In this document: positions 1 through 64,000 of the stretch, piece by piece
Layout of the letters: every line of letters begins with the position of its first letter
How positions within the stretch are numbered: the first letter of the stretch is position 1
Assembly: GCF_003429665.1 (NCBI RefSeq)
Contig: NZ_QUWK01000005.1
Location: 1-64,000 of the forward strand
Origin: Sphaerochaeta halotolerans
GTDB taxonomy: Bacteria > Spirochaetota > Spirochaetia > Sphaerochaetales > Sphaerochaetaceae
Direction of reading: 5' to 3'
Length of the DNA stretch: 64,000 nucleotides
Notes under the pieces: model-generated
Seen by the model: the letters and a program-made list of their open reading frames with translations, nothing else
Told to the model about the DNA's origin: nothing
Databases searched by the model: none
Translations under genes and position numbers: made by a program

Positions 1-1204
1 TTGCAGACACCATAGCAGATAACCCCTCTGTTTTGAATATTCTATTGGCCCTTACCCACCATGAACAGCGAAAGGCCATGCTATATGATGATCGATAAAA
101 TTGAGCAGTAGAATACTGACCTTCTTCATATACAACTTCAGAAATTATCGAATCTACTGGCTGATGTCTCCATAAAGGGAAATCTAATGTCAGGTCTATA
201 TCATCTGATAGATTACTATATAAATGAAAACAATCATATAAATATTTAAACCCTTCCTGAGAAAAATATTTTGACTTTATTGAGTCGGGTTTGTCTTGCA
301 GCTCTTGTATTAAAGGGTTTCGCTCTTCTGCTTTATATTTATCTCTCTCTATTGCTAATCTTATCATGATTATTGTAGATATAAATCTAAGAAAAGCTTT
401 ATCGATACTATTATCTCTTCGAAAATTGGTCCAGAAATAATCGGTCCAAACAGTGTCTACTCTTGTAAAAAAAGAATCTCTTGGATCTATACCTGGTTCG
501 AAGTCATTCTCTATAGATAGTTTTAAAAGACTGGCTTTAAAATTTTCAAAGGCAGTCAATAGCATGCCTCTTGCATTCATCTTAATATATAAATCGTCAG
601 TTAAACCGATATTCTCTAATTCAACAAAATAGAATGATATTAAGTTCTCTTTTTCCAATAGATCCCACAATCCTTCTATATCGAAAAATAGTTCATGAAT
701 ATCATCAATTGTTCTTAACATAGAATCAATTGTTGGATCTCTTTTCCAAGATAAGAAAAACCAATTTGAATCAATAATGACTTCACTTAAAGTCATATCC
801 TTCATTGGAATGTGAAAAAAATTATTAACAAGGCTCTGACAAAACTCTCTTGAAGATATTCGCGTCTCATAGGTGAACTTATTTAATAATTTTCTTCTTT
901 CTTTATTATCTTTTACTATTTTAATCAAAGCATACCAATGCAATAAAAACAAAGTTGTTAATCGTTGTTGTCCATCAAGAGGCTGGAATGAACTATTCAC
1001 GAAGCTACCATAAATAAAATCAAGTCTAATTTTTTTGCCACTAACTAGTGAGTCTCTCAATGCCTCTAAGAAATTTCTTCTTAATTCTTTTTTGTCAATC
1101 CTCCCTTGAGCATAATCCCTTTGAATAATTGGAATTTCAACTTCATACCTTTTAATTAAATCTAAGAAAGTAAAAACCTCACCGGAGTAGCATATATTAT
1201 CCAT
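1..1204 (-). CDS. DUF262 protein, downstream member of a pair (partial)
   Basis: The reading frame is open from a start at 1204 to the left edge, giving about 401 residues without a stop. The N-terminal part carries IPIIQRDYAQG and then PLDGQQRLTT, the two hallmark blocks of DUF262, the ParB/Srx-like NTP-binding fold of the GmrS half of modification-dependent restriction enzymes. The start overlaps the stop of the upstream DUF262 gene by eight bases (1197-1204), so the two are probably translationally coupled. No HNH (DUF1524) segment is visible before the edge; it could lie outside. A defence role is inferred from the family. What this gene does relative to its partner is unknown. Confidence 0.85.
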   Translation of the reverse strand, partial: MDNICYSGEVFTFLDLIKRYEVEIPIIQRDYAQGRIDKKELRRNFLEALRDSLVSGKKIRLDFIYGSFVNSSFQPLDGQQRLTTLFLLHWYALIKIVKDNKERRKLLNKFTYETRISSREFCQSLVNNFFHIPMKDMTLSEVIIDSNWFFLSWKRDPTIDSMLRTIDDIHELFFDIEGLWDLLEKENLISFYFVELENIGLTDDLYIKMNARGMLLTAFENFKASLLKLSIENDFEPGIDPRDSFFTRVDTVWTDYFWTNFRRDNSIDKAFLRFISTIIMIRLAIERDKYKAEERNPLIQELQDKPDSIKSKYFSQEGFKYLYDCFHLYSNLSDDIDLTLDFPLWRHQPVDSIISEVVYEEGQYSTAQFYRSSYSMAFRCSWWVRANRIFKTEGLSAMVSA

Positions 1205-2885
1205 TTGAGTCTCCTGAAGAAATGAAATTGTGTAATACATTGTATAAATCTTCTTCGTACTTATTTCTGTCATCTTGAGTCCAGAAAGATATTTTCGGTG
1301 GATACTCACTAAAATACTTTAGAAAAACATTTTTTGTACATAACGGGATGAAAGTACCTGCTTTATCTCGATTAATAATTGTTTTTCTCTTAATAGGGAA
1401 AATCGCATTTTTATAACCCCTATTTGTTTCAGAGTCTAATAGGGATAGATTCGAAATATCATTTATATCTTCATCATCAATTTCTGAATTAAAATGTAAT
1501 ACAATGTCCTCAAAAACCGATTTGAATTGAGTGTCATTAGACGTATCACATTCTTTTGCCCTCTTTATTAATTGTTCTGCATCTTCTTTTTCTGAATCAA
1601 TAAAGACAATGGCATCTTTCAACCACGCATCTCTATTTTTATCTGGAAGACTATCTTTTACTGAGGTTATATGCTCAATATCCCAGCTTTCGTTTTTATA
1701 GAGATCAAATGGGAAGCGGGAGTTATCCTTTTCATTGTTTAACATTGTAAGAATATTATATAAGAGTAAAATATTCCTTACATGTTTATCGCCATATTGT
1801 AGATTATCTAACTGAACTCCAGAAACCCCATTTTTAATGAGTACGTCAAGATAATTTTTAAAACTTGATTTAGATGATTTATTAGATGTTATATATAGTT
1901 CTTTTATTGTAGTTTGTTCTGTACAGATCAAATAACCAATTTTATGGTACAGATCTCTCTCAGAAAACCATTCATTGAACCTTTGAAAATAATCCTTGAC
2001 TTCTTTCCAATTCTTTTCTATATTACTTTGGCTTTTAATTTTAAATTTATTATTAAAATATCTAAATGTAGAATAAGTATCTGTTTCATCATTTTCTTCA
2101 TTCATTATATTAAATATAAACTCTATCCGGTTAGTTGAAACTTCATTACCCGTTAAGAAATACCAAAACCGATCATCTTGAAGACTATTTTCAATGTTAT
2201 CCCATTCAGATGCAATCTCTAATTGCTTTAATCTTAATTTATCAATTTGTTCTTTGTCAAAATTAGAACTATTTAGAAATAAGGCCTTAATAAGTTCTGC
2301 ATTTGTTAAGGGAATTTTTCCAATATTTATACGAGTAAAAATTGAAATTGAATCTTCCTCTGTGCTTTCATACCAGATGATTTTTGAATTATATTTTAAT
2401 TTTGATCTGAATTCGCCTTTATCAAATCGACTATCTTGTTTATCAAACCATTCTGAAATAGCTTTAAACGCTTCATTAATATGATAAAAATCTATATTTT
2501 CATAATTTTTTTCGTCTTCAATTTTTTCTAGAAATATTTTGGTATTTGTTCTTGTTTCATAATCAAGGGAAAATAACCTATCACGTTTATTTTCTACAAA
2601 ATCCTGATTTAGATAATATAGGATTAAGTAGATGGTTGTTAATCTCTGTTGACCATCTATTACTTCATAATCAGCTCCATTCCTATTTTTAATTACAATA
2701 GGTTGTAAGCAATACCATGTTTTTTCATTCGTAGAATCTATCATTCTAGGAGTAAATTCATTTATATCATTCAGTAAATCAATAACTTCTTTTGGTGTCC
2801 ATTTATAACCTCGTTGATATGATGGTATAAAAAATGAATATGGATTGAGCTCATTTACTATCTTTAGTTCTAAAACATTGTTCAA
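1197..2885 (-). CDS. DUF262 / HNH (GmrSD-like) protein, upstream member of a pair
   Basis: This 562-residue protein has the DUF262 blocks PSYQRGYKW at residues 22-30 and DGQQRLTT at 77-84. Near the C terminus, IEH at about 403 and an ISNLSLLD ... NRGYKNA block at about 477-493 look like the DUF1524 HNH nuclease. In the GmrSD/BrxU family, DUF262 uses NTP and DUF1524 cuts DNA with modified bases. That role is inferred here, not shown. The length matches a single-chain GmrSD fusion. It is the first gene of a two-gene operon with another DUF262 protein whose start overlaps its stop. The AT-rich composition differs from the genes right of the island and suggests acquired DNA. Confidence 0.85.
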   Translation of the reverse strand: MNNVLELKIVNELNPYSFFIPSYQRGYKWTPKEVIDLLNDINEFTPRMIDSTNEKTWYCLQPIVIKNRNGADYEVIDGQQRLTTIYLILYYLNQDFVENKRDRLFSLDYETRTNTKIFLEKIEDEKNYENIDFYHINEAFKAISEWFDKQDSRFDKGEFRSKLKYNSKIIWYESTEEDSISIFTRINIGKIPLTNAELIKALFLNSSNFDKEQIDKLRLKQLEIASEWDNIENSLQDDRFWYFLTGNEVSTNRIEFIFNIMNEENDETDTYSTFRYFNNKFKIKSQSNIEKNWKEVKDYFQRFNEWFSERDLYHKIGYLICTEQTTIKELYITSNKSSKSSFKNYLDVLIKNGVSGVQLDNLQYGDKHVRNILLLYNILTMLNNEKDNSRFPFDLYKNESWDIEHITSVKDSLPDKNRDAWLKDAIVFIDSEKEDAEQLIKRAKECDTSNDTQFKSVFEDIVLHFNSEIDDEDINDISNLSLLDSETNRGYKNAIFPIKRKTIINRDKAGTFIPLCTKNVFLKYFSEYPPKISFWTQDDRNKYEEDLYNVLHNFISSGDSNG

Positions 2886-3157
2886 TGTATACTCCTTTTA
2901 AAATAAACCATTCAAATAATATCATTAAGGAAAATTATAGATGATTACTTCATATATTTCACTTACTTTCTACTTTATTATCAGTAGAAAGTACAATTGT
3001 TGCATATTTTCCACAGAAACCGGGATTTTAGGCCCCCTGAAAGCGTTGATATGGTTACTCTCTAGTTTACACTTATGTAAGTGATGGCGCGCGCTTTGGA
3101 GACACTTTTCTAGTCCTCCGATCTCACTTCTAGACGCATTTATATGGAACGTCAATA
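2886..3157. other. intergenic stretch between DUF262 operon and IS630 remnant
   Basis: I see no convincing gene here. The DUF262 operon promoter should lie in the AT-rich part next to 2885, but no clear -35/-10 pair stands out. Bases 2988-3001 form one copy of a 14-base direct repeat whose other copy is on the far side of the IS630 remnant. A short open frame on the minus strand (2970-3179) overlaps the transposase 3' end and has no ribosome binding site. Confidence 0.4.
2988..3001 (+). repeat. 14-base direct repeat, left of IS630 remnant
   Basis: AAAGTACAATTGTT occurs here and again at 4260-4273, in the same orientation, bracketing the IS630 transposase remnant at a distance of 1272 bases. 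IS630 elements normally duplicate only TA, so this is longer than a standard target duplication and its origin is unclear. Confidence 0.6.
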
Positions 3158-4211
3158 TCATTTGTGCTTTGATTGACACAAGGAACTAAGCTTTTGGTTT
3201 GGCACAGAGAAACCTGCAAAGAAATCATCGAGAGTGGCCTTGAGGTCTTCCTTGGAAGAGAAGTATTTGTTGTGCGTTTTTTCCCTTCATGTGATTCTCC
3301 AGACCCTTTCGATTGGATTCAGGTCAGGGGAATAGGGAGGAAGGAATTCAATTTCCAGGACATCCCTGATGTCCTGGTACTCATCCGATTCGCGGATGAG
3401 CCTTGCTGCTTTCCGGTGCCATGGGGCATTGTCAAGGATAAGGAGATGCCTTTCGAACGAATCATCTATCTCTTTGATATAGTCACGGATTGAGCCGATT
3501 ACGGTTTCGAAATTGAACCAGTTGACTTCTGTGACGACCAACCTGCCCGTACGAGGGCTGAGGTACCCACTGTAAGAGATATTCGACTTGCCAGGTTTGG
3601 ACTTTATCTTGGGCTGCTTCCCTATGGGTGCCCATTTCCTGGTGACGGAGGTGGTGACCTGGAAATGGACCTCATCCTGGTAGATGATCTCCAGATTGGG
3701 ATCCTTTCCCCTCTCCATCATTTTTTTTAAAGTCTTCGCGCAAAGCCTGGCCATCGCCCTTGCTAGGCAGAGTCTGCGGGCGCTGCAGGGAGAACCCGAG
3801 TGTGTGAAAGAGCCTTTGGCATTGGCGGACGCTCATCTTTACACCAAATTTAGTTTCCACAAGATGGCTTACGCTTTTCCCCTCCCAGACATCGTAGCCA
3901 TAGGCCGAAGGGTCACCCTCTAGCATGGATTTCAACGCTTCAAGCTGTGCGTGGCTCAATTTCGGGGGACGCCCTGTGGGTTTCCTTATTGCAAGGGACT
4001 CGTAGCCTTTTTCGGTAACCGCCTTGACCCAGCTTGTTATCGTGTTCTTGCTCTCTGAGCAGTACTCGCTGAGAAATGACGGAGTAAGGCCTGCAAGGAC
4101 CAGAAGGACAAGTTCCACTTTATGCTGGTATTTTGCATCGTCTGTGGAATGGACAATCATTTTCCCTTCGATAATCAAAGATGCTTTGTTGTCAATTACT
4201 CTTGTGTGCAT
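3158..4211 (-). pseudogene. IS630-family transposase, broken
   Basis: The 5' part (from 4211) encodes the helix-turn-helix DNA-binding region with a GRPPKLS linker. The 3' part encodes the DDE domain: YQDEVHF, LILDNAPWH and PPYSPDLNPIERVW. The halves are in different frames that meet at a run of eight adenines on the coding strand (complement of 3721-3728). Losing one adenine would fuse them, so this could be transcriptional slippage, known in IS families, or a plain frameshift. The frame then meets a TGA at 3287-3289 directly after ERVWRIT. Beyond it the same frame continues with a normal IS630 tail (REKTHNKYFSS...) to 3158. The internal stop makes an inactive copy likely. I could not define terminal inverted repeats. 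Confidence 0.85.
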
Positions 4212-4259
4212 GGCGGTATACTCCTACAAGAACAGTATACTACCTCCCTTCAATAATTT

Positions 4260-4273
4260 AAAGTACAATTGTT
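4260..4273 (+). repeat. 14-base direct repeat, right of IS630 remnant
   Basis: This is the second copy of AAAGTACAATTGTT, matching 2988-3001 exactly. It lies about 50 bases upstream of the transposase start. Confidence 0.6.
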
Positions 4274-4340
4274 TTTGTCGTTATATATATTCGAACTCTA
4301 CCGTCACACGGTAACACTTGAACACACATACCAGCACCCA

Positions 4341-4370
4341 GAAAAACCAAAACCCAGTCCGAAGACTGGT
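4341..4370 (-). terminator. original tRNA-Val terminator, displaced
   Basis: On the minus strand, CCAGTC pairs with GACTGG around a TTCG loop (4354-4369), followed by a T-rich run. It sits directly after the displaced tRNA-Val 3' end, where the terminator of the uninterrupted tRNA gene would have been before the island inserted. Confidence 0.75.
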
Positions 4371-4372
4371 CT

Positions 4373-4421
4373 TTTATGGGCGCGATTGGGTTTGAACCAA
4401 CGACTTCTACCGTGTGAAGGT
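4373..4421 (-). other. attachment site, distal end of island (tRNA-Val 3' copy)
   Basis: These 49 bases equal 30528-30576 exactly, covering the tRNA-Val 3' end, T arm, variable region and anticodon arm up to the start of the anticodon stem. No acceptor 5' strand or D arm follows, so this is not a tRNA gene. It is the far attachment site left by integration into the tRNA 3' end. Confidence 0.92.
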
Positions 4422-4693
4422 GTTTTGTTACAATACATAGAGATACGCACACTTCCGTAGGGTTCTATTGCTCAGTAAATTACACTAATATTCTATCCAC
4501 TAAGCACCGGCTCATCCTGTCTAGTTCTATCAAGAATTCTTCACAATTTTCTTCACAAAAATTGGAGTTATTCCAATGACAAATTTTGTATCTTAACGCC
4601 TCCTTATCACCACCTTTCCTCCTAACGAATGAGGCACACCAAGGACTAACCTCACCTGTGCCCCATTTCATAATAATACGTAGGCTCTACCCC
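4422..4693. other. island end region, no convincing gene
   Basis: This stretch lies between the attachment core and the ERF gene. It holds the tandem motif at 4537-4559, proposed as an integrase arm site. A minus-strand frame of 63 codons (4480-4671) is present, but it lacks a placed ribosome binding site and resembles nothing I recognise. Confidence 0.5.
4537..4559 (+). promoter_or_regulatory. putative integrase arm-type sites, left end
   Basis: TTCTTCACAAT is followed after one base by TTCTTCACAAA. A near-identical tandem pair occurs at 30439-30461 just inside the other end of the island, in the same orientation. Tandem short repeats inside both ends are typical of arm sites bound by the N-terminal domain of lambda-type integrases. 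The binding itself is inferred. Confidence 0.6.
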
Positions 4694-5398
4694 TTACGCA
4701 ATATCAATATTCTTCATTGAACTCTTCTGGTCTACCAGGAAATCATGGACCTTCTTATATACCGAGTATGTGATATCCCTTGATGAAGTAGCACCAAACC
4801 TCTCAAAGACCTTTTTAGTGTTTTCAGTATGACCATCACAAAGCTCAAGAATCTCATTCCATGCTAACCTAACATTGAAATTCCCGACTGATAGTATCGG
4901 GACAGATTCGACCTTTGTTGTCACTCCTGGTCTAGCCTTATCACTCGAATTTGGCTCTTGAGGTCCTTGTTTCTTCCTGACCTGATGCGATTCACTATCT
5001 GGGTCAACCATATCAATTGTGGGTATGCATAATGCTTGTAACAAAGCATATTTGTGAGCAACTGCCATTGCCTTATTGGCTGCCTTGTCACCACTATCCA
5101 TACCCTCGCCTATTACCACGGATTCGAAACAGGATCCATCTGTCGCATAGAAAGTATATTTGATGGTAAGAATCCTATAAATCAAATTCGAGCCCCTATT
5201 TGTCGTACGCTCTTCACTCCTCTCTGCTATCACTGTTGGCACAGTGAATACACCATGCCTCGCAAAGATAGGATGTACGGTATTGTACACATCATCGATT
5301 CCTCGAAAACGGAAACCCTGTTGTTGGTTCTTCTGGTTTTTGCCAATGGCATCAACATCAACGAGTATGGCTGACATAGCTTCATATATATTAGCCAT
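4694..5398 (-). CDS. ERF-family single-strand annealing protein
   Basis: This 234-residue protein matches the ERF superfamily of phage single-strand annealing recombinases. The conserved core runs from GFRFRGIDDVYN to the GDKAANKAMAVAHKYALLQ block typical of the family. Such proteins pair complementary strands during phage recombination, usually with a partner exonuclease. The start at 5398 is chosen because AGGAGGTGG stands just upstream. It overlaps the stop of the upstream nuclease gene by eight bases, and that nuclease is the likely partner. The C-terminal third is variable. It is the last gene of the left-end operon. Confidence 0.88.
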   Translation of the reverse strand: MANIYEAMSAILVDVDAIGKNQKNQQQGFRFRGIDDVYNTVHPIFARHGVFTVPTVIAERSEERTTNRGSNLIYRILTIKYTFYATDGSCFESVVIGEGMDSGDKAANKAMAVAHKYALLQALCIPTIDMVDPDSESHQVRKKQGPQEPNSSDKARPGVTTKVESVPILSVGNFNVRLAWNEILELCDGHTENTKKVFERFGATSSRDITYSVYKKVHDFLVDQKSSMKNIDIA

Positions 5399-6326
5399 TA
5401 ACCACCTCCTTCTGTGAATTACCAAGAAAACCAAACTTCTGATAAAAAGAACATTTGGAAGCACACGTGCAATAATCGATGCATTTTACTGGTGTCCCAA
5501 GGCGATGTTCCAAGTAATGTCCTTTACCCAATTCAGCAAGGTGCCGTTCTGCATTGAATTCAGAATAGTGCCTTTTCACAGCATTCTTTCGACCATGTTT
5601 CATAACAGCCCAACACTCATCTCTCTCCCACCGTTCTTCACTGGTACAATCAGGGATCTGATTCTCTGGTAGATCCTTGTACCTTAGAACCTCCATGATT
5701 TTCTCAGAAAGATCAGCTTGCATATAAGCTGCTTCTTCACTATTGAACTTGCCTTTGAAGTGATAATCAATATTGACAATCGGCCGTTGTGGATAAGAAC
5801 TGTCTCTTCTTGCCTGCGTCTTGCTCCAATCTTTCAAGAACACCGTATTACGCACATCTCTGACTGGAAAACCTGCCTTACTGAGCAAGAGCCAATAAAT
5901 CCTTAATTGTTTTGCCCAATCACTTGTAGCACCTTCCCTTACTTTCATTTGATACGAATATACTCCTGTGGTCTTGTAATCAGTAATCAATTGTGTCTCA
6001 GCGTTATAGAGATCAAATCCACCCGATACCTTTCGATTTCCATACTCTCCACATGGTACGTCGATAGAGATCCGTTCTTCAGCCAACTCATGTTCTTCCT
6101 CATAGCCTTCCATAATGGAATGCACAGCTGAACCAAATACAGCCCAAATCATCGAAGAACAATCTTGTTCAAGCTCCTCCCAATGCCTTCTTGTAAGGAT
6201 TATTTCTTTCGTACCTTTCATGAGTTCTGTGACCGAAAAGGTATCCCAATCAAATCGAGGATGATTGTTTATCAGACAACTTCTATAGTAAGGTTCAGGT
6301 AGATTAAATTTGTTTGTGATTCTCAT
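5391..6326 (-). CDS. PD-(D/E)XK phage exonuclease-like protein
   Basis: The 311-residue protein resembles the RecB/Cas4-type PD-(D/E)XK nucleases found beside phage annealing proteins (DUF3799-like). Visible features are the GGFDLYN and ITDYKTT blocks, supplying the acidic and D-x-K catalytic residues, and a C-terminal cysteine group CIDYCTCASKC with four cysteines, which may hold an iron-sulfur cluster as in Cas4/AddB. It probably resects double-stranded ends to load the ERF protein encoded next. Its start overlaps the previous stop (TAATG) and is preceded by AAGGAGGT. Exonuclease polarity cannot be read from sequence. Confidence 0.8.
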   Translation of the reverse strand: MRITNKFNLPEPYYRSCLINNHPRFDWDTFSVTELMKGTKEIILTRRHWEELEQDCSSMIWAVFGSAVHSIMEGYEEEHELAEERISIDVPCGEYGNRKVSGGFDLYNAETQLITDYKTTGVYSYQMKVREGATSDWAKQLRIYWLLLSKAGFPVRDVRNTVFLKDWSKTQARRDSSYPQRPIVNIDYHFKGKFNSEEAAYMQADLSEKIMEVLRYKDLPENQIPDCTSEERWERDECWAVMKHGRKNAVKRHYSEFNAERHLAELGKGHYLEHRLGTPVKCIDYCTCASKCSFYQKFGFLGNSQKEVVNG

Positions 6327-6601
6327 TAGATTACCTCCTTAAGGGTGTCGGTGAGATCATTAGAGGAGCTTGGTGCTGCAACGCCTTGCTCCTCTCCTTT
6401 TTCCAATAAATCCTGTATTTGCTTCTCCAATTTGCTGGCCTTTGCAGAGTATTCAAACCAGTAGTCACGGAATTTATCACGTTCTTCTTGGAGCTCCTGG
6501 TTCCTTGTTTTCAGACTATTGTTTTCATCAACAACTTGTTTTAGTTCGTTCTGAGTCTTGTCCATGATTTCGTATAGATGCTGCTCATAATTCGTTAACA
6601 T
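6326..6601 (-). CDS. small coiled-coil protein
   Basis: This 91-residue protein is rich in Glu, Lys, Gln and Leu with heptad spacing from about residue 15 to 70, so most of it should form a coiled coil. I recognise no family. It overlaps the nuclease start by one base (TAATG) and follows a likely intrinsic terminator at 6631-6652. It may therefore begin a separate or attenuated transcript with the nuclease and ERF genes. A role as an accessory or scaffold in recombination is only positional inference. Confidence 0.7.
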   Translation of the reverse strand: MLTNYEQHLYEIMDKTQNELKQVVDENNSLKTRNQELQEERDKFRDYWFEYSAKASKLEKQIQDLLEKGEEQGVAAPSSSNDLTDTLKEVI

Positions 6602-6630
6602 AATTCACTCCTTACACAATATTAGACATG

Positions 6631-6652
6631 AAAAAACCTCTCTCTCGAGAGG
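6631..6652 (-). terminator. intrinsic terminator within the recombination operon
   Basis: On the minus strand, CCTCTC-GAGA-GAGAGG is followed directly by six thymines. It lies between the 110-residue gene (stop at 6676) and the coiled-coil gene (start 6601) and should end or attenuate transcription before the coiled-coil/nuclease/ERF genes. Confidence 0.75.
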
Positions 6653-6675
6653 CACATTTTTGCAGGCTAATATTT

Positions 6676-7008
6676 TCATTCTCTATTCTGCTTACGGCTA
6701 TAGTCCCTATACATCTTCATTCTTTCATCTATAGGGATAGCTACCCAATCTAGGTATTCTCCATAATGCCAGAATCGCTTTTTCCCCTTCTGGGCAGGAT
6801 TGTCTCGATGACCGAAATTTGGCATCAACCAAGGTTTGTTGATCACTTCTTGTCTAGTCATCCCAAATGTGTTTCCAATCATGTTAACAGTAACAAAGAC
6901 TGGATCATTGAACTCAAGGAGGTTTGTCAATTCCTTATATTTCACCTCTATCTCTTTGAACCTGTCATACTCCACCGCTGGGATTATGTAACCATCAATC
7001 TTTCCCAT
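6676..7008 (-). CDS. hypothetical protein, possible helix-turn-helix
   Basis: This is 110 residues if translation starts at 7008, where AAGGAG lies nine bases upstream; the in-frame ATG at 7017 is too close to that site. An N-terminal helical stretch is followed by a region with FGMTRQEVINKPW and a basic, aromatic tail (KGKKRFWHYGEYLDW). This pattern is reminiscent of small phage DNA-binding proteins, but no family is certain. It is followed by an intrinsic terminator. Confidence 0.65.
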   Translation of the reverse strand: MGKIDGYIIPAVEYDRFKEIEVKYKELTNLLEFNDPVFVTVNMIGNTFGMTRQEVINKPWLMPNFGHRDNPAQKGKKRFWHYGEYLDWVAIPIDERMKMYRDYSRKQNRE

Positions 7009-7081
7009 TTCTAGCATCTCCTTCTAACATAATTAATATTATTGCTGTAAATACAGCTCTAAATCTCTGTACCATAGGTAT

Positions 7082-7549
7082 TCATAGTAAATTCATTTCT
7101 AGCATGCTTAAGTACCCCTTAGTGGGAGAAACTATGATATGGTCCAATACCTTAATTCCAAGAATTCCGCCAGCAATTTTCATTCTGCGTGTTATATCTT
7201 TATCTTCTGCACTTGGATCAAGACTTCCGCTTGGGTGGTTGTGACCGATAATTATTGCTGCAGAATTATCCTTGATTGCATGTTTGAAAACTTCCCTTGG
7301 ATGAACCAGCGTTCTATTCAATAGGCCCAAAGAGACGAGATGGATGTTAATGACTTCATGTGCACTGTTCAAAGTTATACAGAAAAAATGCTCTTGTTCC
7401 TTGTAACGATATTTTTCCAGTCTATCCATGATTGGCGAATATACATCAGATGCTGTACGAATCTGAATTGCGGTCTCGCTTGCCAACATATGAATTAGCT
7501 GTTGTTTTGTATATTTTGCGAATTGGCTGTACGCCTCATGTTGAGTCAT
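7082..7549 (-). CDS. radC: RadC-family JAB/MPN-domain protein
   Basis: The 155-residue protein carries the RadC JAMM metal-binding signature: HNHPSGSLDPSAED followed by KVLDHIIVSPTKGYLSM. It is short and lacks the N-terminal helix-hairpin-helix region of chromosomal RadC, like many copies on mobile elements (YeeS-like). Its molecular function is unsettled despite the DNA-repair label. The start at 7549 has GGAGGTG upstream and overlaps the stop of the zinc-motif gene by four bases (ATGA). Confidence 0.85.
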   Translation of the reverse strand: MTQHEAYSQFAKYTKQQLIHMLASETAIQIRTASDVYSPIMDRLEKYRYKEQEHFFCITLNSAHEVINIHLVSLGLLNRTLVHPREVFKHAIKDNSAAIIIGHNHPSGSLDPSAEDKDITRRMKIAGGILGIKVLDHIIVSPTKGYLSMLEMNLL

Positions 7550-8028
7550 ATAATCACCTCCCATTCAGTCATAAACGTCCCAGAATCGTTTATCTCGCTC
7601 AATGCATCAAGTTCCTTGTCTGTCAATTGTTCTACGCTCATAAGGACATTTTCATCAGTGTGGTCAAGCCCTGCATACAGCGCCAGGTACTCCAATTTCG
7701 AATATCTCTTATGAAGGCATTCTTCTGAACAGTAATTCTCTTCTCCATCATTGATGACAAATCCTTTGGCCATTGGGCTACCACAATTGGAACATACTTG
7801 TGTTTCAACACATTCCTCAGGGGCATCAATGTATGCTGTCACTTGCCTCATCATGGATTGAATCAGAGCAAACTGATCGATTGGCGTTCTGAATACATGT
7901 CTATCTTTATTCCATCTATTGACCTCTTCGTTTATGGCTGCATTCACCAGCGTGAGAATTAATGAGCGCACATCTCCTCCAAAATCGAGAGCAGATTTTT
8001 TATTATCCTTGTCTTTCTTTATCATCAT
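7546..8028 (-). CDS. small zinc-finger-like protein
   Basis: About 160 residues if started at 8028 (TTAAGGAT upstream). The frame is open further upstream to 8175, but that part overlaps a better-supported small gene and reads unlike protein. The middle holds CSNCGSPMAKGFV ... YCSEEC, a four-cysteine treble-clef or MYND-like zinc site. The C terminus is acidic. No family is recognised. Its stop overlaps the radC start, so the two are probably cotranslated. Confidence 0.65.
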   Translation of the reverse strand: MMIKKDKDNKKSALDFGGDVRSLILTLVNAAINEEVNRWNKDRHVFRTPIDQFALIQSMMRQVTAYIDAPEECVETQVCSNCGSPMAKGFVINDGEENYCSEECLHKRYSKLEYLALYAGLDHTDENVLMSVEQLTDKELDALSEINDSGTFMTEWEVII

Positions 8029-8122
8029 TGTTATCCTTAACCACAGAAGACTCACCAGTATCAGTGATGAGCCTTCCTCAGAATTTTTGCATGACGGTGG
8101 CTGTCTTTGATAGTCACCGTTT

Positions 8123-8206
8123 TTATAGTCTTGTTCCTCCGATAGAGCCTGTACTTCTAACTGTCTGCAGGACATCTTCCTCTTCTTGCCAATACTGATA
8201 GTTCAT
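8123..8206 (-). CDS. 27-residue small open reading frame
   Basis: The start at 8206 overlaps the stop of the upstream gene (ATGA, 8203-8206) and follows AAGGAGGTGATTC, one of the best ribosome binding sites in this operon. The frame reads MNYQYWQEEEDVLQTV... and ends at 8123. The WQEEEDVL start resembles the opening of SANT/Myb-like or phage helix-turn-helix proteins, so it may be the 5' remnant of a longer gene frameshifted near 8123. A genuine microprotein is equally possible. Confidence 0.45.
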   Translation of the reverse strand: MNYQYWQEEEDVLQTVRSTGSIGGTRL

Positions 8207-8433
8207 GAATCACCTCCTTCTCCTGTCAGCGCATACCAGTCATCAATCAAGTCGTCGTCATCAAGGCTTGGATACCCTGAATACACTTCATCACGCCGTG
8301 TGTTGTATATGAATGATTGTGTCCAAGGATCATTGAGATACTGACACAAAGCCCAGTCACCGTGTCTTGCAGAAACATGCATGGGTAGTGTGACATGAAG
8401 CATCCCACTTTCTATTAATCTCTGATTCTCCAT
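8203..8433 (-). CDS. hypothetical protein
   Basis: This 76-residue, acidic protein has an AAGGAAAC ribosome binding site. It ends in a run of aspartates and a DDWYALTGEGG tail. I recognise no family. It lies in the left-end operon between an 81-residue gene and the 27-codon frame, overlapping the latter by four bases. Confidence 0.6.
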   Translation of the reverse strand: MENQRLIESGMLHVTLPMHVSARHGDWALCQYLNDPWTQSFIYNTRRDEVYSGYPSLDDDDLIDDWYALTGEGGDS

Positions 8434-8444
8434 TACTGTTTCCT

Positions 8445-8690
8445 TCAGGCTTCAAAGCCTATGTTTATCATCTGCCTGCCTCCCGACAACCATTCTGCTA
8501 CGATTTCATATAACCCATCAGCCATACCTTTGAGCTGCGCTATATGGAACACATGGCCATTGGATATATCATTTTCACTTGGTCTTTCCCCTTTGTACCT
8601 TTTCAAAAAAACATGGGTACTATCTATTTTACCCAATGCATATTGGTCTGTGAATTTTCCGTCAACGATATACATAGTTCCTGTTTTCAT
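8445..8690 (-). CDS. hypothetical protein
   Basis: An 81-residue protein with mostly beta-type sequence (MYIVDGKF..., THVFLKRYKGE) and no recognised domain. Its start overlaps the stop of the SSB-like gene by four bases (8687-8690), which supports it as a real operon member. Confidence 0.6.
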   Translation of the reverse strand: MKTGTMYIVDGKFTDQYALGKIDSTHVFLKRYKGERPSENDISNGHVFHIAQLKGMADGLYEIVAEWLSGGRQMINIGFEA

Positions 8691-8932
8691 GAGAGCCCCC
8701 TACCCTTGAATTCCAGATGTTGTAGTTCCAAACCTGTCATTCCCAGCTTCCCAACGATACGTATAAACATTCCATTCCTCAGATACATAAGAGATTCTGA
8801 TCCAAGCACTCCTGTTGCAATCACTGGCAGTGAAAAATCCTCAGTATGCCTGATATTAAAATTCACGGCATCATGATTGGTTCGTATCGGTGTACCCTCT
8901 ACCACTCCTTCAAGAAGAACACTGTTTAGCAT
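8687..8932 (-). CDS. small OB-fold / SSB-like protein
   Basis: The 81-residue protein begins LNSVLLEGVVEGTPI and continues with VNFNIRHTEDF and an RNGMFIRIVGKL segment. This order of strands matches the single-stranded DNA-binding protein OB fold. It is shorter than a full SSB and has no acidic C-terminal tip, so it may be a phage mini-SSB. Ribosome binding site AGGAGTC is well placed. Location upstream of nuclease and annealase genes fits a role in single-strand handling. Confidence 0.65.
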   Translation of the reverse strand: MLNSVLLEGVVEGTPIRTNHDAVNFNIRHTEDFSLPVIATGVLGSESLMYLRNGMFIRIVGKLGMTGLELQHLEFKGRGLS

Positions 8933-9033
8933 CTATATGACTCCTGTAAAAAAATACCCATCCATACGGATAGGAAGTCTTGGATTTCGAAGAACAATTT
9001 CACGCAATGAATCAACGTTTAGGCCAAAAGCTT

Positions 9034-9654
9034 TCATGCTGATTTCTTAATGATTCTTACTTCAGACTTTTCTTCCGCCATCGGGGGAATAATCTTGGAA
9101 TACTTCTTTTCAACTCTTTTACATTCTTGGGCTTCAGCTATTGCAAATACCTGTCTGAAGGTCTTCCCTGCTACCGCTTTTCTCAAAGCTACTGCCTTGG
9201 TCAAGTCCTTTCCTGCCTCAACAAGAGCGTTGATATAGGCCTGTTGCTCCATGCTCTTGCAATTGGTTGGGGAAACCAGCACTTCAGCCTTGCCATTGTT
9301 GTCTACAATCTGGACACGAGCGTTTCTATCAAGACCGGATACCTCTACCCATTTGAAGGTTTTCTTGTCCTTGATGATGGTTACAGGGTGCAACTCCAGC
9401 TTCCAAAGCTCGGACTCTTTGTCGGTTTCGGCTACATCGGAAGCAATTTTAGCAAGGGTTTTGTCAAGCTCAGCAAGTAAATGACCGGCTTGACCTGCTA
9501 CCAACATGATATCGCTGTTTGCCTCTTTCTGGATAAGAGCAAGAGCATCGGCAATGGCCTTTCTCTTTTCTGCGGCCAACTCTTTCTCGGTCTTCTCGGG
9601 TGCTGCAGCTGCTACGTTCTCTGTGGTCTTGGTGGTTGCGTTTTTCTTTGACAT
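9034..9654 (-). CDS. hypothetical phage-type protein heading the recombination operon
   Basis: A 206-residue protein with a low-complexity N terminus rich in Ala, Glu, Lys and Thr (residues 1-35), a helical middle, and a lysine-rich C terminus. I do not recognise the family. It is the first gene after the long structured RNA and has a good ribosome binding site (AGGAG) directly behind a small hairpin at 9667-9680. Its position suggests a single-strand DNA or recombination accessory protein, but this is only context. Confidence 0.65.
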   Translation of the reverse strand: MSKKNATTKTTENVAAAAPEKTEKELAAEKRKAIADALALIQKEANSDIMLVAGQAGHLLAELDKTLAKIASDVAETDKESELWKLELHPVTIIKDKKTFKWVEVSGLDRNARVQIVDNNGKAEVLVSPTNCKSMEQQAYINALVEAGKDLTKAVALRKAVAGKTFRQVFAIAEAQECKRVEKKYSKIIPPMAEEKSEVRIIKKSA

Positions 9655-9664
9655 GATTGACTCC

Positions 9665-10306
9665 TAGGGTATTTTTACCCGTTATTGATTTTATGGACGC
9701 TCAAGCGTTCCACTATTGCCTACCTGGTACGCAATAATGCAATGTTCGAACGAATAAATTTATGCTATGGGCTGGTTTTAGCCAGCTGGTTTACTTGCGT
9801 ATGCCTACGCTTTCAGTCCCACCCTGTAACCCTTTCGGGCATGTCCCCTAGGAAACTAGACATGTTGGTGTTTTGTCCCTAGTATTGGCTTCGCTATCGG
9901 ATTATACCTACTCTGTATGTCCTCGGCCTCTAATGCACAGCAGTTAGTCCCAAAGTGTTACGGTATATCCCTTTCAATTCCATATACGACAAGCCTAAAC
10001 CGTTCGTACTGGTACGCTTATACACAAGTCTGATGTCAAAAAACTGTCATAGTTTGGTGGTGTATCACCTCTCTATGTTGTGCCTTGTCTATCCACTCTC
10101 TGCTGCCCATGCTCCCCTCGAGGATTATGGAATGCAGGTGCTTCTTTCTTGCTACCCCGCAAGGTAGGGAAAGAGAATTGAGCTTCAAGGTAGGTTGGCT
10201 ACCATCCTGTTAAAAATCAGTAGGCATTCGAACCAGAGAAGGTTCTCTGTACCTTGCGATACCCACCAGAACGTGGTTGCTATCAGTGGGTGTGTCCCAC
10301 TTGACA
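9665..10306 (-). ncRNA. long structured RNA or 5' leader (about 640 nt)
   Basis: No gene fits this stretch, yet its minus strand is full of hairpins. Examples, in plus coordinates, are a CAGAGAA/TTCTCTG hairpin near 10235-10255, CTACC/GGTAG near 10152-10168, CGTAC/GTACG near 10002-10014, CATGTC/GACATG near 9839-9865, CCC-GAAA-GGG near 9829-9838, GCGTA-GGCA-TACGC near 9797-9810, GCTGG/CCAGC near 9770-9786, TATTGC/GCAATA near 9714-9738, and GGGTA/TACCC at 9667-9680. GNRA-type loops appear on this strand. A promoter at 10313-10342 would start it near 10306. It runs into the operon at 9654 with no terminator seen. Its size and phage setting recall large ornate RNAs such as GOLLD or ROOL; class membership is not established. 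Confidence 0.6.
10286..10302 (+). promoter_or_regulatory. operator copy 1 (GGGTGTGTMCCACTT family)
   Basis: First of three near-identical 17-base sites, here with C at the variable position. It lies just downstream of the predicted start of the long RNA. GTGG and CCAC arms make it partly palindromic, which suits a ribbon-helix-helix dimer. Confidence 0.65.
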
Positions 10307-10312
10307 CTTGGC

Positions 10313-10342
10313 ATACTACAAGGGGTGTGTACCACTTGTCAA
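10313..10342 (-). promoter_or_regulatory. promoter of the long structured RNA
   Basis: On the minus strand TTGACA (10337-10342) and TAGTAT (10313-10318) are separated by 18 bases. Operator copy 2 lies almost entirely between them, so a bound repressor would block polymerase. Confidence 0.65.
10321..10337 (+). promoter_or_regulatory. operator copy 2
   Basis: AGGGGTGTGTACCACTT differs from copy 3 at two positions at its 5' end. It sits between the -35 and -10 of the minus-strand promoter. Confidence 0.7.
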
Positions 10343-10376
10343 GCTGTTTTTATACAAAATTTCACATCATTAGGTA

Positions 10377-10406
10377 TTGTGGGTGTGTACCACTTTATGG
10401 TATAAT
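10377..10406 (+). promoter_or_regulatory. promoter of the RHH regulator gene
   Basis: TTGTGG (10377-10382) and a perfect TATAAT (10401-10406) are 18 bases apart, followed by a good ribosome binding site and the gene at 10443. Operator copy 3 fills the spacer, which suggests autoregulation. Confidence 0.65.
10379..10395 (+). promoter_or_regulatory. operator copy 3
   Basis: GTGGGTGTGTACCACTT, the third copy of the site, placed inside the promoter of the RHH gene. Confidence 0.7.
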
Positions 10407-10442
10407 GAATTAGATATAAAAAAAATATTTTGAGGTGGTTAA

Positions 10443-10649
10443 ATGACAGAAGCAAGAAAGATATGGGAGAAGGAAAATAAAAGCCGATTCTCTATTAACT
10501 TCATGAAAAATACTGAAGCTGATTTGATTGATTACTTAGAGAAAAAACAGAAACAAGGAATACCAAAGGGAACGGTTTTAAAAAGGGGCTTAAGGTTATT
10601 AATGGAACAAGAACAAGCTGGTATAGACATACAGGATTATAATAACTAA
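10443..10649 (+). CDS. ribbon-helix-helix (Arc/CopG-type) regulator
   Basis: A 68-residue protein with SRFSINFMKNTEADLIDYLEK as a beta-strand and first helix, and IPKGTVLKRGLRLLMEQ as the second helix, the usual ribbon-helix-helix order. Such small dimers bind operator DNA through the strand. GAGGTGG precedes the start. Three copies of a 17-base partial palindrome lie directly upstream, one inside its own promoter and one inside the divergent promoter of the long RNA. It probably represses both, acting as an island copy-number or lysogeny-type switch. That role is inference. Confidence 0.75.
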   Translation: MTEARKIWEKENKSRFSINFMKNTEADLIDYLEKKQKQGIPKGTVLKRGLRLLMEQEQAGIDIQDYNN

Positions 10650-11122
10650 CAGTGCTAACAGGATTGGCATAGGGCAACCCCAATCGGGGGGTATATCCTG
10701 CCTATTCTTTACCCCTGCACCTATACAAGTGAACTAGCAGCTAACACGAGATTTCACCAAAACACCCCAGCACAACTTAATTATGTAGAAGACAGAGGAA
10801 ATCAATTCAATTAGCTACAGAATAAGAACATAGATAATATTCTATACGACTCAAAACATACCAAACCACCTCACTGGGCCCTCTCACGCGCGATAGTTAT
10901 AGTATTTTTATGCAATTAAGGTATCCTAAATCCCCGACAAAACACCATCATAATTGCATACTGACTGCATAAACAGTTCTAAATTGCATATTTGGTGCAT
11001 ATTCACAGCAATGAGGGGGGAGGGGTCAAAATTAAGGCAGGGGGGGCGGCGGATGGAAGCTAAAGGGGGTGGGGAATCTCTCCTCTACCTCTGTATATTG
11101 CTTGAAAGTTTCGGGATATGGA
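10650..11122. other. non-coding stretch with tandem TGCATA repeats
   Basis: I see no gene in this 470-base stretch. It contains two 30-base tandem units at 10952-11011, an ATGCAATT motif near 10910 in the opposite orientation, and a G-rich tract around 11016-11074. Replication or regulatory function is possible, since iteron-like spacing is present, but nothing is proven. Confidence 0.45.
10952..11011 (+). repeat. two 30-base tandem units with TGCATA pairs
   Basis: TGCATA occurs at 10955, 10966, 10985 and 10996, spaced 11, 19 and 11 bases, so the whole is two 30-base units each holding two sites one helical turn apart. Each unit starts AATTGCATA. Such phasing suggests cooperative protein binding, as at iterons or operators. 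Confidence 0.6.
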
Positions 11123-11128
11123 CTATTG
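11081..11128. repeat. dispersed repeat, copy A
   Basis: CCTCTACCTC followed by an ATTGCTT-GAAAGTTTCGGGATA stretch; similar sequences occur at 11521-11590 and 14188-14258. This is the most divergent of the three and overlaps the 3' end of the zinc-ribbon gene. Confidence 0.5.
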
Positions 11129-11503
11129 AACGCTGACGGTGAAACTGAGTGTAAACAATGGCAGGATTTTCTTTATTACAACCAACACGACACTAATGAT
11201 TGCAAGCACAGTCAGTATTTTCGTAGAGACTGGGACGAGATCATGTCCACAATTGGGACACCTCTTTGCTGTTTTACTAACTTCTTTTCCGCAAGCAGGA
11301 CAATAAATAGTTTCAGGGGGAAGATACTCGGGCTTAGCTGATTTCTGCTTCGGCTTAGCTGATTCCTGCTTATTATCGAGTTTAGCAACATACACTATAA
11401 AGGCTATACAAAGAATCACGGCTATAGTAATTATCGTATAAATAACCATGAATAAACTATACCACTCCAAAGATTGACAGTCTATAAAAACAATCCTGTT
11501 CAT
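11123..11503 (-). CDS. membrane protein with zinc ribbon
   Basis: A 126-residue protein with a transmembrane helix at about residues 18-40, a lysine-rich linker with a repeated SAKP motif, a zinc ribbon CPACGKEVSKTAKRCPNCG, and a second hydrophobic helix at about 98-113. The zinc-ribbon-plus-helix layout is common in spirochaete and Firmicute membrane proteins of unknown role. No partner is obvious. Copies of a dispersed repeat flank the gene on both sides. Confidence 0.65.
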   Translation of the reverse strand: MNRIVFIDCQSLEWYSLFMVIYTIITIAVILCIAFIVYVAKLDNKQESAKPKQKSAKPEYLPPETIYCPACGKEVSKTAKRCPNCGHDLVPVSTKILTVLAIISVVLVVIKKILPLFTLSFTVSVQ

Positions 11504-11520
11504 AATTATTACCCCATCCC

Positions 11521-11590
11521 CTCCTCTACCTCAATACATTGCTCAAAAGTTTTGGAATAGGGGTATAATAAACCATTATTGACTAATGGC
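11521..11590. repeat. dispersed repeat, copy B
   Basis: CTCCTCTACCTCAATACATTGC and onward, about 70 bases, closely similar to copy C including the AACCAT-ATTGAC end. It lies upstream of the zinc-ribbon gene. Confidence 0.6.
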
Positions 11591-11716
11591 GACAAGATGG
11601 CTTTTACATTACATTAGCATGTTGTTTTTATAATCAGGCTTTCCCCCGGTGATTTTCCTTGCAAACGATATAACCATAGGTGACAATATTAACACATATA
11701 AAAAGAGAGGATTGTT

Positions 11717-12226
11717 ATGATAAAGAAAAGATTGTTTGTTATCATATCGGTAGTTGTTATTCTTCTTGCAAGTTCATGTACAACAGCCGATAAGTTGGAG
11801 CTGACTCCTTTATACAAGGTAAAAAGCCATGTAGTTCCAAATATCAAGGGTGACATAAATGTTGAGGAAATGATCATACATAAAGATGTTGGAATGGGCA
11901 TAGGCAGCAATTTTGTAATTCTTACATACCTCGAAATGGTAGGTGAAGAGACTTTCGTACTGTATGTAGACTATACTGGCGGCTACTGGAAATTCATTGA
12001 AAAATTACAACTTAAAATCGACGATGAGTTCTTTACTCTGACTGATAAAGATCCTTCACGCCTTGTGCTCAATGGAGGCGTTGAGGAAAGGGCCGGATTT
12101 ACACTGAGTGCTGAAATAGTTGAGAAGCTAAAAAACTGTTCGACTCTGATCCTGCAATATTATGTTGATCCATTCACGATGGATGCTGAAGCAATAAGCA
12201 ATATTAAAGCATTCCTCAATAGGTAA
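11717..12226 (+). CDS. predicted lipoprotein
   Basis: A 169-residue protein starting with a basic tip, a hydrophobic stretch and LLASSC, a lipobox with Cys at about residue 21, so it should be exported and lipidated. The mature part is mostly beta-type with acidic patches. No family is recognised. AGAGGA lies upstream as ribosome binding site. It is a single plus-strand gene in a cargo segment of the island and could be a surface or exclusion-type protein; that is speculative. Confidence 0.7.
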   Translation: MIKKRLFVIISVVVILLASSCTTADKLELTPLYKVKSHVVPNIKGDINVEEMIIHKDVGMGIGSNFVILTYLEMVGEETFVLYVDYTGGYWKFIEKLQLKIDDEFFTLTDKDPSRLVLNGGVEERAGFTLSAEIVEKLKNCSTLILQYYVDPFTMDAEAISNIKAFLNR

Positions 12227-12296
12227 AAGTCGAATATTAAGCAATCGGCAATATACAGAAGTATAACTCTAAGGGATTTAAGAAAAAGGTAAGTAT

Positions 12297-12863
12297 ATGA
12301 ATACATATGAAGAACTCAAAGAACTCAAAAAAGCAAAAAGGTATGATAAGGCTATTTCAATAGAAATGACACTTATCGAAGAAGCGGAGGAGGAATCTAG
12401 AAGAGAAAAATGGGGTGTATCGCCAGCCCCATATTTAGAATTAGCGAAGTTATACTTAAAAAACAAGGCTTTTTTTGTCAATATAAGTGATTAGCTCAAT
12501 TCGAGCATATGCGAAAGTAGTGTACTCTTCGGGTGGATGAACCCAAAAACAATGCACTTAGAACGCAATCTGAATGCAAAAAACAGCTATTCTAAACACT
12601 TTTCGGATTTAGTGATTTCGGAAAACACTTCCTTTTCTAATCAATAGTGAAAATACTAAAAACACTTTACTACACGAAATGAGCCAAAAACAAAAAACTC
12701 AGCAGCTGAAATTGAGATACTTGAAAGATACTTCTCACAGAAGCTTGCTAGGGGTCGAACAAAAGTTATCATAGCAAAGAGATATCAGAAGCTTGCCAAA
12801 AAAGAGGACCATGTTATTCCAGAGAAAATTAGTATGATTGTTGAGAAATCTATTTCTGGTTGA
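12297..12863 (+). pseudogene. helical repeat protein gene, disrupted
   Basis: The first 65 codons (12297-12494) read as helices with a KRYDKAISIEMTLIEEAE pattern and end in a LELAKLYLKNK block. The frame then breaks. After about 200 bases an open frame at 12702-12863 begins with AEIEILERYFSQKLARG and ends at a stop, which fits the missing C-terminal half of the same TPR-like protein. The middle (12495-12700) reads as no protein and may be a small insertion or decayed DNA. The start is supported by a purine-rich site before 12297. Confidence 0.6.
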
Positions 12864-12913
12864 ATTGAGGATTAGCTATTCAATGATTTGTTTGGGGATA
12901 TGAAAGATTGAAT

Positions 12914-13762
12914 TTATTTAAAAAGAAGTTCACAACATTCTTCCATGCCTTTCAGTGAAATTGATAGGTCTGTTTTCCATTCAGCTTCCCAGAACTCGTT
13001 TTTAAATTCATCCCTATGATTTGGCTTGTCCTGGAAATAGTGCTTTGTTAATTGAAATTTTTCTGCAATCTTTTTGAAAACTGCATATTCATTATTGTCA
13101 ATAACTAAACTATCATGAGAATTTATACAGTCTCTATCCTTCATACAGAATCCAAGTCTCCATTCCTTCTCATCACTGTAGGATTGATCCTTTTGGAAAA
13201 TACTCAATTCAAACGGAGGACTTTCATAATCTAATTCATTCCCTTTTGTGTATTCCACTCTATACCATTTTCCACTTGATATACAGCTCTCAAAATGAGC
13301 CTCCTCGAGGGCATCCAATACCTTTTGCGTAAACAACTTGACGTCTGTAATTGCTATATATTTAGATTGGCAGGAGAACTTTTTATGGAGGTAAGCTATT
13401 TCTTCTTCTGTTTCAGCTTGAGAAAAACAAAGAATATAGTACTGATTCAAAATAAAACTACTACAATCTATAGTTCCAGAATTAAATACAGATTCTCCGA
13501 ATTTTCCATCGCCAGTTATTTTAATTCCTTGTCTATTTAGAACCTTTTGTTTGTATTCAGCTAAACCTTCTGACTTGTCTTTTCTTACCCCTTCAATTTC
13601 TTTGTATTTGTTAATATTTGATAGAAGTATTTTGCCTTTAAAGAAAGATTCTGCATATTCATTTTTTGAGAAAAAACGGTACAGGCGAGGAAAATCGAGC
13701 TTGTCAATATTTGAATAATCGAAACGAATTCTTTGAATAGTTTGCAAATCACTAATATTCAT
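12914..13762 (-). CDS. DUF2971-like protein
   Basis: About 282 residues from the ATG at 13762. The opening LYRFFSKNEYAESFFKGKILLSNINKYKE and the later SYSDEKEWRLGF block match the layout of DUF2971 proteins, whose function is unknown and which often sit among defence genes. The frame extends upstream to 13834, but those codons overlap homopolymers. A run of eight G and nine T (coding strand, 13770-13786) lies in the ribosome-binding region, which could make translation phase-variable. It is a lone gene in the cargo part of the island. Confidence 0.7.
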   Translation of the reverse strand: MNISDLQTIQRIRFDYSNIDKLDFPRLYRFFSKNEYAESFFKGKILLSNINKYKEIEGVRKDKSEGLAEYKQKVLNRQGIKITGDGKFGESVFNSGTIDCSSFILNQYYILCFSQAETEEEIAYLHKKFSCQSKYIAITDVKLFTQKVLDALEEAHFESCISSGKWYRVEYTKGNELDYESPPFELSIFQKDQSYSDEKEWRLGFCMKDRDCINSHDSLVIDNNEYAVFKKIAEKFQLTKHYFQDKPNHRDEFKNEFWEAEWKTDLSISLKGMEECCELLFK

Positions 13763-13916
13763 TAATATACCCCCCCCAAAAAAAAATAATTCATAATAGC
13801 TATTTTTAGTATGAATTAAAAACATAAACAACACAATGAAGTTTCAGTATCCTGCTCGTTACCTCACAGCCCTTCTCATGAGTGGAAACCTAGTATGGTT
13901 TATCCAGGAGGGCAAG

Positions 13917-14187
13917 ATGGAAGACCATGAAGATGTAAATCTGACTGAGCTGACTGCATACCAGTTGAGGTTCATCGATGAATACATGAAGTGTGGAAAC
14001 AAGCGTCAGGCGATGCTCAATGCCGGTTACAAGGGCAAGGGTAAACGCTCCACAGTGACCAGCAGCGTAGCCAAGCTCAACGTACCTTAGTTACATGAAG
14101 AGATTTAGAAAAGGCATAGGAAGCTTGTAAAAGTGAATCTCATCGAGGTAGAGACTGTGGATGAAAGGGTAACCGCACGTTTGATAC
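13917..14187 (+). pseudogene. phage terminase small subunit remnant
   Basis: From the ATG at 13917, behind a strong AGGAGGGCAAG site, the frame reads LTAYQLRFIDEYMKCGNKRQAMLNAGY, the N-terminal helix-turn-helix typical of Terminase_2 small subunits. A TAG at 14088 and another TAG 21 bases on interrupt it, but the same frame continues with LHEEI and KRHRKLVKVNLIEVETVDE, matching the family's next helices. After about 14187 the frame enters dispersed repeat C. The gene is therefore inactive. It is the only packaging gene seen in the island. Confidence 0.7.
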
Positions 14188-14258
14188 TGCCTCTACCTCC
14201 ATACATTGCTAAAATATTCGGTATAGGGGCTGTAATTAACCATGATTGACCAATTAAA
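14188..14258. repeat. dispersed repeat, copy C
   Basis: CCTCTACCTCCATACATTGC and onward to CCATGATTGACCAAT, about 70 bases, best matched to copy B. It truncates the terminase remnant and ends just before the stop of the minus-strand membrane protein gene at 14265. Confidence 0.6.
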
Positions 14259-14264
14259 TAGGTT

Positions 14265-14516
14265 CTAATCCTGTTCGCTTCTCTTGTTATCGTTGTACGG
14301 ATTGAGGCTATCAATTGAATCTTTCAATGTACATAACGACCACAATATTGCAGAGAGGAAAAATACAATAAGCCCACCTGATAGAGATTCAGTAATCCCT
14401 ATGATGGTCAGACCTGAAAGTGAATATGTATATGCATAGGCATCTATATTCAGTACGACTACATACATAACGAACAACAAGCTGATGATCATCCCAATTA
14501 TTGCCAATCCCTTCAT
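14265..14516 (-). CDS. small two-helix membrane protein
   Basis: An 83-residue protein with hydrophobic segments at about residues 4-24 and 45-66 and a charged C-terminal tail. GAAAGGGGC lies upstream of the start. No family is recognised. Its stop abuts dispersed repeat C, like the zinc-ribbon gene with repeat A. Superinfection or membrane-linked cargo is conceivable but unsupported. Confidence 0.55.
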   Translation of the reverse strand: MKGLAIIGMIISLLFVMYVVVLNIDAYAYTYSLSGLTIIGITESLSGGLIVFFLSAILWSLCTLKDSIDSLNPYNDNKRSEQD

Positions 14517-14607
14517 ATTAAGCCCCTTTCAAGATTGATTAAGTGACTCGGTTGCATAATCACTCACCGCTACATTCTAACTCCATTTGCTGTATACGTC
14601 CACATAA

Positions 14608-14622
14608 TATCTCGTTACCTCC
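14608..14622 (+). promoter_or_regulatory. shared leader motif upstream of intein gene
   Basis: TATCTCGTTACCTCC occurs here and, in opposite orientation, at 28648-28662 upstream of the AlpA-like gene. In both cases it points toward the downstream gene at 50-70 bases from the start and follows an AT-rich -10-like stretch. Confidence 0.5.
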
Positions 14623-14673
14623 ATCCCCTTTTCATGAGGGAATTTTCTTTATGGTTAGGGAAAGGGGATTGAG

Positions 14674-15798
14674 ATGGAAAGCAATAATCTAAAAAATCAG
14701 ATAGCAGAAAAACCTGCAGTAAAGGCTCTTGAAGCGCACATTGGACCAATGCCAACCAGAAGGAACAATGCGTTGGCTTGTGACACTCCTGTACTCACAC
14801 AAGATGGATGGAAAAAGCATGGTGCTCTACAGGTTGGAGATTCTGTGTACACTCCAAAAGGATTATCCAGAGTCATAGCAACAAAACACTATTCTGATTC
14901 TCAATGTATGAAAGTAGTGTTCAGGGGCAATCAAGAAATTGTCTGTAGTTCCGGACATTTATGGAGAGCTCTGAAATGGAACTCAGCAAGGTTGAAAGGA
15001 GAAAAGCGTATCGGATGGGAAAGTAAGATATCCAAAACATCTGATTTGATGTCTAGTTATAAGAATCCATATATCCCTGTTACAGGCTTTTCAGAAATGC
15101 CAATGGTTGATCTACCTATTGAACCCTATACTCTCGGAGCATGGCTTGGTGATGGTGATAATAGTTGTGGTCGTGTATGTGGTCCTGATAATGAAGTATT
15201 TGAATCAATCAGAAAAGATGGTTACGAATTATCTGATAGCCATTGCCCTTCTCGGGCACCGTTTCAGACAAGAACAGTCTACAATTTGGTCAAGGACCTA
15301 AGAAAGCAAAATCTTCTCCATAACAAGCATATCCCACCGATTTATTTCACTTCATCTGTTAAGCAACGGTTGGCTTTACTGCAAGGATTAATGGACACTG
15401 ATGGCAATATGTCCAAGACATATGGGAATGGGGCCACATTCGTACAAAAAGGCGAACGATTGTCTCTAGATGTTCTTGCACTTGCCAATTCATTAGGATT
15501 CAGAGCTGGCATTTGTAAAACGAAACTTGCTCACTATATCTCATTCTCAATATCTTCGATAGATTTGGTTCCTTTCCGCGTACAACGAAAAATCGACAAC
15601 ATCAAGAAGCTCAAGAGTCAGAAACAGAGTAAAAACTGGTATGTACAATCAGTTGAGGAACAAGAGACCGTACCTACCAATGCCATACGTATCCAAGATC
15701 CTGATGGTATATACCTCGTCGGTCATGCACTTATCCAAACATGCAGTGATCAGTCCATTTCCTTGCCTAAAGTCGATACTGTATTAAAGACAGGATAA
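14674..15798 (+). CDS. intein with LAGLIDADG homing endonuclease in a short host frame
   Basis: Of 374 residues, 36-356 form an intein. Cys36 begins block A (CDTPVLTQDGW), GNQEIVCSSGHLW is block B, LGAWLGDGD (154-162) and LLQGLMDTDG (236-245) are the two LAGLIDADG helices with their catalytic Asp, and IQDPDGIYLVGHALIQT is the C-terminal splice region. The usual final His-Asn pair before the +1 Cys (357) is absent, so standard splicing should fail. The flanking host parts are only 35 and 18 residues and match nothing I know. Ribosome binding site GGGGA is present. It may persist as a free homing endonuclease. Confidence 0.8.
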   Translation: MESNNLKNQIAEKPAVKALEAHIGPMPTRRNNALACDTPVLTQDGWKKHGALQVGDSVYTPKGLSRVIATKHYSDSQCMKVVFRGNQEIVCSSGHLWRALKWNSARLKGEKRIGWESKISKTSDLMSSYKNPYIPVTGFSEMPMVDLPIEPYTLGAWLGDGDNSCGRVCGPDNEVFESIRKDGYELSDSHCPSRAPFQTRTVYNLVKDLRKQNLLHNKHIPPIYFTSSVKQRLALLQGLMDTDGNMSKTYGNGATFVQKGERLSLDVLALANSLGFRAGICKTKLAHYISFSISSIDLVPFRVQRKIDNIKKLKSQKQSKNWYVQSVEEQETVPTNAIRIQDPDGIYLVGHALIQTCSDQSISLPKVDTVLKTG

Positions 15799-15927
15799 AA
15801 ATATCACATATTAGGCAAGGTAGAAGATTGGGGTAATTAGTGTATATGAAATAACTTAAGATTGATTTGAGCGTTAACAATCGAATGGCATTAATAGAGA
15901 GAAATCTGAAATGGATTCCTCGAATAA

Positions 15928-17115
15928 CTAATCCTGAGGACTGATTGGTAGAACTCTTCTTAGTTTCTTATCATACCTGTACTTACTTAAAGTACCATTA
16001 AGGATAAGAGGTACAATCTTCCTGATTTCAGCCAAAGGAACGTCATACCACTCATTGGAAACAGCAAGATGACCTTTGTCATCTCTGACTCGTATACTTA
16101 CCTTTGCAGCTGAGAAAAAATGATGGACAAGTGTTTCAAGCTTGGAGATATTCAGGTTCTGACACGCCCACCTATCGATAACTTCCACCTCAGTACAGAG
16201 ATAGGTCTTTTCCTTGCTGGCATTCTTGATACGCTCTTCAACAGTACCTCTTGTGAACCCTATCTTGTGGAGATCTCGAAACTTTTTTACCTCTGGCTCT
16301 GCAGACAGGGTCTTGAGAATATATATATAGCCAACATCAAACTTTGGAACATTCTTTTCCTTTTCAAGTTTCAATCCTTCAGGAGAAACCTTGTCATCCT
16401 CTGTTACGACATATCCATGATACATAGAACGTCTGATTGACTGGGAAAGAAGATAACTTTCGGTGCCATTAGCAAAAACACAATGGGTTCTTCCATCAAA
16501 GTCTCCAGTTCTAGGGTTTCTTTGGGTCTCATAGATTTCATTGATATAGAATAAAAGACCACGCCTTACATAAAACTGCCCGACACGAAGCTCTCCTCTC
16601 TGATAAGGAACCAATTTCCTCCGACCTGACTGAATTGCTTTTTCCGCTTCATTGAAAAGAGGCTGAAACCTCTCATTAAACTCCTTACATGGTGTTGCTG
16701 AGGCAACAAATTCAGCTTCTTCTCTCTCCTTCTGAGGTTTTTTAATGATTTCTGAGTCAGAGAAGTCATTGATAGAAGTGTTCCCCAAATCAACACTGTC
16801 AAGGATATCCATACCTTCTGGTGTATTCCAAGGCAATTCTTCCTCTTCCGAAATGCTTCTATCCTGTTGGACTTTGGCTTGTCTATCCTTTATTACCTTT
16901 GCTCTCATAGCCAGGGTTTTCTCGAAAGTTTCCTTGGAGTCTAATGAAGGTTCCCGTCCATTCTTATCAATGAAGTACTGAATCTCCTTCTCCTTTGCAT
17001 CTTTAAAGTCATAGATAGTTTTAGGAGAAGGTTTCTTGATCTCAATACTCCTCAAAATAGATTCAGCTGCTTCGTCTTCAAGGATAACTTCAAGGTAATC
17101 GAATTCATCTTTCAT
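15928..17115 (-). CDS. GIY-YIG nuclease family protein of an R-M-like operon
   Basis: The 395-residue protein has a charged N-terminal region of unknown fold and a C-terminal GIY-YIG (T5orf172/MUG113-like) domain at about residues 265-350. VGYIYILKTL supplies the GIY half, LHKIGFTRGTVEERIKNA the YIG half with its Arg, and SKLETLVHHFF the conserved Glu. It overlaps the helicase gene by 11 bases and ends the operon of methyltransferase, helicase and nuclease. It is the only nuclease candidate in the set, so it probably supplies DNA cleavage. This assignment is inferred from context. Confidence 0.78.
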   Translation of the reverse strand: MKDEFDYLEVILEDEAAESILRSIEIKKPSPKTIYDFKDAKEKEIQYFIDKNGREPSLDSKETFEKTLAMRAKVIKDRQAKVQQDRSISEEEELPWNTPEGMDILDSVDLGNTSINDFSDSEIIKKPQKEREEAEFVASATPCKEFNERFQPLFNEAEKAIQSGRRKLVPYQRGELRVGQFYVRRGLLFYINEIYETQRNPRTGDFDGRTHCVFANGTESYLLSQSIRRSMYHGYVVTEDDKVSPEGLKLEKEKNVPKFDVGYIYILKTLSAEPEVKKFRDLHKIGFTRGTVEERIKNASKEKTYLCTEVEVIDRWACQNLNISKLETLVHHFFSAAKVSIRVRDDKGHLAVSNEWYDVPLAEIRKIVPLILNGTLSKYRYDKKLRRVLPISPQD

Positions 17116-19126
17116 TCTTTCTAGCCTCTTGTTTTATCTTTATGTTATAAAGAATTGCCCCAAGAACAGCTTCATACTCATCCTCTGAGAATCTATCAGG
17201 GTTCCTTTGATGGACTTTTACAAATGTCTTGATGTTCGGCCAGTAGAATAGGCATTCCTTATCTGTATAAATTTTCATTCTACCTTTCTTTTTGTCTATG
17301 GCATCTTTGATAGCTCTTAGCGTAGGCTTATCAATGTCCTTGGATAGAATTTGGTAAGCCTTCTCAAATGGGTTTATTTTGTCGATTAGATTGATCTCGA
17401 GTTCCTTAATGTCCAGAACAATCCCATTGGCAAACTTGAGGAACTTTGTACCAGTACCATGATTAGAGGTGCCATCACCAGAGTCTTCTCCGCCAAGGTC
17501 CAATCCAGAGTCGTTATCCTGGGAACCATTGTCACCCTTCTCCTTGTTATCATCACTAGGCTTTGCACTCCCAAGAACTAAGTCAGTAACCATATGCTGT
17601 CTGATTGCCTCAACATCATGGGTACTCAACTCAGGATGCTTGTCCATGATGATGCTTGGTATAAGATACTTGTTAATCAGCTGAGCATTGTTTTTATGCA
17701 GGTTTGCCTTAATGACATCTACATCAGTGCGAATTGAGTCCAACAAGGCCTCATACGTATTCTCATCTGAAATAATTAGTTTCCCTTCATCACTTTCTGG
17801 ATCAAGTATTTGTAATTTAGGAGCTTTTGCCTTGAAATCCCACTTAGGTGTCAGAACCTGTTCCATAAGCAGAGAAGCTGTGATGGCCTTGAGGAGATTG
17901 TTTACTGCGGTGATGACTTCTCCTCTGGTTGCATCTGGCTCTACGATGATGTTAGTAAAGAAAGCATCAGATTTACCCTCATAGTCTCTAGTAGCTCTTC
18001 CAATAATCTGAACAACTTCGGTAAGCGATCCACGATATCCAATGGTAAGCATCTGTTCACAAGGTGGCCAATCGAAACCTTCCCGAGCCAAATTAAGCGC
18101 TATGATAATATCTACGGCATTTTTATCTTCAGAATGCTCCTTGAGGTATTGCTGGCGTTTGACTCTATCCTCAGGGTATCTATCATCAACAAGGTCAATT
18201 ATCTTCATCATGCGACTATTTTTTGCTTTGACGTATAGAACACCTGTAATAGTATCTTCATGGTCGATTGTGCCGATGATGTCTATTATGTGGTTTACTT
18301 CCTCATACTTGTTGCCTGTGCTTTCCTGAGAATTAACATTAGGAATATGAATGATAGTTTTTCTATCAAGGTGTAAGGATTTTTCGAGTGATTCATAGTA
18401 GACCCCAGAATAGAACTCATAGGATAGAGTAATAGAGTGGAGATATTTGTAGCCTGAGAGCTGATCATAGTAGGAAAAGGTTACACTGTCAAACTTGTTC
18501 TCTACTTCCGGGTCAAGGACAGCAATACCATCTCCTCGGAAATAGGAACCTGTAAGGGCCATAATATGAGCAGATGACTTCTCCGTGATACCCTTAACTA
18601 GTTCACCGAGTCTATTTTCATCTGTATTAGCAGAAGCATGGTGGAACTCATCAATGCCAAGAAATATTCCATCAAAGTCTTTGTCTATAAGTTTGTCATA
18701 TGCAAAACGAAGAGTAGCATGAGTGCAGATGAGAATCCGGTCCTGATTCTCTTGCTTGAGGAACCTGATAAAAGCATCCACTTTTCCCTGATTAATATCG
18801 GACCCGGGCGTACATAGGTTGTATTGGTCGGAAGGATCCCAGTTCGAAAAGAAACCGTTAACCATGAGGTTTGTCTTCTTGAAAGAACCCCCAATACTCA
18901 TTTCGGGAACAGCAATGATTACCTTGTCCAATCCCTGCTTATAAAGCTTATCGAGGGCAATAAACATGAAGGCTCTTGATTTGCCTGATGCTGGTGGTGC
19001 TTTAAGTAGGAGGTACTGGGAATCTCGTCTCTCATAGACTCTTTTCTGCATCTGTCTCATTCCAAGCTCATCAACAATGACGCTTTGTTTGGTCTGTGCA
19101 TAAGTTATCTTGGCAATCTCACCCAT
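17105..19126 (-). CDS. superfamily 2 DEAD/DEAH helicase of an R-M-like operon
   Basis: The 673-residue protein has Walker A APPASGKS (43-50), Walker B DEFH (159-162), motif III LTGSY, and motif VI QIIGRATRD (373-381), so it is an SF2 translocase like the Res/HsdR motor. No nuclease motif is visible. The last 250 residues hold a polar linker with Gly/Asp/Asn-rich sequence near residues 520-555 and a helical end. It starts inside the methyltransferase stop (TAATG) after AAGGAGG, so the two are coupled. It probably moves along DNA for the system. Confidence 0.85.
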   Translation of the reverse strand: MGEIAKITYAQTKQSVIVDELGMRQMQKRVYERRDSQYLLLKAPPASGKSRAFMFIALDKLYKQGLDKVIIAVPEMSIGGSFKKTNLMVNGFFSNWDPSDQYNLCTPGSDINQGKVDAFIRFLKQENQDRILICTHATLRFAYDKLIDKDFDGIFLGIDEFHHASANTDENRLGELVKGITEKSSAHIMALTGSYFRGDGIAVLDPEVENKFDSVTFSYYDQLSGYKYLHSITLSYEFYSGVYYESLEKSLHLDRKTIIHIPNVNSQESTGNKYEEVNHIIDIIGTIDHEDTITGVLYVKAKNSRMMKIIDLVDDRYPEDRVKRQQYLKEHSEDKNAVDIIIALNLAREGFDWPPCEQMLTIGYRGSLTEVVQIIGRATRDYEGKSDAFFTNIIVEPDATRGEVITAVNNLLKAITASLLMEQVLTPKWDFKAKAPKLQILDPESDEGKLIISDENTYEALLDSIRTDVDVIKANLHKNNAQLINKYLIPSIIMDKHPELSTHDVEAIRQHMVTDLVLGSAKPSDDNKEKGDNGSQDNDSGLDLGGEDSGDGTSNHGTGTKFLKFANGIVLDIKELEINLIDKINPFEKAYQILSKDIDKPTLRAIKDAIDKKKGRMKIYTDKECLFYWPNIKTFVKVHQRNPDRFSEDEYEAVLGAILYNIKIKQEARKNER

Positions 19127-21783
19127 TATTTTGCCTCCTTTAGCAATTTCTTGTATCGCTTGAAGAGCTCTGCAAGACGTTCTTTATCACTCTCGAAGCC
19201 GCTTTTCCTGTAGAGGCTATCAACAAGAAGATCATTGGCATTATGGGCCTCTCTCAATTCCTCAGGCATATTATCTGGATCATATTGCTGCGCTAGAGTC
19301 ATATCGTAATATTTTTCTCTTGCCATAAGGATTCCCATTGCTGTTGTATCAAGTTGCGATTTTTGTGATTCTGTTAAGTTTGGAAATGGAAAGGTGTTGT
19401 AGCATAAAGTTGCAGAATACCTAAAATCAGTTTTCAACCTACCGCATACTGCTCGCAACCATACCATATGCATTTTTGAAGTAAGCATTGCAAATAGCCA
19501 AAGTGGAGCATTATAGATTACAAAAGCGCTATCATTGATTACAGTACCTTTCTCGAGATATCCAATAGGAGTATATTCTCTTTTTTCAGACGATACCCTT
19601 GGAACAATGATTGCTGGACCATCTTTATAACAAACTTGTGCACTTCTCCATGAAACTGCAGCATAATCTCTTGTTGATGAAGCTTTACTGCTTAATCTCA
19701 ATAATCTGACTTGATCAACTCTCCTCGCAATTTCGGGGTTCTTTAGTGCAGTTTCTTTAGTACTTTCAGTAATCCAAATACAGTATCTCTTTTTACCGTT
19801 GATGAATTCTTCAGAACCAATGTAAGTATGAATAAATGAGCTATCCTCAGGATATGCTTCTATAAAAGTGTTCTTTTCCTGCTCATCTAATATAAGAAAT
19901 CCACCATCTACAAATTTATTACCGTATGCCATTTTATAGGATGGAATTTTATTTGAGGGATGGACTATTATATTATCACCTTCCGTGAGATAAGGACTGA
20001 TATTTGAAACAAGCTTTTTCGATGATTCAGAGAAAAGATACTTGAGATGAGAATTATTAAAATGCTTTATTCCAATGATGGTGACTGTAACGCCAGCATT
20101 TTTTACAGCATTATTTCGCCATTTGAAAGATTCGTATCCAAAAAAGATGTCAACTGTATTATCTAAGATATTCTCCCATACAGGGACTTGAATACCTTGA
20201 CAAATCGAGTTAGTAGTAACAAATGCTGCCATAGATTGTTGATTGTTTTTTATGTAACGTGAGGCGAGCACAAACCAATTTGAGATGTAATCAATTCTCC
20301 CATTCACCAAATTACTATTAAAGACTATTAAGCTGTCCTCTTTCTGCAATGGTGTAATCGTATCACCTCCACCCCCAGCATATGGAGGATTACCACAGAT
20401 GTAAACAATATCCCCTTCATTGCAAGGGCAGACTTTCTCCCAATCAAGTCTACAAGCATTTCCACAAACAATATTTCCAGTAGGACTCAGCGGAAGAGTA
20501 GGATTACTATTCCCATACTTTTCATAACACTCACTGTTGATCTGGTGCTGAGCCAACCAGAGTGATAATCTGGCAATTTCACAAGGGAAGTCGTCAATTT
20601 CGACACCATAGAAGTTCTCAAGCTGGATACTTAAAAAAGGAAGTGGTGTATTCACATATAAATCCCAGGCTTCCATCTCCAATCTACACATTTCCTTATA
20701 AGCAATAATCAAGAAGTTTCCGCTACCACATGCTGGATCAAAAATCTTTATCTTGGAAAGCTTCAATCTGAAAGCATCAAGCTTCTTGTCATAGCCCTTT
20801 ATTGAGTTTAATTCATCATAAAGGTCATCAAGAAACAGCGGCTTAATCACCTTCATGATGTTTGAAATTGATGTATAGTGCTGACCAAGCTCGCTTCTGG
20901 TTTTTTCATCTATCGCACCTTGGAACATAGAACCGAAAATATCTGGATTAATTTTTGACCAGTCACTTGTGCAACATTCAAGAAGCCGCTGTCTTGACTT
21001 GTAGGTAAATCTCGGTACTGATAATTTATCTTTGAACAGCGCGCCATTTACATATGGGAACTTCCGGTAGCTAGGACCTACGCCCAATCGCTTGTTCTGC
21101 GTCAGATCCAATACTTCAAACAAACCTTCTAACCAAGAAGCTAGGTTTTTTCCATCTTCATCGGTCTGGATTTCAATCGAATTCTCAAACTGATTATCTT
21201 CGAAGATCTTGGTATCATCAGCAAACATACAGAAAAGAAGCCTAGTCAGAAAAGAAGAGTAAACATGAGGGGTAAAACGCTCATCGTCGAGATTATCTCT
21301 CTTGATTTCATCAAAGAGCATAGCCATTTTCTGAGCAGCCTTTACATCAGCTACATTCTCAACTACGGCTTGATGTCTCTCAATACCAATTAAAGGGAGG
21401 AAAAAATCATAATGGTCAGAAAGCTTAGAAAATGGAATATCAATACTCATCTTGTTTTTATTATCTCTGGCCATAAATTGCTTGAAATTTGTGACGATAA
21501 AGAATCGCTCTTTTGTAGATGCCTTGTTTATAGTCTCAACAAATACTTCTTCGACAGATTGCTCATATGGCACCTCTTGGAAAAGAAAATCACCTTTTTG
21601 GATATAGCAGCCATATGAGGTAGGGTTTAAGGAAGATTTATTCATCTTTGCTAGAGCTGCCGAGGAATAGTAGTACGCACCCATAAAATCTTCAAGGAAA
21701 TGACCACTATTACCCCGAGCTACAATATTCCTCAAGTCCTCATAGATTCTATCTCTATCGATATTACTTGCCCTTCTGACCAT
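19126..21783 (-). CDS. class I DNA N6-adenine methyltransferase (MmeI/YeeA-like)
   Basis: The 885-residue protein carries motif I DPACGSGNFL at about residue 350 and motif IV NPPY at about 465, the order of gamma-class N6-adenine methylases. The FFLPLIGIE and DVKAAQKMAMLFDEI blocks match the N-terminal helical part of MmeI-like methylases. The PD-(D/E)XK nuclease that starts type IIL enzymes is not evident. The C-terminal third (after about 600) likely holds target recognition. It is the first gene of an operon with a helicase and a GIY-YIG protein. Upstream overlaps a decayed hsdM fragment, so the locus replaced or captured a type I system. Confidence 0.85.
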   Translation of the reverse strand: MVRRASNIDRDRIYEDLRNIVARGNSGHFLEDFMGAYYYSSAALAKMNKSSLNPTSYGCYIQKGDFLFQEVPYEQSVEEVFVETINKASTKERFFIVTNFKQFMARDNKNKMSIDIPFSKLSDHYDFFLPLIGIERHQAVVENVADVKAAQKMAMLFDEIKRDNLDDERFTPHVYSSFLTRLLFCMFADDTKIFEDNQFENSIEIQTDEDGKNLASWLEGLFEVLDLTQNKRLGVGPSYRKFPYVNGALFKDKLSVPRFTYKSRQRLLECCTSDWSKINPDIFGSMFQGAIDEKTRSELGQHYTSISNIMKVIKPLFLDDLYDELNSIKGYDKKLDAFRLKLSKIKIFDPACGSGNFLIIAYKEMCRLEMEAWDLYVNTPLPFLSIQLENFYGVEIDDFPCEIARLSLWLAQHQINSECYEKYGNSNPTLPLSPTGNIVCGNACRLDWEKVCPCNEGDIVYICGNPPYAGGGGDTITPLQKEDSLIVFNSNLVNGRIDYISNWFVLASRYIKNNQQSMAAFVTTNSICQGIQVPVWENILDNTVDIFFGYESFKWRNNAVKNAGVTVTIIGIKHFNNSHLKYLFSESSKKLVSNISPYLTEGDNIIVHPSNKIPSYKMAYGNKFVDGGFLILDEQEKNTFIEAYPEDSSFIHTYIGSEEFINGKKRYCIWITESTKETALKNPEIARRVDQVRLLRLSSKASSTRDYAAVSWRSAQVCYKDGPAIIVPRVSSEKREYTPIGYLEKGTVINDSAFVIYNAPLWLFAMLTSKMHMVWLRAVCGRLKTDFRYSATLCYNTFPFPNLTESQKSQLDTTAMGILMAREKYYDMTLAQQYDPDNMPEELREAHNANDLLVDSLYRKSGFESDKERLAELFKRYKKLLKEAK

Positions 21784-22049
21784 AATGGAACTCCCTCTTC
21801 AAATTCTTCTCTAATCAATTCTGCTTGGCCCTCTTCCAGACATGCAAAACTAAAATCTATGATTACCGGTTCATGCTCACCAATATTGATATACTGGGCA
21901 AAGTTCTAAAAGAAATAACGCTAGAACAGCATTCCCAATACATATTGCTTAAAATCCCAACCATCTACACTACCTCTGAGATCATTAGCTATTGCCCAGA
22001 TGGTTCGATGTAATTCAGATCGTTCCTGTTCTTTCTTGTTGTTATTCAC
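21778..22049 (-). pseudogene. type I restriction methylase hsdM, N-terminal remnant
   Basis: A GTG at 22049, behind AAGGAAAGAG, starts a frame reading ERSELHRTIWAIANDLRGSV and DGWDFKQYVLGMLF, which is the hallmark N terminus of HsdM. Two TAG codons follow, then the same frame goes on with AQYINIGEHE and a CLEEGQAELIREEFEEG block matching the next HsdM segment. It runs into the start of the present methyltransferase in a different frame. The rest of hsdM, and hsdS/hsdR, are absent. This is a relic of an earlier type I system at the locus. Confidence 0.8.
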
Positions 22050-22240
22050 GTACTCTCTTTCCTTATATGCTCATCATTTTCCTAATAGCATCTTCTTCAA
22101 TTCACTAGAAGACTGTGCTTTTAAATCGTTCAAACCTAGCAGGGCTAACTCTCCAATTAAATCTCCATGTTACTGAACCTAAATCATTGCGTGTTGTATA
22201 TACTTCTCAATAACCATTGCTCTGCTACTCAACATTTCAA
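22050..22240. other. gap between DUF262 gene and hsdM remnant
   Basis: No intact gene. On the minus strand a short tail reads GELALLGLNDLKAQSSSELK and ends in KMLLGK-stop near 22075, preceded by stops. It looks like the C-terminal end of a lost gene of the same former defence locus, but I cannot name it. Confidence 0.4.
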
Positions 22241-24775
22241 TCATACCCATTCTTTAGCTTTAATCTTGTTCAATACTTCCTTGAACTTGGCCAATGAAGA
22301 AATGTACCACTCAAATTCTTTTATTTTGTCACTATCAGGCAACTGCCCATGTGATTGACCATAGATATAGAGATAATCCGATTTGTCATAGCTTTGAAAC
22401 AGTATCTGATCCTCGAATATTTGCTCAACCTCTGTTTTATGGCGAAGCGCAATTTCATAGAGATCATGAGTTTTCGTCTTGAAGATAAGACCACATGCTA
22501 GACTCTTCTTGTCATGTAACTTGGCCACATACGATACTGTATGTGCAACCTCTGTAAGCAATCGATAATCGGAATTGGGCTTCGCTGGGCGTAATGTAGC
22601 TGAAGGGTTCATTGAAAATTGCTTCTCTAAACAATAATTCCTAAACTCATCCCAGTAATTTCGTTGCCAAATCTTGTATGGAGTGAGTTCCTTGCTCTCA
22701 CTTACCTGTTGTTCAATCTTTGCCTTAACCTGGGTAATTTCTTTCAATAAGGATTCAATCTGGGTTTGGCTAATAAGATTGAATTCAACATTACCTGTAC
22801 CCCAATGACCAATACTCTTTACATCCTTAAACCCAGAGCTATCGTGTAGTTCCGAATATTCAAGAGATAACCAACATTTTAATCCATTTCCAGAGGGAGT
22901 GATCGAAACAAGATTAGTACCTTTATACTTCAAGGCAATATAATACTTCAAACAGGTTACAGTTGCGTAGGATAATGCTGCATGTAAAGCATCAAATAAT
23001 TGCCTAGAAAGACTTCCTTCTGCAAAATTTGGATAATCATCCAAAGTAAAGACTTTTGGGCTATTCAATTCAATTCTCAGTGCTTCAATTTCTAGAGGAG
23101 ATATCTCATGATTAGGCCATACCTGGATTGCCTTTGCAGCAAGAATTTTCCCTCGTGCTGCCATTGTTGACTCAGTCCATTCATCCTCTCTTGCCAAACT
23201 TTGATTCAAATGAACTGCGCTATCCTTGTACCCACCATCCATGTCTCTCTTCGTGAGGAAGCTGTAGTTCTGGTATTCAGAGTTATATCCAGAAAGTGTA
23301 AGGTTGCCCAACCTGTTGAGCCAGGTACGATAGATTTCATCGTATGATTCTCCAAGATACGATTTCCATTGCTCGTCCAGAGTTTGGGGCATCACATGTT
23401 CAATCGTAAGATTGTCTAGGTTTACATGCTCTTTCCAACCATATTTTTCCAGCTTGCTCAATCCATATTTACATCTGGCTATTTGGTTGCTGCTATAAAG
23501 CTCTTTTATCTGGATCTTATCAAGAAACTCATTATCTGAAGGGAAACGCCTATAAGAATCAAATGAAGCCATAATCTTATTGAAGCTTCGTACATAGTCT
23601 CTCTTGCGTAATGACTTAGTAAATGTCAGGAATGTCTTATCGAGACTATTCGTAGGAAGATCACAGGCATAGCGTCTATACACATATGATTCTATTAATC
23701 GGACCAATTTGACAAACTCGTCGGTCGATAACAGACCTTCACTATAGTCTTGATACATCTCCAATAGTAAAGGAAATGCCGTTTCCACTCGTAATGTCAT
23801 CAGATCATCGAAAGCATCCCTAAGCTGCTTCTCTGGCTCCATGCTATAGGCCATATTGCAGTAGAATTTTGCAAACCGATAAATATCAGAGACTATTGTT
23901 CGATGAATGTTTTCACTACCATCATCTGTTGCATAAACATGGTTTTTGAATCTTGCATATATATTCCCAATCTTTAATGGTTGTTTTGTTTTATAGAGGA
24001 GGTAGTGGCGCATAAAGACATCAAAATCTTTCTGCCTGGTGTCTGCGAACAGTTGCTCAAGTTTTCTCCAATAACCAGTATAGAGTTCGTCTTGCAACTC
24101 CTTTGGTAGCCCCATCAAAAGGAAATTCCTGATAAGATCAGCCTGTCCAAGAGGTTTCCCGGTAGAATTGAGACTCTCAAAAATCAACTGAGGATTATCT
24201 TGGGTTCCCAAGCTGATATCAACCAATCGGAGTTTAACCAACCCATGAAAGAAATCTTTTGGATTGCTCAGCGTTGTCACCAAACGACGTATGTACTGAT
24301 ACATTGCTAGAACTGAAGAACTCACAACTGAGGGAAAGGGTTTATTTTCAACGATTGCCTCAAATGTCTCTTTATCAGACTGGGTCAGTACAAGTTTTGA
24401 CCTATACTCAGGTTTCCCATATCGATTAGATAAATACACATCACGAATCATCGCTGATGAGAACTCTCCATAACCTATGTCTCCCATCTGATCAGAAATT
24501 GCCTTAAGCATGAGCAAGATGGTTGTTATCCGCTGCTGACCATCTATCACAACTGCCTTATGTATCGACCCTAATCCATTGGACTCATCCAACACATACA
24601 CCACTGAACCGATGAAATGCGAAGGAATATGGGAGCTCCTCCCTGCTCGGAGGATATCATCCCATAAACACTTACACTCTTTTTCAGTCCAGCTATAGGT
24701 TCTCTGATATATCGGTATCAAGAACTGAGTTTGGCTTGAGATAATCTCAATCAGTTGCTTTGCTTGTGCATGCAT
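22241..24775 (-). CDS. DUF262-DUF1524-DUF5655-DUF4268 protein (GmrSD family)
   Basis: About 844 residues from the ATG at 24775, with GGAG upstream. In order: DUF262 with IPIYQRTYSW and IDGQQRITT (about residue 80), an HNH DUF1524 with IEHVMPQ (about 457) and NRLGNLTLSGYNSEYQN, a DUF5655-like domain (about 590-690, LKYYIALKYKGTNLVSI ... GHWGTGNVEF), and a DUF4268-like C-terminal domain. This four-part layout is a known long form of modification-dependent or anti-phage GmrSD nucleases. It stands alone between the replication genes and the methyltransferase operon. It shares only the family with the DUF262 pair at the window's left end. Confidence 0.88.
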   Translation of the reverse strand: MHAQAKQLIEIISSQTQFLIPIYQRTYSWTEKECKCLWDDILRAGRSSHIPSHFIGSVVYVLDESNGLGSIHKAVVIDGQQRITTILLMLKAISDQMGDIGYGEFSSAMIRDVYLSNRYGKPEYRSKLVLTQSDKETFEAIVENKPFPSVVSSSVLAMYQYIRRLVTTLSNPKDFFHGLVKLRLVDISLGTQDNPQLIFESLNSTGKPLGQADLIRNFLLMGLPKELQDELYTGYWRKLEQLFADTRQKDFDVFMRHYLLYKTKQPLKIGNIYARFKNHVYATDDGSENIHRTIVSDIYRFAKFYCNMAYSMEPEKQLRDAFDDLMTLRVETAFPLLLEMYQDYSEGLLSTDEFVKLVRLIESYVYRRYACDLPTNSLDKTFLTFTKSLRKRDYVRSFNKIMASFDSYRRFPSDNEFLDKIQIKELYSSNQIARCKYGLSKLEKYGWKEHVNLDNLTIEHVMPQTLDEQWKSYLGESYDEIYRTWLNRLGNLTLSGYNSEYQNYSFLTKRDMDGGYKDSAVHLNQSLAREDEWTESTMAARGKILAAKAIQVWPNHEISPLEIEALRIELNSPKVFTLDDYPNFAEGSLSRQLFDALHAALSYATVTCLKYYIALKYKGTNLVSITPSGNGLKCWLSLEYSELHDSSGFKDVKSIGHWGTGNVEFNLISQTQIESLLKEITQVKAKIEQQVSESKELTPYKIWQRNYWDEFRNYCLEKQFSMNPSATLRPAKPNSDYRLLTEVAHTVSYVAKLHDKKSLACGLIFKTKTHDLYEIALRHKTEVEQIFEDQILFQSYDKSDYLYIYGQSHGQLPDSDKIKEFEWYISSLAKFKEVLNKIKAKEWV

Positions 24776-24892
24776 AACACACTCCATTGGAATAATTGTT
24801 AATTATCTCACTTTACGACTATTTGATACAAAACTCAAATCAAATAAAGCCAATCGCAGAAGAATATAAACTAATGGCTGTTTTTTAGGTGT

Positions 24893-26116
24893 TCACTTGT
24901 CTGTGAATTTCAGATATTCCTGGTTGAAAACAACAGGGATATCTCCTGTTCTGCCCTCTCTGTTCTTTTCCACTAGTAACCAGCTTTCTTGTAACATTCC
25001 TTCATTGTAAATATTGTGTATCATGACCGCCACATCAGCATCTCGTTCAATTTGTGTTGAATCAGAGAAATCGTTGAGCTTGGGTCGGTTTCCTTCAGCA
25101 TCACGACGTAACTGGGCTGTCACTACAACAGGTATCTCAAGGGTCCTTGCCAATTGTTTCAATTGCTTTGATGCATATGCTACCTGCTCTCTGCGTTCCT
25201 GCTTAATTACGGCTCTTGAAGGATTCAAGCATTGTAGATAGTCAACGAAGAGAATCTTAATATCAAATCTACGCTTCATCTGACGAGCCATCATCACAGC
25301 TGTATCGATGCTCATATTCGGTTCATCGTAGATAAAAATTCCCCTTGAATATATGTCAGATGCTGCTTGTGTAAGTCGTTCCATCTCGCCTTCCTTAAAA
25401 ATTCCCATTACCAATCTTTGGTTATTAATTTTAGAACTGCTTGAGAGCATCCTATTAGTCAGCTCTTCCTTTGCACTCTCAGCAGACAGTATACCGACAG
25501 CCTCTTTGCAGTTTTGTGCACAGTTAAGCATGAGTGCGGTTTTCCCTTGACTAGGGCGTGCCCCCAAATAGTACAACTGTCGTGGTTGAAATCCTAAACA
25601 TTGGCGATCAAGTCCCTGTATTCCACTAGGTATACCTATGCATTTCAGACCATTCTTCCTTCTCTCATCGATTCGACTTACAGATGCATTCACTGTTTCT
25701 TGAACAGTAGATATTTCAAAACCATCAACTTGATTTATAGTATCATCAATTACCTTCTGCATTCTTGCAGATAGCTCCTCTGGTTTTTCTCCAACACTAT
25801 CCATAATCTCCTGTGCAACTTTCTTGAACTTCCGAATCTTGCAAGCTCTTCGAATCTGAGAGTCATAGAAAGGCCAGTTCGTAAACATGATGTTGGTTGC
25901 CTTGAATGGACAAATTACCTCCAAAGGCAAACCAGTATGTACTGACAACATCCTCTCATCAAAAATCTGGCCCTCATTGGTTAATTCAACCATTGCTTGG
26001 AAAAGGCGTTGGTGTAAGTCCATTTCAAAATCTGATGGGCTACATTTGGCATCAAGAATTATCGAAGGACTCCACAGGCATTGACCCAAGAAGTATTTTT
26101 CTGCGTCTACACTCAT
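24893..26116 (-). CDS. DnaB-like replicative helicase
   Basis: The 407-residue protein has a short DnaB N-terminal domain (residues 1-110) and a RecA-type C-terminal motor: Walker A GARPSQGKT (185-193), Walker B ILFVDYLQ, and a later AQLRRDAEGN block. It is slightly shorter than chromosomal DnaB, as is usual for phage or island copies. Its start overlaps the initiator stop by four bases (26113-26116), so initiator and helicase are cotranslated and probably act together at an island origin. Confidence 0.87.
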   Translation of the reverse strand: MSVDAEKYFLGQCLWSPSIILDAKCSPSDFEMDLHQRLFQAMVELTNEGQIFDERMLSVHTGLPLEVICPFKATNIMFTNWPFYDSQIRRACKIRKFKKVAQEIMDSVGEKPEELSARMQKVIDDTINQVDGFEISTVQETVNASVSRIDERRKNGLKCIGIPSGIQGLDRQCLGFQPRQLYYLGARPSQGKTALMLNCAQNCKEAVGILSAESAKEELTNRMLSSSSKINNQRLVMGIFKEGEMERLTQAASDIYSRGIFIYDEPNMSIDTAVMMARQMKRRFDIKILFVDYLQCLNPSRAVIKQERREQVAYASKQLKQLARTLEIPVVVTAQLRRDAEGNRPKLNDFSDSTQIERDADVAVMIHNIYNEGMLQESWLLVEKNREGRTGDIPVVFNQEYLKFTDK

Positions 26117-26970
26117 GCGGTCACCTCTTCGTCATCCCAAATGCTTACAGCCAGTTTCGGTTTGAATTCTTGTTCAATCCTTAGTTCCTGATAATTTCTC
26201 TTCACATTCTTCTTGTCATTTTCAGCCCAGTGCTTAATTGTTAGAAAATCAGAGTCATATGATTTATTATTCGAATGCTTGTACACAGATACTCTGATTA
26301 TCAAATCAAGCAACTTCGTTTCTCCGAGCAAGTTGAGCAAGACCTTGAATTCATTACCTGAAAGAAAAACATTGCGATACTCACCATATGCATTTTTCTC
26401 ACTATCACAAGCAAGTGTTGAACATATATTAATTTCTTTGTCTTTATATTTTTCATTTAATATGGTTGAACTATCGCTTAACGTTTGCTCAGCAACCGCT
26501 ATGCTATCGCTCGATTTTCGTTCAGCGTTCGTTGAGCAATCGCTGAGTCTATTCTCCTTCTCATATATTACTTTATCCTTTTCTGTTATAGTTTTACTTC
26601 CATCTTTATTTGATCTTTTCTTGGCATTATCGCTATTTTTCTTTGATTTGTCTCTTACAAAATTCGCATGTTCCATTAGCTCCTCTGACCAGAAATTCAA
26701 ACCATCGCTCTTAAAAATCTCATACATATTGATACAATCATCAAGAAACTTTGCAATACTTCGTGGATCTTCACTAATTGCTTTGGCCACTAGTTTTGGG
26801 TTGTATTCTGCGATTCCTCCACGACTTGCAAGAAACTCACGAATCAAATTGTAATATCCATATCCCTTCGCCTTGTAATCGACTCTCATTTGCATGACTT
26901 CGGCTCTTTGGGACTCTGAAATATCATGCCTAAAGTAAAATACAACCGGATTATTAGTGCTCGTTTTCAT
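26113..26970 (-). CDS. phage-type replication initiator (DUF4373-like)
   Basis: A 285-residue protein opening with VVFYFRHDISESQRAEVMQM and KGYGYYNLIREFLASRGG, the N-terminal winged-helix pattern of DUF4373/Lin1244-type phage replication proteins. The middle is low-complexity, Ser/Lys/Asp rich. The C-terminal part has helices that may contact the helicase. AAGGAG precedes the start. The next gene encodes a DnaB-like helicase, overlapping by four bases. Such proteins bind the origin and load helicase; the origin here is not located. Confidence 0.78.
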   Translation of the reverse strand: MKTSTNNPVVFYFRHDISESQRAEVMQMRVDYKAKGYGYYNLIREFLASRGGIAEYNPKLVAKAISEDPRSIAKFLDDCINMYEIFKSDGLNFWSEELMEHANFVRDKSKKNSDNAKKRSNKDGSKTITEKDKVIYEKENRLSDCSTNAERKSSDSIAVAEQTLSDSSTILNEKYKDKEINICSTLACDSEKNAYGEYRNVFLSGNEFKVLLNLLGETKLLDLIIRVSVYKHSNNKSYDSDFLTIKHWAENDKKNVKRNYQELRIEQEFKPKLAVSIWDDEEVTA

Positions 26971-27144
26971 TATCAGTCTCTCCTTGTTGACTAAATTTCT
27001 TGTTCATTATTTGTTAAAGCTTCTAGCGTTCGAGGGCATCTCAATCCTAGCGATGTCGCGAAATATTGAGAGCCAATATATTCTCTGGGTTTCCTTACAT
27101 AACCATTTGCGAATACAATTGCTTTTCTTTGAAACATTAAAAAT

Positions 27145-28340
27145 GGCTCTGTTTTTGGAGTGTAGGGATAAACACCTTGAAGTGGAGAGAAGCTTGCTGT
27201 ATACTTAATATATGTTAAGCAACAAACAAAAATCCAGCAATCTTGAGGCAATGGCGGAAATGCTCAGGAATCTTACACAAGAGGATTTCCAACTGGTCAT
27301 GGAACTTGTTGAGCAATCACCAGTACCCCTCAATGAGGACCCACAGATCGATGAGGGAACACCCTGTTGCCCGCATTGTTCCAGCAACCATGTCCATCGC
27401 AACGGCTTCGTCAGGGGCAAGCAACGGTACCTCTGCCAGGAGTGCGGACGCACGTTCGGACAGACCACCGGGTCGGTGAGATACAAGAGCAAACACAGCA
27501 AGGAGACCTGGGAAACCTACCTGGAGGCATTTGCATTGCGACTTCCCTTGCGGGATGCCGCCGGCAGGTGCGGCATAGCACTGAGCACTGCATTCTTCTG
27601 GAGGCACAAGATACTGGATGCCCTCTCCAACGGGAAGAATGGATTGCTGCTCAGCGGGCAGGTACAGGAAGACGAGACATACATCCAGGACAACTTCAAG
27701 GGCAATTGCAATGCTGAAAACAACTTGGCCACCAGACAAAAACAGGAGCGAAGCCCGGCATACAAGACCCATAGGGTGACGGGTCATCGCCACAAGAGGG
27801 GGAAAGCCACCCATACAAGGGGGTTGAGCAAACAGAAGATCTGCATTCCCTGCGCCATCGACGAGCAGGGCAGAACGCTGTCAAAGGCTGCCGGCAGGGG
27901 GATGGTACAACCCGCCCATCTTTCATTCGCCTTATCCTCGCATCTGGATGATGATGTGGTGATGGTGACGGACAAGAGCCGTGCAAGCCAGGAATTCTGT
28001 GACCTGAACAGCCTGCCTGTGGTGCAGCTCAAGGCAGGCATCAAGGGATGTGAAGTGCGGGGACGGTACAACCTGCAGAAGATCAACAACCTGCACAGCC
28101 GCCTGAAGGGGTTGCTGGCTCCCTTCAGGGGTGTCTCGACGAAATACCTCGACAACTATCTCGCATGGAATGGCTTTGAGGCTGAGAACCCGGGTGTGGG
28201 CCGTCTTGATCTGAAGGAAATGTTACTGGACAGGATGCAAGCAATCGGAAGATGCTCCACCTATCTGGAGGTATTCCATAAGCCACCATTGCCATTTCCT
28301 GCTGCGGGGTAGAGATTCAATACACTCCGAAAACAGAGCC
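27145..28340 (+). mobile_element. IS1595-family insertion sequence, complete
   Basis: The 1196-base element has 20-base terminal inverted repeats (GGCTCTGTTTTTGGAGTGTA left; one mismatch at the right) and is flanked by a perfect 8-base target duplication TTAAAAAT at 27137-27144 and 28341-28348. Eight bases is the normal duplication for IS1595. It holds one intact transposase gene and looks recent. Its GC content is clearly higher than the surrounding island. Confidence 0.95.
27212..28312 (+). CDS. IS1595-family transposase
   Basis: The 366-residue protein has an N-terminal zinc ribbon (CPHCSSNHVHRNG ... YLCQECGRTF, residues 53-80) and an ISXO2-type DDE/N domain. QVQEDETYI gives the first Asp, VMVTDKSRAS the second, and NLQKINNLHSRLKG carries the Asn/His region that replaces the Glu. 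The frame is intact, so the element could be active. Confidence 0.92.
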   Translation: MLSNKQKSSNLEAMAEMLRNLTQEDFQLVMELVEQSPVPLNEDPQIDEGTPCCPHCSSNHVHRNGFVRGKQRYLCQECGRTFGQTTGSVRYKSKHSKETWETYLEAFALRLPLRDAAGRCGIALSTAFFWRHKILDALSNGKNGLLLSGQVQEDETYIQDNFKGNCNAENNLATRQKQERSPAYKTHRVTGHRHKRGKATHTRGLSKQKICIPCAIDEQGRTLSKAAGRGMVQPAHLSFALSSHLDDDVVMVTDKSRASQEFCDLNSLPVVQLKAGIKGCEVRGRYNLQKINNLHSRLKGLLAPFRGVSTKYLDNYLAWNGFEAENPGVGRLDLKEMLLDRMQAIGRCSTYLEVFHKPPLPFPAAG

Positions 28341-28379
28341 TTAAAAATTGGGGGACTACTCTCATTCTGTCAACTCTCC

Positions 28380-28580
28380 TTACTTTTTGGACAATTGACG
28401 GATAGGCTTCACCTTTGAATCTTCCAGCCAAGCTTCCAGATCTTCAGTATCAAAAAGGACAGCACCGCGCAATTTGATGTGGGGTATTAATCTTCTTGAA
28501 CAATACTCACGAATTGTCTTAGGTTTAAGTCTCGTAAGTTCCGATGCCTCATCAATCTTGATGAATCGTTTGTTAATCAT
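28380..28580 (-). CDS. AlpA-like excisionase / helix-turn-helix factor
   Basis: A 66-residue protein from the ATG at 28580 (TTGAGGAG upstream). FIKIDEASELTRLKPKTIREYC is a MerR/AlpA-type helix-turn-helix, followed by the wing RRLIPHIKLRGAVLF and DTEDLEAWL, the standard excisionase-family ending. It stands between the integrase and replication genes, as in many satellites, and could act as excisionase, as activator of int, or both. Its stop overlaps the ribosome binding site of the IS-split small gene. Confidence 0.8.
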   Translation of the reverse strand: MINKRFIKIDEASELTRLKPKTIREYCSRRLIPHIKLRGAVLFDTEDLEAWLEDSKVKPIRQLSKK

Positions 28581-28647
28581 TGCTTCTCTCCTCAAATATA
28601 TTGTTCTTACACATACATTACCGCCTAATTCCATCATGATGTTGTGG

Positions 28648-28662
28648 GGAGGTAACGAGATA
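28648..28662 (-). promoter_or_regulatory. shared leader motif upstream of AlpA-like gene
   Basis: Read on the minus strand this is TATCTCGTTACCTCC, identical to 14608-14622. It lies 68 bases from the AlpA-like start and follows a TATATA stretch that may be the -10. Confidence 0.5.
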
Positions 28663-28678
28663 TATAGTGTTACATTAC

Positions 28679-28698
28679 AAGTATATAAATATATACTT
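28679..28698. promoter_or_regulatory. 20-base palindrome, probable operator
   Basis: AAGTATAT and ATATACTT are perfect 8-base arms around AAAT. It sits upstream of the AlpA-like gene and next to a TTGACA hexamer, as expected for a regulator binding site. The binding protein is unknown. Confidence 0.5.
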
Positions 28699-29039
28699 TT
28701 GACACGCTAATACCATGTAAATTCCCTAAGGACTTGACATAAGTTACCTATGTTTTTTTGTAGGAGAGATTTTGCTGGTGCCCTTATTTTAATAGAAACC
28801 AATACGATAATTGGTGATGGGCAATTTTAGGTTCTCTTTTTTACGAACTCAGAACTACATTCCGGAAATTTTTAACACGTTTCCAAATCGAGAACACTGA
28901 ATTCCTTTGATATCTTTATAATACTGTTTTAAGTCATTAAAATCTACTTTAAAACAACAACTCCAACAGGATCATGAGATACGCATTATTTAAGAGATGT
29001 TTCTTGTGGTCAGAGGATAATTCTTCAAAGATATGAAGA

Positions 29040-29071
29040 CCCTGAAGGAAATGCAATTATTGCCTTCAGGG
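29040..29071 (-). terminator. inverted repeat downstream of integrase
   Basis: CCCTGAAGG and CCTTCAGGG form a perfect 9-base stem that extends imperfectly inward. It lies 35 bases past the integrase stop. The T-run on the minus strand is weak, so termination efficiency is uncertain. Confidence 0.55.
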
Positions 29072-29105
29072 ATTGTAATCTTTTCAGGTTGCTTGAATCA
29101 TACGT

Positions 29106-30413
29106 TCACGGAGATGGCAGAATATTGCAGCTTACCCTACCAACCTCAAGTAGCCTCTCTTCTGTTTCGTGTGTATAGTTGTTTGTCATTGCAGTACTCT
29201 GATGACCTACCACACTTTGCAAAAGATTGTCTCCTACTTTTCCACGCATGAACGTGACATAGTAGTGGCGCAAACTGTGAAAAACGATGTTTCTTTCCCT
29301 TCTTAAGAATTCCCCTTTGGTGATAGACTTCTTCTCACCAAGCTTCCTTGTGCTAACTTCGACCATCTCTCCTACACAATTATTCTGTTCTTCCAGTAGG
29401 TCTGCAACGGTCTTATTGAAATCCAATGTAATAAAAGACGATGAAATTGGGTTCTTTTGTGTAGTATCGGACCAGAACACAAGCTCTGTACCATATGGGT
29501 TGCGTGAAGCAAGTTGTAGCAAGTCCTCACAGAGCCAGCGTGGGCAGGGAACAAATCGTTCTCTTTTTCCTTTTGTAGACTTCATTCCTGCGTATACAGC
29601 AATTGACTGGCTTACTGTAATGATACCCTGCTCACTGTTAATGAGAGTGATTGCTCCAGCCTTCAATGCTCGAATCTCCCCTTGCCTCATGCCAGTAAAT
29701 GCAGACAGAACTGTGGCAAGATATACACGTGGATCAAAAGCATTCTCTCTCGATTTCCTTCTCATTATCAGAATTATTTGATGCAGTTCTGAACTCGTAA
29801 GGATTCCTCTTCTCTTTGGCTTGGTTGATATAGATTCAAGATTCTCAACGGGATTGTGTGATATCATCCTCAAACGTTTCGCTTCATTCAGAGGTACGGA
29901 CATCGATTGCACTACTTTCAGTATTGTTGCATTTGCCAATAGCCCATCATCGAACAGGGTATTCACAATGAGCTCAACGTGATTTGTAGTGACACAACTC
30001 AGCTTCAAGTTTGAAGGAAGTAATGGGAGAGCATGCTTCTTGAAATAGTTACGCATATTCCTCGTATAGTCATGCCCCAGGGAATTCGGATTTTTGAGAT
30101 TCCTTCTCCTGATGTAATCACTATGTTCGAAGTCCCAGAACTCCATCACATACTCAATGAAATTTGGGTCCTTTTTCCCAAAGGTGATAATCCCATCGTC
30201 AAGAGCTTTTTGAGCAATATACTCAACTTCCCTTCTTCTTGTAATGGAGCTACGATCATAAATACCAAGTTTTTTCCTTAATGTATTTATACTGATTGCT
30301 GTTTTTTGTTTTCCTGTAATCGGATCAAGATAATATACGTACCAATAACTACCCTTTGTAACCACACGTTTGTGGAGGTAGAATGCATAAGATTTTTTCA
30401 AACGATTCCTCAA
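29106..30413 (-). CDS. int: tyrosine recombinase (integrase)
   Basis: The 435-residue protein shows the phage integrase layout: an N-terminal arm/SAM-like region, then the catalytic domain with Arg in GMRQGEIRALK (about residue 246), HSLRHYYVTFMRG (His-x-x-Arg), GHQSTAMTNNYTHE with the second His and the nucleophilic Tyr. It reads away from the tRNA-Val gene, starting 118 bases from it. It should catalyse integration and excision at the 49-base core. Tandem arm-like motifs lie just before its start (30439-30461), so integrase binding may also control its own promoter. Confidence 0.93.
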   Translation of the reverse strand: MRNRLKKSYAFYLHKRVVTKGSYWYVYYLDPITGKQKTAISINTLRKKLGIYDRSSITRRREVEYIAQKALDDGIITFGKKDPNFIEYVMEFWDFEHSDYIRRRNLKNPNSLGHDYTRNMRNYFKKHALPLLPSNLKLSCVTTNHVELIVNTLFDDGLLANATILKVVQSMSVPLNEAKRLRMISHNPVENLESISTKPKRRGILTSSELHQIILIMRRKSRENAFDPRVYLATVLSAFTGMRQGEIRALKAGAITLINSEQGIITVSQSIAVYAGMKSTKGKRERFVPCPRWLCEDLLQLASRNPYGTELVFWSDTTQKNPISSSFITLDFNKTVADLLEEQNNCVGEMVEVSTRKLGEKKSITKGEFLRRERNIVFHSLRHYYVTFMRGKVGDNLLQSVVGHQSTAMTNNYTHETEERLLEVGRVSCNILPSP

Positions 30414-30438
30414 AAATAATCATCGGGAGTGCACGGAT

Positions 30439-30461
30439 TTCTTCACAATTCTCTTCACAAT
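30439..30461 (+). promoter_or_regulatory. putative integrase arm-type sites, right end
   Basis: TTCTTCACAAT is followed after one base by CTCTTCACAAT, matching 4537-4559 with few changes. It lies between the integrase start and the attachment core. Confidence 0.6.
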
Positions 30462-30489
30462 AGACATTTAGAGTATATCATAAGACCAT

Positions 30490-30527
30490 AAAAAAAGCAA
30501 CTAATTCTATATTCTAGAACCAGTTGC
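30490..30527 (-). terminator. tRNA-Val terminator supplied by the island
   Basis: On the minus strand GCAACTGGTTCT pairs with AGAATTAGTTGC (30497-30527), followed by seven thymines. It replaces the displaced original terminator at 4341-4370. Confidence 0.85.
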
Positions 30528-30576
30528 TTTATGGGCGCGATTGGGTTTGAACCAACGACTTCTACCGTGTGAAGGT
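30528..30576 (-). other. attachment site, tRNA-proximal end of island
   Basis: The 49-base core, identical to 4373-4421. It covers the tRNA-Val 3' part and rebuilds a complete tRNA, so integration is silent for the host. Confidence 0.92.
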
Positions 30577-30603
30577 AGCACTCTCCCACTGAGTTACGCG
30601 CCC
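30532..30603 (-). tRNA. tRNA-Val (CAC anticodon)
   Basis: 72 bases fold as a full cloverleaf: acceptor GGGCGCG/CGCGCCC, D stem ACTC/GAGT, anticodon stem CTACC/GGTAG with loop TTCACAC (anticodon CAC), T stem GTTGG/CCAAT with TTCAAAC, and discriminator A. The CCA end is not encoded. It serves as integration site for the island. Confidence 0.95.
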
Positions 30604-30731
30604 GAATTACTCTGACTATAATACGGAAATATCCTCTTGCTGTCCAGAGGGTATTTTGGGTTTCTCTGGGTTGGTATTGTAGATAATTTTTTATATATAT
30701 TCTATACTCTGTATAGATTGAGGGAATAACC

Positions 30732-31745
30732 ATGGAAACACTGGTAATTGGTAGTAGAGTATCTGCAGATGTTGATGGACTGAACTGCTTTCTCTTTGAT
30801 GAACGAATGGGAATTATGACCTATCACTCAGGTTCAATGAAAATTGAACAACCTACCTTCCAGTGTTTTGATGATGAGCGACATATTCTCTACAGCGTCA
30901 GCGAAACCGAAACAGACGGACACGTATACGCCATACAAGTCTACCCTGACCACAGCTGTAAACTGCTCTACATCCTTCCAACAGGTGGCGGCTCTCCTTG
31001 CCATCTCTCACTAAGCCCCGATCATACTATGCTTGTCATTTCCAATTATGCAGATGGAGTACTTACTGTCTATTCTGTTTGGGAAACCCCTTCACTACTT
31101 TTTCAGAAATCCTTTTTAGGTAAGAGTATCCACCCTACCCGGCAAGAACGGTCCCATATCCATAGCAGCCGATTCACCAAGGATGGCAGCTCATTCTTCG
31201 TAGCCGATCTTGGATTGGACAGCGTACTTTGGTACAACAGTGACCTGAGTGAGAAGACAATCATCAAAACTCCACCCGGCAGTGGGCCCAGACATCTTGA
31301 ACTATCCAAAGACGAAACGTTTCTCTATGTAGCTACTGAACTCTCATCAGAAGTATTGGTCTACAAACTTTCCAGTGAACCTATTTTGATTCAACGAATC
31401 AGCACGCTTGAAGCAGGATTTAAGGGAGAAAATACGGTTGCCGACCTTCATTTTGACTCTGAGTACCGCTTTCTCTACTGTTCCAACCGTGGACATGACA
31501 GTATTGCCATCTTCCGATGCGATAAACACAACGGAACCCTCAGTTTCCAGGGGCATTGCATGACTGAGAAGGAACCCCGCAACTTCATCTTCTCGCCATC
31601 CGGAGCTCATCTCGTGGTTGCAAACGGTAGCAGCAACTCAGTAACCAGCTACCCTATCGATCGCAGGACAGGGCTATGTGTCCCTTCCAATCATCGAATC
31701 GCCATAGAACAGCCAGTCTGTTTGAACTTTCTTGGATACCAGTGA
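30732..31745 (+). CDS. pgl: lactonase family protein (6-phosphogluconolactonase type)
   Basis: A 337-residue seven-bladed beta-propeller of the YbhE/Lactonase family. Typical blocks are LSPDHTMLVISNYADG, SGPRHLELSKDETFLYVATELSSEV, FDSEYRFLYCSNRGHDSIAIF and PRNFIFSPSGAHLVVANGSSN. The family member YbhE hydrolyses 6-phosphogluconolactone in the pentose phosphate pathway; other substrates are possible. The first gene right of the island, with GAGGGAATAACC before its start. A stem-loop follows its stop. Confidence 0.85.
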   Translation: METLVIGSRVSADVDGLNCFLFDERMGIMTYHSGSMKIEQPTFQCFDDERHILYSVSETETDGHVYAIQVYPDHSCKLLYILPTGGGSPCHLSLSPDHTMLVISNYADGVLTVYSVWETPSLLFQKSFLGKSIHPTRQERSHIHSSRFTKDGSSFFVADLGLDSVLWYNSDLSEKTIIKTPPGSGPRHLELSKDETFLYVATELSSEVLVYKLSSEPILIQRISTLEAGFKGENTVADLHFDSEYRFLYCSNRGHDSIAIFRCDKHNGTLSFQGHCMTEKEPRNFIFSPSGAHLVVANGSSNSVTSYPIDRRTGLCVPSNHRIAIEQPVCLNFLGYQ

Positions 31746-31746
31746 A

Positions 31747-31771
31747 GGAGGGCCGGAAACTCCGACCCTCC
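31747..31771. terminator. stem-loop after lactonase gene
   Basis: GGAGGG-C-CGGA pairs with TCCG-A-CCCTCC around AAC. It begins two bases past the lactonase stop and lies between converging genes. There is no thymine run, so it may protect transcript ends more than terminate. Confidence 0.45.
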
Positions 31772-31794
31772 AAAGATGTACGTATACACAACGC

Positions 31795-31935
31795 TTACCA
31801 ATTCCGCCAAACCGTCACATGCGTGACAGACCTATTGGGTGTAGTTTGCGTTGAGAACCGGTCAATGAGAAATGACCCAAAAATTACACTGGCAAGGAGA
31901 TAGACAACCAAAAAGATCCCTGCCCCTATCAACAT
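31795..31935 (-). CDS. 46-residue single-helix membrane protein
   Basis: Starts four bases after the stop of the GntR gene and encodes MLIGAGIFLVVYLLASVIFG, a strong transmembrane helix, then a short polar tail. There is no close ribosome binding site beyond the end of the GntR frame, so translation would be coupled. It may be a small accessory subunit of the ABC exporter, by position only. Confidence 0.5.
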   Translation of the reverse strand: MLIGAGIFLVVYLLASVIFGSFLIDRFSTQTTPNRSVTHVTVWRNW

Positions 31936-31939
31936 TCTA

Positions 31940-32326
31940 TTACTCTTCTTGTGGCTCGATTTCATCGTCCTTCTCCTTCTTTTCAGCGTATTGTTGCAAA
32001 TCTTTCATAGTCAGACCCAAGCGATTCATGGTTTCAAAGAGAGCAGGAAGCTCTCGTTTGATGAAGTGCTCACGTCGTTTTTGCAGGACCAACGTCCGTG
32101 CATCCTTAGCGGTGAAGTACCCAATCCCGCGTTGGTTCTCAAGCGTCCCCTCTTCCTGAAGAAGGGAGTATGTTCTGATAACAGTATTGGGATTCACCTC
32201 CAGTTCCATTGCCATATCGCGTACCGAGGGAATTCTCTGACCATCCTCCCAGACTTTGCTGAGGATCAAGTCATGAATATACTCGGCAATTTGCATATAG
32301 ATTGGAGAATATGTATTAAACTGCAT
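31940..32326 (-). CDS. GntR-family regulator, YtrA type
   Basis: The 128-residue protein has the GntR winged helix (QRIPSVRDMAMELEVNPNTVIRTYSLLQEEG) and only a short helical C-terminal part, as in the YtrA subfamily that controls ABC exporter operons. The ATG at 32326 has GAGGAGG upstream and overlaps the permease stop; an earlier in-frame TTG is less likely. It is the third gene of the operon it probably represses via the operator at 34013-34032. Unlike the usual order, the regulator follows the transporter genes. Confidence 0.83.
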   Translation of the reverse strand: MQFNTYSPIYMQIAEYIHDLILSKVWEDGQRIPSVRDMAMELEVNPNTVIRTYSLLQEEGTLENQRGIGYFTAKDARTLVLQKRREHFIKRELPALFETMNRLGLTMKDLQQYAEKKEKDDEIEPQEE

Positions 32327-33107
32327 CGGTGGCTTGGACCTCCTCAACCCTGAAGTACGCTGTTACCAAGCAGAAGATCGGCAACACAACGTAGTAGAAA
32401 ATCTGGCCAATGACACTAAAGACTTTCAGTGGACTCAACGCCCTGTTTAAATTTACTGGACTGAGATAGAACATTGCATCAAATACCTGCAAGGAAGAAC
32501 CAAATCTAATCGCGAACACAATCCTGGCAAACAACAGACCGAGGGCTCCAAGCACTAAGGAAATTATCCCGATGGCCAACACTGTCTTGATGAAATGTGC
32601 TTTTCTAAAGTACGTGCCACCAAGGAGGAACACTGAAGTCCAAACCCAGTACTGCGCAAGCAGAAAGCCAAAATTACCATTCCTGAATGGATTGAACATA
32701 GCCATCGGATTCCCGAAGATAATCAGCTGGATTGGCTCAGTTACCACACTGGTAAGGAAGAACAACACAATGAGAACAATTGGGTATGCCACTATCATCA
32801 GCAGCGCCTTGGAGAGGAACTTCTCAAGGTTCGTTGCAGGAAGCATCAGCCAATCATGCTGGGTATCTTTTCCGAACATATCCTCACTGAATATCAGACT
32901 GCTCATGATAAACCCCCCAAGCAACAGGAATGAAGGGAACATCTCGTTGTATGATTCAGCAGGGAACGAAACCCCGGCATATCGAGCATATACACTCCGC
33001 AGTGTCTCAGATACAAACAGCAAGAGAACGATTACCAATCCATAGGTAAATAAGTCCTTCTGACTGGTCTTCACCTCTCGCTTCACCAAAGCTGAAAATC
33101 GATTCAT
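32316..33107 (-). CDS. ABC exporter permease
   Basis: A 263-residue protein with about six hydrophobic segments and no ATPase motifs. It overlaps the ATPase gene by four bases and is followed by the GntR regulator, so it is the membrane half of a two-component ABC-2-like exporter, as in YtrA-type operons induced by cell-envelope antibiotics. Substrate is unknown. Confidence 0.8.
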   Translation of the reverse strand: MNRFSALVKREVKTSQKDLFTYGLVIVLLLFVSETLRSVYARYAGVSFPAESYNEMFPSFLLLGGFIMSSLIFSEDMFGKDTQHDWLMLPATNLEKFLSKALLMIVAYPIVLIVLFFLTSVVTEPIQLIIFGNPMAMFNPFRNGNFGFLLAQYWVWTSVFLLGGTYFRKAHFIKTVLAIGIISLVLGALGLLFARIVFAIRFGSSLQVFDAMFYLSPVNLNRALSPLKVFSVIGQIFYYVVLPIFCLVTAYFRVEEVQATDAV

Positions 33108-33991
33108 CTCACACCTCCTGCACTACCCTTCGATTGCTCGATGATCACATTGAACAATGTCTCCAGGTCCAAGGGCTTTCCTTCACTATCGTCAGTGCGT
33201 TCACTGAGCACCATCCAACCCCCAAGGACCTTCTCCGTGTACATCACCTCATCAGCCTTTGGCTGTTCTGTAGTAAGGGTGAGTACATACTTCTCATTGA
33301 CCGATTCGACCGTGTCATTGAATATCACCTTGCCATCATGCAGGATGATGATCGGGTCGATCAGATTCTCCATATCCCGAACTTGGTGTGTCGAGATAAT
33401 GAATGTTCTCTGTTCGGTCATTGCAGAAGCCACAGTCTGCCTGAATTGCTTCTTGCTAGGAATATCCAATCCATTGGTCGGTTCATCAAGGATCAAGAGC
33501 GCAGTATTGGAAGCAAGCCCAAAGGAGAGCAATACCTTTTTCTTCTGTCCCAGCGACATCTGGTCGAGTCGCTGATTCAGATCAATATCAAACTCTCTGC
33601 AATACTGGGCAAACATTCCATGGTCGAACCTCGGATAAAATGGAGAGCGCATTGCAAGATATTCACTAGCCTTCATCTTCGGCAAAGGAAACTCCTCGGG
33701 AAGATAGAAAATCTCACTCAGCAGAGACGGAGACCTTTTCTGAGGGTTCTCCCCCAATACCTTAGTCTCTCCCTCTTCAATGAAGAGTTGCCCGCTGAGA
33801 ATCTTCAGCAACGTAGTCTTCCCTGCTCCATTCTTGCCCAGCAACCCATAGATGTTCCCTCTCCTGATCTCAAGGTCAAGATGATTGAATAGACGATTCT
33901 CAGTATATGAGAACCCGATATCCTGCATGTGCACTACCACCTCTTGCCCGTCCTGAACGGCAAGCGCATTCTCTTGCATTGCTTGTTCCAT
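33104..33991 (-). CDS. ABC exporter ATPase
   Basis: A 295-residue ATPase with Walker A GLLGKNGAGKTTLL (about 51-64), signature MSLGQKKKVLLSFGLAS, Walker B LLILDEPTNGLD and the H-loop STHQVRDME. The C-terminal extension of about 70 residues is typical for drug/lantibiotic-type exporters. It heads the operon, with AGGAGG before the ATG and a clear operator upstream. Confidence 0.88.
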   Translation of the reverse strand: MEQAMQENALAVQDGQEVVVHMQDIGFSYTENRLFNHLDLEIRRGNIYGLLGKNGAGKTTLLKILSGQLFIEEGETKVLGENPQKRSPSLLSEIFYLPEEFPLPKMKASEYLAMRSPFYPRFDHGMFAQYCREFDIDLNQRLDQMSLGQKKKVLLSFGLASNTALLILDEPTNGLDIPSKKQFRQTVASAMTEQRTFIISTHQVRDMENLIDPIIILHDGKVIFNDTVESVNEKYVLTLTTEQPKADEVMYTEKVLGGWMVLSERTDDSEGKPLDLETLFNVIIEQSKGSAGGVR

Positions 33992-34012
33992 GCATGCCTC
34001 CTAGTTTCTTAC

Positions 34013-34032
34013 TGTACTAGCTAACTAATACA
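34013..34032. promoter_or_regulatory. YtrA-type operator
   Basis: TGTACTAG-CTAA-CTAATACA is an inverted repeat 22 bases upstream of the ATPase start. On the minus strand it overlaps a -10-like TATTAG, with TTTACA 17 bases further up. It is the likely binding site of the operon's GntR regulator. Confidence 0.65.
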
Positions 34033-34316
34033 CCAATATTCTAGCATTGTAAAGCCCCTTTCCCAAACATTTCCTTACTTTTTTTAAATAGTGCAATGCA
34101 ACAGAGAAATATCTTCCAAAATTCCGTGCAAATACTACCCAATTACTAGCAAAATACACTGGAAATTGATACTATCCATTCTTGCGCGTTCTATGCATAT
34201 ACAACGCGGACATTTCACACTTCCCCTTCTTGAGAAGGGATGAACCACACTTCATAGGAAAGGACTAAATACTACATTTAGTACATACCCAATCATGAAA
34301 TAGAAGGAATCCGGTA

Positions 34317-35669
34317 ATGACTGAAAATACCAACCAATTCTATCTTGACCGCCAAAATCAAACAGAATCAAACGCACGCACCTACCCCAGAAAATTCCCC
34401 ATTGCCATCAAAAAGGCAAAAGGTTCTGTAATAACCGATGTAGAAGGAAACACCTATCTTGATTTCCTCTGCGGAGCTGGAACCCTAGCCCTAGGTCACA
34501 ACGATCCAGAAATCAATCAAGCCATGATCGAGCTTCTGCAAAGTGGAGCACCACTACATTCACTCGATCTTACCACACCGGTCAAGGATACCTTCGTTCA
34601 CACCCTTCTTTCCTTGCTTCCTGAAGTACTAAAGGAACATGGAAAACTCCAGTTTTGCAGCCCAAGTGGTACTGACGCAGTCGACGCCGCAATCAAGCTT
34701 TGCAAAACAGCCACCGGTCGCTCTTCGGTCATTGCCTTCAGTGGCGGCTACCACGGAATGGGACACGGAGCACTTGCGTTGACGGGAAACCTCAACGCAA
34801 AAACCAACGTCAACGGACTCATGAGTGACGTACACTTCTTCCCATACCCATACTCCTACCGATGCCCATTTGGTCTTGGGGGAGAAGCCGGTGTGGATGC
34901 AGCATGTGCATACTTTGAACACACCCTCAAGGACCCAGAGAGTGGAATCACCAAACCAGCTGCGGTTATCATCGAACCCATCCAGGGAGAGGGGGGTGTT
35001 ATCCCTGCTCCAATAAAATTCCTTCAGACTATCAGGAGGGTTACTGAGGAACTCAATATTCCTATGATCGTCGATGAAATCCAGTGTGGAGTCGGGCGTT
35101 CCGGTAAGTTCTTCGCATTCGAGCACGCTGACATTACCCCTGATGTCATTCTCACCTCCAAGGCAATTGGCGGAAGTCAGCCACTGGCTGTGGTCATCTA
35201 CCACGAAAAGCTTGATGCCTGGCAACCAGGGGCCCATGCAGGCACCTTCAGGGGAAACCAGATTGCAATGGTAGCCGGTACGGTAGTCATGAACCGAGTC
35301 AGTGACCCTGCCTTCCTCACTGAGGTGCAGGAGAAGGGAGCACGCATAGAAGCAGAGCTTCTGAAGCTGAAAGGAGAAGTATCAATCATTGGAGATATTC
35401 GTGCAAAAGGCTTGATGCTTGGAATCGAGTTCGTTGACCCAAATGGTGAGAAAGACCGACTAGGCTCTCTTCCCAGTAGTGGAGACATTGCAAGTCTCGT
35501 CCAGCAGGAATGCTTCAAGAATTATCTTATCATGGAAAAAGGAGGCAGACATGGATCGGTCATGCGCTGTCTCTGTGCACTCAACGTAACCTATGAAGAA
35601 ATTGAGACCATGCTTCAAATTACTGAACAAGCTATACGCAAGGTAGATGCAGATGTCAAAGCCAACTAA
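34317..35669 (+). CDS. dat: diaminobutyrate--2-oxoglutarate aminotransferase
   Basis: The 450-residue class III PLP aminotransferase shows GTDAVDAAIKLCKTATGR, SGGYHGMGHGALALTGN, EPIQGEGGVIPAP, VDEIQCGVGRSGKFFAFEH and the lysine site LTSKAIGGSQPLAVV. The overall pattern is that of Dat/EctB-type enzymes, which form L-2,4-diaminobutyrate from aspartate semialdehyde and glutamate. The next gene, overlapping its end, encodes the matching decarboxylase, which supports this substrate. GAAGGAATCC precedes the start. The upstream gap (34033-34316) shows no gene. Confidence 0.87.
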   Translation: MTENTNQFYLDRQNQTESNARTYPRKFPIAIKKAKGSVITDVEGNTYLDFLCGAGTLALGHNDPEINQAMIELLQSGAPLHSLDLTTPVKDTFVHTLLSLLPEVLKEHGKLQFCSPSGTDAVDAAIKLCKTATGRSSVIAFSGGYHGMGHGALALTGNLNAKTNVNGLMSDVHFFPYPYSYRCPFGLGGEAGVDAACAYFEHTLKDPESGITKPAAVIIEPIQGEGGVIPAPIKFLQTIRRVTEELNIPMIVDEIQCGVGRSGKFFAFEHADITPDVILTSKAIGGSQPLAVVIYHEKLDAWQPGAHAGTFRGNQIAMVAGTVVMNRVSDPAFLTEVQEKGARIEAELLKLKGEVSIIGDIRAKGLMLGIEFVDPNGEKDRLGSLPSSGDIASLVQQECFKNYLIMEKGGRHGSVMRCLCALNVTYEEIETMLQITEQAIRKVDADVKAN

Positions 35670-37113
35670 GGCCCTTCCCTACTTTCTCGGGCCAGAGAAG
35701 GAACAGAAGGATGAATACAAGCGAGTGTTGACTGAGACCATTGAGGCGATCACAGCCTCGGTGAAGGATGAGGGAGCCTACCAAGGAGCTTCGGTTGAAG
35801 CTTTACAACAAACGCTTTCACAGTTTTCCCTTCTTCCTTCCCATGGTATTGGTTGGGAAGCGCTTTTGGAAGAAGTTAAACAGACAATTCTTCCTCACTT
35901 TCTTAGGACCTGGTCACCAAACTACATGGCTCACCTGCATAGCCCGGCTCTCTTGGAATCGATTGCCAGTGAGCTGATCATCGCAACCTTTAATCAGTCG
36001 ATGGACAGCTGGGATCAGAGTCCTATTGCAACTGAGGTGGAAGTAGCAGTGGTTCAGCAGCTGTGTAACCTGTATGGCTACGGAAAGGAGAGTGACGGTG
36101 TCTTCACCTCCGGGGGGAGCCAGTCAAACCTAAGTGCAATCACCATGGCCCGTGACTGGTACTGCTCCAGCAAGCTCAACCATGATGTAAAGAAGGAAGG
36201 CCTCCCAGCTTCTTATCACAAGCTGAGGCTCTATACGAGTGAAGTCTCCCATTTCTCTATGGAAAAAAGTGCCCATCTCCTTGGACTGGGTTATGATGCA
36301 GTACGCAAAGTACCAGTGGATGACCTGTGTAGGATGGATGTACAGGAACTTCGTGGGATGATCGAATCGGACAAGCAAGCGGGCCTTCTTCCCTTCTGCG
36401 TGGTAGCGACCATAGGAACCACAGACTATGGCTCTATCGACCGGGTAGAAGCAATACGAACGGTTTGTGACGAGGAAGGTATGTTCCTTCACGCAGATGC
36501 CGCATACGGAAGCGGACTGCAACTCTCCCCTACCTATCGAACCAGACTTGGAGACCTCTCTCTCTGTGACTCCATTACCGTCGATTTCCATAAGATGTTT
36601 CTCCTCCCCATCAGCTGTGGAGCAATCCTCGTGAAGAACAAAGAACACTTTTCTGTTTTCACCCTTCATGCAGACTATCTGAACAGAGAGGAAGATGAAG
36701 AGGAAGGTTATACCAATCTGGTAGGAAAGAGCCTACAGACTACTCGGCGCGCTGATGCCTTGAAGGTCTGGATGGCCTTCCAGTGCAGGGGGAAGGATGG
36801 CTATGAAAAGATTGTCGACACCTGCATAGAGAATGCAACCTTTCTGGCAAAGGCTCTCCTGGCTCATCCTTCTTTCACGCTTGCCATTGAACCAGAGCTC
36901 AGCAGTGTAGTATTCCGTCACATCGGCACTAGTGAGCTGAACAAGCGCATCAGAAAGGAACTACTGCACCATCATCAAGTGGTTATCGGGCAGACCGTAT
37001 ACAAACATCAGACCTATTTGAAGTTCACGTTGCTTAACCCAACAATTACCAAGGAGCACCTTTCAGAGCTCATTGCGTTGATCGACACATTGGCGAATGA
37101 ATTGCAACAATAG
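35653..37113 (+). CDS. ddc: L-2,4-diaminobutyrate decarboxylase
   Basis: About 486 residues of group II PLP decarboxylase type: TSGGSQSNLSAI, HFSMEKSAHLLGLG, FLHADAAYGSG and the lysine motif DSITVDFHKMFLLP. Paired with the aminotransferase it makes 1,3-diaminopropane, the precursor of norspermidine. The start at 35653 is chosen since AAGGTAG fits it better than the ATG two codons earlier. It overlaps the aminotransferase by 17 bases, so translation is coupled. Its stop abuts the stop of the convergent membrane gene. Confidence 0.87.
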   Translation: MSKPTKALPYFLGPEKEQKDEYKRVLTETIEAITASVKDEGAYQGASVEALQQTLSQFSLLPSHGIGWEALLEEVKQTILPHFLRTWSPNYMAHLHSPALLESIASELIIATFNQSMDSWDQSPIATEVEVAVVQQLCNLYGYGKESDGVFTSGGSQSNLSAITMARDWYCSSKLNHDVKKEGLPASYHKLRLYTSEVSHFSMEKSAHLLGLGYDAVRKVPVDDLCRMDVQELRGMIESDKQAGLLPFCVVATIGTTDYGSIDRVEAIRTVCDEEGMFLHADAAYGSGLQLSPTYRTRLGDLSLCDSITVDFHKMFLLPISCGAILVKNKEHFSVFTLHADYLNREEDEEEGYTNLVGKSLQTTRRADALKVWMAFQCRGKDGYEKIVDTCIENATFLAKALLAHPSFTLAIEPELSSVVFRHIGTSELNKRIRKELLHHHQVVIGQTVYKHQTYLKFTLLNPTITKEHLSELIALIDTLANELQQ

Positions 37114-37773
37114 TCAACGTACTCGCGTAAAATAGCGTCGTAGTCGCCGATAACTGTCCACCATAGTTTCATGGTGGACTTTCTTTGGGTCAAAACGCAT
37201 AACACGAAAGGTAATCTGGATACAGAACCCGATCAAGACTGCACTGAGAAGGGTACCCCACCCCAGCATACCCCCAAAAAGAAATCCGATGAAAGAGACT
37301 GCAACCTCCAAAAGACCACGACACGTACCGGCTGACCATCCGGTTTTCCTGGAAAGGAACACCATCAAGGAGTCGCGGGGACCAGCCCCATACCCTGAAG
37401 AAATATAGAGATAGGATGCAAACGAGATAACAAAGAGACCACCAATCATCTGTATGGCACCAGAAACGGGATGAACACGCTCAGGAAACAGTCCACTGTC
37501 CAGCAGAACATTGATGAAAAGACCAATGACCACCATGTTGCTAATGGTTCCCACCCCAATCTTCTCGCCACCCAAGAGTACGATGAGACCAACCAGGAGA
37601 CCAACGATAACCGTCATACTGCCAATCTTCACAGAGAATAGAGCTGACAGTCCGGCATGAAACACATCCCATGGACTGTACCCAATGTGAGCCTGCATCG
37701 TCAGGACAATACCTATTGCATAGGTGAACAAACCTATGAACAGACGCACCAAGCGTCCCACTTCTCTTTTCAT
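37114..37773 (-). CDS. YczE/YitT-like membrane protein
   Basis: A 219-residue protein with five or six transmembrane segments. TYAIGIVLTMQAHIGYSPWD and SSGYGAGPRDSLM are the signature blocks of the YczE-type family. Function is unknown; some members are linked to amino acid or peptide export. Its stop touches the decarboxylase stop with no spacer. The gene upstream (glycosidase) ends eight bases before its start, so it may be the last gene of that operon. Confidence 0.75.
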   Translation of the reverse strand: MKREVGRLVRLFIGLFTYAIGIVLTMQAHIGYSPWDVFHAGLSALFSVKIGSMTVIVGLLVGLIVLLGGEKIGVGTISNMVVIGLFINVLLDSGLFPERVHPVSGAIQMIGGLFVISFASYLYISSGYGAGPRDSLMVFLSRKTGWSAGTCRGLLEVAVSFIGFLFGGMLGWGTLLSAVLIGFCIQITFRVMRFDPKKVHHETMVDSYRRLRRYFTRVR

Positions 37774-37780
37774 GGTACTC

Positions 37781-39820
37781 CTACCAAAACCGTTTCAACC
37801 CCTCTGCCTGCACACACCACCCGTTTTTTGGGAAACCAGGATACGGGGTATTGCTTCCTTTCCAGCCTCCTGCAAGCAGGGCGACAGCAAGAAGCAGCGC
37901 CCCATTTCCGGGAAGGTACACAGGAAGGTCTTCTTTCGGTCTCTGGGCATTGTGCCCATTTGGAGTATAGGTGTTTTTCGGTGAGTCCATCAACAAGAGG
38001 TCGATAGCCAGGTCAGTCTTTCCCAATCTAGCCGCGGTCATAGCCATCAAGGGAAAATCCCAACCCCAAAGTTCATTCAGCTGCCACCTCTCCATGACCA
38101 TTTGCAGGGATCGCTCCATGACTGTCTGATCGACATCTCGTCCATCGAGCAAACCAAGGCTGAATAAAAACGAAGGATGATCGTAGGCATAAGCACCGTA
38201 CGTATCAGGGCAGTTCTCATGGGCAAGGTAGAGACCATCTTTCGTTGGTAGAGGGGCTAGGTTGTCCAGTACTTGTTTCCATTTTGGGTTGCTTGGCTCA
38301 CCAAGGTTTTCCAGGAAAGCAATTGCTTCAGAGAGGGCCCATCTCCAATATGAGAGCTCGAAGGTGGGATTAAGCGTATGCTCAGGATCATGGTTCTCCT
38401 GTACAGGAACCACCGGCGGGCCAAGTACATACGCGTTCCGGCTCTGATCCCAGGTGACATAATCCACCATGAAGTTAGCCGTTGCCTTAATGACAGGAAT
38501 CCAAGCAGGCAACAATGCAGAATCCGGATGTGTTTTTCGTACAAGCGAACCATAGAAAATGGGATGAGGCTGTTGCCAGCAGAGCAAGGTTCCAATAGCA
38601 GAAGGACTGTCATTTCCACTCGGGTCGGTCATCTTTGGCCATCGGGCACCCTGGTACCCTTGACTTTGAGCACGCTCATATGCACCGGGAAGAATATCCA
38701 GATAATATGAGAGCGAACGCTCCAACAACTCAGGCTGACCGAACAGAGCAAAGTGAGCTGCATGCAGGAGGTGCATCTCCAGGTGGAACTTTCCGTACCA
38801 GCTGTTGCAGGTAAGTCCGGTCTCAGGAGGAGGCATGTTTCCACTGCACTGGATGGCCAGCAGATACCGTGAGAGGATCATACGCCGTTGCAGCTCCCAT
38901 GCCCGCTGATCAATTGAGGATGAAACATCTATGAAAGCGCCATCCTGCCAAAAGGAACTCCAATAGAGCCCACATGCAGTACGAGCCTGGTTGAACGTCA
39001 CCACGTTCTCTTGTTTTCCCCCTTGGGGTAGGAACAACACATTTACCTCCATGATTTTTTCACTGGAAGAGAGTATGAATTCATGGGCAGCTGTTTGTTT
39101 GAGACAGGCATGTTCACTGAGCAATAAATGTACATCATAGGTCACCGCATCAATGGTTCGTTTGATGCAGTATCGGCCATTTCCGTAGCTATTGAGTTCA
39201 CTTATGTGGGCATCGGGCTTTGCGTAATCGCTGGCGGTTATAGCATGTGACGGATAGGGAAAGTCTAAGGCGAGATGCAATACTCCCATCTCAAGTAGGG
39301 ATGACTGTATGCGAAAAGAAAGCTGATCCTGCTTCGGATGACAGAGCGTTTCAACATGAATAGGTACATCATCAATACAGAAGGAACTGGTGATAGTTCC
39401 GCTCCATAGGTCCAACTCCTGGTTGATGGATTCCATGCTTTTCATAGCATATGGATTTCTTGTTTGTAAGCCAATATGGGCGAGATTGAACCGATGTGGG
39501 TTCACCCTGAGGTCACCAAAGAGCGTCTCCTGTCCAGTATCATCACTCATGTAGCCGATTGACCTGCCTGCATGCTTATACTGCCTCAAGGTGAGCCGCT
39601 CATAGTGCTTTTCTTCTTTTCCGGGGTAGTCGTGCATACCCCAGGTGGACATAGTGCATAACGGAGTCTTTCCTTTTGTGTAGGCAATCTGGCTCTGTGT
39701 TCCGCTACAGTCAACGGTATAGGCAAAATTACCGTTGCCCACTGTGAGAAATGAATCAGGATCCCAAGCATGTACTTTGGGATTCATCTCGTTTACAAGA
39801 CGCTTTCTCTCTATCGGCAT
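37781..39820 (-). CDS. six-hairpin glycosidase (GH65/GH95-like)
   Basis: The 679-residue protein has an N-terminal beta-sandwich (about 1-270) and a C-terminal (alpha/alpha)6 barrel (about 310-650), the layout of GH65/GH95-type enzymes. GLTCNSWYGKFHLEMHLLHA and GYQGARWPKMTDPSG are its barrel blocks; a Glu in KFHLEMH could be catalytic. No signal peptide, so it acts on oligosaccharides inside the cell. The start has AGGAGG upstream and overlaps the stop of a GH43-type gene, giving a two-enzyme operon. Exact family and substrate are uncertain. Confidence 0.75.
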   Translation of the reverse strand: MPIERKRLVNEMNPKVHAWDPDSFLTVGNGNFAYTVDCSGTQSQIAYTKGKTPLCTMSTWGMHDYPGKEEKHYERLTLRQYKHAGRSIGYMSDDTGQETLFGDLRVNPHRFNLAHIGLQTRNPYAMKSMESINQELDLWSGTITSSFCIDDVPIHVETLCHPKQDQLSFRIQSSLLEMGVLHLALDFPYPSHAITASDYAKPDAHISELNSYGNGRYCIKRTIDAVTYDVHLLLSEHACLKQTAAHEFILSSSEKIMEVNVLFLPQGGKQENVVTFNQARTACGLYWSSFWQDGAFIDVSSSIDQRAWELQRRMILSRYLLAIQCSGNMPPPETGLTCNSWYGKFHLEMHLLHAAHFALFGQPELLERSLSYYLDILPGAYERAQSQGYQGARWPKMTDPSGNDSPSAIGTLLCWQQPHPIFYGSLVRKTHPDSALLPAWIPVIKATANFMVDYVTWDQSRNAYVLGPPVVPVQENHDPEHTLNPTFELSYWRWALSEAIAFLENLGEPSNPKWKQVLDNLAPLPTKDGLYLAHENCPDTYGAYAYDHPSFLFSLGLLDGRDVDQTVMERSLQMVMERWQLNELWGWDFPLMAMTAARLGKTDLAIDLLLMDSPKNTYTPNGHNAQRPKEDLPVYLPGNGALLLAVALLAGGWKGSNTPYPGFPKNGWCVQAEGLKRFW

Positions 39821-40695
39821 GCAAGACCTCCTGCTGTCTCTATGAGAGGAACGAAGAAAGGCCGTTCATCAGGGGTCTTGTTCGGACTGTGGTAGGTGAG
39901 ATAGAGTTTGCAATCAAATGTCTCGAAAATCATACCATGACCACCATCACTTTGTACCAGTGGTTGGTCTTGCTGTTTCCAAGGACCAAGGATGGCTCCA
40001 CTCTCGCTGGTCGCATATCCCATTGCATAACCAGAGGGAGATACGCTGGACCAAAGCATCACCAGTGTCCCCTCCCTATTCCTGTGCAAGAAAGGACCGT
40101 CTGTAACCTTAGCGTCCACCAATCCTGTTCCGTCTCTCCTTGGAAGTGCTTTCGGCCAAGAAGCCTCAGAAGCCTTGAAAAGCAAGATTGGATCTCCAAG
40201 CGGTGTACTGAGATCCTTACTCAGTTTCCTGGCACATATCTCGCCATCATTGATCTGCACCCACTCATGGCAAAAAATAATCCAAGGTTGTGCATCCTCA
40301 TCGAGAAAGAAGGTACCGTCAAGACACTCCCAATCAAGAGGCGTAGCCGGTTCATCTGAAACGGGCAGGAAAGGACCCATGGGAGAATCACTGACGAGAA
40401 TCTGGGTGCCTCGACAGTGATTAGCAGCTGTAAAGGTGGCAAAGAGATAGTACTTCTCTTCATAGGTGTGTACCTCAGGAGCCCAAAAGTTATGGGTGCC
40501 CCAGAATTCCTCTGCAGGGGTAAACACTGTAGAGGGACCATCCCATTCATGGAGGTCTTTGCTTCGATACATACCGAAGCTCACGCCGGGAGCTTTCCAA
40601 GGATCTTTGTCAGTGGTCCCGTAGAGGTAATATGTCAGGGTTTTCTTGTCTGCAAGCACAAAAGGGTCACGCATCTGAATCTCGTTCAGTTTCAT
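39811..40695 (-). CDS. glycoside hydrolase family 43-like protein
   Basis: A 294-residue five-bladed propeller with RDPFVL near the N terminus (catalytic base Asp), ECLDGTFFLDED in the middle (pKa-modulating Asp), and VTDGPFLHRN. This matches the GH43/GH117 clan of arabinosidases and xylosidases. No signal peptide is seen. It is the first gene of the operon with the six-hairpin glycosidase, so they probably degrade the same plant-type oligosaccharide. Confidence 0.8.
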   Translation of the reverse strand: MKLNEIQMRDPFVLADKKTLTYYLYGTTDKDPWKAPGVSFGMYRSKDLHEWDGPSTVFTPAEEFWGTHNFWAPEVHTYEEKYYLFATFTAANHCRGTQILVSDSPMGPFLPVSDEPATPLDWECLDGTFFLDEDAQPWIIFCHEWVQINDGEICARKLSKDLSTPLGDPILLFKASEASWPKALPRRDGTGLVDAKVTDGPFLHRNREGTLVMLWSSVSPSGYAMGYATSESGAILGPWKQQDQPLVQSDGGHGMIFETFDCKLYLTYHSPNKTPDERPFFVPLIETAGGLACR

Positions 40696-40804
40696 CTCAC
40701 ATACTCCTTAGTTTCTAATAAGTATACCCTACAAGAAGACCCCAATACAGCAAGATTTCTTTTTTCATTTGTGTGGAAAGAAAAATCTGTCTATACTAGG
40801 GAGT

Positions 40805-41905
40805 ATGCAAACACTATTGGAATCAGAATATCTGAAAGCACTATTGGTAATTGTCATTGGTTCACTCATCTTGTTGTTGGTGAACTTCATCTTGAAACGA
40901 CGCATCAAGAAACTGGAAGCAAAACAGGAGCAGGCAGGAAAAAGAATCTCTCATCTGAATTTCTTGCGGTTCTTTCAGCGAATTGCCGTTCCCTTAGCCT
41001 TCCTTGGTTTGCTGACCATCGCTATAGATATGGTGGCATTCAATGAGCAGATTCAAAACATTGTGAAGATTGGACTTTCCATCATCATGACCTTTATCAT
41101 TGTCCGTTCACTCAATAAAACTATGGAGTTGGCATTTTCACGGTACTTTGAACATGATTGGGCAAACCATGACCGGGAGAAAAATCTCAAGCCGCTCCTG
41201 TCGCTGGTCAAATTCATCTTCTGGATCATCGGCATCATATTCCTGATGGCAAACCTTGGCATCGATGTCACAGCCGCTCTTGCAGGGCTTGGCGTTGGTG
41301 GTATTGCCGTAGCTATAGCCGCTCAAGGAATCCTTGGGGACCTTTTCAGCTACTTTGTCATTTTCTTTGACAAACCTTTTGCGTTGGGTGACTTCATCGT
41401 CTTCGGTGATAAGGCGGGTGTAATTGAACGGATTGGAATAAAATCAACCCGCATTAGGGTTCTTTCCGGTGAATTGCTGATCATGGCCAACTCCGACCTA
41501 ACCTCTGCCCGTGTCCACAACTACAAGCAGATGCTCAGACGTAGGGTAGTCTTCAAGGTTGGAGTGGTCTACGAAACACCTGCAGACAAGGTGGAAAAGA
41601 TTCCTACCATCATCAAGGATATCATTGCCTCGGTACAAACCATTGAAGGCGTCATCTGCGACCGGTCACACTTCTCTGCTTTCGGGGACTTCTCACTCAA
41701 CTTTGAAACTGTCTACTATGTACCAAGCAGTGATTATGCCATCTATATGGACACGCAACAAGAAATTTACCAGAAGCTCTTTAGAGCATTTAAAAAAGAA
41801 GGTATTGGGTTTGCCTACCCAACACAATTGGTCTACACCAAGTCAGGAGCAACCAGCTCTGTAGAAACAGAGGTGGTGCCTCCTCCTCCTCAGATTACAA
41901 AGTAA
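40805..41905 (+). CDS. small-conductance mechanosensitive channel (MscS family)
   Basis: About 366 residues with four hydrophobic segments and the MscS pore and beta domain: ALAGLGVGGIAVAIAAQGILGDLFSYFVIFFDKPF is the Gly/Ala-rich pore helix, and GDFIVFGDKAGVIERIGIKSTRIR is the family's beta domain. It releases solutes upon osmotic downshock. The ATG at 40805 follows GGGAGT; the frame is open to 40769. Its 3' end overlaps that of the convergent PII-like gene by 16 bases. Confidence 0.9.
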   Translation: MQTLLESEYLKALLVIVIGSLILLLVNFILKRRIKKLEAKQEQAGKRISHLNFLRFFQRIAVPLAFLGLLTIAIDMVAFNEQIQNIVKIGLSIIMTFIIVRSLNKTMELAFSRYFEHDWANHDREKNLKPLLSLVKFIFWIIGIIFLMANLGIDVTAALAGLGVGGIAVAIAAQGILGDLFSYFVIFFDKPFALGDFIVFGDKAGVIERIGIKSTRIRVLSGELLIMANSDLTSARVHNYKQMLRRRVVFKVGVVYETPADKVEKIPTIIKDIIASVQTIEGVICDRSHFSAFGDFSLNFETVYYVPSSDYAIYMDTQQEIYQKLFRAFKKEGIGFAYPTQLVYTKSGATSSVETEVVPPPPQITK

Positions 41906-42162
41906 CCAATTCCCTCATGGTCATACTTCTTTTTCACAAGGTGCACGGCCATCTCAATTTTCTCGAGGATTGCATCATCACAGTAGATGATCAAGACAAA
42001 GTTTTCTTCCGGCCACACATCATCCCCAAGTTTGGGGATGGTGTTTCCTTTTCCATGGGCAGTGGGGATAATGGTGTAATGCATTGGTACTGCATAGTGC
42101 TCAAGTGCCTCAAGGACATCTTCCAAGATTGCCTGAGCTGCCATGATTTCAACTCTTCTCAT
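41890..42162 (-). CDS. PII-like protein linked to RND efflux
   Basis: A 90-residue protein with ferredoxin-like fold pattern: MRRVEIMAAQAILEDVLEAL, then HYTIIPTAHGKGNTIPKLGDDVWPEENFVLIIY. The loop around HGKGN resembles the T-loop area of PII-type trimers (DUF3240-like). It starts two bases past the RND pump stop (TGATATG) behind GAGGGGGAG, as last gene of the efflux operon. A sensor or modulator of pump activity is a fair inference. Ligand unknown. Confidence 0.7.
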   Translation of the reverse strand: MRRVEIMAAQAILEDVLEALEHYAVPMHYTIIPTAHGKGNTIPKLGDDVWPEENFVLIIYCDDAILEKIEMAVHLVKKKYDHEGIGYFVI

Positions 42163-42163
42163 A

Positions 42164-45100
42164 TCACTCCCCCTCTGCAAAGTTTTCAATACTCTCTACA
42201 TCTTTTTTACGCTTCTCTCGATTGAAGAGTGCATAGAGTACCGGTGTGAAGAAAATCGTCATCAACGTACTGATGGCCATTCCTCCAATGATGGTTTGCC
42301 CAATCGGTTGAATCTGCTCCGCTCCTTGTCCTCCAAAAAAGGCAAGGGGGATCATACCGAAAATAGTGGTGAAACTGGTCATCAGAATCGGCTTAAGGCG
42401 ATTACCACCTCCCTCAATACAAGCCTCCTTGATACCCAGCCCCCGACTTCTCAGCAGGTTGATGTACTGAATCAAGACAATACCGTTGTTTACCACGATA
42501 CCAGCCAGGATTACCATACCTATGGCACTGATCAAGCTGAAGGTCTCGCCGGTTATCAGATACATTCCCACTACACCAATGAGCATGAGCGGCATGGAAA
42601 GCAGGACAATGAATGGATTACGGAAGGACTCAAACAATGATGCCATAACACCGAATACCAATATCACTGCAAGGGCCAGAATCAACCAAACTTGGCTGAA
42701 CATCTGCGTCAAATCGGCGAAATCACCACCATATTCAATGAATACGTCATCTGAAAGTTGCAGATTTTCATCTATCAATGCCTTAATGTCTGTCTCAGCT
42801 TGGCTCACAGCGTAGGAGCCTTTCAATCCTCCCACTACATGAACCGTACGCATCTCATTTTCACGATTGATGGAAACTGGTCCCGTAGCTCGTTCTATGG
42901 TGGCAATATTATCAAGACTGATCTTCTCTCCCATGGGGTTCCGTACAAAGATACGTCTAAGGTCGAACTCGCTAGAACGGTCTTCATCCTGTAGAATGAC
43001 TACGACGTCTGTCTCACTTCCGTTACGCTTCAACTGGGTTGCGGTAAGACCATTCACACTGTAACTGATTTCATTGGCGATGCTTTGCATGGTAAGGTTG
43101 TACGCATACGCACGCTCACGATCTATCACTACCCTGAATTCAGGCAAGCCTTGGGTAAAGTCAGTACGAACCTCCGTTATCCCTGGCAGATTCTCTTTGA
43201 TCAAGTCACGAATTTGCTCCGCAGTAGAGGCTGCTAGTTCCAGATTGTCGCTTTTCACCACAACATCAACTGGATTGAGATTTCCTAGGCCCATGGACAT
43301 CTGGCTGAATGAGAATGATGCAGAAGGATAGAGGGGGAAATACTGACGGACCTTATCCTGGACAATCTGCATGCTATCGGCACCCTCATCATCGTTGAGA
43401 ACAATCTGCAGGGAGCCACTATTGGTACCACTGCCCATCATGCCACCCAACAAGCCTCCACCTCCAGCGGTCACGATCAAATCCTTGTAGCCGACAATAT
43501 CCTGTTTAGCCTTTGCCTCCAGATCACGAAGAACGTTCTCAGTCGTTTCCAGTGTAGTCCCTTCAGGTAGGGTTACACTCACCGTTACTGAAGTTTCGCT
43601 CATAGTGGGATACAGACTCTGATGCATCGCCCCGTAGGCTTGTAAGGTCAAGGCCATGATCAACACAACCAACAGCAGGGTAAGCCACCGATAATCGATT
43701 AGAAGTGAAAGTACCCGTTTGTAACCACGATCCAAGGCTTCAAATGCATCCTCTGCCTTGTCGTCGATGAAGCGAAGCACTTTCCAGCGAAGTGGCTTTT
43801 GTTTACGAGTATAGATTTTTACATAACTACTGGTGAGCACAGGGACCAAGGTAATGGCGACAATCAAGGAAGCGAGCAAAGAGATGATGATGGTACCCGC
43901 CATCGGGGTAATCATTTCACCGAGCATCTCCAGGTTGCTTCTGAGTAGCACCATTGGAACAAATACACACACCGTCGTCAAGGTAGATGCGGTGATGGAA
44001 ACAATCATTTCCTTGGTTCCAAGGATTGCTGCTGCATCCAGTTTTGCTCCTCTTTCTCGGTAACGGAATATGTTTTCCAAAACAACGATGGAGCCGTCTA
44101 CAGTCATCCCCAACCCAAGGATAAGACCGGTTAAGGTCATCAGGTTCAGAGAGTATCCAAAAAAGAACATTGAGAGTACGGTCAGAAGCATGGATACAGG
44201 TATGGCTACACCAACGATCAGAGTTGATTTAATACTTCTAAGGAATATGAAGAGCACCACCATGACCAGGATCACACCAAAGAGCAACGATTGATAAACT
44301 GCATTAATGGTGGACTCCACCATTGTAGAGGTATCCACAATTACTTCCAGACTCAAATCATCGGGAAGCTCAGTGTTCAACTGATCAATAACTTCATGTA
44401 CCCGTTTGGCAACCTGTACCGTATTGGCATCAGACTCCTTCGAAACAGAGAGGTACACCCCAGGTTCCCCATTAATGTAAACCTGGCTTGTTGCATCACG
44501 GAATGCATAGGAGACTGTTGCCAAATCTTTGAGGCGGATTACACTCGTTCCAGTCACATTCCCCGAGCTGTCATAGCTGGGGATGCTCATAATCATCACA
44601 TTCTCAATCTCTTCCAAAGAAGAGAACTCTGCATCAGTCCTGAGCAGATAGGAGAGATTTCCCTCTACCATGGCACCGGCACCAACCTGTACATTTTGTG
44701 GATTCAATGCATAGGAAACCTGACTAAGGGTCAATCCATAAGCTTCCAACCTATTCTGATCAACTGCAACTTGAACAATGTCATCCTGACCACCGTTGAT
44801 CGAGGTAGTGGAAACTCCATTGACTCGATCAATCTGGTTTTGGATGACATCCTCCATCAATGCGCGCAACTCATTGGAATCCTTGCCACTGTTGCTGCGA
44901 AGTGTAATGTTCATCACAGGAACCATGTTGGTATTAAGCTTGAAGATCGTAGGCTGACTGGCATCATTCGGTAAGAGATCTGCAACCAAGTTGAGGTTGT
45001 CATTGATCGATTGGCTCGCCTTGTCCAAGTCAGTTCCATAAGCAAACTCAAGCATGATCATGCTTATTCCTTCAGAGGAGGTTGAACTGATGTTCTTTAT

Positions 45101-45328
45101 CCCCCCAACATTGGAAACAGCACTTTCGATGGGCTTGGTGACCCTGCTCTCCATCGTCTGCGGACTTGCCCCTCTATATGAGGAGTAGACAATCACCATG
45201 GGAAGGTCCATCTCTGGAAACAATTCTACTGCAAGATTGGGAAAGATAAACAACGCAAGCGCTGTCAGCAGTACAAAGATGACAATGATAGTAGTCGGCC
45301 GTCGTACAACGGTATCGGTTAGACTCAT
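42164..45328 (-). CDS. RND efflux transporter, HAE1/AcrB type
   Basis: The 1054-residue pump has two repeats of six transmembrane helices with large periplasmic loops. The N-terminal VVRRPTTIIVIFVLLTALA, ESRVTKPIESAVSNVGGI, and GLILGLGMTVDGSIVVLENIFR (membrane segment 4 with Asp) blocks are typical; the second repeat has AIGMVILAGIVVNNGIVLI. It uses proton motive force to export drugs or lipids through the TolC-like partner. Second-to-last gene of a four-gene operon. Confidence 0.93.
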   Translation of the reverse strand: MSLTDTVVRRPTTIIVIFVLLTALALFIFPNLAVELFPEMDLPMVIVYSSYRGASPQTMESRVTKPIESAVSNVGGIKNISSTSSEGISMIMLEFAYGTDLDKASQSINDNLNLVADLLPNDASQPTIFKLNTNMVPVMNITLRSNSGKDSNELRALMEDVIQNQIDRVNGVSTTSINGGQDDIVQVAVDQNRLEAYGLTLSQVSYALNPQNVQVGAGAMVEGNLSYLLRTDAEFSSLEEIENVMIMSIPSYDSSGNVTGTSVIRLKDLATVSYAFRDATSQVYINGEPGVYLSVSKESDANTVQVAKRVHEVIDQLNTELPDDLSLEVIVDTSTMVESTINAVYQSLLFGVILVMVVLFIFLRSIKSTLIVGVAIPVSMLLTVLSMFFFGYSLNLMTLTGLILGLGMTVDGSIVVLENIFRYRERGAKLDAAAILGTKEMIVSITASTLTTVCVFVPMVLLRSNLEMLGEMITPMAGTIIISLLASLIVAITLVPVLTSSYVKIYTRKQKPLRWKVLRFIDDKAEDAFEALDRGYKRVLSLLIDYRWLTLLLVVLIMALTLQAYGAMHQSLYPTMSETSVTVSVTLPEGTTLETTENVLRDLEAKAKQDIVGYKDLIVTAGGGGLLGGMMGSGTNSGSLQIVLNDDEGADSMQIVQDKVRQYFPLYPSASFSFSQMSMGLGNLNPVDVVVKSDNLELAASTAEQIRDLIKENLPGITEVRTDFTQGLPEFRVVIDRERAYAYNLTMQSIANEISYSVNGLTATQLKRNGSETDVVVILQDEDRSSEFDLRRIFVRNPMGEKISLDNIATIERATGPVSINRENEMRTVHVVGGLKGSYAVSQAETDIKALIDENLQLSDDVFIEYGGDFADLTQMFSQVWLILALAVILVFGVMASLFESFRNPFIVLLSMPLMLIGVVGMYLITGETFSLISAIGMVILAGIVVNNGIVLIQYINLLRSRGLGIKEACIEGGGNRLKPILMTSFTTIFGMIPLAFFGGQGAEQIQPIGQTIIGGMAISTLMTIFFTPVLYALFNREKRKKDVESIENFAEGE

Positions 45329-45340
45329 GAATATACTCCC

Positions 45341-46276
45341 CTATTGGACAATGCGCACAGCTGCGCCGTCGGCGAGGAGACTCTGCCCTTGAACGACCAA
45401 ACGCTCACCCGGCTCCAAGCCTGAGACAATCTGTACCATATCTGCTACCTGCATGCCGATATCCACATTCCGTCTGTGTGCCACATTGCCTTCATCAACA
45501 ACATACACATAACTCTGTGCTCCAGCATACAGAAGAGAAGAACGAGGAACAGCCAGCACACCCTCATGATATTCAGTCAAGAGTTCCACAGTCGGGAACA
45601 TACCACTCTTGATCTGCCCTTTGCTGTCATCAACGGTTATCCCTACCTCTAAAGTCCTGCTTGCAGGATTAAGCACAGGACTGATGCGGGTCACCGTACC
45701 TGTGAACAGCTTACCGGGAAATGCTTTGAAGGAAAGATTGGCTTTCGTACCAAGCGATACTGATCCTATATGTCGCTCAGCAATAGCCATGACAACTTCC
45801 AAATCCTCAAGCATCCCAATGCGAGCAACAGGAGCCTGAGGGGTAACCATAGCACCCTGAACGAAAGGAAGCGCAAGCACAGTACCTGAAGCAGGGGCTT
45901 TGATAATGCTCTCTTTATAGACCATACCCGCACGGGAAGGATCAACCGTCCCCAATACTTGGTCTTTTTCTACCTGTTCTCCAACTTTTACCTGAAGTGA
46001 GGTAAGGGTACCTGCAACGTCAGGATAGACATTAATCGAACTGGGATCGATCACATTACCATTTCCTTGGATTACGTTTTGGAGGTTCGTAAGCTCAAGC
46101 TTCTGCACAGCGACAGACACTGTTGCATCTTCCACCACTGCGGTTTCTTCACTTGCATTCTGCTTCTGGGTAAGTGAAGCAAAGGGATTAATGACAATTA
46201 CAGCAACGGCTGCAAGGATTAGGAGAACTAAAATACTTACTTCGATAATACGGCTTTTCGATGTATTAGGATTCAT
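45341..46276 (-). CDS. RND periplasmic adaptor (membrane fusion protein)
   Basis: The 311-residue protein has an N-terminal membrane anchor (residues 10-28) and the adaptor order: barrel-sandwich/lipoyl part (DVAGTLTSLQVKVGEQVEKDQVLG), short hairpin, then beta-barrel and membrane-proximal domain (VSGLEPGERLVVQGQSLLADGAAV). It bridges pump and outer membrane channel. Overlaps the TolC-like stop by 11 bases. Confidence 0.9.
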   Translation of the reverse strand: MNPNTSKSRIIEVSILVLLILAAVAVIVINPFASLTQKQNASEETAVVEDATVSVAVQKLELTNLQNVIQGNGNVIDPSSINVYPDVAGTLTSLQVKVGEQVEKDQVLGTVDPSRAGMVYKESIIKAPASGTVLALPFVQGAMVTPQAPVARIGMLEDLEVVMAIAERHIGSVSLGTKANLSFKAFPGKLFTGTVTRISPVLNPASRTLEVGITVDDSKGQIKSGMFPTVELLTEYHEGVLAVPRSSLLYAGAQSYVYVVDEGNVAHRRNVDIGMQVADMVQIVSGLEPGERLVVQGQSLLADGAAVRIVQ

Positions 46277-47609
46277 AGGATGAATTCAACTCCTTCATTT
46301 GGATATTCAGGTCGTAGAAAAGATCGATAAGAGCACTGATATATTGATACTGCACTCCAAGCAATCCCTGTTTTGCACGCATAAGATTGTTCCTGGCTCC
46401 TTCAAGGGTCACAAAATCAAGGTATCCACTGTTATATTGAATTTCTTGCGCTTCATAGAGACGTTCACTGACTGCAATACTTTGCTCAGCAAGGTCTGCC
46501 TGCAGGGAAAGCATGTTCAGGTTCTGAACCTGAGAAATGACACGAGCTTCCATCTGCCTTAGTGCCTGCTTTCGCTGTAGGGCCAGCTTATTCAGAGAGT
46601 CCTCCATGGAAGCCAGTCCTACCTGGGTACGTGAGTTAGGTATAAATCCATCAAGAGGAAGTACAACACTTACAGAATAAGAAAAACTGTCACTGAATGA
46701 ATTGCTGTATAAATCATTCCATGCAGAAACGTCATATTTTCCTTGCAGACTCAGAGAAGGGGTAAATGCTTGTTTCCTGTTCAGCTCTTTCTGCTTCTCT
46801 ATCTGTGCAAGGTTCAAGTCCAGAAGTGTTATGGAATAACTCTTTGCGAGGTACTCCTTCAACTCTGCGACTTCCAAGTTCTTCATGAGGGAAGGAATTT
46901 CTCCTTCTAATTCCAATGGTTCAGAAAGGTCCATTCCAAGCAGTGCCTTCAAGGAGAGCAAATTTGATTCATATTGGTTCCTTGACTGTTGCAAAGGAGG
47001 TTTCATCTGCTCATAGGAAAGCTCAGAGGTAAGTAATTCAACTTCACTGGCAAATCCTTCCTCATATTTCTTCTTCACGTCCTCCCACTGCTGACGGGCT
47101 AGTTCCAGATTCGCTTCCTGCACCTCAATGTTCTGCTTCTCCATCAAAAGGTAGTAGAACAGTTGGGTCACATTCCTTTGGACTTCAGCTTTTGCTTGTT
47201 CATAGGTCACCTTCTGGATCTGGTAGCCCAAGTTATAGCTCTCAAGCTGTTCCTTGACCGCTGCATTCAAGGTGAATTGCATGGAGAGTCCCAAGGCAAG
47301 ACCGGTATCTTTGAAAGAATTAGGAACAGTAATAAAACTACCAGTAGGACCCATCACTGTCTGTTCTGCAGCATTGAATACCGGACCAGAACCTGAATGG
47401 GAAAGCGAGAGGTTGAGACTGGGAAGAAAGAGGTTCCAAGAAGTGTCAACATCGCGCTTTGCTGCATTGACATCGATGGCATTACTCTGGAGTGAGAGAT
47501 TGTGCACACGTGCACGCTCCAAAGCATCGTCCAATGTGAGGGGATTTGCACCCAAACTGAATATGCCCACTATAAGTAGGACAAGTAGTAATAGTAACTT
47601 TCTATTCAT
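46266..47609 (-). CDS. TolC-family outer membrane efflux protein
   Basis: The 447-residue protein begins with a signal peptide (LLLLLVLLIVGIFSLGANP) and has two OEP repeats with long helices, e.g. LEEALERA-like LTLDDALERARVHNLSLQ at the start and YEEGFASEVELLTSELSYEQ. It forms the outer membrane exit for the adjacent RND pump. First gene of the operon; an ATTACTGTAAT palindrome and a TTGGGC hexamer lie upstream near 47700-47715. Confidence 0.9.
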   Translation of the reverse strand: MNRKLLLLLVLLIVGIFSLGANPLTLDDALERARVHNLSLQSNAIDVNAAKRDVDTSWNLFLPSLNLSLSHSGSGPVFNAAEQTVMGPTGSFITVPNSFKDTGLALGLSMQFTLNAAVKEQLESYNLGYQIQKVTYEQAKAEVQRNVTQLFYYLLMEKQNIEVQEANLELARQQWEDVKKKYEEGFASEVELLTSELSYEQMKPPLQQSRNQYESNLLSLKALLGMDLSEPLELEGEIPSLMKNLEVAELKEYLAKSYSITLLDLNLAQIEKQKELNRKQAFTPSLSLQGKYDVSAWNDLYSNSFSDSFSYSVSVVLPLDGFIPNSRTQVGLASMEDSLNKLALQRKQALRQMEARVISQVQNLNMLSLQADLAEQSIAVSERLYEAQEIQYNSGYLDFVTLEGARNNLMRAKQGLLGVQYQYISALIDLFYDLNIQMKELNSSYES

Positions 47610-47808
47610 AGCGTTTCCTTACGTTGTAACACCGAAACAATACTCAATCTCATACAAATCGGCAATCAATCTACGAGATTTTTTTTACAATAACACACCA
47701 TTACTGTAATGCCCAATTGGTGTATCACTGGTATTTTTGTCCCATATTCCCCTTGAACGGCATGGGGTAAAAGCTTGCGTTATGGAATATATGAATGTAG
47801 GATGAAGT

Positions 47809-48321
47809 ATGAACAAAAGCACGATTGACAATGAATTTCTCTGCAAGCATAGTATGTTCGGGGGACTCAATGATGCTTCTCTTTCCTTGATCAAGCCATA
47901 TCTTGAGGAACATACCTATGAAGAGAATGTCACAATCCTCAAGCAGGGAGAGCCCAACAACCGAGTGCATTTCATTGTCGAGGGTGAGGTAGCAATAGTC
48001 AGGCAATCGGAGACCAATAAGAAGCAGAGCAGAATTATCACCACCCTGCATAATGGAGATAGTTTTGGAGAGATGGAACTCATTGACATACAGAATTGTG
48101 CAGCTTCAGTGGTTACCCTTGCTCCCAGTCGTATCATTACGCTCTCAAACAAAGATCTCTACAAGATTTCATTGGTTGATCTGAAGACCTATACCATGCT
48201 TATTCTCAACCTTGCGAGAGACATCTCTCGAAGGCTCCGTGGAGCTGATGAAATGCTAGCTATGGTAAAGAACCGTGCGACCATGCCTACTCCTGCTTCT
48301 CAAAGCGATGCATCCGTATAA
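47809..48321 (+). CDS. cyclic nucleotide-binding domain protein without HTH
   Basis: A 170-residue protein made of one CAP_ED domain: FGGLNDASLSLIKPYLEE, ILKQGEPNNRVHFIVEGEVAIV, and GDSFGEMELIDIQNCAASVVTL, the phosphate-binding cassette region where the canonical Arg is missing. The C-terminal helix (LILNLARDISRRLR) is followed by no helix-turn-helix, so it is not a DNA-binding Crp. It may sense a ligand and act through a partner. Its 3' end overlaps the convergent MFS gene by 35 bases. Confidence 0.82.
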   Translation: MNKSTIDNEFLCKHSMFGGLNDASLSLIKPYLEEHTYEENVTILKQGEPNNRVHFIVEGEVAIVRQSETNKKQSRIITTLHNGDSFGEMELIDIQNCAASVVTLAPSRIITLSNKDLYKISLVDLKTYTMLILNLARDISRRLRGADEMLAMVKNRATMPTPASQSDASV

Positions 48322-49510
48322 GAAACAGTACCATCAGCAAGGGAAACAGGGTGCCTACGAGCATTCCACTTCTCAGTGCAGCATCAGATTCAGGGAGTCC
48401 TCGTAGCCAGGGAGCCTTGGTTACCAAATTTGGCACTACATCTGCAGTCAAACCGATTAGCCAGGGACCGAAGGCAGCTCCTGCATCTCCACCTGCTGCT
48501 AGGAAGGCAAACAGGGAGGAACCGGCAAGGGGAAACCGGTTTGCACCGTTTACCACGGAACCAGGCCAAAGCAGACCTGCACCCAATCCTGCAAAAATAC
48601 AGGCTATCAAGCTGATAATTGGCAACGGACTCAACGCCGCCACCAGATAACAAACCACACAAAGTATTGATCCCATCATCATAGCCTTGTACAACGGAAA
48701 CCGTGCACCCCAGGCACCGTATACGGCACGTATGGTTCCTAGGAGCAACGCAAACAAGCAGAGTCCCACCAAATCCCCTACTTCCTTAGGCAATCCGAGT
48801 GCAGTTTCTGCAAAAGTACTGGTCCACTGGCTCATGGAAACCTCGGTAGCACCACCGACGGCAATACCCAGCACCACAAAGAGGAAGTACCTGGATGTGA
48901 GCAACTCACGAATCTTTGTCCGATGGTCCTCATGGACAGCAGGAGCAAGCGGAACAAATAGGAAATTTATAAAATTCAGCAGGGGGAAGACTGACCAGAT
49001 CAAGACAACAAATACCCAGTTACTACGGCCAAAGTATTTGATCATCAAGGTCGTTCCAATGACAACAACAATGAAACCCCAAGCATAAAACGAGTGCAAC
49101 AGGCTCATTGCACTCTCTTTTGCATCTCCAGGAATTGCCTGAACTATGGCGCTGAGGAGCAACTCAAAAAGACCGCCCCCTAGAGAGTAGATGATGGTTG
49201 CAACCATCAAGCCGACATAGGGATTTTCAGGAAAGAGGCATGGTGCAAAGGCAAGAAACAGAAACCCAACAAATGCAAGGAAATGCCCCAGTGTGATAAA
49301 CGGTCTGACCCCGTATCGGTCCACAGGTCGGCTGAAGGCAAGATCAGCAACAATCTGGGTAAAGAAATTGAGCAATGTAAGACGTCCCACTTGTTCAAAG
49401 GAGAGCCCAAGCTCACTCATGAACGTTACATACAACAGCGGAGCCAAGTTGCAGGTCAAGGCTCCTATGAAATTACCCAGATAACAAGCTCGGATAGTGC
49501 GTTTGTACAT
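48287..49510 (-). CDS. MFS transporter
   Basis: A 407-residue protein with twelve hydrophobic segments and a FSRPVDRYGVRPFI loop between helices 2 and 3, the MFS signature position. The conserved GGGLFELLLSAIVQAIPGD segment resembles the FucP/NagP or AraJ-like sugar group. Substrate unknown. Its 3' end is antisense to the end of the CAP_ED gene. Confidence 0.83.
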   Translation of the reverse strand: MYKRTIRACYLGNFIGALTCNLAPLLYVTFMSELGLSFEQVGRLTLLNFFTQIVADLAFSRPVDRYGVRPFITLGHFLAFVGFLFLAFAPCLFPENPYVGLMVATIIYSLGGGLFELLLSAIVQAIPGDAKESAMSLLHSFYAWGFIVVVIGTTLMIKYFGRSNWVFVVLIWSVFPLLNFINFLFVPLAPAVHEDHRTKIRELLTSRYFLFVVLGIAVGGATEVSMSQWTSTFAETALGLPKEVGDLVGLCLFALLLGTIRAVYGAWGARFPLYKAMMMGSILCVVCYLVAALSPLPIISLIACIFAGLGAGLLWPGSVVNGANRFPLAGSSLFAFLAAGGDAGAAFGPWLIGLTADVVPNLVTKAPWLRGLPESDAALRSGMLVGTLFPLLMVLFLIRMHRFEKQE

Positions 49511-49582
49511 GTGGCTGAGTATACTACTGGTACAGAAAAATTGAAATAAAAAAGTGGGGGTACAGACAAAAAGTTGGATTTT
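49511..49582. other. short gap before IS3 remnant
   Basis: The MFS gene's leader region. No clear promoter or gene is seen here; the transposase remnant begins at 49583. Confidence 0.3.
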
Positions 49583-49765
49583 TTATGACGCTAACCCAAG
49601 ACTCCTACGATACTCAATAGGGCTTCTTCCCACCAATGACATGTTGATCCGTTCTTCGTGCATCTATTGATGTAATCATCGAGTTGTACACAAAACTTTA
49701 CAATGGATATTCCCTGTCAAAAACGATTAGGAACATCTCGTTCTTCAACCTTCCAAAGCATCCTT
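49583..49765 (-). pseudogene. IS3-family transposase 3' remnant
   Basis: Read on the minus strand in more than one frame: GMEGCFGRLKNEMF, then QLDDYIN, then HEERINMSLVGRSPIEYRRSLGLA and a stop at 49583. These are, in order, the end blocks of IS3/IS150-type OrfB (the FFGRLKNE block, the LDDYI block and the SP-EYRR ending). At least one frameshift and a stop separate them, and the rest of the element is missing. Confidence 0.78.
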
Positions 49766-49822
49766 CCATGCCAAATTATCTGATGAGCAGTCTTTCCGGA
49801 TTATTGAGCGTTTTCAGTTCTC

Positions 49823-49999
49823 TCAATCCAGTCGTTCCTTATCGAGTACATAGCCTTTCATCGAGAAGTTGGCAAGAATGTTTGCCTTCCATGCACGCAA
49901 ACTCACTGCTCTTTCGGAATTAACTTTGAAGCCCATAGCGATACTAGGATCGTTGTATGTCTTTCCATCGGTGGCAACTGTTCGGAGATATCGAATAGT
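49823..49999 (-). pseudogene. RhuM-family protein remnant
   Basis: The minus strand reads TIRYLRTVATDGKTYNDPSIAMGF, then KVNSERAVSLRAWKANILAN, then FSMKGYVLDKERLD and a stop. This is the core of the RhuM (virulence/phage-linked) family, in which a DGK block is followed by VNS-R---FR-WA and IKGY-LD--RL. Upstream codons are out of frame and no start survives, so it is a fragment. It lies beside the IS3 remnant in a decayed 580-base gap. Confidence 0.7.
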
Positions 50000-50090
50000 T
50001 CTCCAATGGCAAAGCGCTTAGTCAAACTAGAACCAACAAAGAGAGCACCTACCTTGGCACTCCCTTTGTCAGTTTTATTCAGTATAATCC

Positions 50091-51548
50091 TTATAACAGG
50101 TCCTTGACCCCCTTGGCTGCAATCTCTCCTGCATCCCAAATGGCATACGCTGTTCGCTCTTTTTCTGCAGCAGCCAATGTACGGGCTGTATAGCTTAAAG
50201 CATTCATGATGGCGCTGTTGATCTTGGAACGTTGGATTGCAGCATCCAAGCTTTCACCAATCGTGAAGTAGGTATCAGTCGGAGCATGGTGAACCACCTC
50301 TATGGCATAGAAGAGTTCACGACCACTCTCCTGCTCAGCAAACTCTTCGAAATCATTGTATTGATTCTTGTAATATGCAATCCATTGCGTTTGATCAGTA
50401 GGGTCGGAGACTTCTGCGGGTATGGAAATATACTCATAATCCATGCGAAGGGCATTGATGGCATTATTTGTGGTCATATCATCAGCCTTGCTAGTGACGT
50501 AGCGAAGATTTTTCTTTCCAGTCCCTCCAAGATTCAACTCACGAAGTCCCTCAGCTTGCACATAGCTGAACGTATATTCATACGGGCCGGAAAGCTCATT
50601 AATGGTGTCCCCAGCTACAACTGATACGCCGTTCTTGATTTTAAACAAACGATAGGAGAGGTACGTTCTTGTCTGATACCCTATTGACCGTTTTACTCCA
50701 GGAAAGAGAGGATTACCAGAAGGCAGTGACACTGGTTCCTCCTTACTTATTTCCTCGAAACTTGTACTTGCATATACTTCCAATACGTAATCCCAACCCT
50801 CACCCATTGCGGTCATAACGGCAATGTCAAGTGGACCAACCATGGAATCTGGTCCAGGGTTGAAGTCTTCGCGTTGGATTACCTCGATGAAACGATCAGA
50901 GCCAAGAATCTTCGTTACATCAGCGAGCACTTTCTGTGAAAAGCTCTCATTCGAAGGTCCATGGCCTATAACCGCTACGGTAACGGTAGCCTCTTCAATA
51001 AGTGCTGCGATGATTGTGTCAATATTCTCCAGGTTTGGATTTCGATCTCTTGCTGTCTCATAGGCTGCAACTGCCTGCTTCAAGCTTTCACGGTCACCTT
51101 TAGCCTGGAGACTCTGTGCATAGCTGAACCAGAGATCTCCAGATTTCAGACGTGCTTCTTCAAGCTTGCTGGTAAAATCCTCGATCATCAAGCCACTGCG
51201 CCCGGAGATTCTGGCGATTTCATGCAATTCCTGGAGATTAGTATAGGAACGATACACCACATCTGCTGCCTGTCGGTCCTGCATTGCTGCATTGTTGGAA
51301 ATCTGTGCCTTGTAGTACGAAGTACCTTCACTGAAAACAACAGGGAAGAGCTGGGCAGCTTCTACAAACTCTGGATTGACGGAAAGTGCTTGATTAAGAT
51401 ACCTGAGGGAAGAAACGTACTCCTTTTTTTCATACGCTGAAACCCCGCTACGATAATCACTCCCTCCCTTTGTAAACACGGTACCACAACTCATGAACAA
51501 CAAGCTTACCATGAGTATGACAACGAAAAGCACTACCGATTTCTTCAT
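50091..51548 (-). CDS. TPR lipoprotein
   Basis: The 485-residue protein has a lipoprotein signal ending LLFMSC (Cys about 21) and TPR-like helices in the first 170 residues (GVSAYEKKEYVSSLRYLNQALSVNPEFVEA). The following part, from about 200, has a beta-rich domain with TVAVIGHGPSNESF and no known family. The C terminus is helical. It is probably anchored in the periplasm or outer surface. Single gene, with a small intergenic gap of 160 bases upstream. Confidence 0.75.
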   Translation of the reverse strand: MKKSVVLFVVILMVSLLFMSCGTVFTKGGSDYRSGVSAYEKKEYVSSLRYLNQALSVNPEFVEAAQLFPVVFSEGTSYYKAQISNNAAMQDRQAADVVYRSYTNLQELHEIARISGRSGLMIEDFTSKLEEARLKSGDLWFSYAQSLQAKGDRESLKQAVAAYETARDRNPNLENIDTIIAALIEEATVTVAVIGHGPSNESFSQKVLADVTKILGSDRFIEVIQREDFNPGPDSMVGPLDIAVMTAMGEGWDYVLEVYASTSFEEISKEEPVSLPSGNPLFPGVKRSIGYQTRTYLSYRLFKIKNGVSVVAGDTINELSGPYEYTFSYVQAEGLRELNLGGTGKKNLRYVTSKADDMTTNNAINALRMDYEYISIPAEVSDPTDQTQWIAYYKNQYNDFEEFAEQESGRELFYAIEVVHHAPTDTYFTIGESLDAAIQRSKINSAIMNALSYTARTLAAAEKERTAYAIWDAGEIAAKGVKDLL

Positions 51549-51711
51549 ACTGACTCCTTGGATTCGTAACTTACAGCGATATACTTGTTTTCTTTTTAGC
51601 GTACCTAGTATGACAATTCAACGGTGGCACCCGTCATTTTCAGGAATTTGTTTAGTTTTTGTACAAGAAATCATTATCAAGTAGTTGTATACTACCGGTT
51701 TTCTCCCGATG

Positions 51712-54700
51712 TTATGGTGTAAGGCTAAGACTTTTCAGATACCGTTGTACAATCATATATTCATCTGAGATGACTGTAAGCGTTTCCTCTTCCAAGCGAA
51801 TCCTGTCCAGAATTTCAGAATATGTGTAAGGGGTCTCTTCACTTGCATATTTTTTTTCGTGCAGCCAAGCATCAAACGCTGTAAGGGTAGGTTCCCGAAA
51901 TCCTTTCAAAACTTTTCCTGCAATAGCCTCAAGAACATCATTGCCACTTTTGGGTTGTTCCTCCAGGAACCTAACCAATGCTTTATAGTAATTTGCTTTT
52001 TTGTTCAAAATTAATCCTTCATCATCCAGATCTTGAGGAACGAGCAACTTAGGCCTACCCCTCCTTGCCAATTTCTGGGCCAAGGAGAGCAAGAAGAACC
52101 GTTTTGCATATACCTCTGAAGCACCCCTGGCCTGCCCGGCTGAAGCAAATCCACGAACAAGCAAAGCTTCCAATTCTTTACTTGAGGTGCAGAGGTACCA
52201 GCTGGACAGAGCCCCAATTGGTTCCCAAAGCTCTGCCTTGGCTACCTTGCATGCTGCTGCATAGGAGAGGTAATCCTCTTCAAATGGCGGGAGAGACTCC
52301 TTGTTTAGCGCTGCTTCCTCAAACGGGTGTTGCAGGACTCGATAGTCTCTCTGCTCATCCTCGAGATCGATGAGAAGGTACTCCCCCTCTGCAACCTGGT
52401 CGAGCTTTCTTACCTCGTCTCTCTGGGCAGTACAGTAGAATACCTGCCGCTGTTTTGCTATCTCGACAATTGATTCTGCTATGGCAAGGGACCGTTCATC
52501 GTCGCTGTTTGCCATCAATTCATCAAAAAAGATCGGGAAATGATATGCTCCCGCTCCTTCCAGCATCTCAAGGAATGCCATCCTCAGGGAGAACAGAAGC
52601 TGGATTCGGGTGCCACTGGAGAGTTGGTCCAAAGCATAGGGACGCATGGTCACACTATCCTGCGCAAGAAAACCAGCATCGCCGACTGTAAGCAGATAGC
52701 GATTCTGGGTAATCCTCTGCAACCATTTGCTGGCCTTTTGCACCACCTGTGGTTGGTAGGTACGTTCGCTCTGCTCCTTGATCTGTTCATAGAGGAAGTA
52801 AACCATACGTTTGTCGACCTCATCCTGACGATTAGCCTCCAGAGCGTGTTCTGCCTTTATGTAATCCAGCTCCGCATTCTCCAAGGCGGTATCATTACAA
52901 AGCTCCTGATAGGTATGCTCCCATTCCCAAAGCGTTCTCTCTTGTTCCTTGCTCTTTTCCAATTTTGTTTTTGTCTCTGCCAGCAAGTTCGAAAAGACTC
53001 CAGCACTTCCCGCTTCCGCTTCTTCACGGATTTGAGGGGAAAACCTTTCCAATTGGGTTTTTGCCAGCTGATGGTTCATCACAATCTCCTGATACTCCGC
53101 TACCTGGGGATCGAGTCTCTCCAAGGTATGCATATCGCCGACTGCGAGTCCAAGGCTAGTATACAATGAACTTCTTGCTGCTTCTGCATTCTCAAATCGA
53201 ACGACGGATCTCTCAAGTCGTTGAGCATCCTTCTTGTGTTGTTCTGTATACCTGCGGGCGTCATTAATCGAGGAGACGAGGGTTGCTGCAGCACTGAGAA
53301 GTTCCACCACATCAGAGGTTGTCGTATTGCAGAGTTTCTGCAGTGCTTCCAAGGCTTCCTTGAACGATTTCTCTGCATCCTTGAGTAATGCCAACGCTTC
53401 TTTTTCAGCAGCGTTACGATGTACCCACTCCTGCAAATGTTCAGCAAAGTGAAAGAACTGAGCTCCTTCAAGGGCCGGTTCAACTGTAAGATTGAGATCG
53501 GCGGCAGCTTCCTCCCACTGATGCAACCAAACATTCCATTGGCTCAACGCATCATCATAGGTTTTCTGTGCGCTTCGTCTTCTCTCATTCTCAGCACCCT
53601 TATGTTCCAGATTGGCGATCTTGCTTGTCACTACTGCCAGTGAGTTGGTAATACTCTCTGCATCAGAGGAATCCATCGGTGGCTGCCCATTCTTTTCAAG
53701 CTGTGTATTTACTTGTTCAAAGCGCTTCTGCAATTGTATTTCAATGTCTCTGAAGAGTGGATTTGGCCTTTTTCTCCCTGCAACAATGAAGAGCAGTACC
53801 AAGAGAGGGATGGCTGCCAATGAAAACCCTGTATGCAAGGTATACCCTAGGATTGCGCCTGTTGATGCGATTATGAGAGAGAGAATACTCACGAGTGATA
53901 GCTTCATCGGGGTTGTTGGCTGCAACGACTCTTTCCTTGCAGCTACAAAAACCAAGGAGGTGAGTTGTTGTTTTATACTCCTCAGTTGTTCAACCAACCC
54001 TTCATCAAAAGGTTCTTCCTCCCCTAAGGCACGAACAACATACTCACTGCTTGCAAGCTGGCATCTCAGTGGTTCACAAGCATAGGCAAGCGAATGTAAT
54101 CGCTTGACCATGTTCTTCAGGGTTTGCTCGTCCGGTGGTCCATCCATAAGCCAACGGTGGGCTTCCTCCCATGTTCTTCTTCCCTCTTGTGCCCGTAACG
54201 CTTCCTTGTGCGCTGCCTCAAGTGCTCTCTTGGCTGCATTGAGTGCTTCGCTACGCTGTTCGATCAGTCTTGGCATGTTTTGGTTATCAATATCTGTCTG
54301 CTCAACGTTGCATGAAGCAAGGTTTTCTTCAGTCTCCCTTAGCTCATCTTTTGCTTGCTGCATTGCAGATTCAGCAGCTTTATACTCATGTTCACGAGTC
54401 CTAGCTTCCTCAAGGCTATGGGGAGTCATGACATTCAGAACTGGATGGTATGATTTCAGCTGAGAGGAAATCTCTTCTACTGTTTCTTTCGTGGAGAGAT
54501 ACTCAAGCAAGGTTTCCAGATGGACTTTCTCAGTTTCTTGGTCCTTATTTTTTTCAAGCTCATTCTGTAAGTTCGTTATGTTCTTCTGAAGATCAAGATT
54601 ATCCAGGATTGTTTTTTCCTGATCATTGACCAATCCCTGCTTCTCTTTCAGTGTTCGTGCCAATGCATGGCGTTTCCCGGAAAAGGTTTCGATACCTCCT

Positions 54701-55149
54701 GCATCCCTGAGTGCTTGCTCCAGATCAATTCCGCCCTGCATTTCCTTGCGTATAGCCTCTAGGAACGGTTCTCCCACTCCTTCTTTCGTCAAGAGTTCAT
54801 GCAAGGGAAACCAGTATGCATCTGCAAACGCATCGTTTCTTCCCGGTAGGGCTGTAATTAAGCCGTCTGAGATCCGTTTCTGTTCCAAATGTCGGGAAGA
54901 GAGTGAGAGGAACCACTCTGCATCTCCCAGTTGCAATACTCCCTCTGCTTCCAGAGACGGGTGCTTGGCTGGTGCATAGAGGAGTGACCAAAGTGCCTTG
55001 ATAATGGTCGTCTTCCCTACCCCGTTTGCCCCGGTAAGGATGTTGAGCCCTGCATGTAGCGTGGTAAGCTCACCGAAGGATCGCACTGCAAATCCAGGAG
55101 CCTTGGAAAGGGTAAAACGAGTAAATCGACAGGTGGTGTTATGCTCCAT
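51712..55149 (-). CDS. YhaN/SbcC-like AAA ATPase
   Basis: The 1145-residue protein is a Rad50-type ATPase. Walker A TGANGVGKTTIIKALW is near the N terminus, long coiled coils follow (about 170-330 and 480-770), and the signature QLSSGTRIQLLFSLR and Walker B FPIFFDELMANSDDER lie near residues 855-905. Two hydrophobic helices sit at about 405-450 between the coils, as in YhaN. A C-terminal extension of roughly 200 residues follows the ATPase. It overlaps the Mre11-like gene by 11 bases and should form an end-processing complex with it. Confidence 0.82.
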   Translation of the reverse strand: MEHNTTCRFTRFTLSKAPGFAVRSFGELTTLHAGLNILTGANGVGKTTIIKALWSLLYAPAKHPSLEAEGVLQLGDAEWFLSLSSRHLEQKRISDGLITALPGRNDAFADAYWFPLHELLTKEGVGEPFLEAIRKEMQGGIDLEQALRDAGGIETFSGKRHALARTLKEKQGLVNDQEKTILDNLDLQKNITNLQNELEKNKDQETEKVHLETLLEYLSTKETVEEISSQLKSYHPVLNVMTPHSLEEARTREHEYKAAESAMQQAKDELRETEENLASCNVEQTDIDNQNMPRLIEQRSEALNAAKRALEAAHKEALRAQEGRRTWEEAHRWLMDGPPDEQTLKNMVKRLHSLAYACEPLRCQLASSEYVVRALGEEEPFDEGLVEQLRSIKQQLTSLVFVAARKESLQPTTPMKLSLVSILSLIIASTGAILGYTLHTGFSLAAIPLLVLLFIVAGRKRPNPLFRDIEIQLQKRFEQVNTQLEKNGQPPMDSSDAESITNSLAVVTSKIANLEHKGAENERRRSAQKTYDDALSQWNVWLHQWEEAAADLNLTVEPALEGAQFFHFAEHLQEWVHRNAAEKEALALLKDAEKSFKEALEALQKLCNTTTSDVVELLSAAATLVSSINDARRYTEQHKKDAQRLERSVVRFENAEAARSSLYTSLGLAVGDMHTLERLDPQVAEYQEIVMNHQLAKTQLERFSPQIREEAEAGSAGVFSNLLAETKTKLEKSKEQERTLWEWEHTYQELCNDTALENAELDYIKAEHALEANRQDEVDKRMVYFLYEQIKEQSERTYQPQVVQKASKWLQRITQNRYLLTVGDAGFLAQDSVTMRPYALDQLSSGTRIQLLFSLRMAFLEMLEGAGAYHFPIFFDELMANSDDERSLAIAESIVEIAKQRQVFYCTAQRDEVRKLDQVAEGEYLLIDLEDEQRDYRVLQHPFEEAALNKESLPPFEEDYLSYAAACKVAKAELWEPIGALSSWYLCTSSKELEALLVRGFASAGQARGASEVYAKRFFLLSLAQKLARRGRPKLLVPQDLDDEGLILNKKANYYKALVRFLEEQPKSGNDVLEAIAGKVLKGFREPTLTAFDAWLHEKKYASEETPYTYSEILDRIRLEEETLTVISDEYMIVQRYLKSLSLTP

Positions 55150-56356
55150 GCTCCCTCCGCTGGATTTCCATTGCCCTGAGTAACTGCAAAGCAGCCCGCT
55201 TCCCTCGGTTTACTGCCTCTTCATGACTAAGAGAAGTCCGGTGCAGGAGGTTGAACCCACGAGTGTTGAAACTCTCTGCTTCCAATCTTTGATAGGTAGC
55301 TCCCAGTTGCTCCAATGCCTTGCTATCGCCAAGCATCCTGGCAAGCAACGCTTGAGGCCCGTTCCCCTTCGCTAATTGATCAAGGTCTACTTCCAGTTCT
55401 GTCGCATCTTCCTGGCGGTTCAGGAGCAATACTTCCAAGTCCTGCTCTTGGAAGAGCAGTTCGCTATCACCACTCTCGAAAGAAAATACCTGGTGGAGAT
55501 CCAATGAGGGGTGTAGATACCCTGTGTAGACCAGGCTTACTGCAACTGTTCCACTCGGAGACAACTGGTCGATGTATGCACGTACGGATTGGGTAACTGC
55601 CCTACGCAATGATTCAAGGTCTTGTATGCCGGTAATATTCACTTTGCAGATTTCATAGCGATATGGACAGATTGGTATGAACAGCGGTTCTTTCCAAGTA
55701 CGCCCTTGTTCTGTTTCCAGGAGATACACCCCATGGGCTCCGGTTTCCTGCACATCGAGTGCGAAGGGAGAACCACAGTAGTAGGCTGTGGAACCACTCA
55801 CGCTGCCCCCTTTATGGATATGCCCGAGCATCCAGAGGGGAATGCCGGTATGCAGAAGAGCATATTCATCGATAGGAGCATAGGAGGAGGTGCGTTGCCC
55901 AAAGTCTGCATGCAGAAGCCCCAGAGAGAGGTGGGAAGGGTCAACAAGACTTGAATCAAATGAATCCAAAGGGGAGTTATCGACGTGAGAATGGGGAAAG
56001 GACCAACCAATGAAGCGGACATCTTGTATATTATATGATTCCCAGGTTCCTTTCAAACCGAGAATTTTGATTGCATCACTGTCTTCAGCCAACCGGGGGA
56101 ATACCGACCAGTCATGGTTTCCTCCTACTCCAACAACGTGGATTCCTGCACGCTTGAGTTTTTCAAGCCCGGAGAGCAGGGGACCATAGACGGAAAGCCA
56201 CGTTCGTTCATGTTCCACGACATCTCCGGACAGTGCCACTACATCCACGGCAAGCTCAATCGCTTTCTGGATGATAGCGTCCCAGGCAGCATGACCGGAT
56301 TGTGCAAGCTCAGGCTTTCGCCCCATATGAATGTCTGCACATGCAAGAATTCTCAT
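55139..56356 (-). CDS. SbcD/YhaO-like metallophosphoesterase
   Basis: The 405-residue protein starts with RILACADIHMG (metal-binding Asp and His), then VALSGDVVEHE, GVGGNHDW and LGHIHKGG, the five motifs of the Mre11/SbcD nuclease. The C-terminal half is unlike SbcD and fits the DUF of YhaO. It is coupled with the YhaN-like ATPase and probably supplies the nuclease. Confidence 0.88.
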   Translation of the reverse strand: MRILACADIHMGRKPELAQSGHAAWDAIIQKAIELAVDVVALSGDVVEHERTWLSVYGPLLSGLEKLKRAGIHVVGVGGNHDWSVFPRLAEDSDAIKILGLKGTWESYNIQDVRFIGWSFPHSHVDNSPLDSFDSSLVDPSHLSLGLLHADFGQRTSSYAPIDEYALLHTGIPLWMLGHIHKGGSVSGSTAYYCGSPFALDVQETGAHGVYLLETEQGRTWKEPLFIPICPYRYEICKVNITGIQDLESLRRAVTQSVRAYIDQLSPSGTVAVSLVYTGYLHPSLDLHQVFSFESGDSELLFQEQDLEVLLLNRQEDATELEVDLDQLAKGNGPQALLARMLGDSKALEQLGATYQRLEAESFNTRGFNLLHRTSLSHEEAVNRGKRAALQLLRAMEIQRREHGA

Positions 56357-56453
56357 TCTGCCTCTCCTTGAGTGGAGTATACCATAGTTGAAGGGTTTTT
56401 ACGCAGAAAGAGGTGGGCAGACACCCACCTCCAAAGAAGCCACAACCTACACA

Positions 56454-58235
56454 TCATTCCGGGTAGGCACCACGCTTTACATACGTGGTATGTAACAGCT
56501 GGTGGCTCAAATGCCCCAAGGGTTGCTTTAGGAACGAGGTATAGAGTTCCTGGATGGACGGATTCTCATGGGATTTGCGTATCGGCATACCACGGTCTTC
56601 CTCATAGATCGACATGGCACGTTTTCTCCTAATTTCCTTGTTTGTAGGAATAGGTTGTCCTCCTCCACCGAGGCATCCGTCGGGACAGGTCATTACTTCT
56701 ATAAATGCGTAGGGACTCTTGCCTTCCTGAATCTGGTCCAAGAGGACTCGGGCGTTCGCCAGTGTATTGGCTACGGCAACCTTCAGCGGGGTTTCCCCAA
56801 TCATGATGGTCGCCTCCCTAATACCTGCTCCTATGCGAATTTGTTCAAACTCCAATGCATCCAGCTTGGTTTTGGTAATGGTCTCATAGGCGGTCCTGAG
56901 GGCTGCCTCCATAACTCCTCCAGTGGCACCAAACAATACCGCTGAACCGGTGGACTGCCCTAGAGGATCGTCAAACTTACCATCTTCCAGATGGGCAAAA
57001 TCTATCCCGATTCTCTTCAGCATTCTTGCCAGTTCCCGTGTGGTCAGCACATAATCGACATCACAGAAGTACTCATCATCGGTGAACGAGCCCTTGTCCC
57101 TCCAGTAGGAGAATGCACTGTCAATCTCACTTCTTCCTGCTTCAAACTTCTTTGCTGTACATGGCATGATTGAAACCACCCGTATGTTGCGGGGGTCTAT
57201 TCCTGCCTGCTCCGCATAATAGGTCTTGGCAATGGAACCAAACATTTGCTGTGGAGACTTGCAAGATGAGAGATGTTCCAGTTGATCGGGATAGAAGGTC
57301 TCGATGAACTTGATCCATCCAGGTGAACAGCTGGTGATCATGGGGAGCGTCCCACCGTTGGTTAAGCGTTGAATCAACTCATGAGACTCTTCCATGATGG
57401 TCAGATCTGCACTGAACTGGGTATCGAATACTCTGTCGAATCCCAGGGTCCGGAGCGCGCTGACCATCTTTCCGGTCACGAGGGATCCCTCACCCAAACC
57501 CATTGCCTCTCCGAGTCCTACTCTAATTGCAGGGGCTGTCTGTACCAGCACCACAAGATTTGGGTCAGCAATTGCATCAAAGACTGCGCTCTCATGACTC
57601 TTCTCGGTAATGGCACCGGTCGGACACACGAGAGAACACTGCCCGCAGTTCGTGCATACGGAGGAAGCTAGCCCCTCATCGAAGAACGTTGACACCGTAG
57701 TGCGGAGTCCCCGTTGCATCATCTCGATTGCATGCACTTCTTGGACATTTGCACATACCTCAACGCAACGATTGCAGAGAATGCAAGCATTAGGGTCGCG
57801 AACAATTGATGGAGAAGAGTCGTCGATTGGCCGTATCGATTTCTTCGTTCTTTCGAATCGTGATTCTCTCACTCCCAGTTGCAGGGCAAGTGCCTGCAAT
57901 TCGCAGTTGAGATTTCTCTCACAGGTGGTGCAAAGCAGTGGATGGTTGGCAAGCAACAACTCAAGGTTCAATTTCCTTGCGCTCATGACACGATTACTAT
58001 GAGTATGGATGACCATATCCTGCTTGACGGTATGCAAGCATGAGCGAACCAAGCGTTTGTACCCATCTATTTCAACCACGCAGATACCGCAGGACCCATG
58101 TGCTGATACATCTTCGAGGTAACAGAGAGAGGGAACCTTGATTCCTGCAACGTTGCATGCATCCAAGATTCTCGTCCCTTCTGGAACTGTGACAGTTTTT
58201 CCATCAACGGAGAGTGTGATCATCTTCCTATCCAT
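56454..58235 (-). CDS. hydA: [FeFe] hydrogenase catalytic subunit, NAD-linked type
   Basis: About 593 residues from the ATG at 58235 behind AGGAGGT. Order: N-terminal [2Fe-2S] (CYLEDVSAHGSCGIC), a His-type [4Fe-4S] (CTTCERNLNCELQ), two [4Fe-4S] ferredoxin motifs (CILCNRCVEVC and CTNCGQCSLVCPTGA), then H-cluster motifs TSCSPGW, MPCTAKKFE and MTCPDGCLGGGGQP. The ending after the H domain is short. It overlaps the beta-subunit stop by eight bases. It oxidises or makes H2, linked to NAD and ferredoxin in bifurcating complexes. Confidence 0.93.
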   Translation of the reverse strand: MDRKMITLSVDGKTVTVPEGTRILDACNVAGIKVPSLCYLEDVSAHGSCGICVVEIDGYKRLVRSCLHTVKQDMVIHTHSNRVMSARKLNLELLLANHPLLCTTCERNLNCELQALALQLGVRESRFERTKKSIRPIDDSSPSIVRDPNACILCNRCVEVCANVQEVHAIEMMQRGLRTTVSTFFDEGLASSVCTNCGQCSLVCPTGAITEKSHESAVFDAIADPNLVVLVQTAPAIRVGLGEAMGLGEGSLVTGKMVSALRTLGFDRVFDTQFSADLTIMEESHELIQRLTNGGTLPMITSCSPGWIKFIETFYPDQLEHLSSCKSPQQMFGSIAKTYYAEQAGIDPRNIRVVSIMPCTAKKFEAGRSEIDSAFSYWRDKGSFTDDEYFCDVDYVLTTRELARMLKRIGIDFAHLEDGKFDDPLGQSTGSAVLFGATGGVMEAALRTAYETITKTKLDALEFEQIRIGAGIREATIMIGETPLKVAVANTLANARVLLDQIQEGKSPYAFIEVMTCPDGCLGGGGQPIPTNKEIRRKRAMSIYEEDRGMPIRKSHENPSIQELYTSFLKQPLGHLSHQLLHTTYVKRGAYPE

Positions 58236-61200
58236 AGAGCACCTCCTGTTCACACTTGACATCGCACCTGAGACATCTTCCTGCCTCCATTCTTGCCTGA
58301 CGCCCGGTATAGCCCTTGTTCACCTCTTCAAAGGATCCACTTCTTGCTGCGACAGGAAGTTTTTCAGCATTGATTGCTTTCCCTTCATACAGGGTTTTAC
58401 CCACTGTCTGTTCATAGCTAAAGGTAGTAAAGAGCTGTGCAAACCGGTCTTCTCCACTCAACCTGCGGTCGATCAAGCGGGCAACTTCCTTGCCCTGCCC
58501 CATCGCCTCGGCTGCTGTGGAAGGACCGTTGATGACATCCCCGATTGCCCAGACATGTTCCTGGTTGGTCTCATACAGGTATGGTTTCACCTCCAGATGG
58601 CCTCGCTTGGAAACTGCAAGCTTTTCTGTTTCCAGAAGTTCTGTATCAACTCGCTCTCCTATGGCTACAATGACCGTGTCACAAGCGAGAGAGCGGATAG
58701 TGCCGGTTCCCCGTCGAATTCTTCTTCCGCTGAGATCATATTCCCCGATTTCTAGCTCCTCCACCTCAAGAGCCTCCAGTCGGCCCTTTTTATCTCTGGT
58801 TACCTTTTTGGGAGCTACATTGAAGATACAGGGGATACCTTCACTGAAAGCTTCCTCGATCTCACTCTCATTGGCCGGCATGTCCTCTTTATCTCTTCTA
58901 TAGGCTATGGTTACTTCAATTCCCATTCGCCAGAGAGATCTGGCAACATCGATGGCGACATTACCACCCCCGATGATAACAACACGCTTTCCAACGGGAA
59001 GGGATTCTCCTTCGGCCAGTGCATTGAGTACATCGGTACCCTGCACCACTTGCCCTCCCTCAGCACCATCGAGCTGTAGGGTTGCATGATGGTAAGAGCC
59101 AAGAGCAAGAATGACTTCATCATAGTCACTCTTGAGATCAGCTATTTGCATGTCCTTACCAAGCCGCTTGTTGAAAGCAAAGGTGATGGGAAGCTGTTCA
59201 AAGAGCTCCAACTCCTTTGCAAGCACTTCTCTCGGTAGTCTATAGCTTGGGATGCCATAGCGAAGTACACCACCAGCTTCACTATGCTCATCGTAGATGG
59301 TCACTTCATGCCCAAGACGTACGAGATAGAATGCTGCACTCAGACCAGCTGGGCCTGCACCGACAATCCCAATCTTCTTGCCTGTTGAAGCAGGAATCTT
59401 AGAAACCATCTCTTGGTACACTTCGTGTTCGTTGCCCATCTTATAGAGCGTATCTGCAAGATAGCGATGCAGTTCACCCTGATGGACAGGAGCGTCCAAG
59501 GTATCCCTTCTGCAACGCATCTGACAGTGGAAGTGGCATATTCTCCCAAGGGTACCTGGGAGAGGATTGTCTTCCAGTGTGGAGGTAAATGCCTCTACCA
59601 GACGATTTTCCCTAAGCAGTGCAATATAGGTGGGAATCCGCATGGAAAGTGGACAGGAGTTGGAACAAAGCTCATCTACCAAAGCTTCACACGTTCCAGC
59701 TGTACAACGCTTTCTTAAAATATGGCTTTCATATTCTTCAGGGAAATATCGTAATGTCGTGAGTACTGGATTGGTTGCAGACTGCCCGAGCCCGCACATT
59801 GCTGTATCGCTGATATGGGCTCCCAAGGTTTCCAACATCTGCAGATCGTCTTTCTTTCCTTCCCCTTTGGTAATTCTGTCAAGAATAGAAAATACTTGTG
59901 AGAGGCCTTCCCTACAGGGGGTACAGTTTCCACAGGACTCCTTGGTGGTAAATTCAACGAAATAGCGTGCAGAGTCCACCATGCAGTTATCATTGTCCAT
60001 GACAACCATACCTCCAGACCCCATGATGGATCCGAGGGCAGCTAAGCTCTCATAATCGATGCTCTTGTCAAAGAGACGGGCGGGAATGCAGCCTCCTGAG
60101 GGTCCTCCACTCTGTACCGCCTTGATACGTTTGGTCTTCGAGACTGATCCTCCTCCTGCCCCATACACCAAGGTGGTTAGCTTCTCTCCCAAGGGGAGTT
60201 CTACCAGTCCGGTGTGCTTTACTTTACCTACCAAGGAAAATACTTTCGTTCCGGGTGAGGAAGGAATTCCATATTTCAAAAACCAATCACTCCCCTTCCC
60301 AATGATAAGGGGAATGTTGCACCAGGTCTCCAGATTATTGATGGTTGTTGGGTAGCCAAGATACCCTTTCTGACTGGGGAATGGTGGTTTCGAGCGAGGA
60401 CGACCAGCTCTTCCTTCCAGCGATGCAATCAGGGCTGTTTCCTCTCCACAGACAAAGGCCCCGGCACCTTCTACAACCTGTAGGTCGAAGCGCATGTTGG
60501 CACCAAGAATGTCTTTCCCTAACAGATTGTTAGCATAGGCATCTGCAATTGCTTTTTGCAACCGCTCCACTGCAAGAGGGTATTCAGCACGGACATAGAT
60601 GATTCCCTCTTCTGCCCCGGTAACGTAGGAGGCTAGCAACATGCCTTCTATAAGCATATGAGGGTCGCTCTCCATCTCATTACGGTTCATGTATGCCCCG
60701 GGGTCTCCCTCATCGGCATTGCAGATCAAGTACTTCTGCGCTGACTCTTCTTTCTTCATCAACTCCCACTTGAGTCCGGTGGGGAACCCGGCTCCCCCAC
60801 GGCCTCTAAGCTTTGATGATTTGACTTCATCGAGTACAGCATCCCTGTTCATGGAAAAGAGCGCTTTTTCCAGTGCTCTATATCCACCAACAGAAACATA
60901 CTCAGCGATGTTGGTCGGGTCGATGATCCCAGCATCACGGAGCACCAGTTTTAGCTGTGGATGGAAAAAGGGTATCTCATTCCATTCTAAAAGTTCGGGA
61001 AATCCATCACCATACTCATGAAAGGAGAGATGATGGTCCCATCTGCTGATCTTGCAGAAGGCTTTTTCCGAATAATATGTACCTTCAAGAAGCGCCTTTA
61101 CAATCGGTGCACAATCAGCCTCCCCTACCTTGTGCAGGAGCACCATAGGCTTTCCGGGGATGGAAATCAACACAAGTGGTTCTTCACTGCAACAACCAAA

Positions 61201-61383
61201 ACAACCAACTGAGCGAAGAAAAAATCCATCTTTCTTTTTCTTTTGAAGAGCTGAAAATGCTTCAAAGAGCACATCTGCACCACTGCCGATTCCGCAAGTG
61301 CCCATTCCTACAGCAATTGCTGGTATGTCTGGATAGAGGGTCTTTCTTCCTTCATTGTCTAAGCGATCCAATATACTGCTCAT
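58228..61383 (-). CDS. hydB: hydrogenase beta subunit fused to GltD/NfnB-like oxidoreductase
   Basis: The 1051-residue protein joins two enzymes. The first half is NuoF/HydB-like: a thioredoxin-type [2Fe-2S] end, SKLRGRGGAGFPTGLKW (FMN/NADH site), and the CGNCTPCREG cluster motif. From about residue 570 follows a GltD/NfnB-like part: a cysteine-rich [4Fe-4S] region (CHFHCQMRCRRDT), GAGPAGLSAAF (FAD), IGGGNVAIDVARS (NAD(P)H), and AIGDVINGPSTAAEA. This fusion would give the complex a second flavin and pyridine nucleotide site, for instance for NADPH. Overlaps hydC by four bases. Confidence 0.92.
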   Translation of the reverse strand: MSSILDRLDNEGRKTLYPDIPAIAVGMGTCGIGSGADVLFEAFSALQKKKKDGFFLRSVGCFGCCSEEPLVLISIPGKPMVLLHKVGEADCAPIVKALLEGTYYSEKAFCKISRWDHHLSFHEYGDGFPELLEWNEIPFFHPQLKLVLRDAGIIDPTNIAEYVSVGGYRALEKALFSMNRDAVLDEVKSSKLRGRGGAGFPTGLKWELMKKEESAQKYLICNADEGDPGAYMNRNEMESDPHMLIEGMLLASYVTGAEEGIIYVRAEYPLAVERLQKAIADAYANNLLGKDILGANMRFDLQVVEGAGAFVCGEETALIASLEGRAGRPRSKPPFPSQKGYLGYPTTINNLETWCNIPLIIGKGSDWFLKYGIPSSPGTKVFSLVGKVKHTGLVELPLGEKLTTLVYGAGGGSVSKTKRIKAVQSGGPSGGCIPARLFDKSIDYESLAALGSIMGSGGMVVMDNDNCMVDSARYFVEFTTKESCGNCTPCREGLSQVFSILDRITKGEGKKDDLQMLETLGAHISDTAMCGLGQSATNPVLTTLRYFPEEYESHILRKRCTAGTCEALVDELCSNSCPLSMRIPTYIALLRENRLVEAFTSTLEDNPLPGTLGRICHFHCQMRCRRDTLDAPVHQGELHRYLADTLYKMGNEHEVYQEMVSKIPASTGKKIGIVGAGPAGLSAAFYLVRLGHEVTIYDEHSEAGGVLRYGIPSYRLPREVLAKELELFEQLPITFAFNKRLGKDMQIADLKSDYDEVILALGSYHHATLQLDGAEGGQVVQGTDVLNALAEGESLPVGKRVVIIGGGNVAIDVARSLWRMGIEVTIAYRRDKEDMPANESEIEEAFSEGIPCIFNVAPKKVTRDKKGRLEALEVEELEIGEYDLSGRRIRRGTGTIRSLACDTVIVAIGERVDTELLETEKLAVSKRGHLEVKPYLYETNQEHVWAIGDVINGPSTAAEAMGQGKEVARLIDRRLSGEDRFAQLFTTFSYEQTVGKTLYEGKAINAEKLPVAARSGSFEEVNKGYTGRQARMEAGRCLRCDVKCEQEVLYG

Positions 61384-61874
61384 GCTCCCTCCTTTCGCGC
61401 TGAGAGGGCTTCTATCATGGTAGCGAGTTTCTCTTCGGTCACCATGGAGTGAATCACTTCATCGATTGCAATGACCGGAGCAAGTGCACACTGCCCAAAA
61501 CAAGCCACAGTATGTACGGTAAAACGATAATCAGGGGTGGTGGCCATCCCATCTTCGTCCAATTCAATGCCCAACATATGCAACACATTGTCTAGCAAAG
61601 GTTTGGATCCCCTTGTATGACAGGCCGTTCCACGACAGACTGTGATTACATGTTCACCTTGTGCTTTCAGATTGAAAAAAGCATAGAAGGTGACAACTGA
61701 ATAGATTTGGGATAGCGGTACACCCAACTCTTTGGCCACCATTACCAGCTCTTGTTTGGGGAGATAGTTGTGCTCATTCGTGCGTTGCACTGCTTCAAGT
61801 ATGGAGAGAAGTGCACCATGACGCTCTCTATGCTTGGAAACAATCGCCGCGATCTCATTCGCTCGATCATTCAT
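61380..61874 (-). CDS. hydC: hydrogenase gamma subunit, NuoE-like
   Basis: 164 residues from the ATG at 61874 behind AAGGAGGTCC. A helical start is followed by the thioredoxin-like [2Fe-2S] fold with CRGTACHTRGS and CFGQCALAPV, the four-cysteine NuoE/HydC set. First gene of the hydCBA operon. A 14-base near-palindrome of AT-rich sequence lies upstream around 62018-62050. Confidence 0.92.
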   Translation of the reverse strand: MNDRANEIAAIVSKHRERHGALLSILEAVQRTNEHNYLPKQELVMVAKELGVPLSQIYSVVTFYAFFNLKAQGEHVITVCRGTACHTRGSKPLLDNVLHMLGIELDEDGMATTPDYRFTVHTVACFGQCALAPVIAIDEVIHSMVTEEKLATMIEALSARKEGA

Positions 61875-62017
61875 GAGGACCTCCTTGGGAAAAAAACACG
61901 GGACACACCCTTTGTATTGCAAATACCATTAAATATGGCAGTAGCAGTTCCAGAAGATCATGTTTATTCTAAACCAGCAAATCTCTAAAAGCAAGGTGTT
62001 TTATTTACGACTAAAAT

Positions 62018-62051
62018 GCAATAAAGAGTATTATTTTACTTTATTTGCTTT
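62018..62051. promoter_or_regulatory. AT-rich inverted repeat between hydC and yjbQ
   Basis: GCAATAAAGAGTA and TTACTTTATTTGC form imperfect arms around a short AT loop. It lies between divergent starts (hydC on the left, yjbQ on the right), so it could be an operator for either or a hairpin. No regulator is assigned. Confidence 0.35.
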
Positions 62052-62139
62052 TTTATGTGAATTTAGGTAGATTAAAATTTAATCTCTTCTATTTGACCTT
62101 CACTTGGGTTTTTACATATGCTGTAACAAGGAGGAATGC

Positions 62140-62556
62140 ATGAAACACTATAGAAAAGAACTGTTTTTCCATATCCCTACCAGAAGAGGATTGGTAAACA
62201 TTACCAGTGATGTCCAGGATGCCATTAATGAGAGTGGTATCAAGGAGGGCTTGGTATTGATTAATGCCATGAATATCACCGCCAGTATCTTCATCAACGA
62301 TGATGAGCGTGGCTTGCATCAGGACTATGAACGTTGGCTTGAGAAACTAGCTCCAGAAAAACCCTACAGCCAGTATAATCACAATGGATTTGAGGATAAT
62401 GCAGATGCCCACTTGAAGAGAACCATTATGGGACGAGAGACGGTGTGTGCCATTACAAACGGAAGACTCGACTTTGGAACGTGGGAGCAAATCTTCTACT
62501 TTGAATTTGATGGGAAGAGAGAGAAACATGCCCTGATCAAAATCATAGGTGAATAA
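62140..62556 (+). CDS. yjbQ: YjbQ family protein (UPF0047)
   Basis: 138 residues from the ATG at 62140, with AAGGAGG upstream. It has the family's [21 protein letters not shown] opening, the [18 protein letters not shown] middle with His and Asp, and ends [19 protein letters not shown], the usual YjbQ signature. Members have weak thiamine phosphate synthase activity in vitro; the true role is uncertain. A fragment of its 3' end is repeated at 63321-63380 beyond the toxin-antitoxin pair. Confidence 0.87.
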
Positions 62557-62559
62557 GTC

Positions 62560-62880
62560 TTAGGAATCTTCGTTGGTATTGCTAGATTTGTTCTCCTTAC
62601 CATAGACAGGCGCGGTCTCCCTGAGCATCTCCTGTCGTAGTACTTTGTTTATCCTAGTCTGATACCCTTTCCCTTTTGACTTAAAATACTCCAGCACATC
62701 AGCATCCAGCTTGATGCTGATGGCCTTCTTAACAGGAACCACCTTATAATGATCCCTAGGCACAACTCGATGCAAAGTAGCGATGTATTCAGGAGTAAGT
62801 TCGGGAATATCTGAAAAGTCAATTCCACGGGTTTTAAATTCCTCTATTTCTTTTTCTGTCCAATCTTCTCTATCTGCCAT
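62560..62880 (-). CDS. brnA: BrnA family antitoxin
   Basis: About 106 residues from 62880. The second half has VPVKKAISIKLDADVLEYFKSKGKGYQTRINKVLRQEM, a BrnA ribbon-helix-helix domain. The first half has the linker DWTEKEIEEFKTRGIDFSDIPEL that wraps the toxin. It overlaps the brnT stop region by 11 bases. It neutralises the toxin and, with it, represses the operon. Confidence 0.88.
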   Translation of the reverse strand: MADREDWTEKEIEEFKTRGIDFSDIPELTPEYIATLHRVVPRDHYKVVPVKKAISIKLDADVLEYFKSKGKGYQTRINKVLRQEMLRETAPVYGKENKSSNTNEDS

Positions 62881-63175
62881 ACCATAATCCTTCTTCAATC
62901 TTTGATGCACGACGCGCTGAAATCAACCGTATCCTACCATTTTTTTCTGTCGAACAGATGACAACCAATAACACAATATTCCTAGATGCATTGCCTACCG
63001 TGATGTACCGATCCTCAAAAATGGAATGTGATTCATCACAAAATTCAATTCTTTTTGGATCAAAGAAAACTAACATGGCTTTTTCGAAGTGAATCCCATG
63101 CTTTTTCCTGTTTACTATGGCCTTTTCTTCATCCCATTCAAAACATCCATCATCGCTGATTATCGTACGTCCCAT
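62870..63175 (-). CDS. brnT: BrnT family ribonuclease toxin
   Basis: The 101-residue protein shows FEWDEEKAIVNRKKHGIHFEKAMLVF, DRYITVGNA, IRLISARRASKIEE: the full BrnT pattern including the RelE-like fold and the terminal ISARRA block. GAGGGTG precedes the start. It is first in the operon, as usual for brnTA. It is an mRNA-type ribonuclease in other bacteria. Confidence 0.9.
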   Translation of the reverse strand: MGRTIISDDGCFEWDEEKAIVNRKKHGIHFEKAMLVFFDPKRIEFCDESHSIFEDRYITVGNASRNIVLLVVICSTEKNGRIRLISARRASKIEEGLWYGR

Positions 63176-63192
63176 GGTGCACCCTCATTAGT

Positions 63193-63216
63193 AGTATATA
63201 CTTTATAATATATACT
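63193..63216. promoter_or_regulatory. brnTA operator palindrome
   Basis: AGTATATA and TATATACT are perfect 8-base arms around CTTTATAA, 18 bases upstream of the brnT start. It covers the likely -10. It is the expected site for the BrnA ribbon-helix-helix dimer. Confidence 0.65.
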
Positions 63217-63320
63217 GTACAGAATATTTTTTTATTTTGTGGGCACAATCTATTGTATTACTCCATGTTTATAGAACTATACCTAAAAATACCAACAGGA
63301 GAGTCGCTGAAGGCATTAGA

Positions 63321-63380
63321 AAATCTTCTACTTTGAGTTTGATGGAAAGAGAAACATGCCCTTATCAGTATCAATAATAA
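63321..63380 (+). pseudogene. duplicated 3' fragment of yjbQ
   Basis: About 60 bases match 62489-62550 with a few substitutions and a four-base deletion (AAATCTTCTACTTTGA ... AAACATGCCC ... ATCA). Read as protein it is [10 protein letters not shown], then out of frame. Together with the intact gene it brackets the brnTA pair. Confidence 0.8.
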
Positions 63381-63387
63381 ATATTGA

Positions 63388-63407
63388 GTAGGACGATAGC
63401 GTCCTAC
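63388..63407 (+). terminator. stem-loop after yjbQ fragment
   Basis: GTAGGACG-ATAG-CGTCCTAC is a perfect 8-base stem, followed by GATTTG. The thymine run is weak. It may have been the yjbQ terminator before the duplication. Confidence 0.5.
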
Positions 63408-63544
63408 GATTTGCACAAATAATTAAGGTATCATCACTGATCTAGCTTACGAAATACTCTCACTCTGAACACCAATCATTCAATACATATGAATTTTATA
63501 TAGGAATATGCAAATATATCATTACACGTTATCTGACAATACTA

Positions 63545-63567
63545 TGCCATTCAATGCTTGAATGGCA
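63545..63567. terminator. 10-base perfect stem-loop
   Basis: TGCCATTCAA-TGC-TTGAATGGCA forms a perfect stem. A T-rich stretch follows on the plus strand only after about ten bases. Function uncertain. Confidence 0.4.
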
Positions 63568-63665
63568 GAAAAGCTTACTTTTACTTGTTTCTTTTAAGAA
63601 TATTTATTTCTTTTTGTTATAATTACTTATAAGTGTTCTATACTACCAACACAAAGGGAGTTTCA

Positions 63666-64000
63666 ATGGAACAAAAAGAAAAAATAGTAAAAATTGCAAA
63701 GAGCGTAGGCATTTTCCTTCTTGGAGCATTATTGGTGTATGCCATCATGAGTTTCACCGTGGTCAACAACCTCAAAGCTGATAACGTAGAGCTTGCTAAG
63801 GCACTTGATACATCAAGATATGAAGCACCAAGACTGCTTGAGGATGCTAAAGCACAATCAGAGAGTGGCAATTACAGCAAAGCTAAATTGACACTTACGA
63901 CATTGTTCGAAAACCAACCAGGCTCTCAAGAAGCTGCTGAGGGAAGAGCACTGCTCATGACCATTGAGGATGAAGAGCTGGCTGCCAATAACAGATGGGA
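63666..64000 (+). CDS. membrane-anchored TPR-like protein (partial)
   Basis: Open from the ATG at 63666, behind AAAGGGAG, to the right edge (111 codons). A transmembrane helix at residues 14-34 is followed by an outward helical region with ARLLEDAKAQSESGNYSKAKLTLTTL-type repeats, like the start of a TPR protein. The rest is outside the window, so no function is given. Confidence 0.75.
   Translation, partial: MEQKEKIVKIAKSVGIFLLGALLVYAIMSFTVVNNLKADNVELAKALDTSRYEAPRLLEDAKAQSESGNYSKAKLTLTTLFENQPGSQEAAEGRALLMTIEDEELAANNRW

Follow-up and report, generated by a model that had tools for sequence, protein, structure and literature searches.

A probable free-standing LAGLIDADG endonuclease derived from a class 3 terminase intein in a phage-derived element of Sphaerochaeta halotolerans

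The window, a 64,000-nucleotide stretch of Sphaerochaeta halotolerans DNA (contig NZ_QUWK01000005.1), carries a single intact open frame of 374 amino acids (14674-15798, + strand) that is probably a gene for a free-standing LAGLIDADG endonuclease, with its origin in a class 3 intein of a phage terminase large subunit (TerL). On its sequence it is not classed with the inteins themselves, since a host protein and two of the defining residues were looked for and found missing. A chance open frame is excluded at the sequence level, since it aligns over 330 codons with a 78% identical relative and has further homologues in the hundreds. Pfam gives only weak LAGLIDADG_3/Hom_end matches to the protein, and in PHROGs it groups with intein-bearing terminase large subunits. 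Two LAGLIDADG motifs, WLGDG and LMDTDG, are present, and the family alignment finds both of their acidic residues, D160 and D243, so that the first-pass annotation was right on this point. The gene has its own start outside any host gene, an ATG at 14674 with GGGGA before it, and a leader motif that some phage genes also have. From the sequence we infer that its product cuts DNA, and also the use made of the cutting. The gene and its parts are as follows:

14674-15798, +: 374-aa gene for a putative free-standing LAGLIDADG endonuclease, splicing-dead and of class 3 intein origin (open reading frame; PHROG terminase-intein matches; 78% identical G018 copy; AlphaFold pLDDT 89 and full-length PI-SceI match)
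14674-14769, +: N-terminal tail, 32 residues; no recognisable host protein, no homologue, no relation to the N-terminal tail in G018
14770-14991, +: Hint (splicing) domain, N-terminal part (family alignment; structure)
14770-14772, +: A1, intein position 1 (family alignment)
14956-14958, +: motif-B His, retained (family alignment)
14962-14964, +: motif-B Trp, retained (family alignment)
15109-15591, +: LAGLIDADG endonuclease domain, the least diverged part (family alignment; Foldseek to PI-SceI and I-DmoI)
15151-15153, +: acidic residue D160, retained (family alignment)
15400-15402, +: acidic residue D243, retained (family alignment)
15682-15684, +: motif F position 4, Ala here and Thr in G018 instead of the class 3 catalytic Cys (which 147/148 relatives have)
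15739-15747, +: C-terminal end T-C-S where T-His-Asn is expected; G018 also TCS (penultimate His in 144/148 and last Asn in 147/148 relatives)
15748-15795, +: C-terminal tail, 16 residues, unrelated to that of G018 (pair comparison; no homologue)

A whole-genome search of 139 genomes of the bacterial family found two copies in all, that of the window and one in G018, the only other in the genus, which is 78% identical, lies in a 389-aa frame and ends in GYALIPTCSN; a third genome among the 139 (G139) gave only a weak partial match, and no close copy was found elsewhere among 393 sampled genomes of the phylum. A scan of the genome contigs with the single sequence found no relatives, whereas an alignment query did recover them. 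DNA similarity between the two copies runs from 14785 (the codon of intein position 6) to 15746 (the CS codons) and then stops, and the tails on both sides are unrelated. The 53-residue host (35 + 18) proposed in the first-pass annotation does not survive this comparison: with corrected junctions the tails are 32 + 16 residues, they are entirely different in the G018 copy, and no uninterrupted homologue of the joined tails was found above noise in phages or in 138 genomes of the family. By these sequence comparisons there is no host protein for the window gene. Searches with the flanking DNA for an empty insertion site gave matches to the terS leader alone for the left flank and none for the right, and the G018 flanks as query gave only weak short matches.

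In class 3 inteins a motif-F Cys stands in for the N-terminal nucleophile (PMC3196547, PMC7664689). Alignment with 148 full-length viral and bacterial relatives (111 non-redundant rows give the same picture) demonstrates, at the level of sequence, descent of the window gene from such an intein. Trp B:12 is present in all 148 relatives and His B:10 in 147, and the window gene retains both (GHLW, residues 94-97); Thr G:5, found in 147 of the 148, is kept in both copies (LIQT in the window, LIPT in G018). Position 1, which is Ala in 107 and Gly in 22 relatives (129 together), is Ala in the window and Gly in G018, and neither copy has the Cys, Ser or Thr there that the class 3 definition excludes. 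The first-pass annotation had placed the N-terminal junction three residues late, at A|C (Cys36); the intein starts at Ala33, in ALACDT, with T as its sixth residue. A class 1 reading with Cys36 as first residue is ruled out, since the family alignment puts position 1 at Ala33.

The residues that carry out splicing are another matter. Cys F:4, the initiating nucleophile in 147/148 relatives, is Ala in the window and Thr in G018, which contradicts the earlier statement that all intein blocks are present. The last Asn (147/148) and the penultimate His (144/148) are Ser and Cys in both copies; the window protein ends in GIYLVGHALIQTCSDQ, without His-Asn, and the first-pass annotation had correctly seen that this pair is missing from a junction reading LIQT-C-S. 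With the motif-F Cys and the terminal Asn both lost, the initiating and the resolving steps would both be gone, and, as read from their sequences, splicing chemistry is absent at both steps in the window and G018 copies. The earlier view that a clean six-base loss had removed the pair is not the best one. The window gene aligns to the family without a gap at the C-terminal junction, with CS in place of HN, and two class 3 inteins (L044 and L105) end in PTCN, with a natural penultimate Cys instead of His; given these, a 6-bp deletion is not needed, and a substitution, or a one-codon loss with a substitution, would fit the TCS end as well or better. The two copies have the same TCS end although three quarters of their synonymous sites differ, so the loss is ancestral to both and not a fresh six-base deletion at the window locus.

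A rival reading is an active intein whose splicing or cleavage chemistry is new and acts through the conserved Cys of the TCS end. In its favour, Cys357 is common to both copies and the motif-B His and Trp and the motif-G Thr are still there, but against such a chemistry stand the loss of both the motif-F Cys and the terminal Asn in each copy, the lack of a host protein to splice, the wholly different tails, and a Hint part that is changing more quickly than the endonuclease, which is not the case in most intact pairs (below); we regard it as most improbable. The suggestion of another splice chemistry in the first-pass annotation meets the same objection, as the ancestor was of class 3 and its nucleophile has gone along with the terminal Asn, and the frequencies of His and Asn given above show that the TCS ending is not normal in an active group of this family.

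Between the window and G018 copies pS is 0.72 and pN 0.13, giving a dN/dS of about 0.06 (0.057, bootstrap upper bound 0.10) that is approximate because synonymous sites are near saturation. Neutral drift of the two frames is excluded. As a control, Hint and endonuclease divergence were compared in 25 disjoint pairs of other family members at similar distance; their Hint/endonuclease ratio has a median of 0.71 (range 0.29-2.01) and is below 1 in 22 of the 25, whereas that of the window/G018 pair is 2.22, above every control pair, and the difference between the two parts within this pair is significant (Fisher p = 0.005). Selection has moved from the splicing part to the endonuclease. To judge from the two sequences the window gene is not decaying and has been under purifying selection since the copies split, and the earlier option of a stalled intein, which is at odds with a loss that predates the split, gives way to that annotation's other option, a free homing enzyme, which these comparisons support.

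Decay has a known precedent. Arsp-FB24 Arth_1007 of Arthrobacter FB24 was shown not to splice and was called a pseudogene (Tori and Perler 2011; PMC3196547), and like the window gene it is of class 3 origin, has short tails (52 + 14) and lacks the motif-F Cys (PMC3196547). A similar reading of the window gene, as a decaying intein pseudogene in a cryptic prophage with splicing dead and the rest unselected, could draw on this likeness and on the decayed terS next to it in a phage-derived element, but is improbable in view of a synonymous difference near saturation against a 13% non-synonymous one, two intact frames, retained catalytic acids and an endonuclease part that is the most conserved. 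Arth_1007 also differs in having kept its terminal Asn and lost its motif-B His, and it is known from one copy, whereas the window endonuclease is conserved between two diverged copies; this conservation contradicts an Arth_1007-type pseudogene reading for the window gene.

An AlphaFold2 model built from 48 sequences has a pLDDT of 89.3 and a pTM of 0.88, with both tails poorly defined. In Foldseek the whole chain matches PI-SceI (1ef0; E 1e-18, TM 0.65), the Hint part matches class 3 DnaB inteins, among them the mycobacterial DnaB intein (PDB 6bs8, 6riy), and the endonuclease part matches I-DmoI; unlike the window protein, PI-SceI and the mycobacterial intein are splicing-competent inside host proteins. 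The predicted fold is unbroken by the loss of splicing, in a model whose alignment is dominated by intact relatives and which is no proof alone. LAGLIDADG folds have been reused for regulation, as in the known regulator WhiA, and a WhiA-containing complex stands at rank 38 in the Foldseek list; a protein that binds DNA without cutting, for example as a regulator, is nevertheless unlikely, as both catalytic acids are present in both copies and in 145-146 of the 148 relatives.

In a maximum-likelihood tree of 113 rows the window/G018 pair is nested in a 14-row clade (SH-aLRT 98), and the other 12 members are all TerL inteins at a P-loop site, HYK|S or HGK|S, which was confirmed for every one of them; insertion in these 12 is after the P-loop Lys, in [DEFG]H[YFG]K|S[ST]. 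The fork that unites the pair with its nearest TerL inteins has moderate support (86). Compared with the class 3 (WCT) inteins at TerL HYK|S (L021, L022, L024, L025, L027, L030, L047, L063, L079 and L086), the window gene is alike in whole-length homology of up to 42%, domain order, motif-B His and Trp, motif-G Thr and both LAGLIDADG motifs, but those inteins are inserted in terL, possess the motif-F Cys and finish with His-Asn|Ser, features that are all absent from the window gene, as is a host. Two relatives, L180 and L129 (below), were looked at as candidates for further free-standing genes. L180, placed far away in the tree, is the sole other relative that is splicing-dead by motif, a 384-aa frame of the same family in Virgisporangium (2722-3873) with Gln at B:10, Ser at F:4 and the end VLVG, in which the LAGLIDADG acids are kept; it is possibly an independent second liberation.

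Prophages of the genus have a homologous terL whose site is uninterrupted, IDIWARDHYK-STLITF (RDHYKS), the P-loop segment being that of the IDIWARDHYKSTLITF codons. Because the pair nests among TerL inteins and this genus site is empty, recognition of terL is the natural prediction, and on this sequence comparison we tentatively put terL forward as the target of the window enzyme. Against this target, the terL of G018 is intact and its site empty, at 548 kb from the endonuclease copy, which is difficult to reconcile with an expressed enzyme of such specificity; the enzyme there would be silent, regulated or retargeted, if terL is its site. Pfam Terminase_6N has no match in G000 or G018, but the genus terL itself is barely detected by Pfam, so that this absence carries no information and the protein search is the one to go by.

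The window gene lies downstream of a decayed terS in a 26 kb tRNA-integrated element (4373-30576) with its integrase adjacent to the tRNA. The relevant features are:

4373-4421: left att copy, 49-bp exact repeat of the 3' part of a tRNA (repeat)
13836-14246, +: terminase small subunit (terS) pseudogene, decayed, two in-frame stops (Pfam Terminase_2; tblastn with an intact genus terS over 13878-14174)
14611-14623, +: 5'-leader 13-mer CTCGTTACCTCCA, 63 nt upstream of the ATG (found nine times in 26 genus genomes; reversed control, none)
14664-14668, +: Shine-Dalgarno-like GGGGA, predicted to pair with leader ATCCCCTT (sequence; leader folds)
29106-30413, -: tyrosine integrase of the carrier element (Pfam and PHROG integrase)
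30528-30576: right att copy, inside the tRNA at 30532-30603 (-) (repeat)

All nine occurrences of the 13-mer lie 61-63 nt upstream of a start codon: each endonuclease gene has one, terS genes account for two, and copies of a single gene, MSTVVDD(R/K)LGKTIYADNIKL, for the other five; by this spacing the G018 gene starts at an ATG at residue 13 of its listed frame, behind GGAGG. The 13-mer (leader at 14611-14673; L187-L195) contains ACCTCC, which is complementary to the ribosome-binding site, so the motif may mark a regulated phage leader. Folding of the leader RNAs, with L189, L191 and L194 left out of account, predicts Shine-Dalgarno pairing in several, with weak z-scores of -1.4 to -1.7.

The genes of the element that were tested comprise, besides the terS pseudogene, a phage-type replication and recombination set (DnaB helicase, Erf, RadC) and restriction genes (a type IIG enzyme, a ResIII-type helicase, a GIY-YIG protein and GmrSD), with no capsid, portal or tail gene among them; the element may be a cryptic prophage or something like a satellite. 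We note that the restriction genes form a defence cluster at 15928-21783, in which genes for a T5orf172 GIY-YIG protein, a ResIII-type helicase and an MmeI-like type IIG enzyme overlap, followed at 22241-24787 by a GmrSD/DUF262 type IV-like gene. Parts of the backbone recur in G002, in a full prophage that has terS-terL in place of the terS pseudogene and endonuclease gene, and the copy in G018 likewise comes after these blocks.

We picture the history as follows. The ancestor would be a class 3 intein at HYK|S in the P-loop of phage terminase large subunits; its descendant kept the whole fold (Hint and endonuclease), but the splicing chemistry was already gone when the two known copies split. 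The protein would now be translated from its own start, behind a leader that it shares with phage genes, and would bind a single long DNA site and cut it, the likeliest being the uninterrupted P-loop site in the terL of related phages; this would enable its tRNA-integrated, phage-derived carrier to home into or damage competing phages. Since phage homing endonucleases act in phage competition (PMC11620839), use as a weapon is plausible. A more general idea, that the phage-derived chromosomal elements of this genus have dropped their packaging module and use the liberated TerL-intein endonuclease, under a phage leader, to cut the terL P-loop codons of infecting related phages, is doubtful; if true, an intein would have become a weapon against phages, or of one phage against another, directed at codons that a phage cannot easily change.

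For escape of intein endonucleases from splicing, the record consists mainly of yeast HO and WHO, which are independently expressed, intein-derived, non-splicing LAGLIDADG endonucleases without exteins and with motif G lost; cutting and homing have been demonstrated for WHO (Coughlan et al. 2020; PMC7282813). The window gene is like them in having no exteins and in its loss in motif G, where it is the catalytic His-Asn that has gone and the Thr remains. HO and WHO differ in being eukaryotic, in their relation to the VMA1 intein (VDE) and in a C-terminal zinc finger with CxxC motifs, none of which occurs in the 16-residue C-terminal tail of the window protein. In the open-licence literature Arth_1007, filed as a decayed pseudogene, was the one comparable bacterial case found, and others may exist. 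In the two diverged copies described here the endonuclease has been kept after the loss of splicing, and the usual order of conservation, splicing part above endonuclease, is reversed. With a candidate enzyme, an ancestral site (the terL P-loop) and an empty target defined, an HO-like transition in prokaryotes and a role in phage competition are directly testable, and the case suggests that short-frame "dead" inteins such as Arth_1007 are worth re-examining. We note that a 415-aa frame of Arthrobacter ISL-28 (L129, 3941-5185) is a class 3 intein with short tails and every splicing residue kept, perhaps an intermediate or a relative of Arth_1007.
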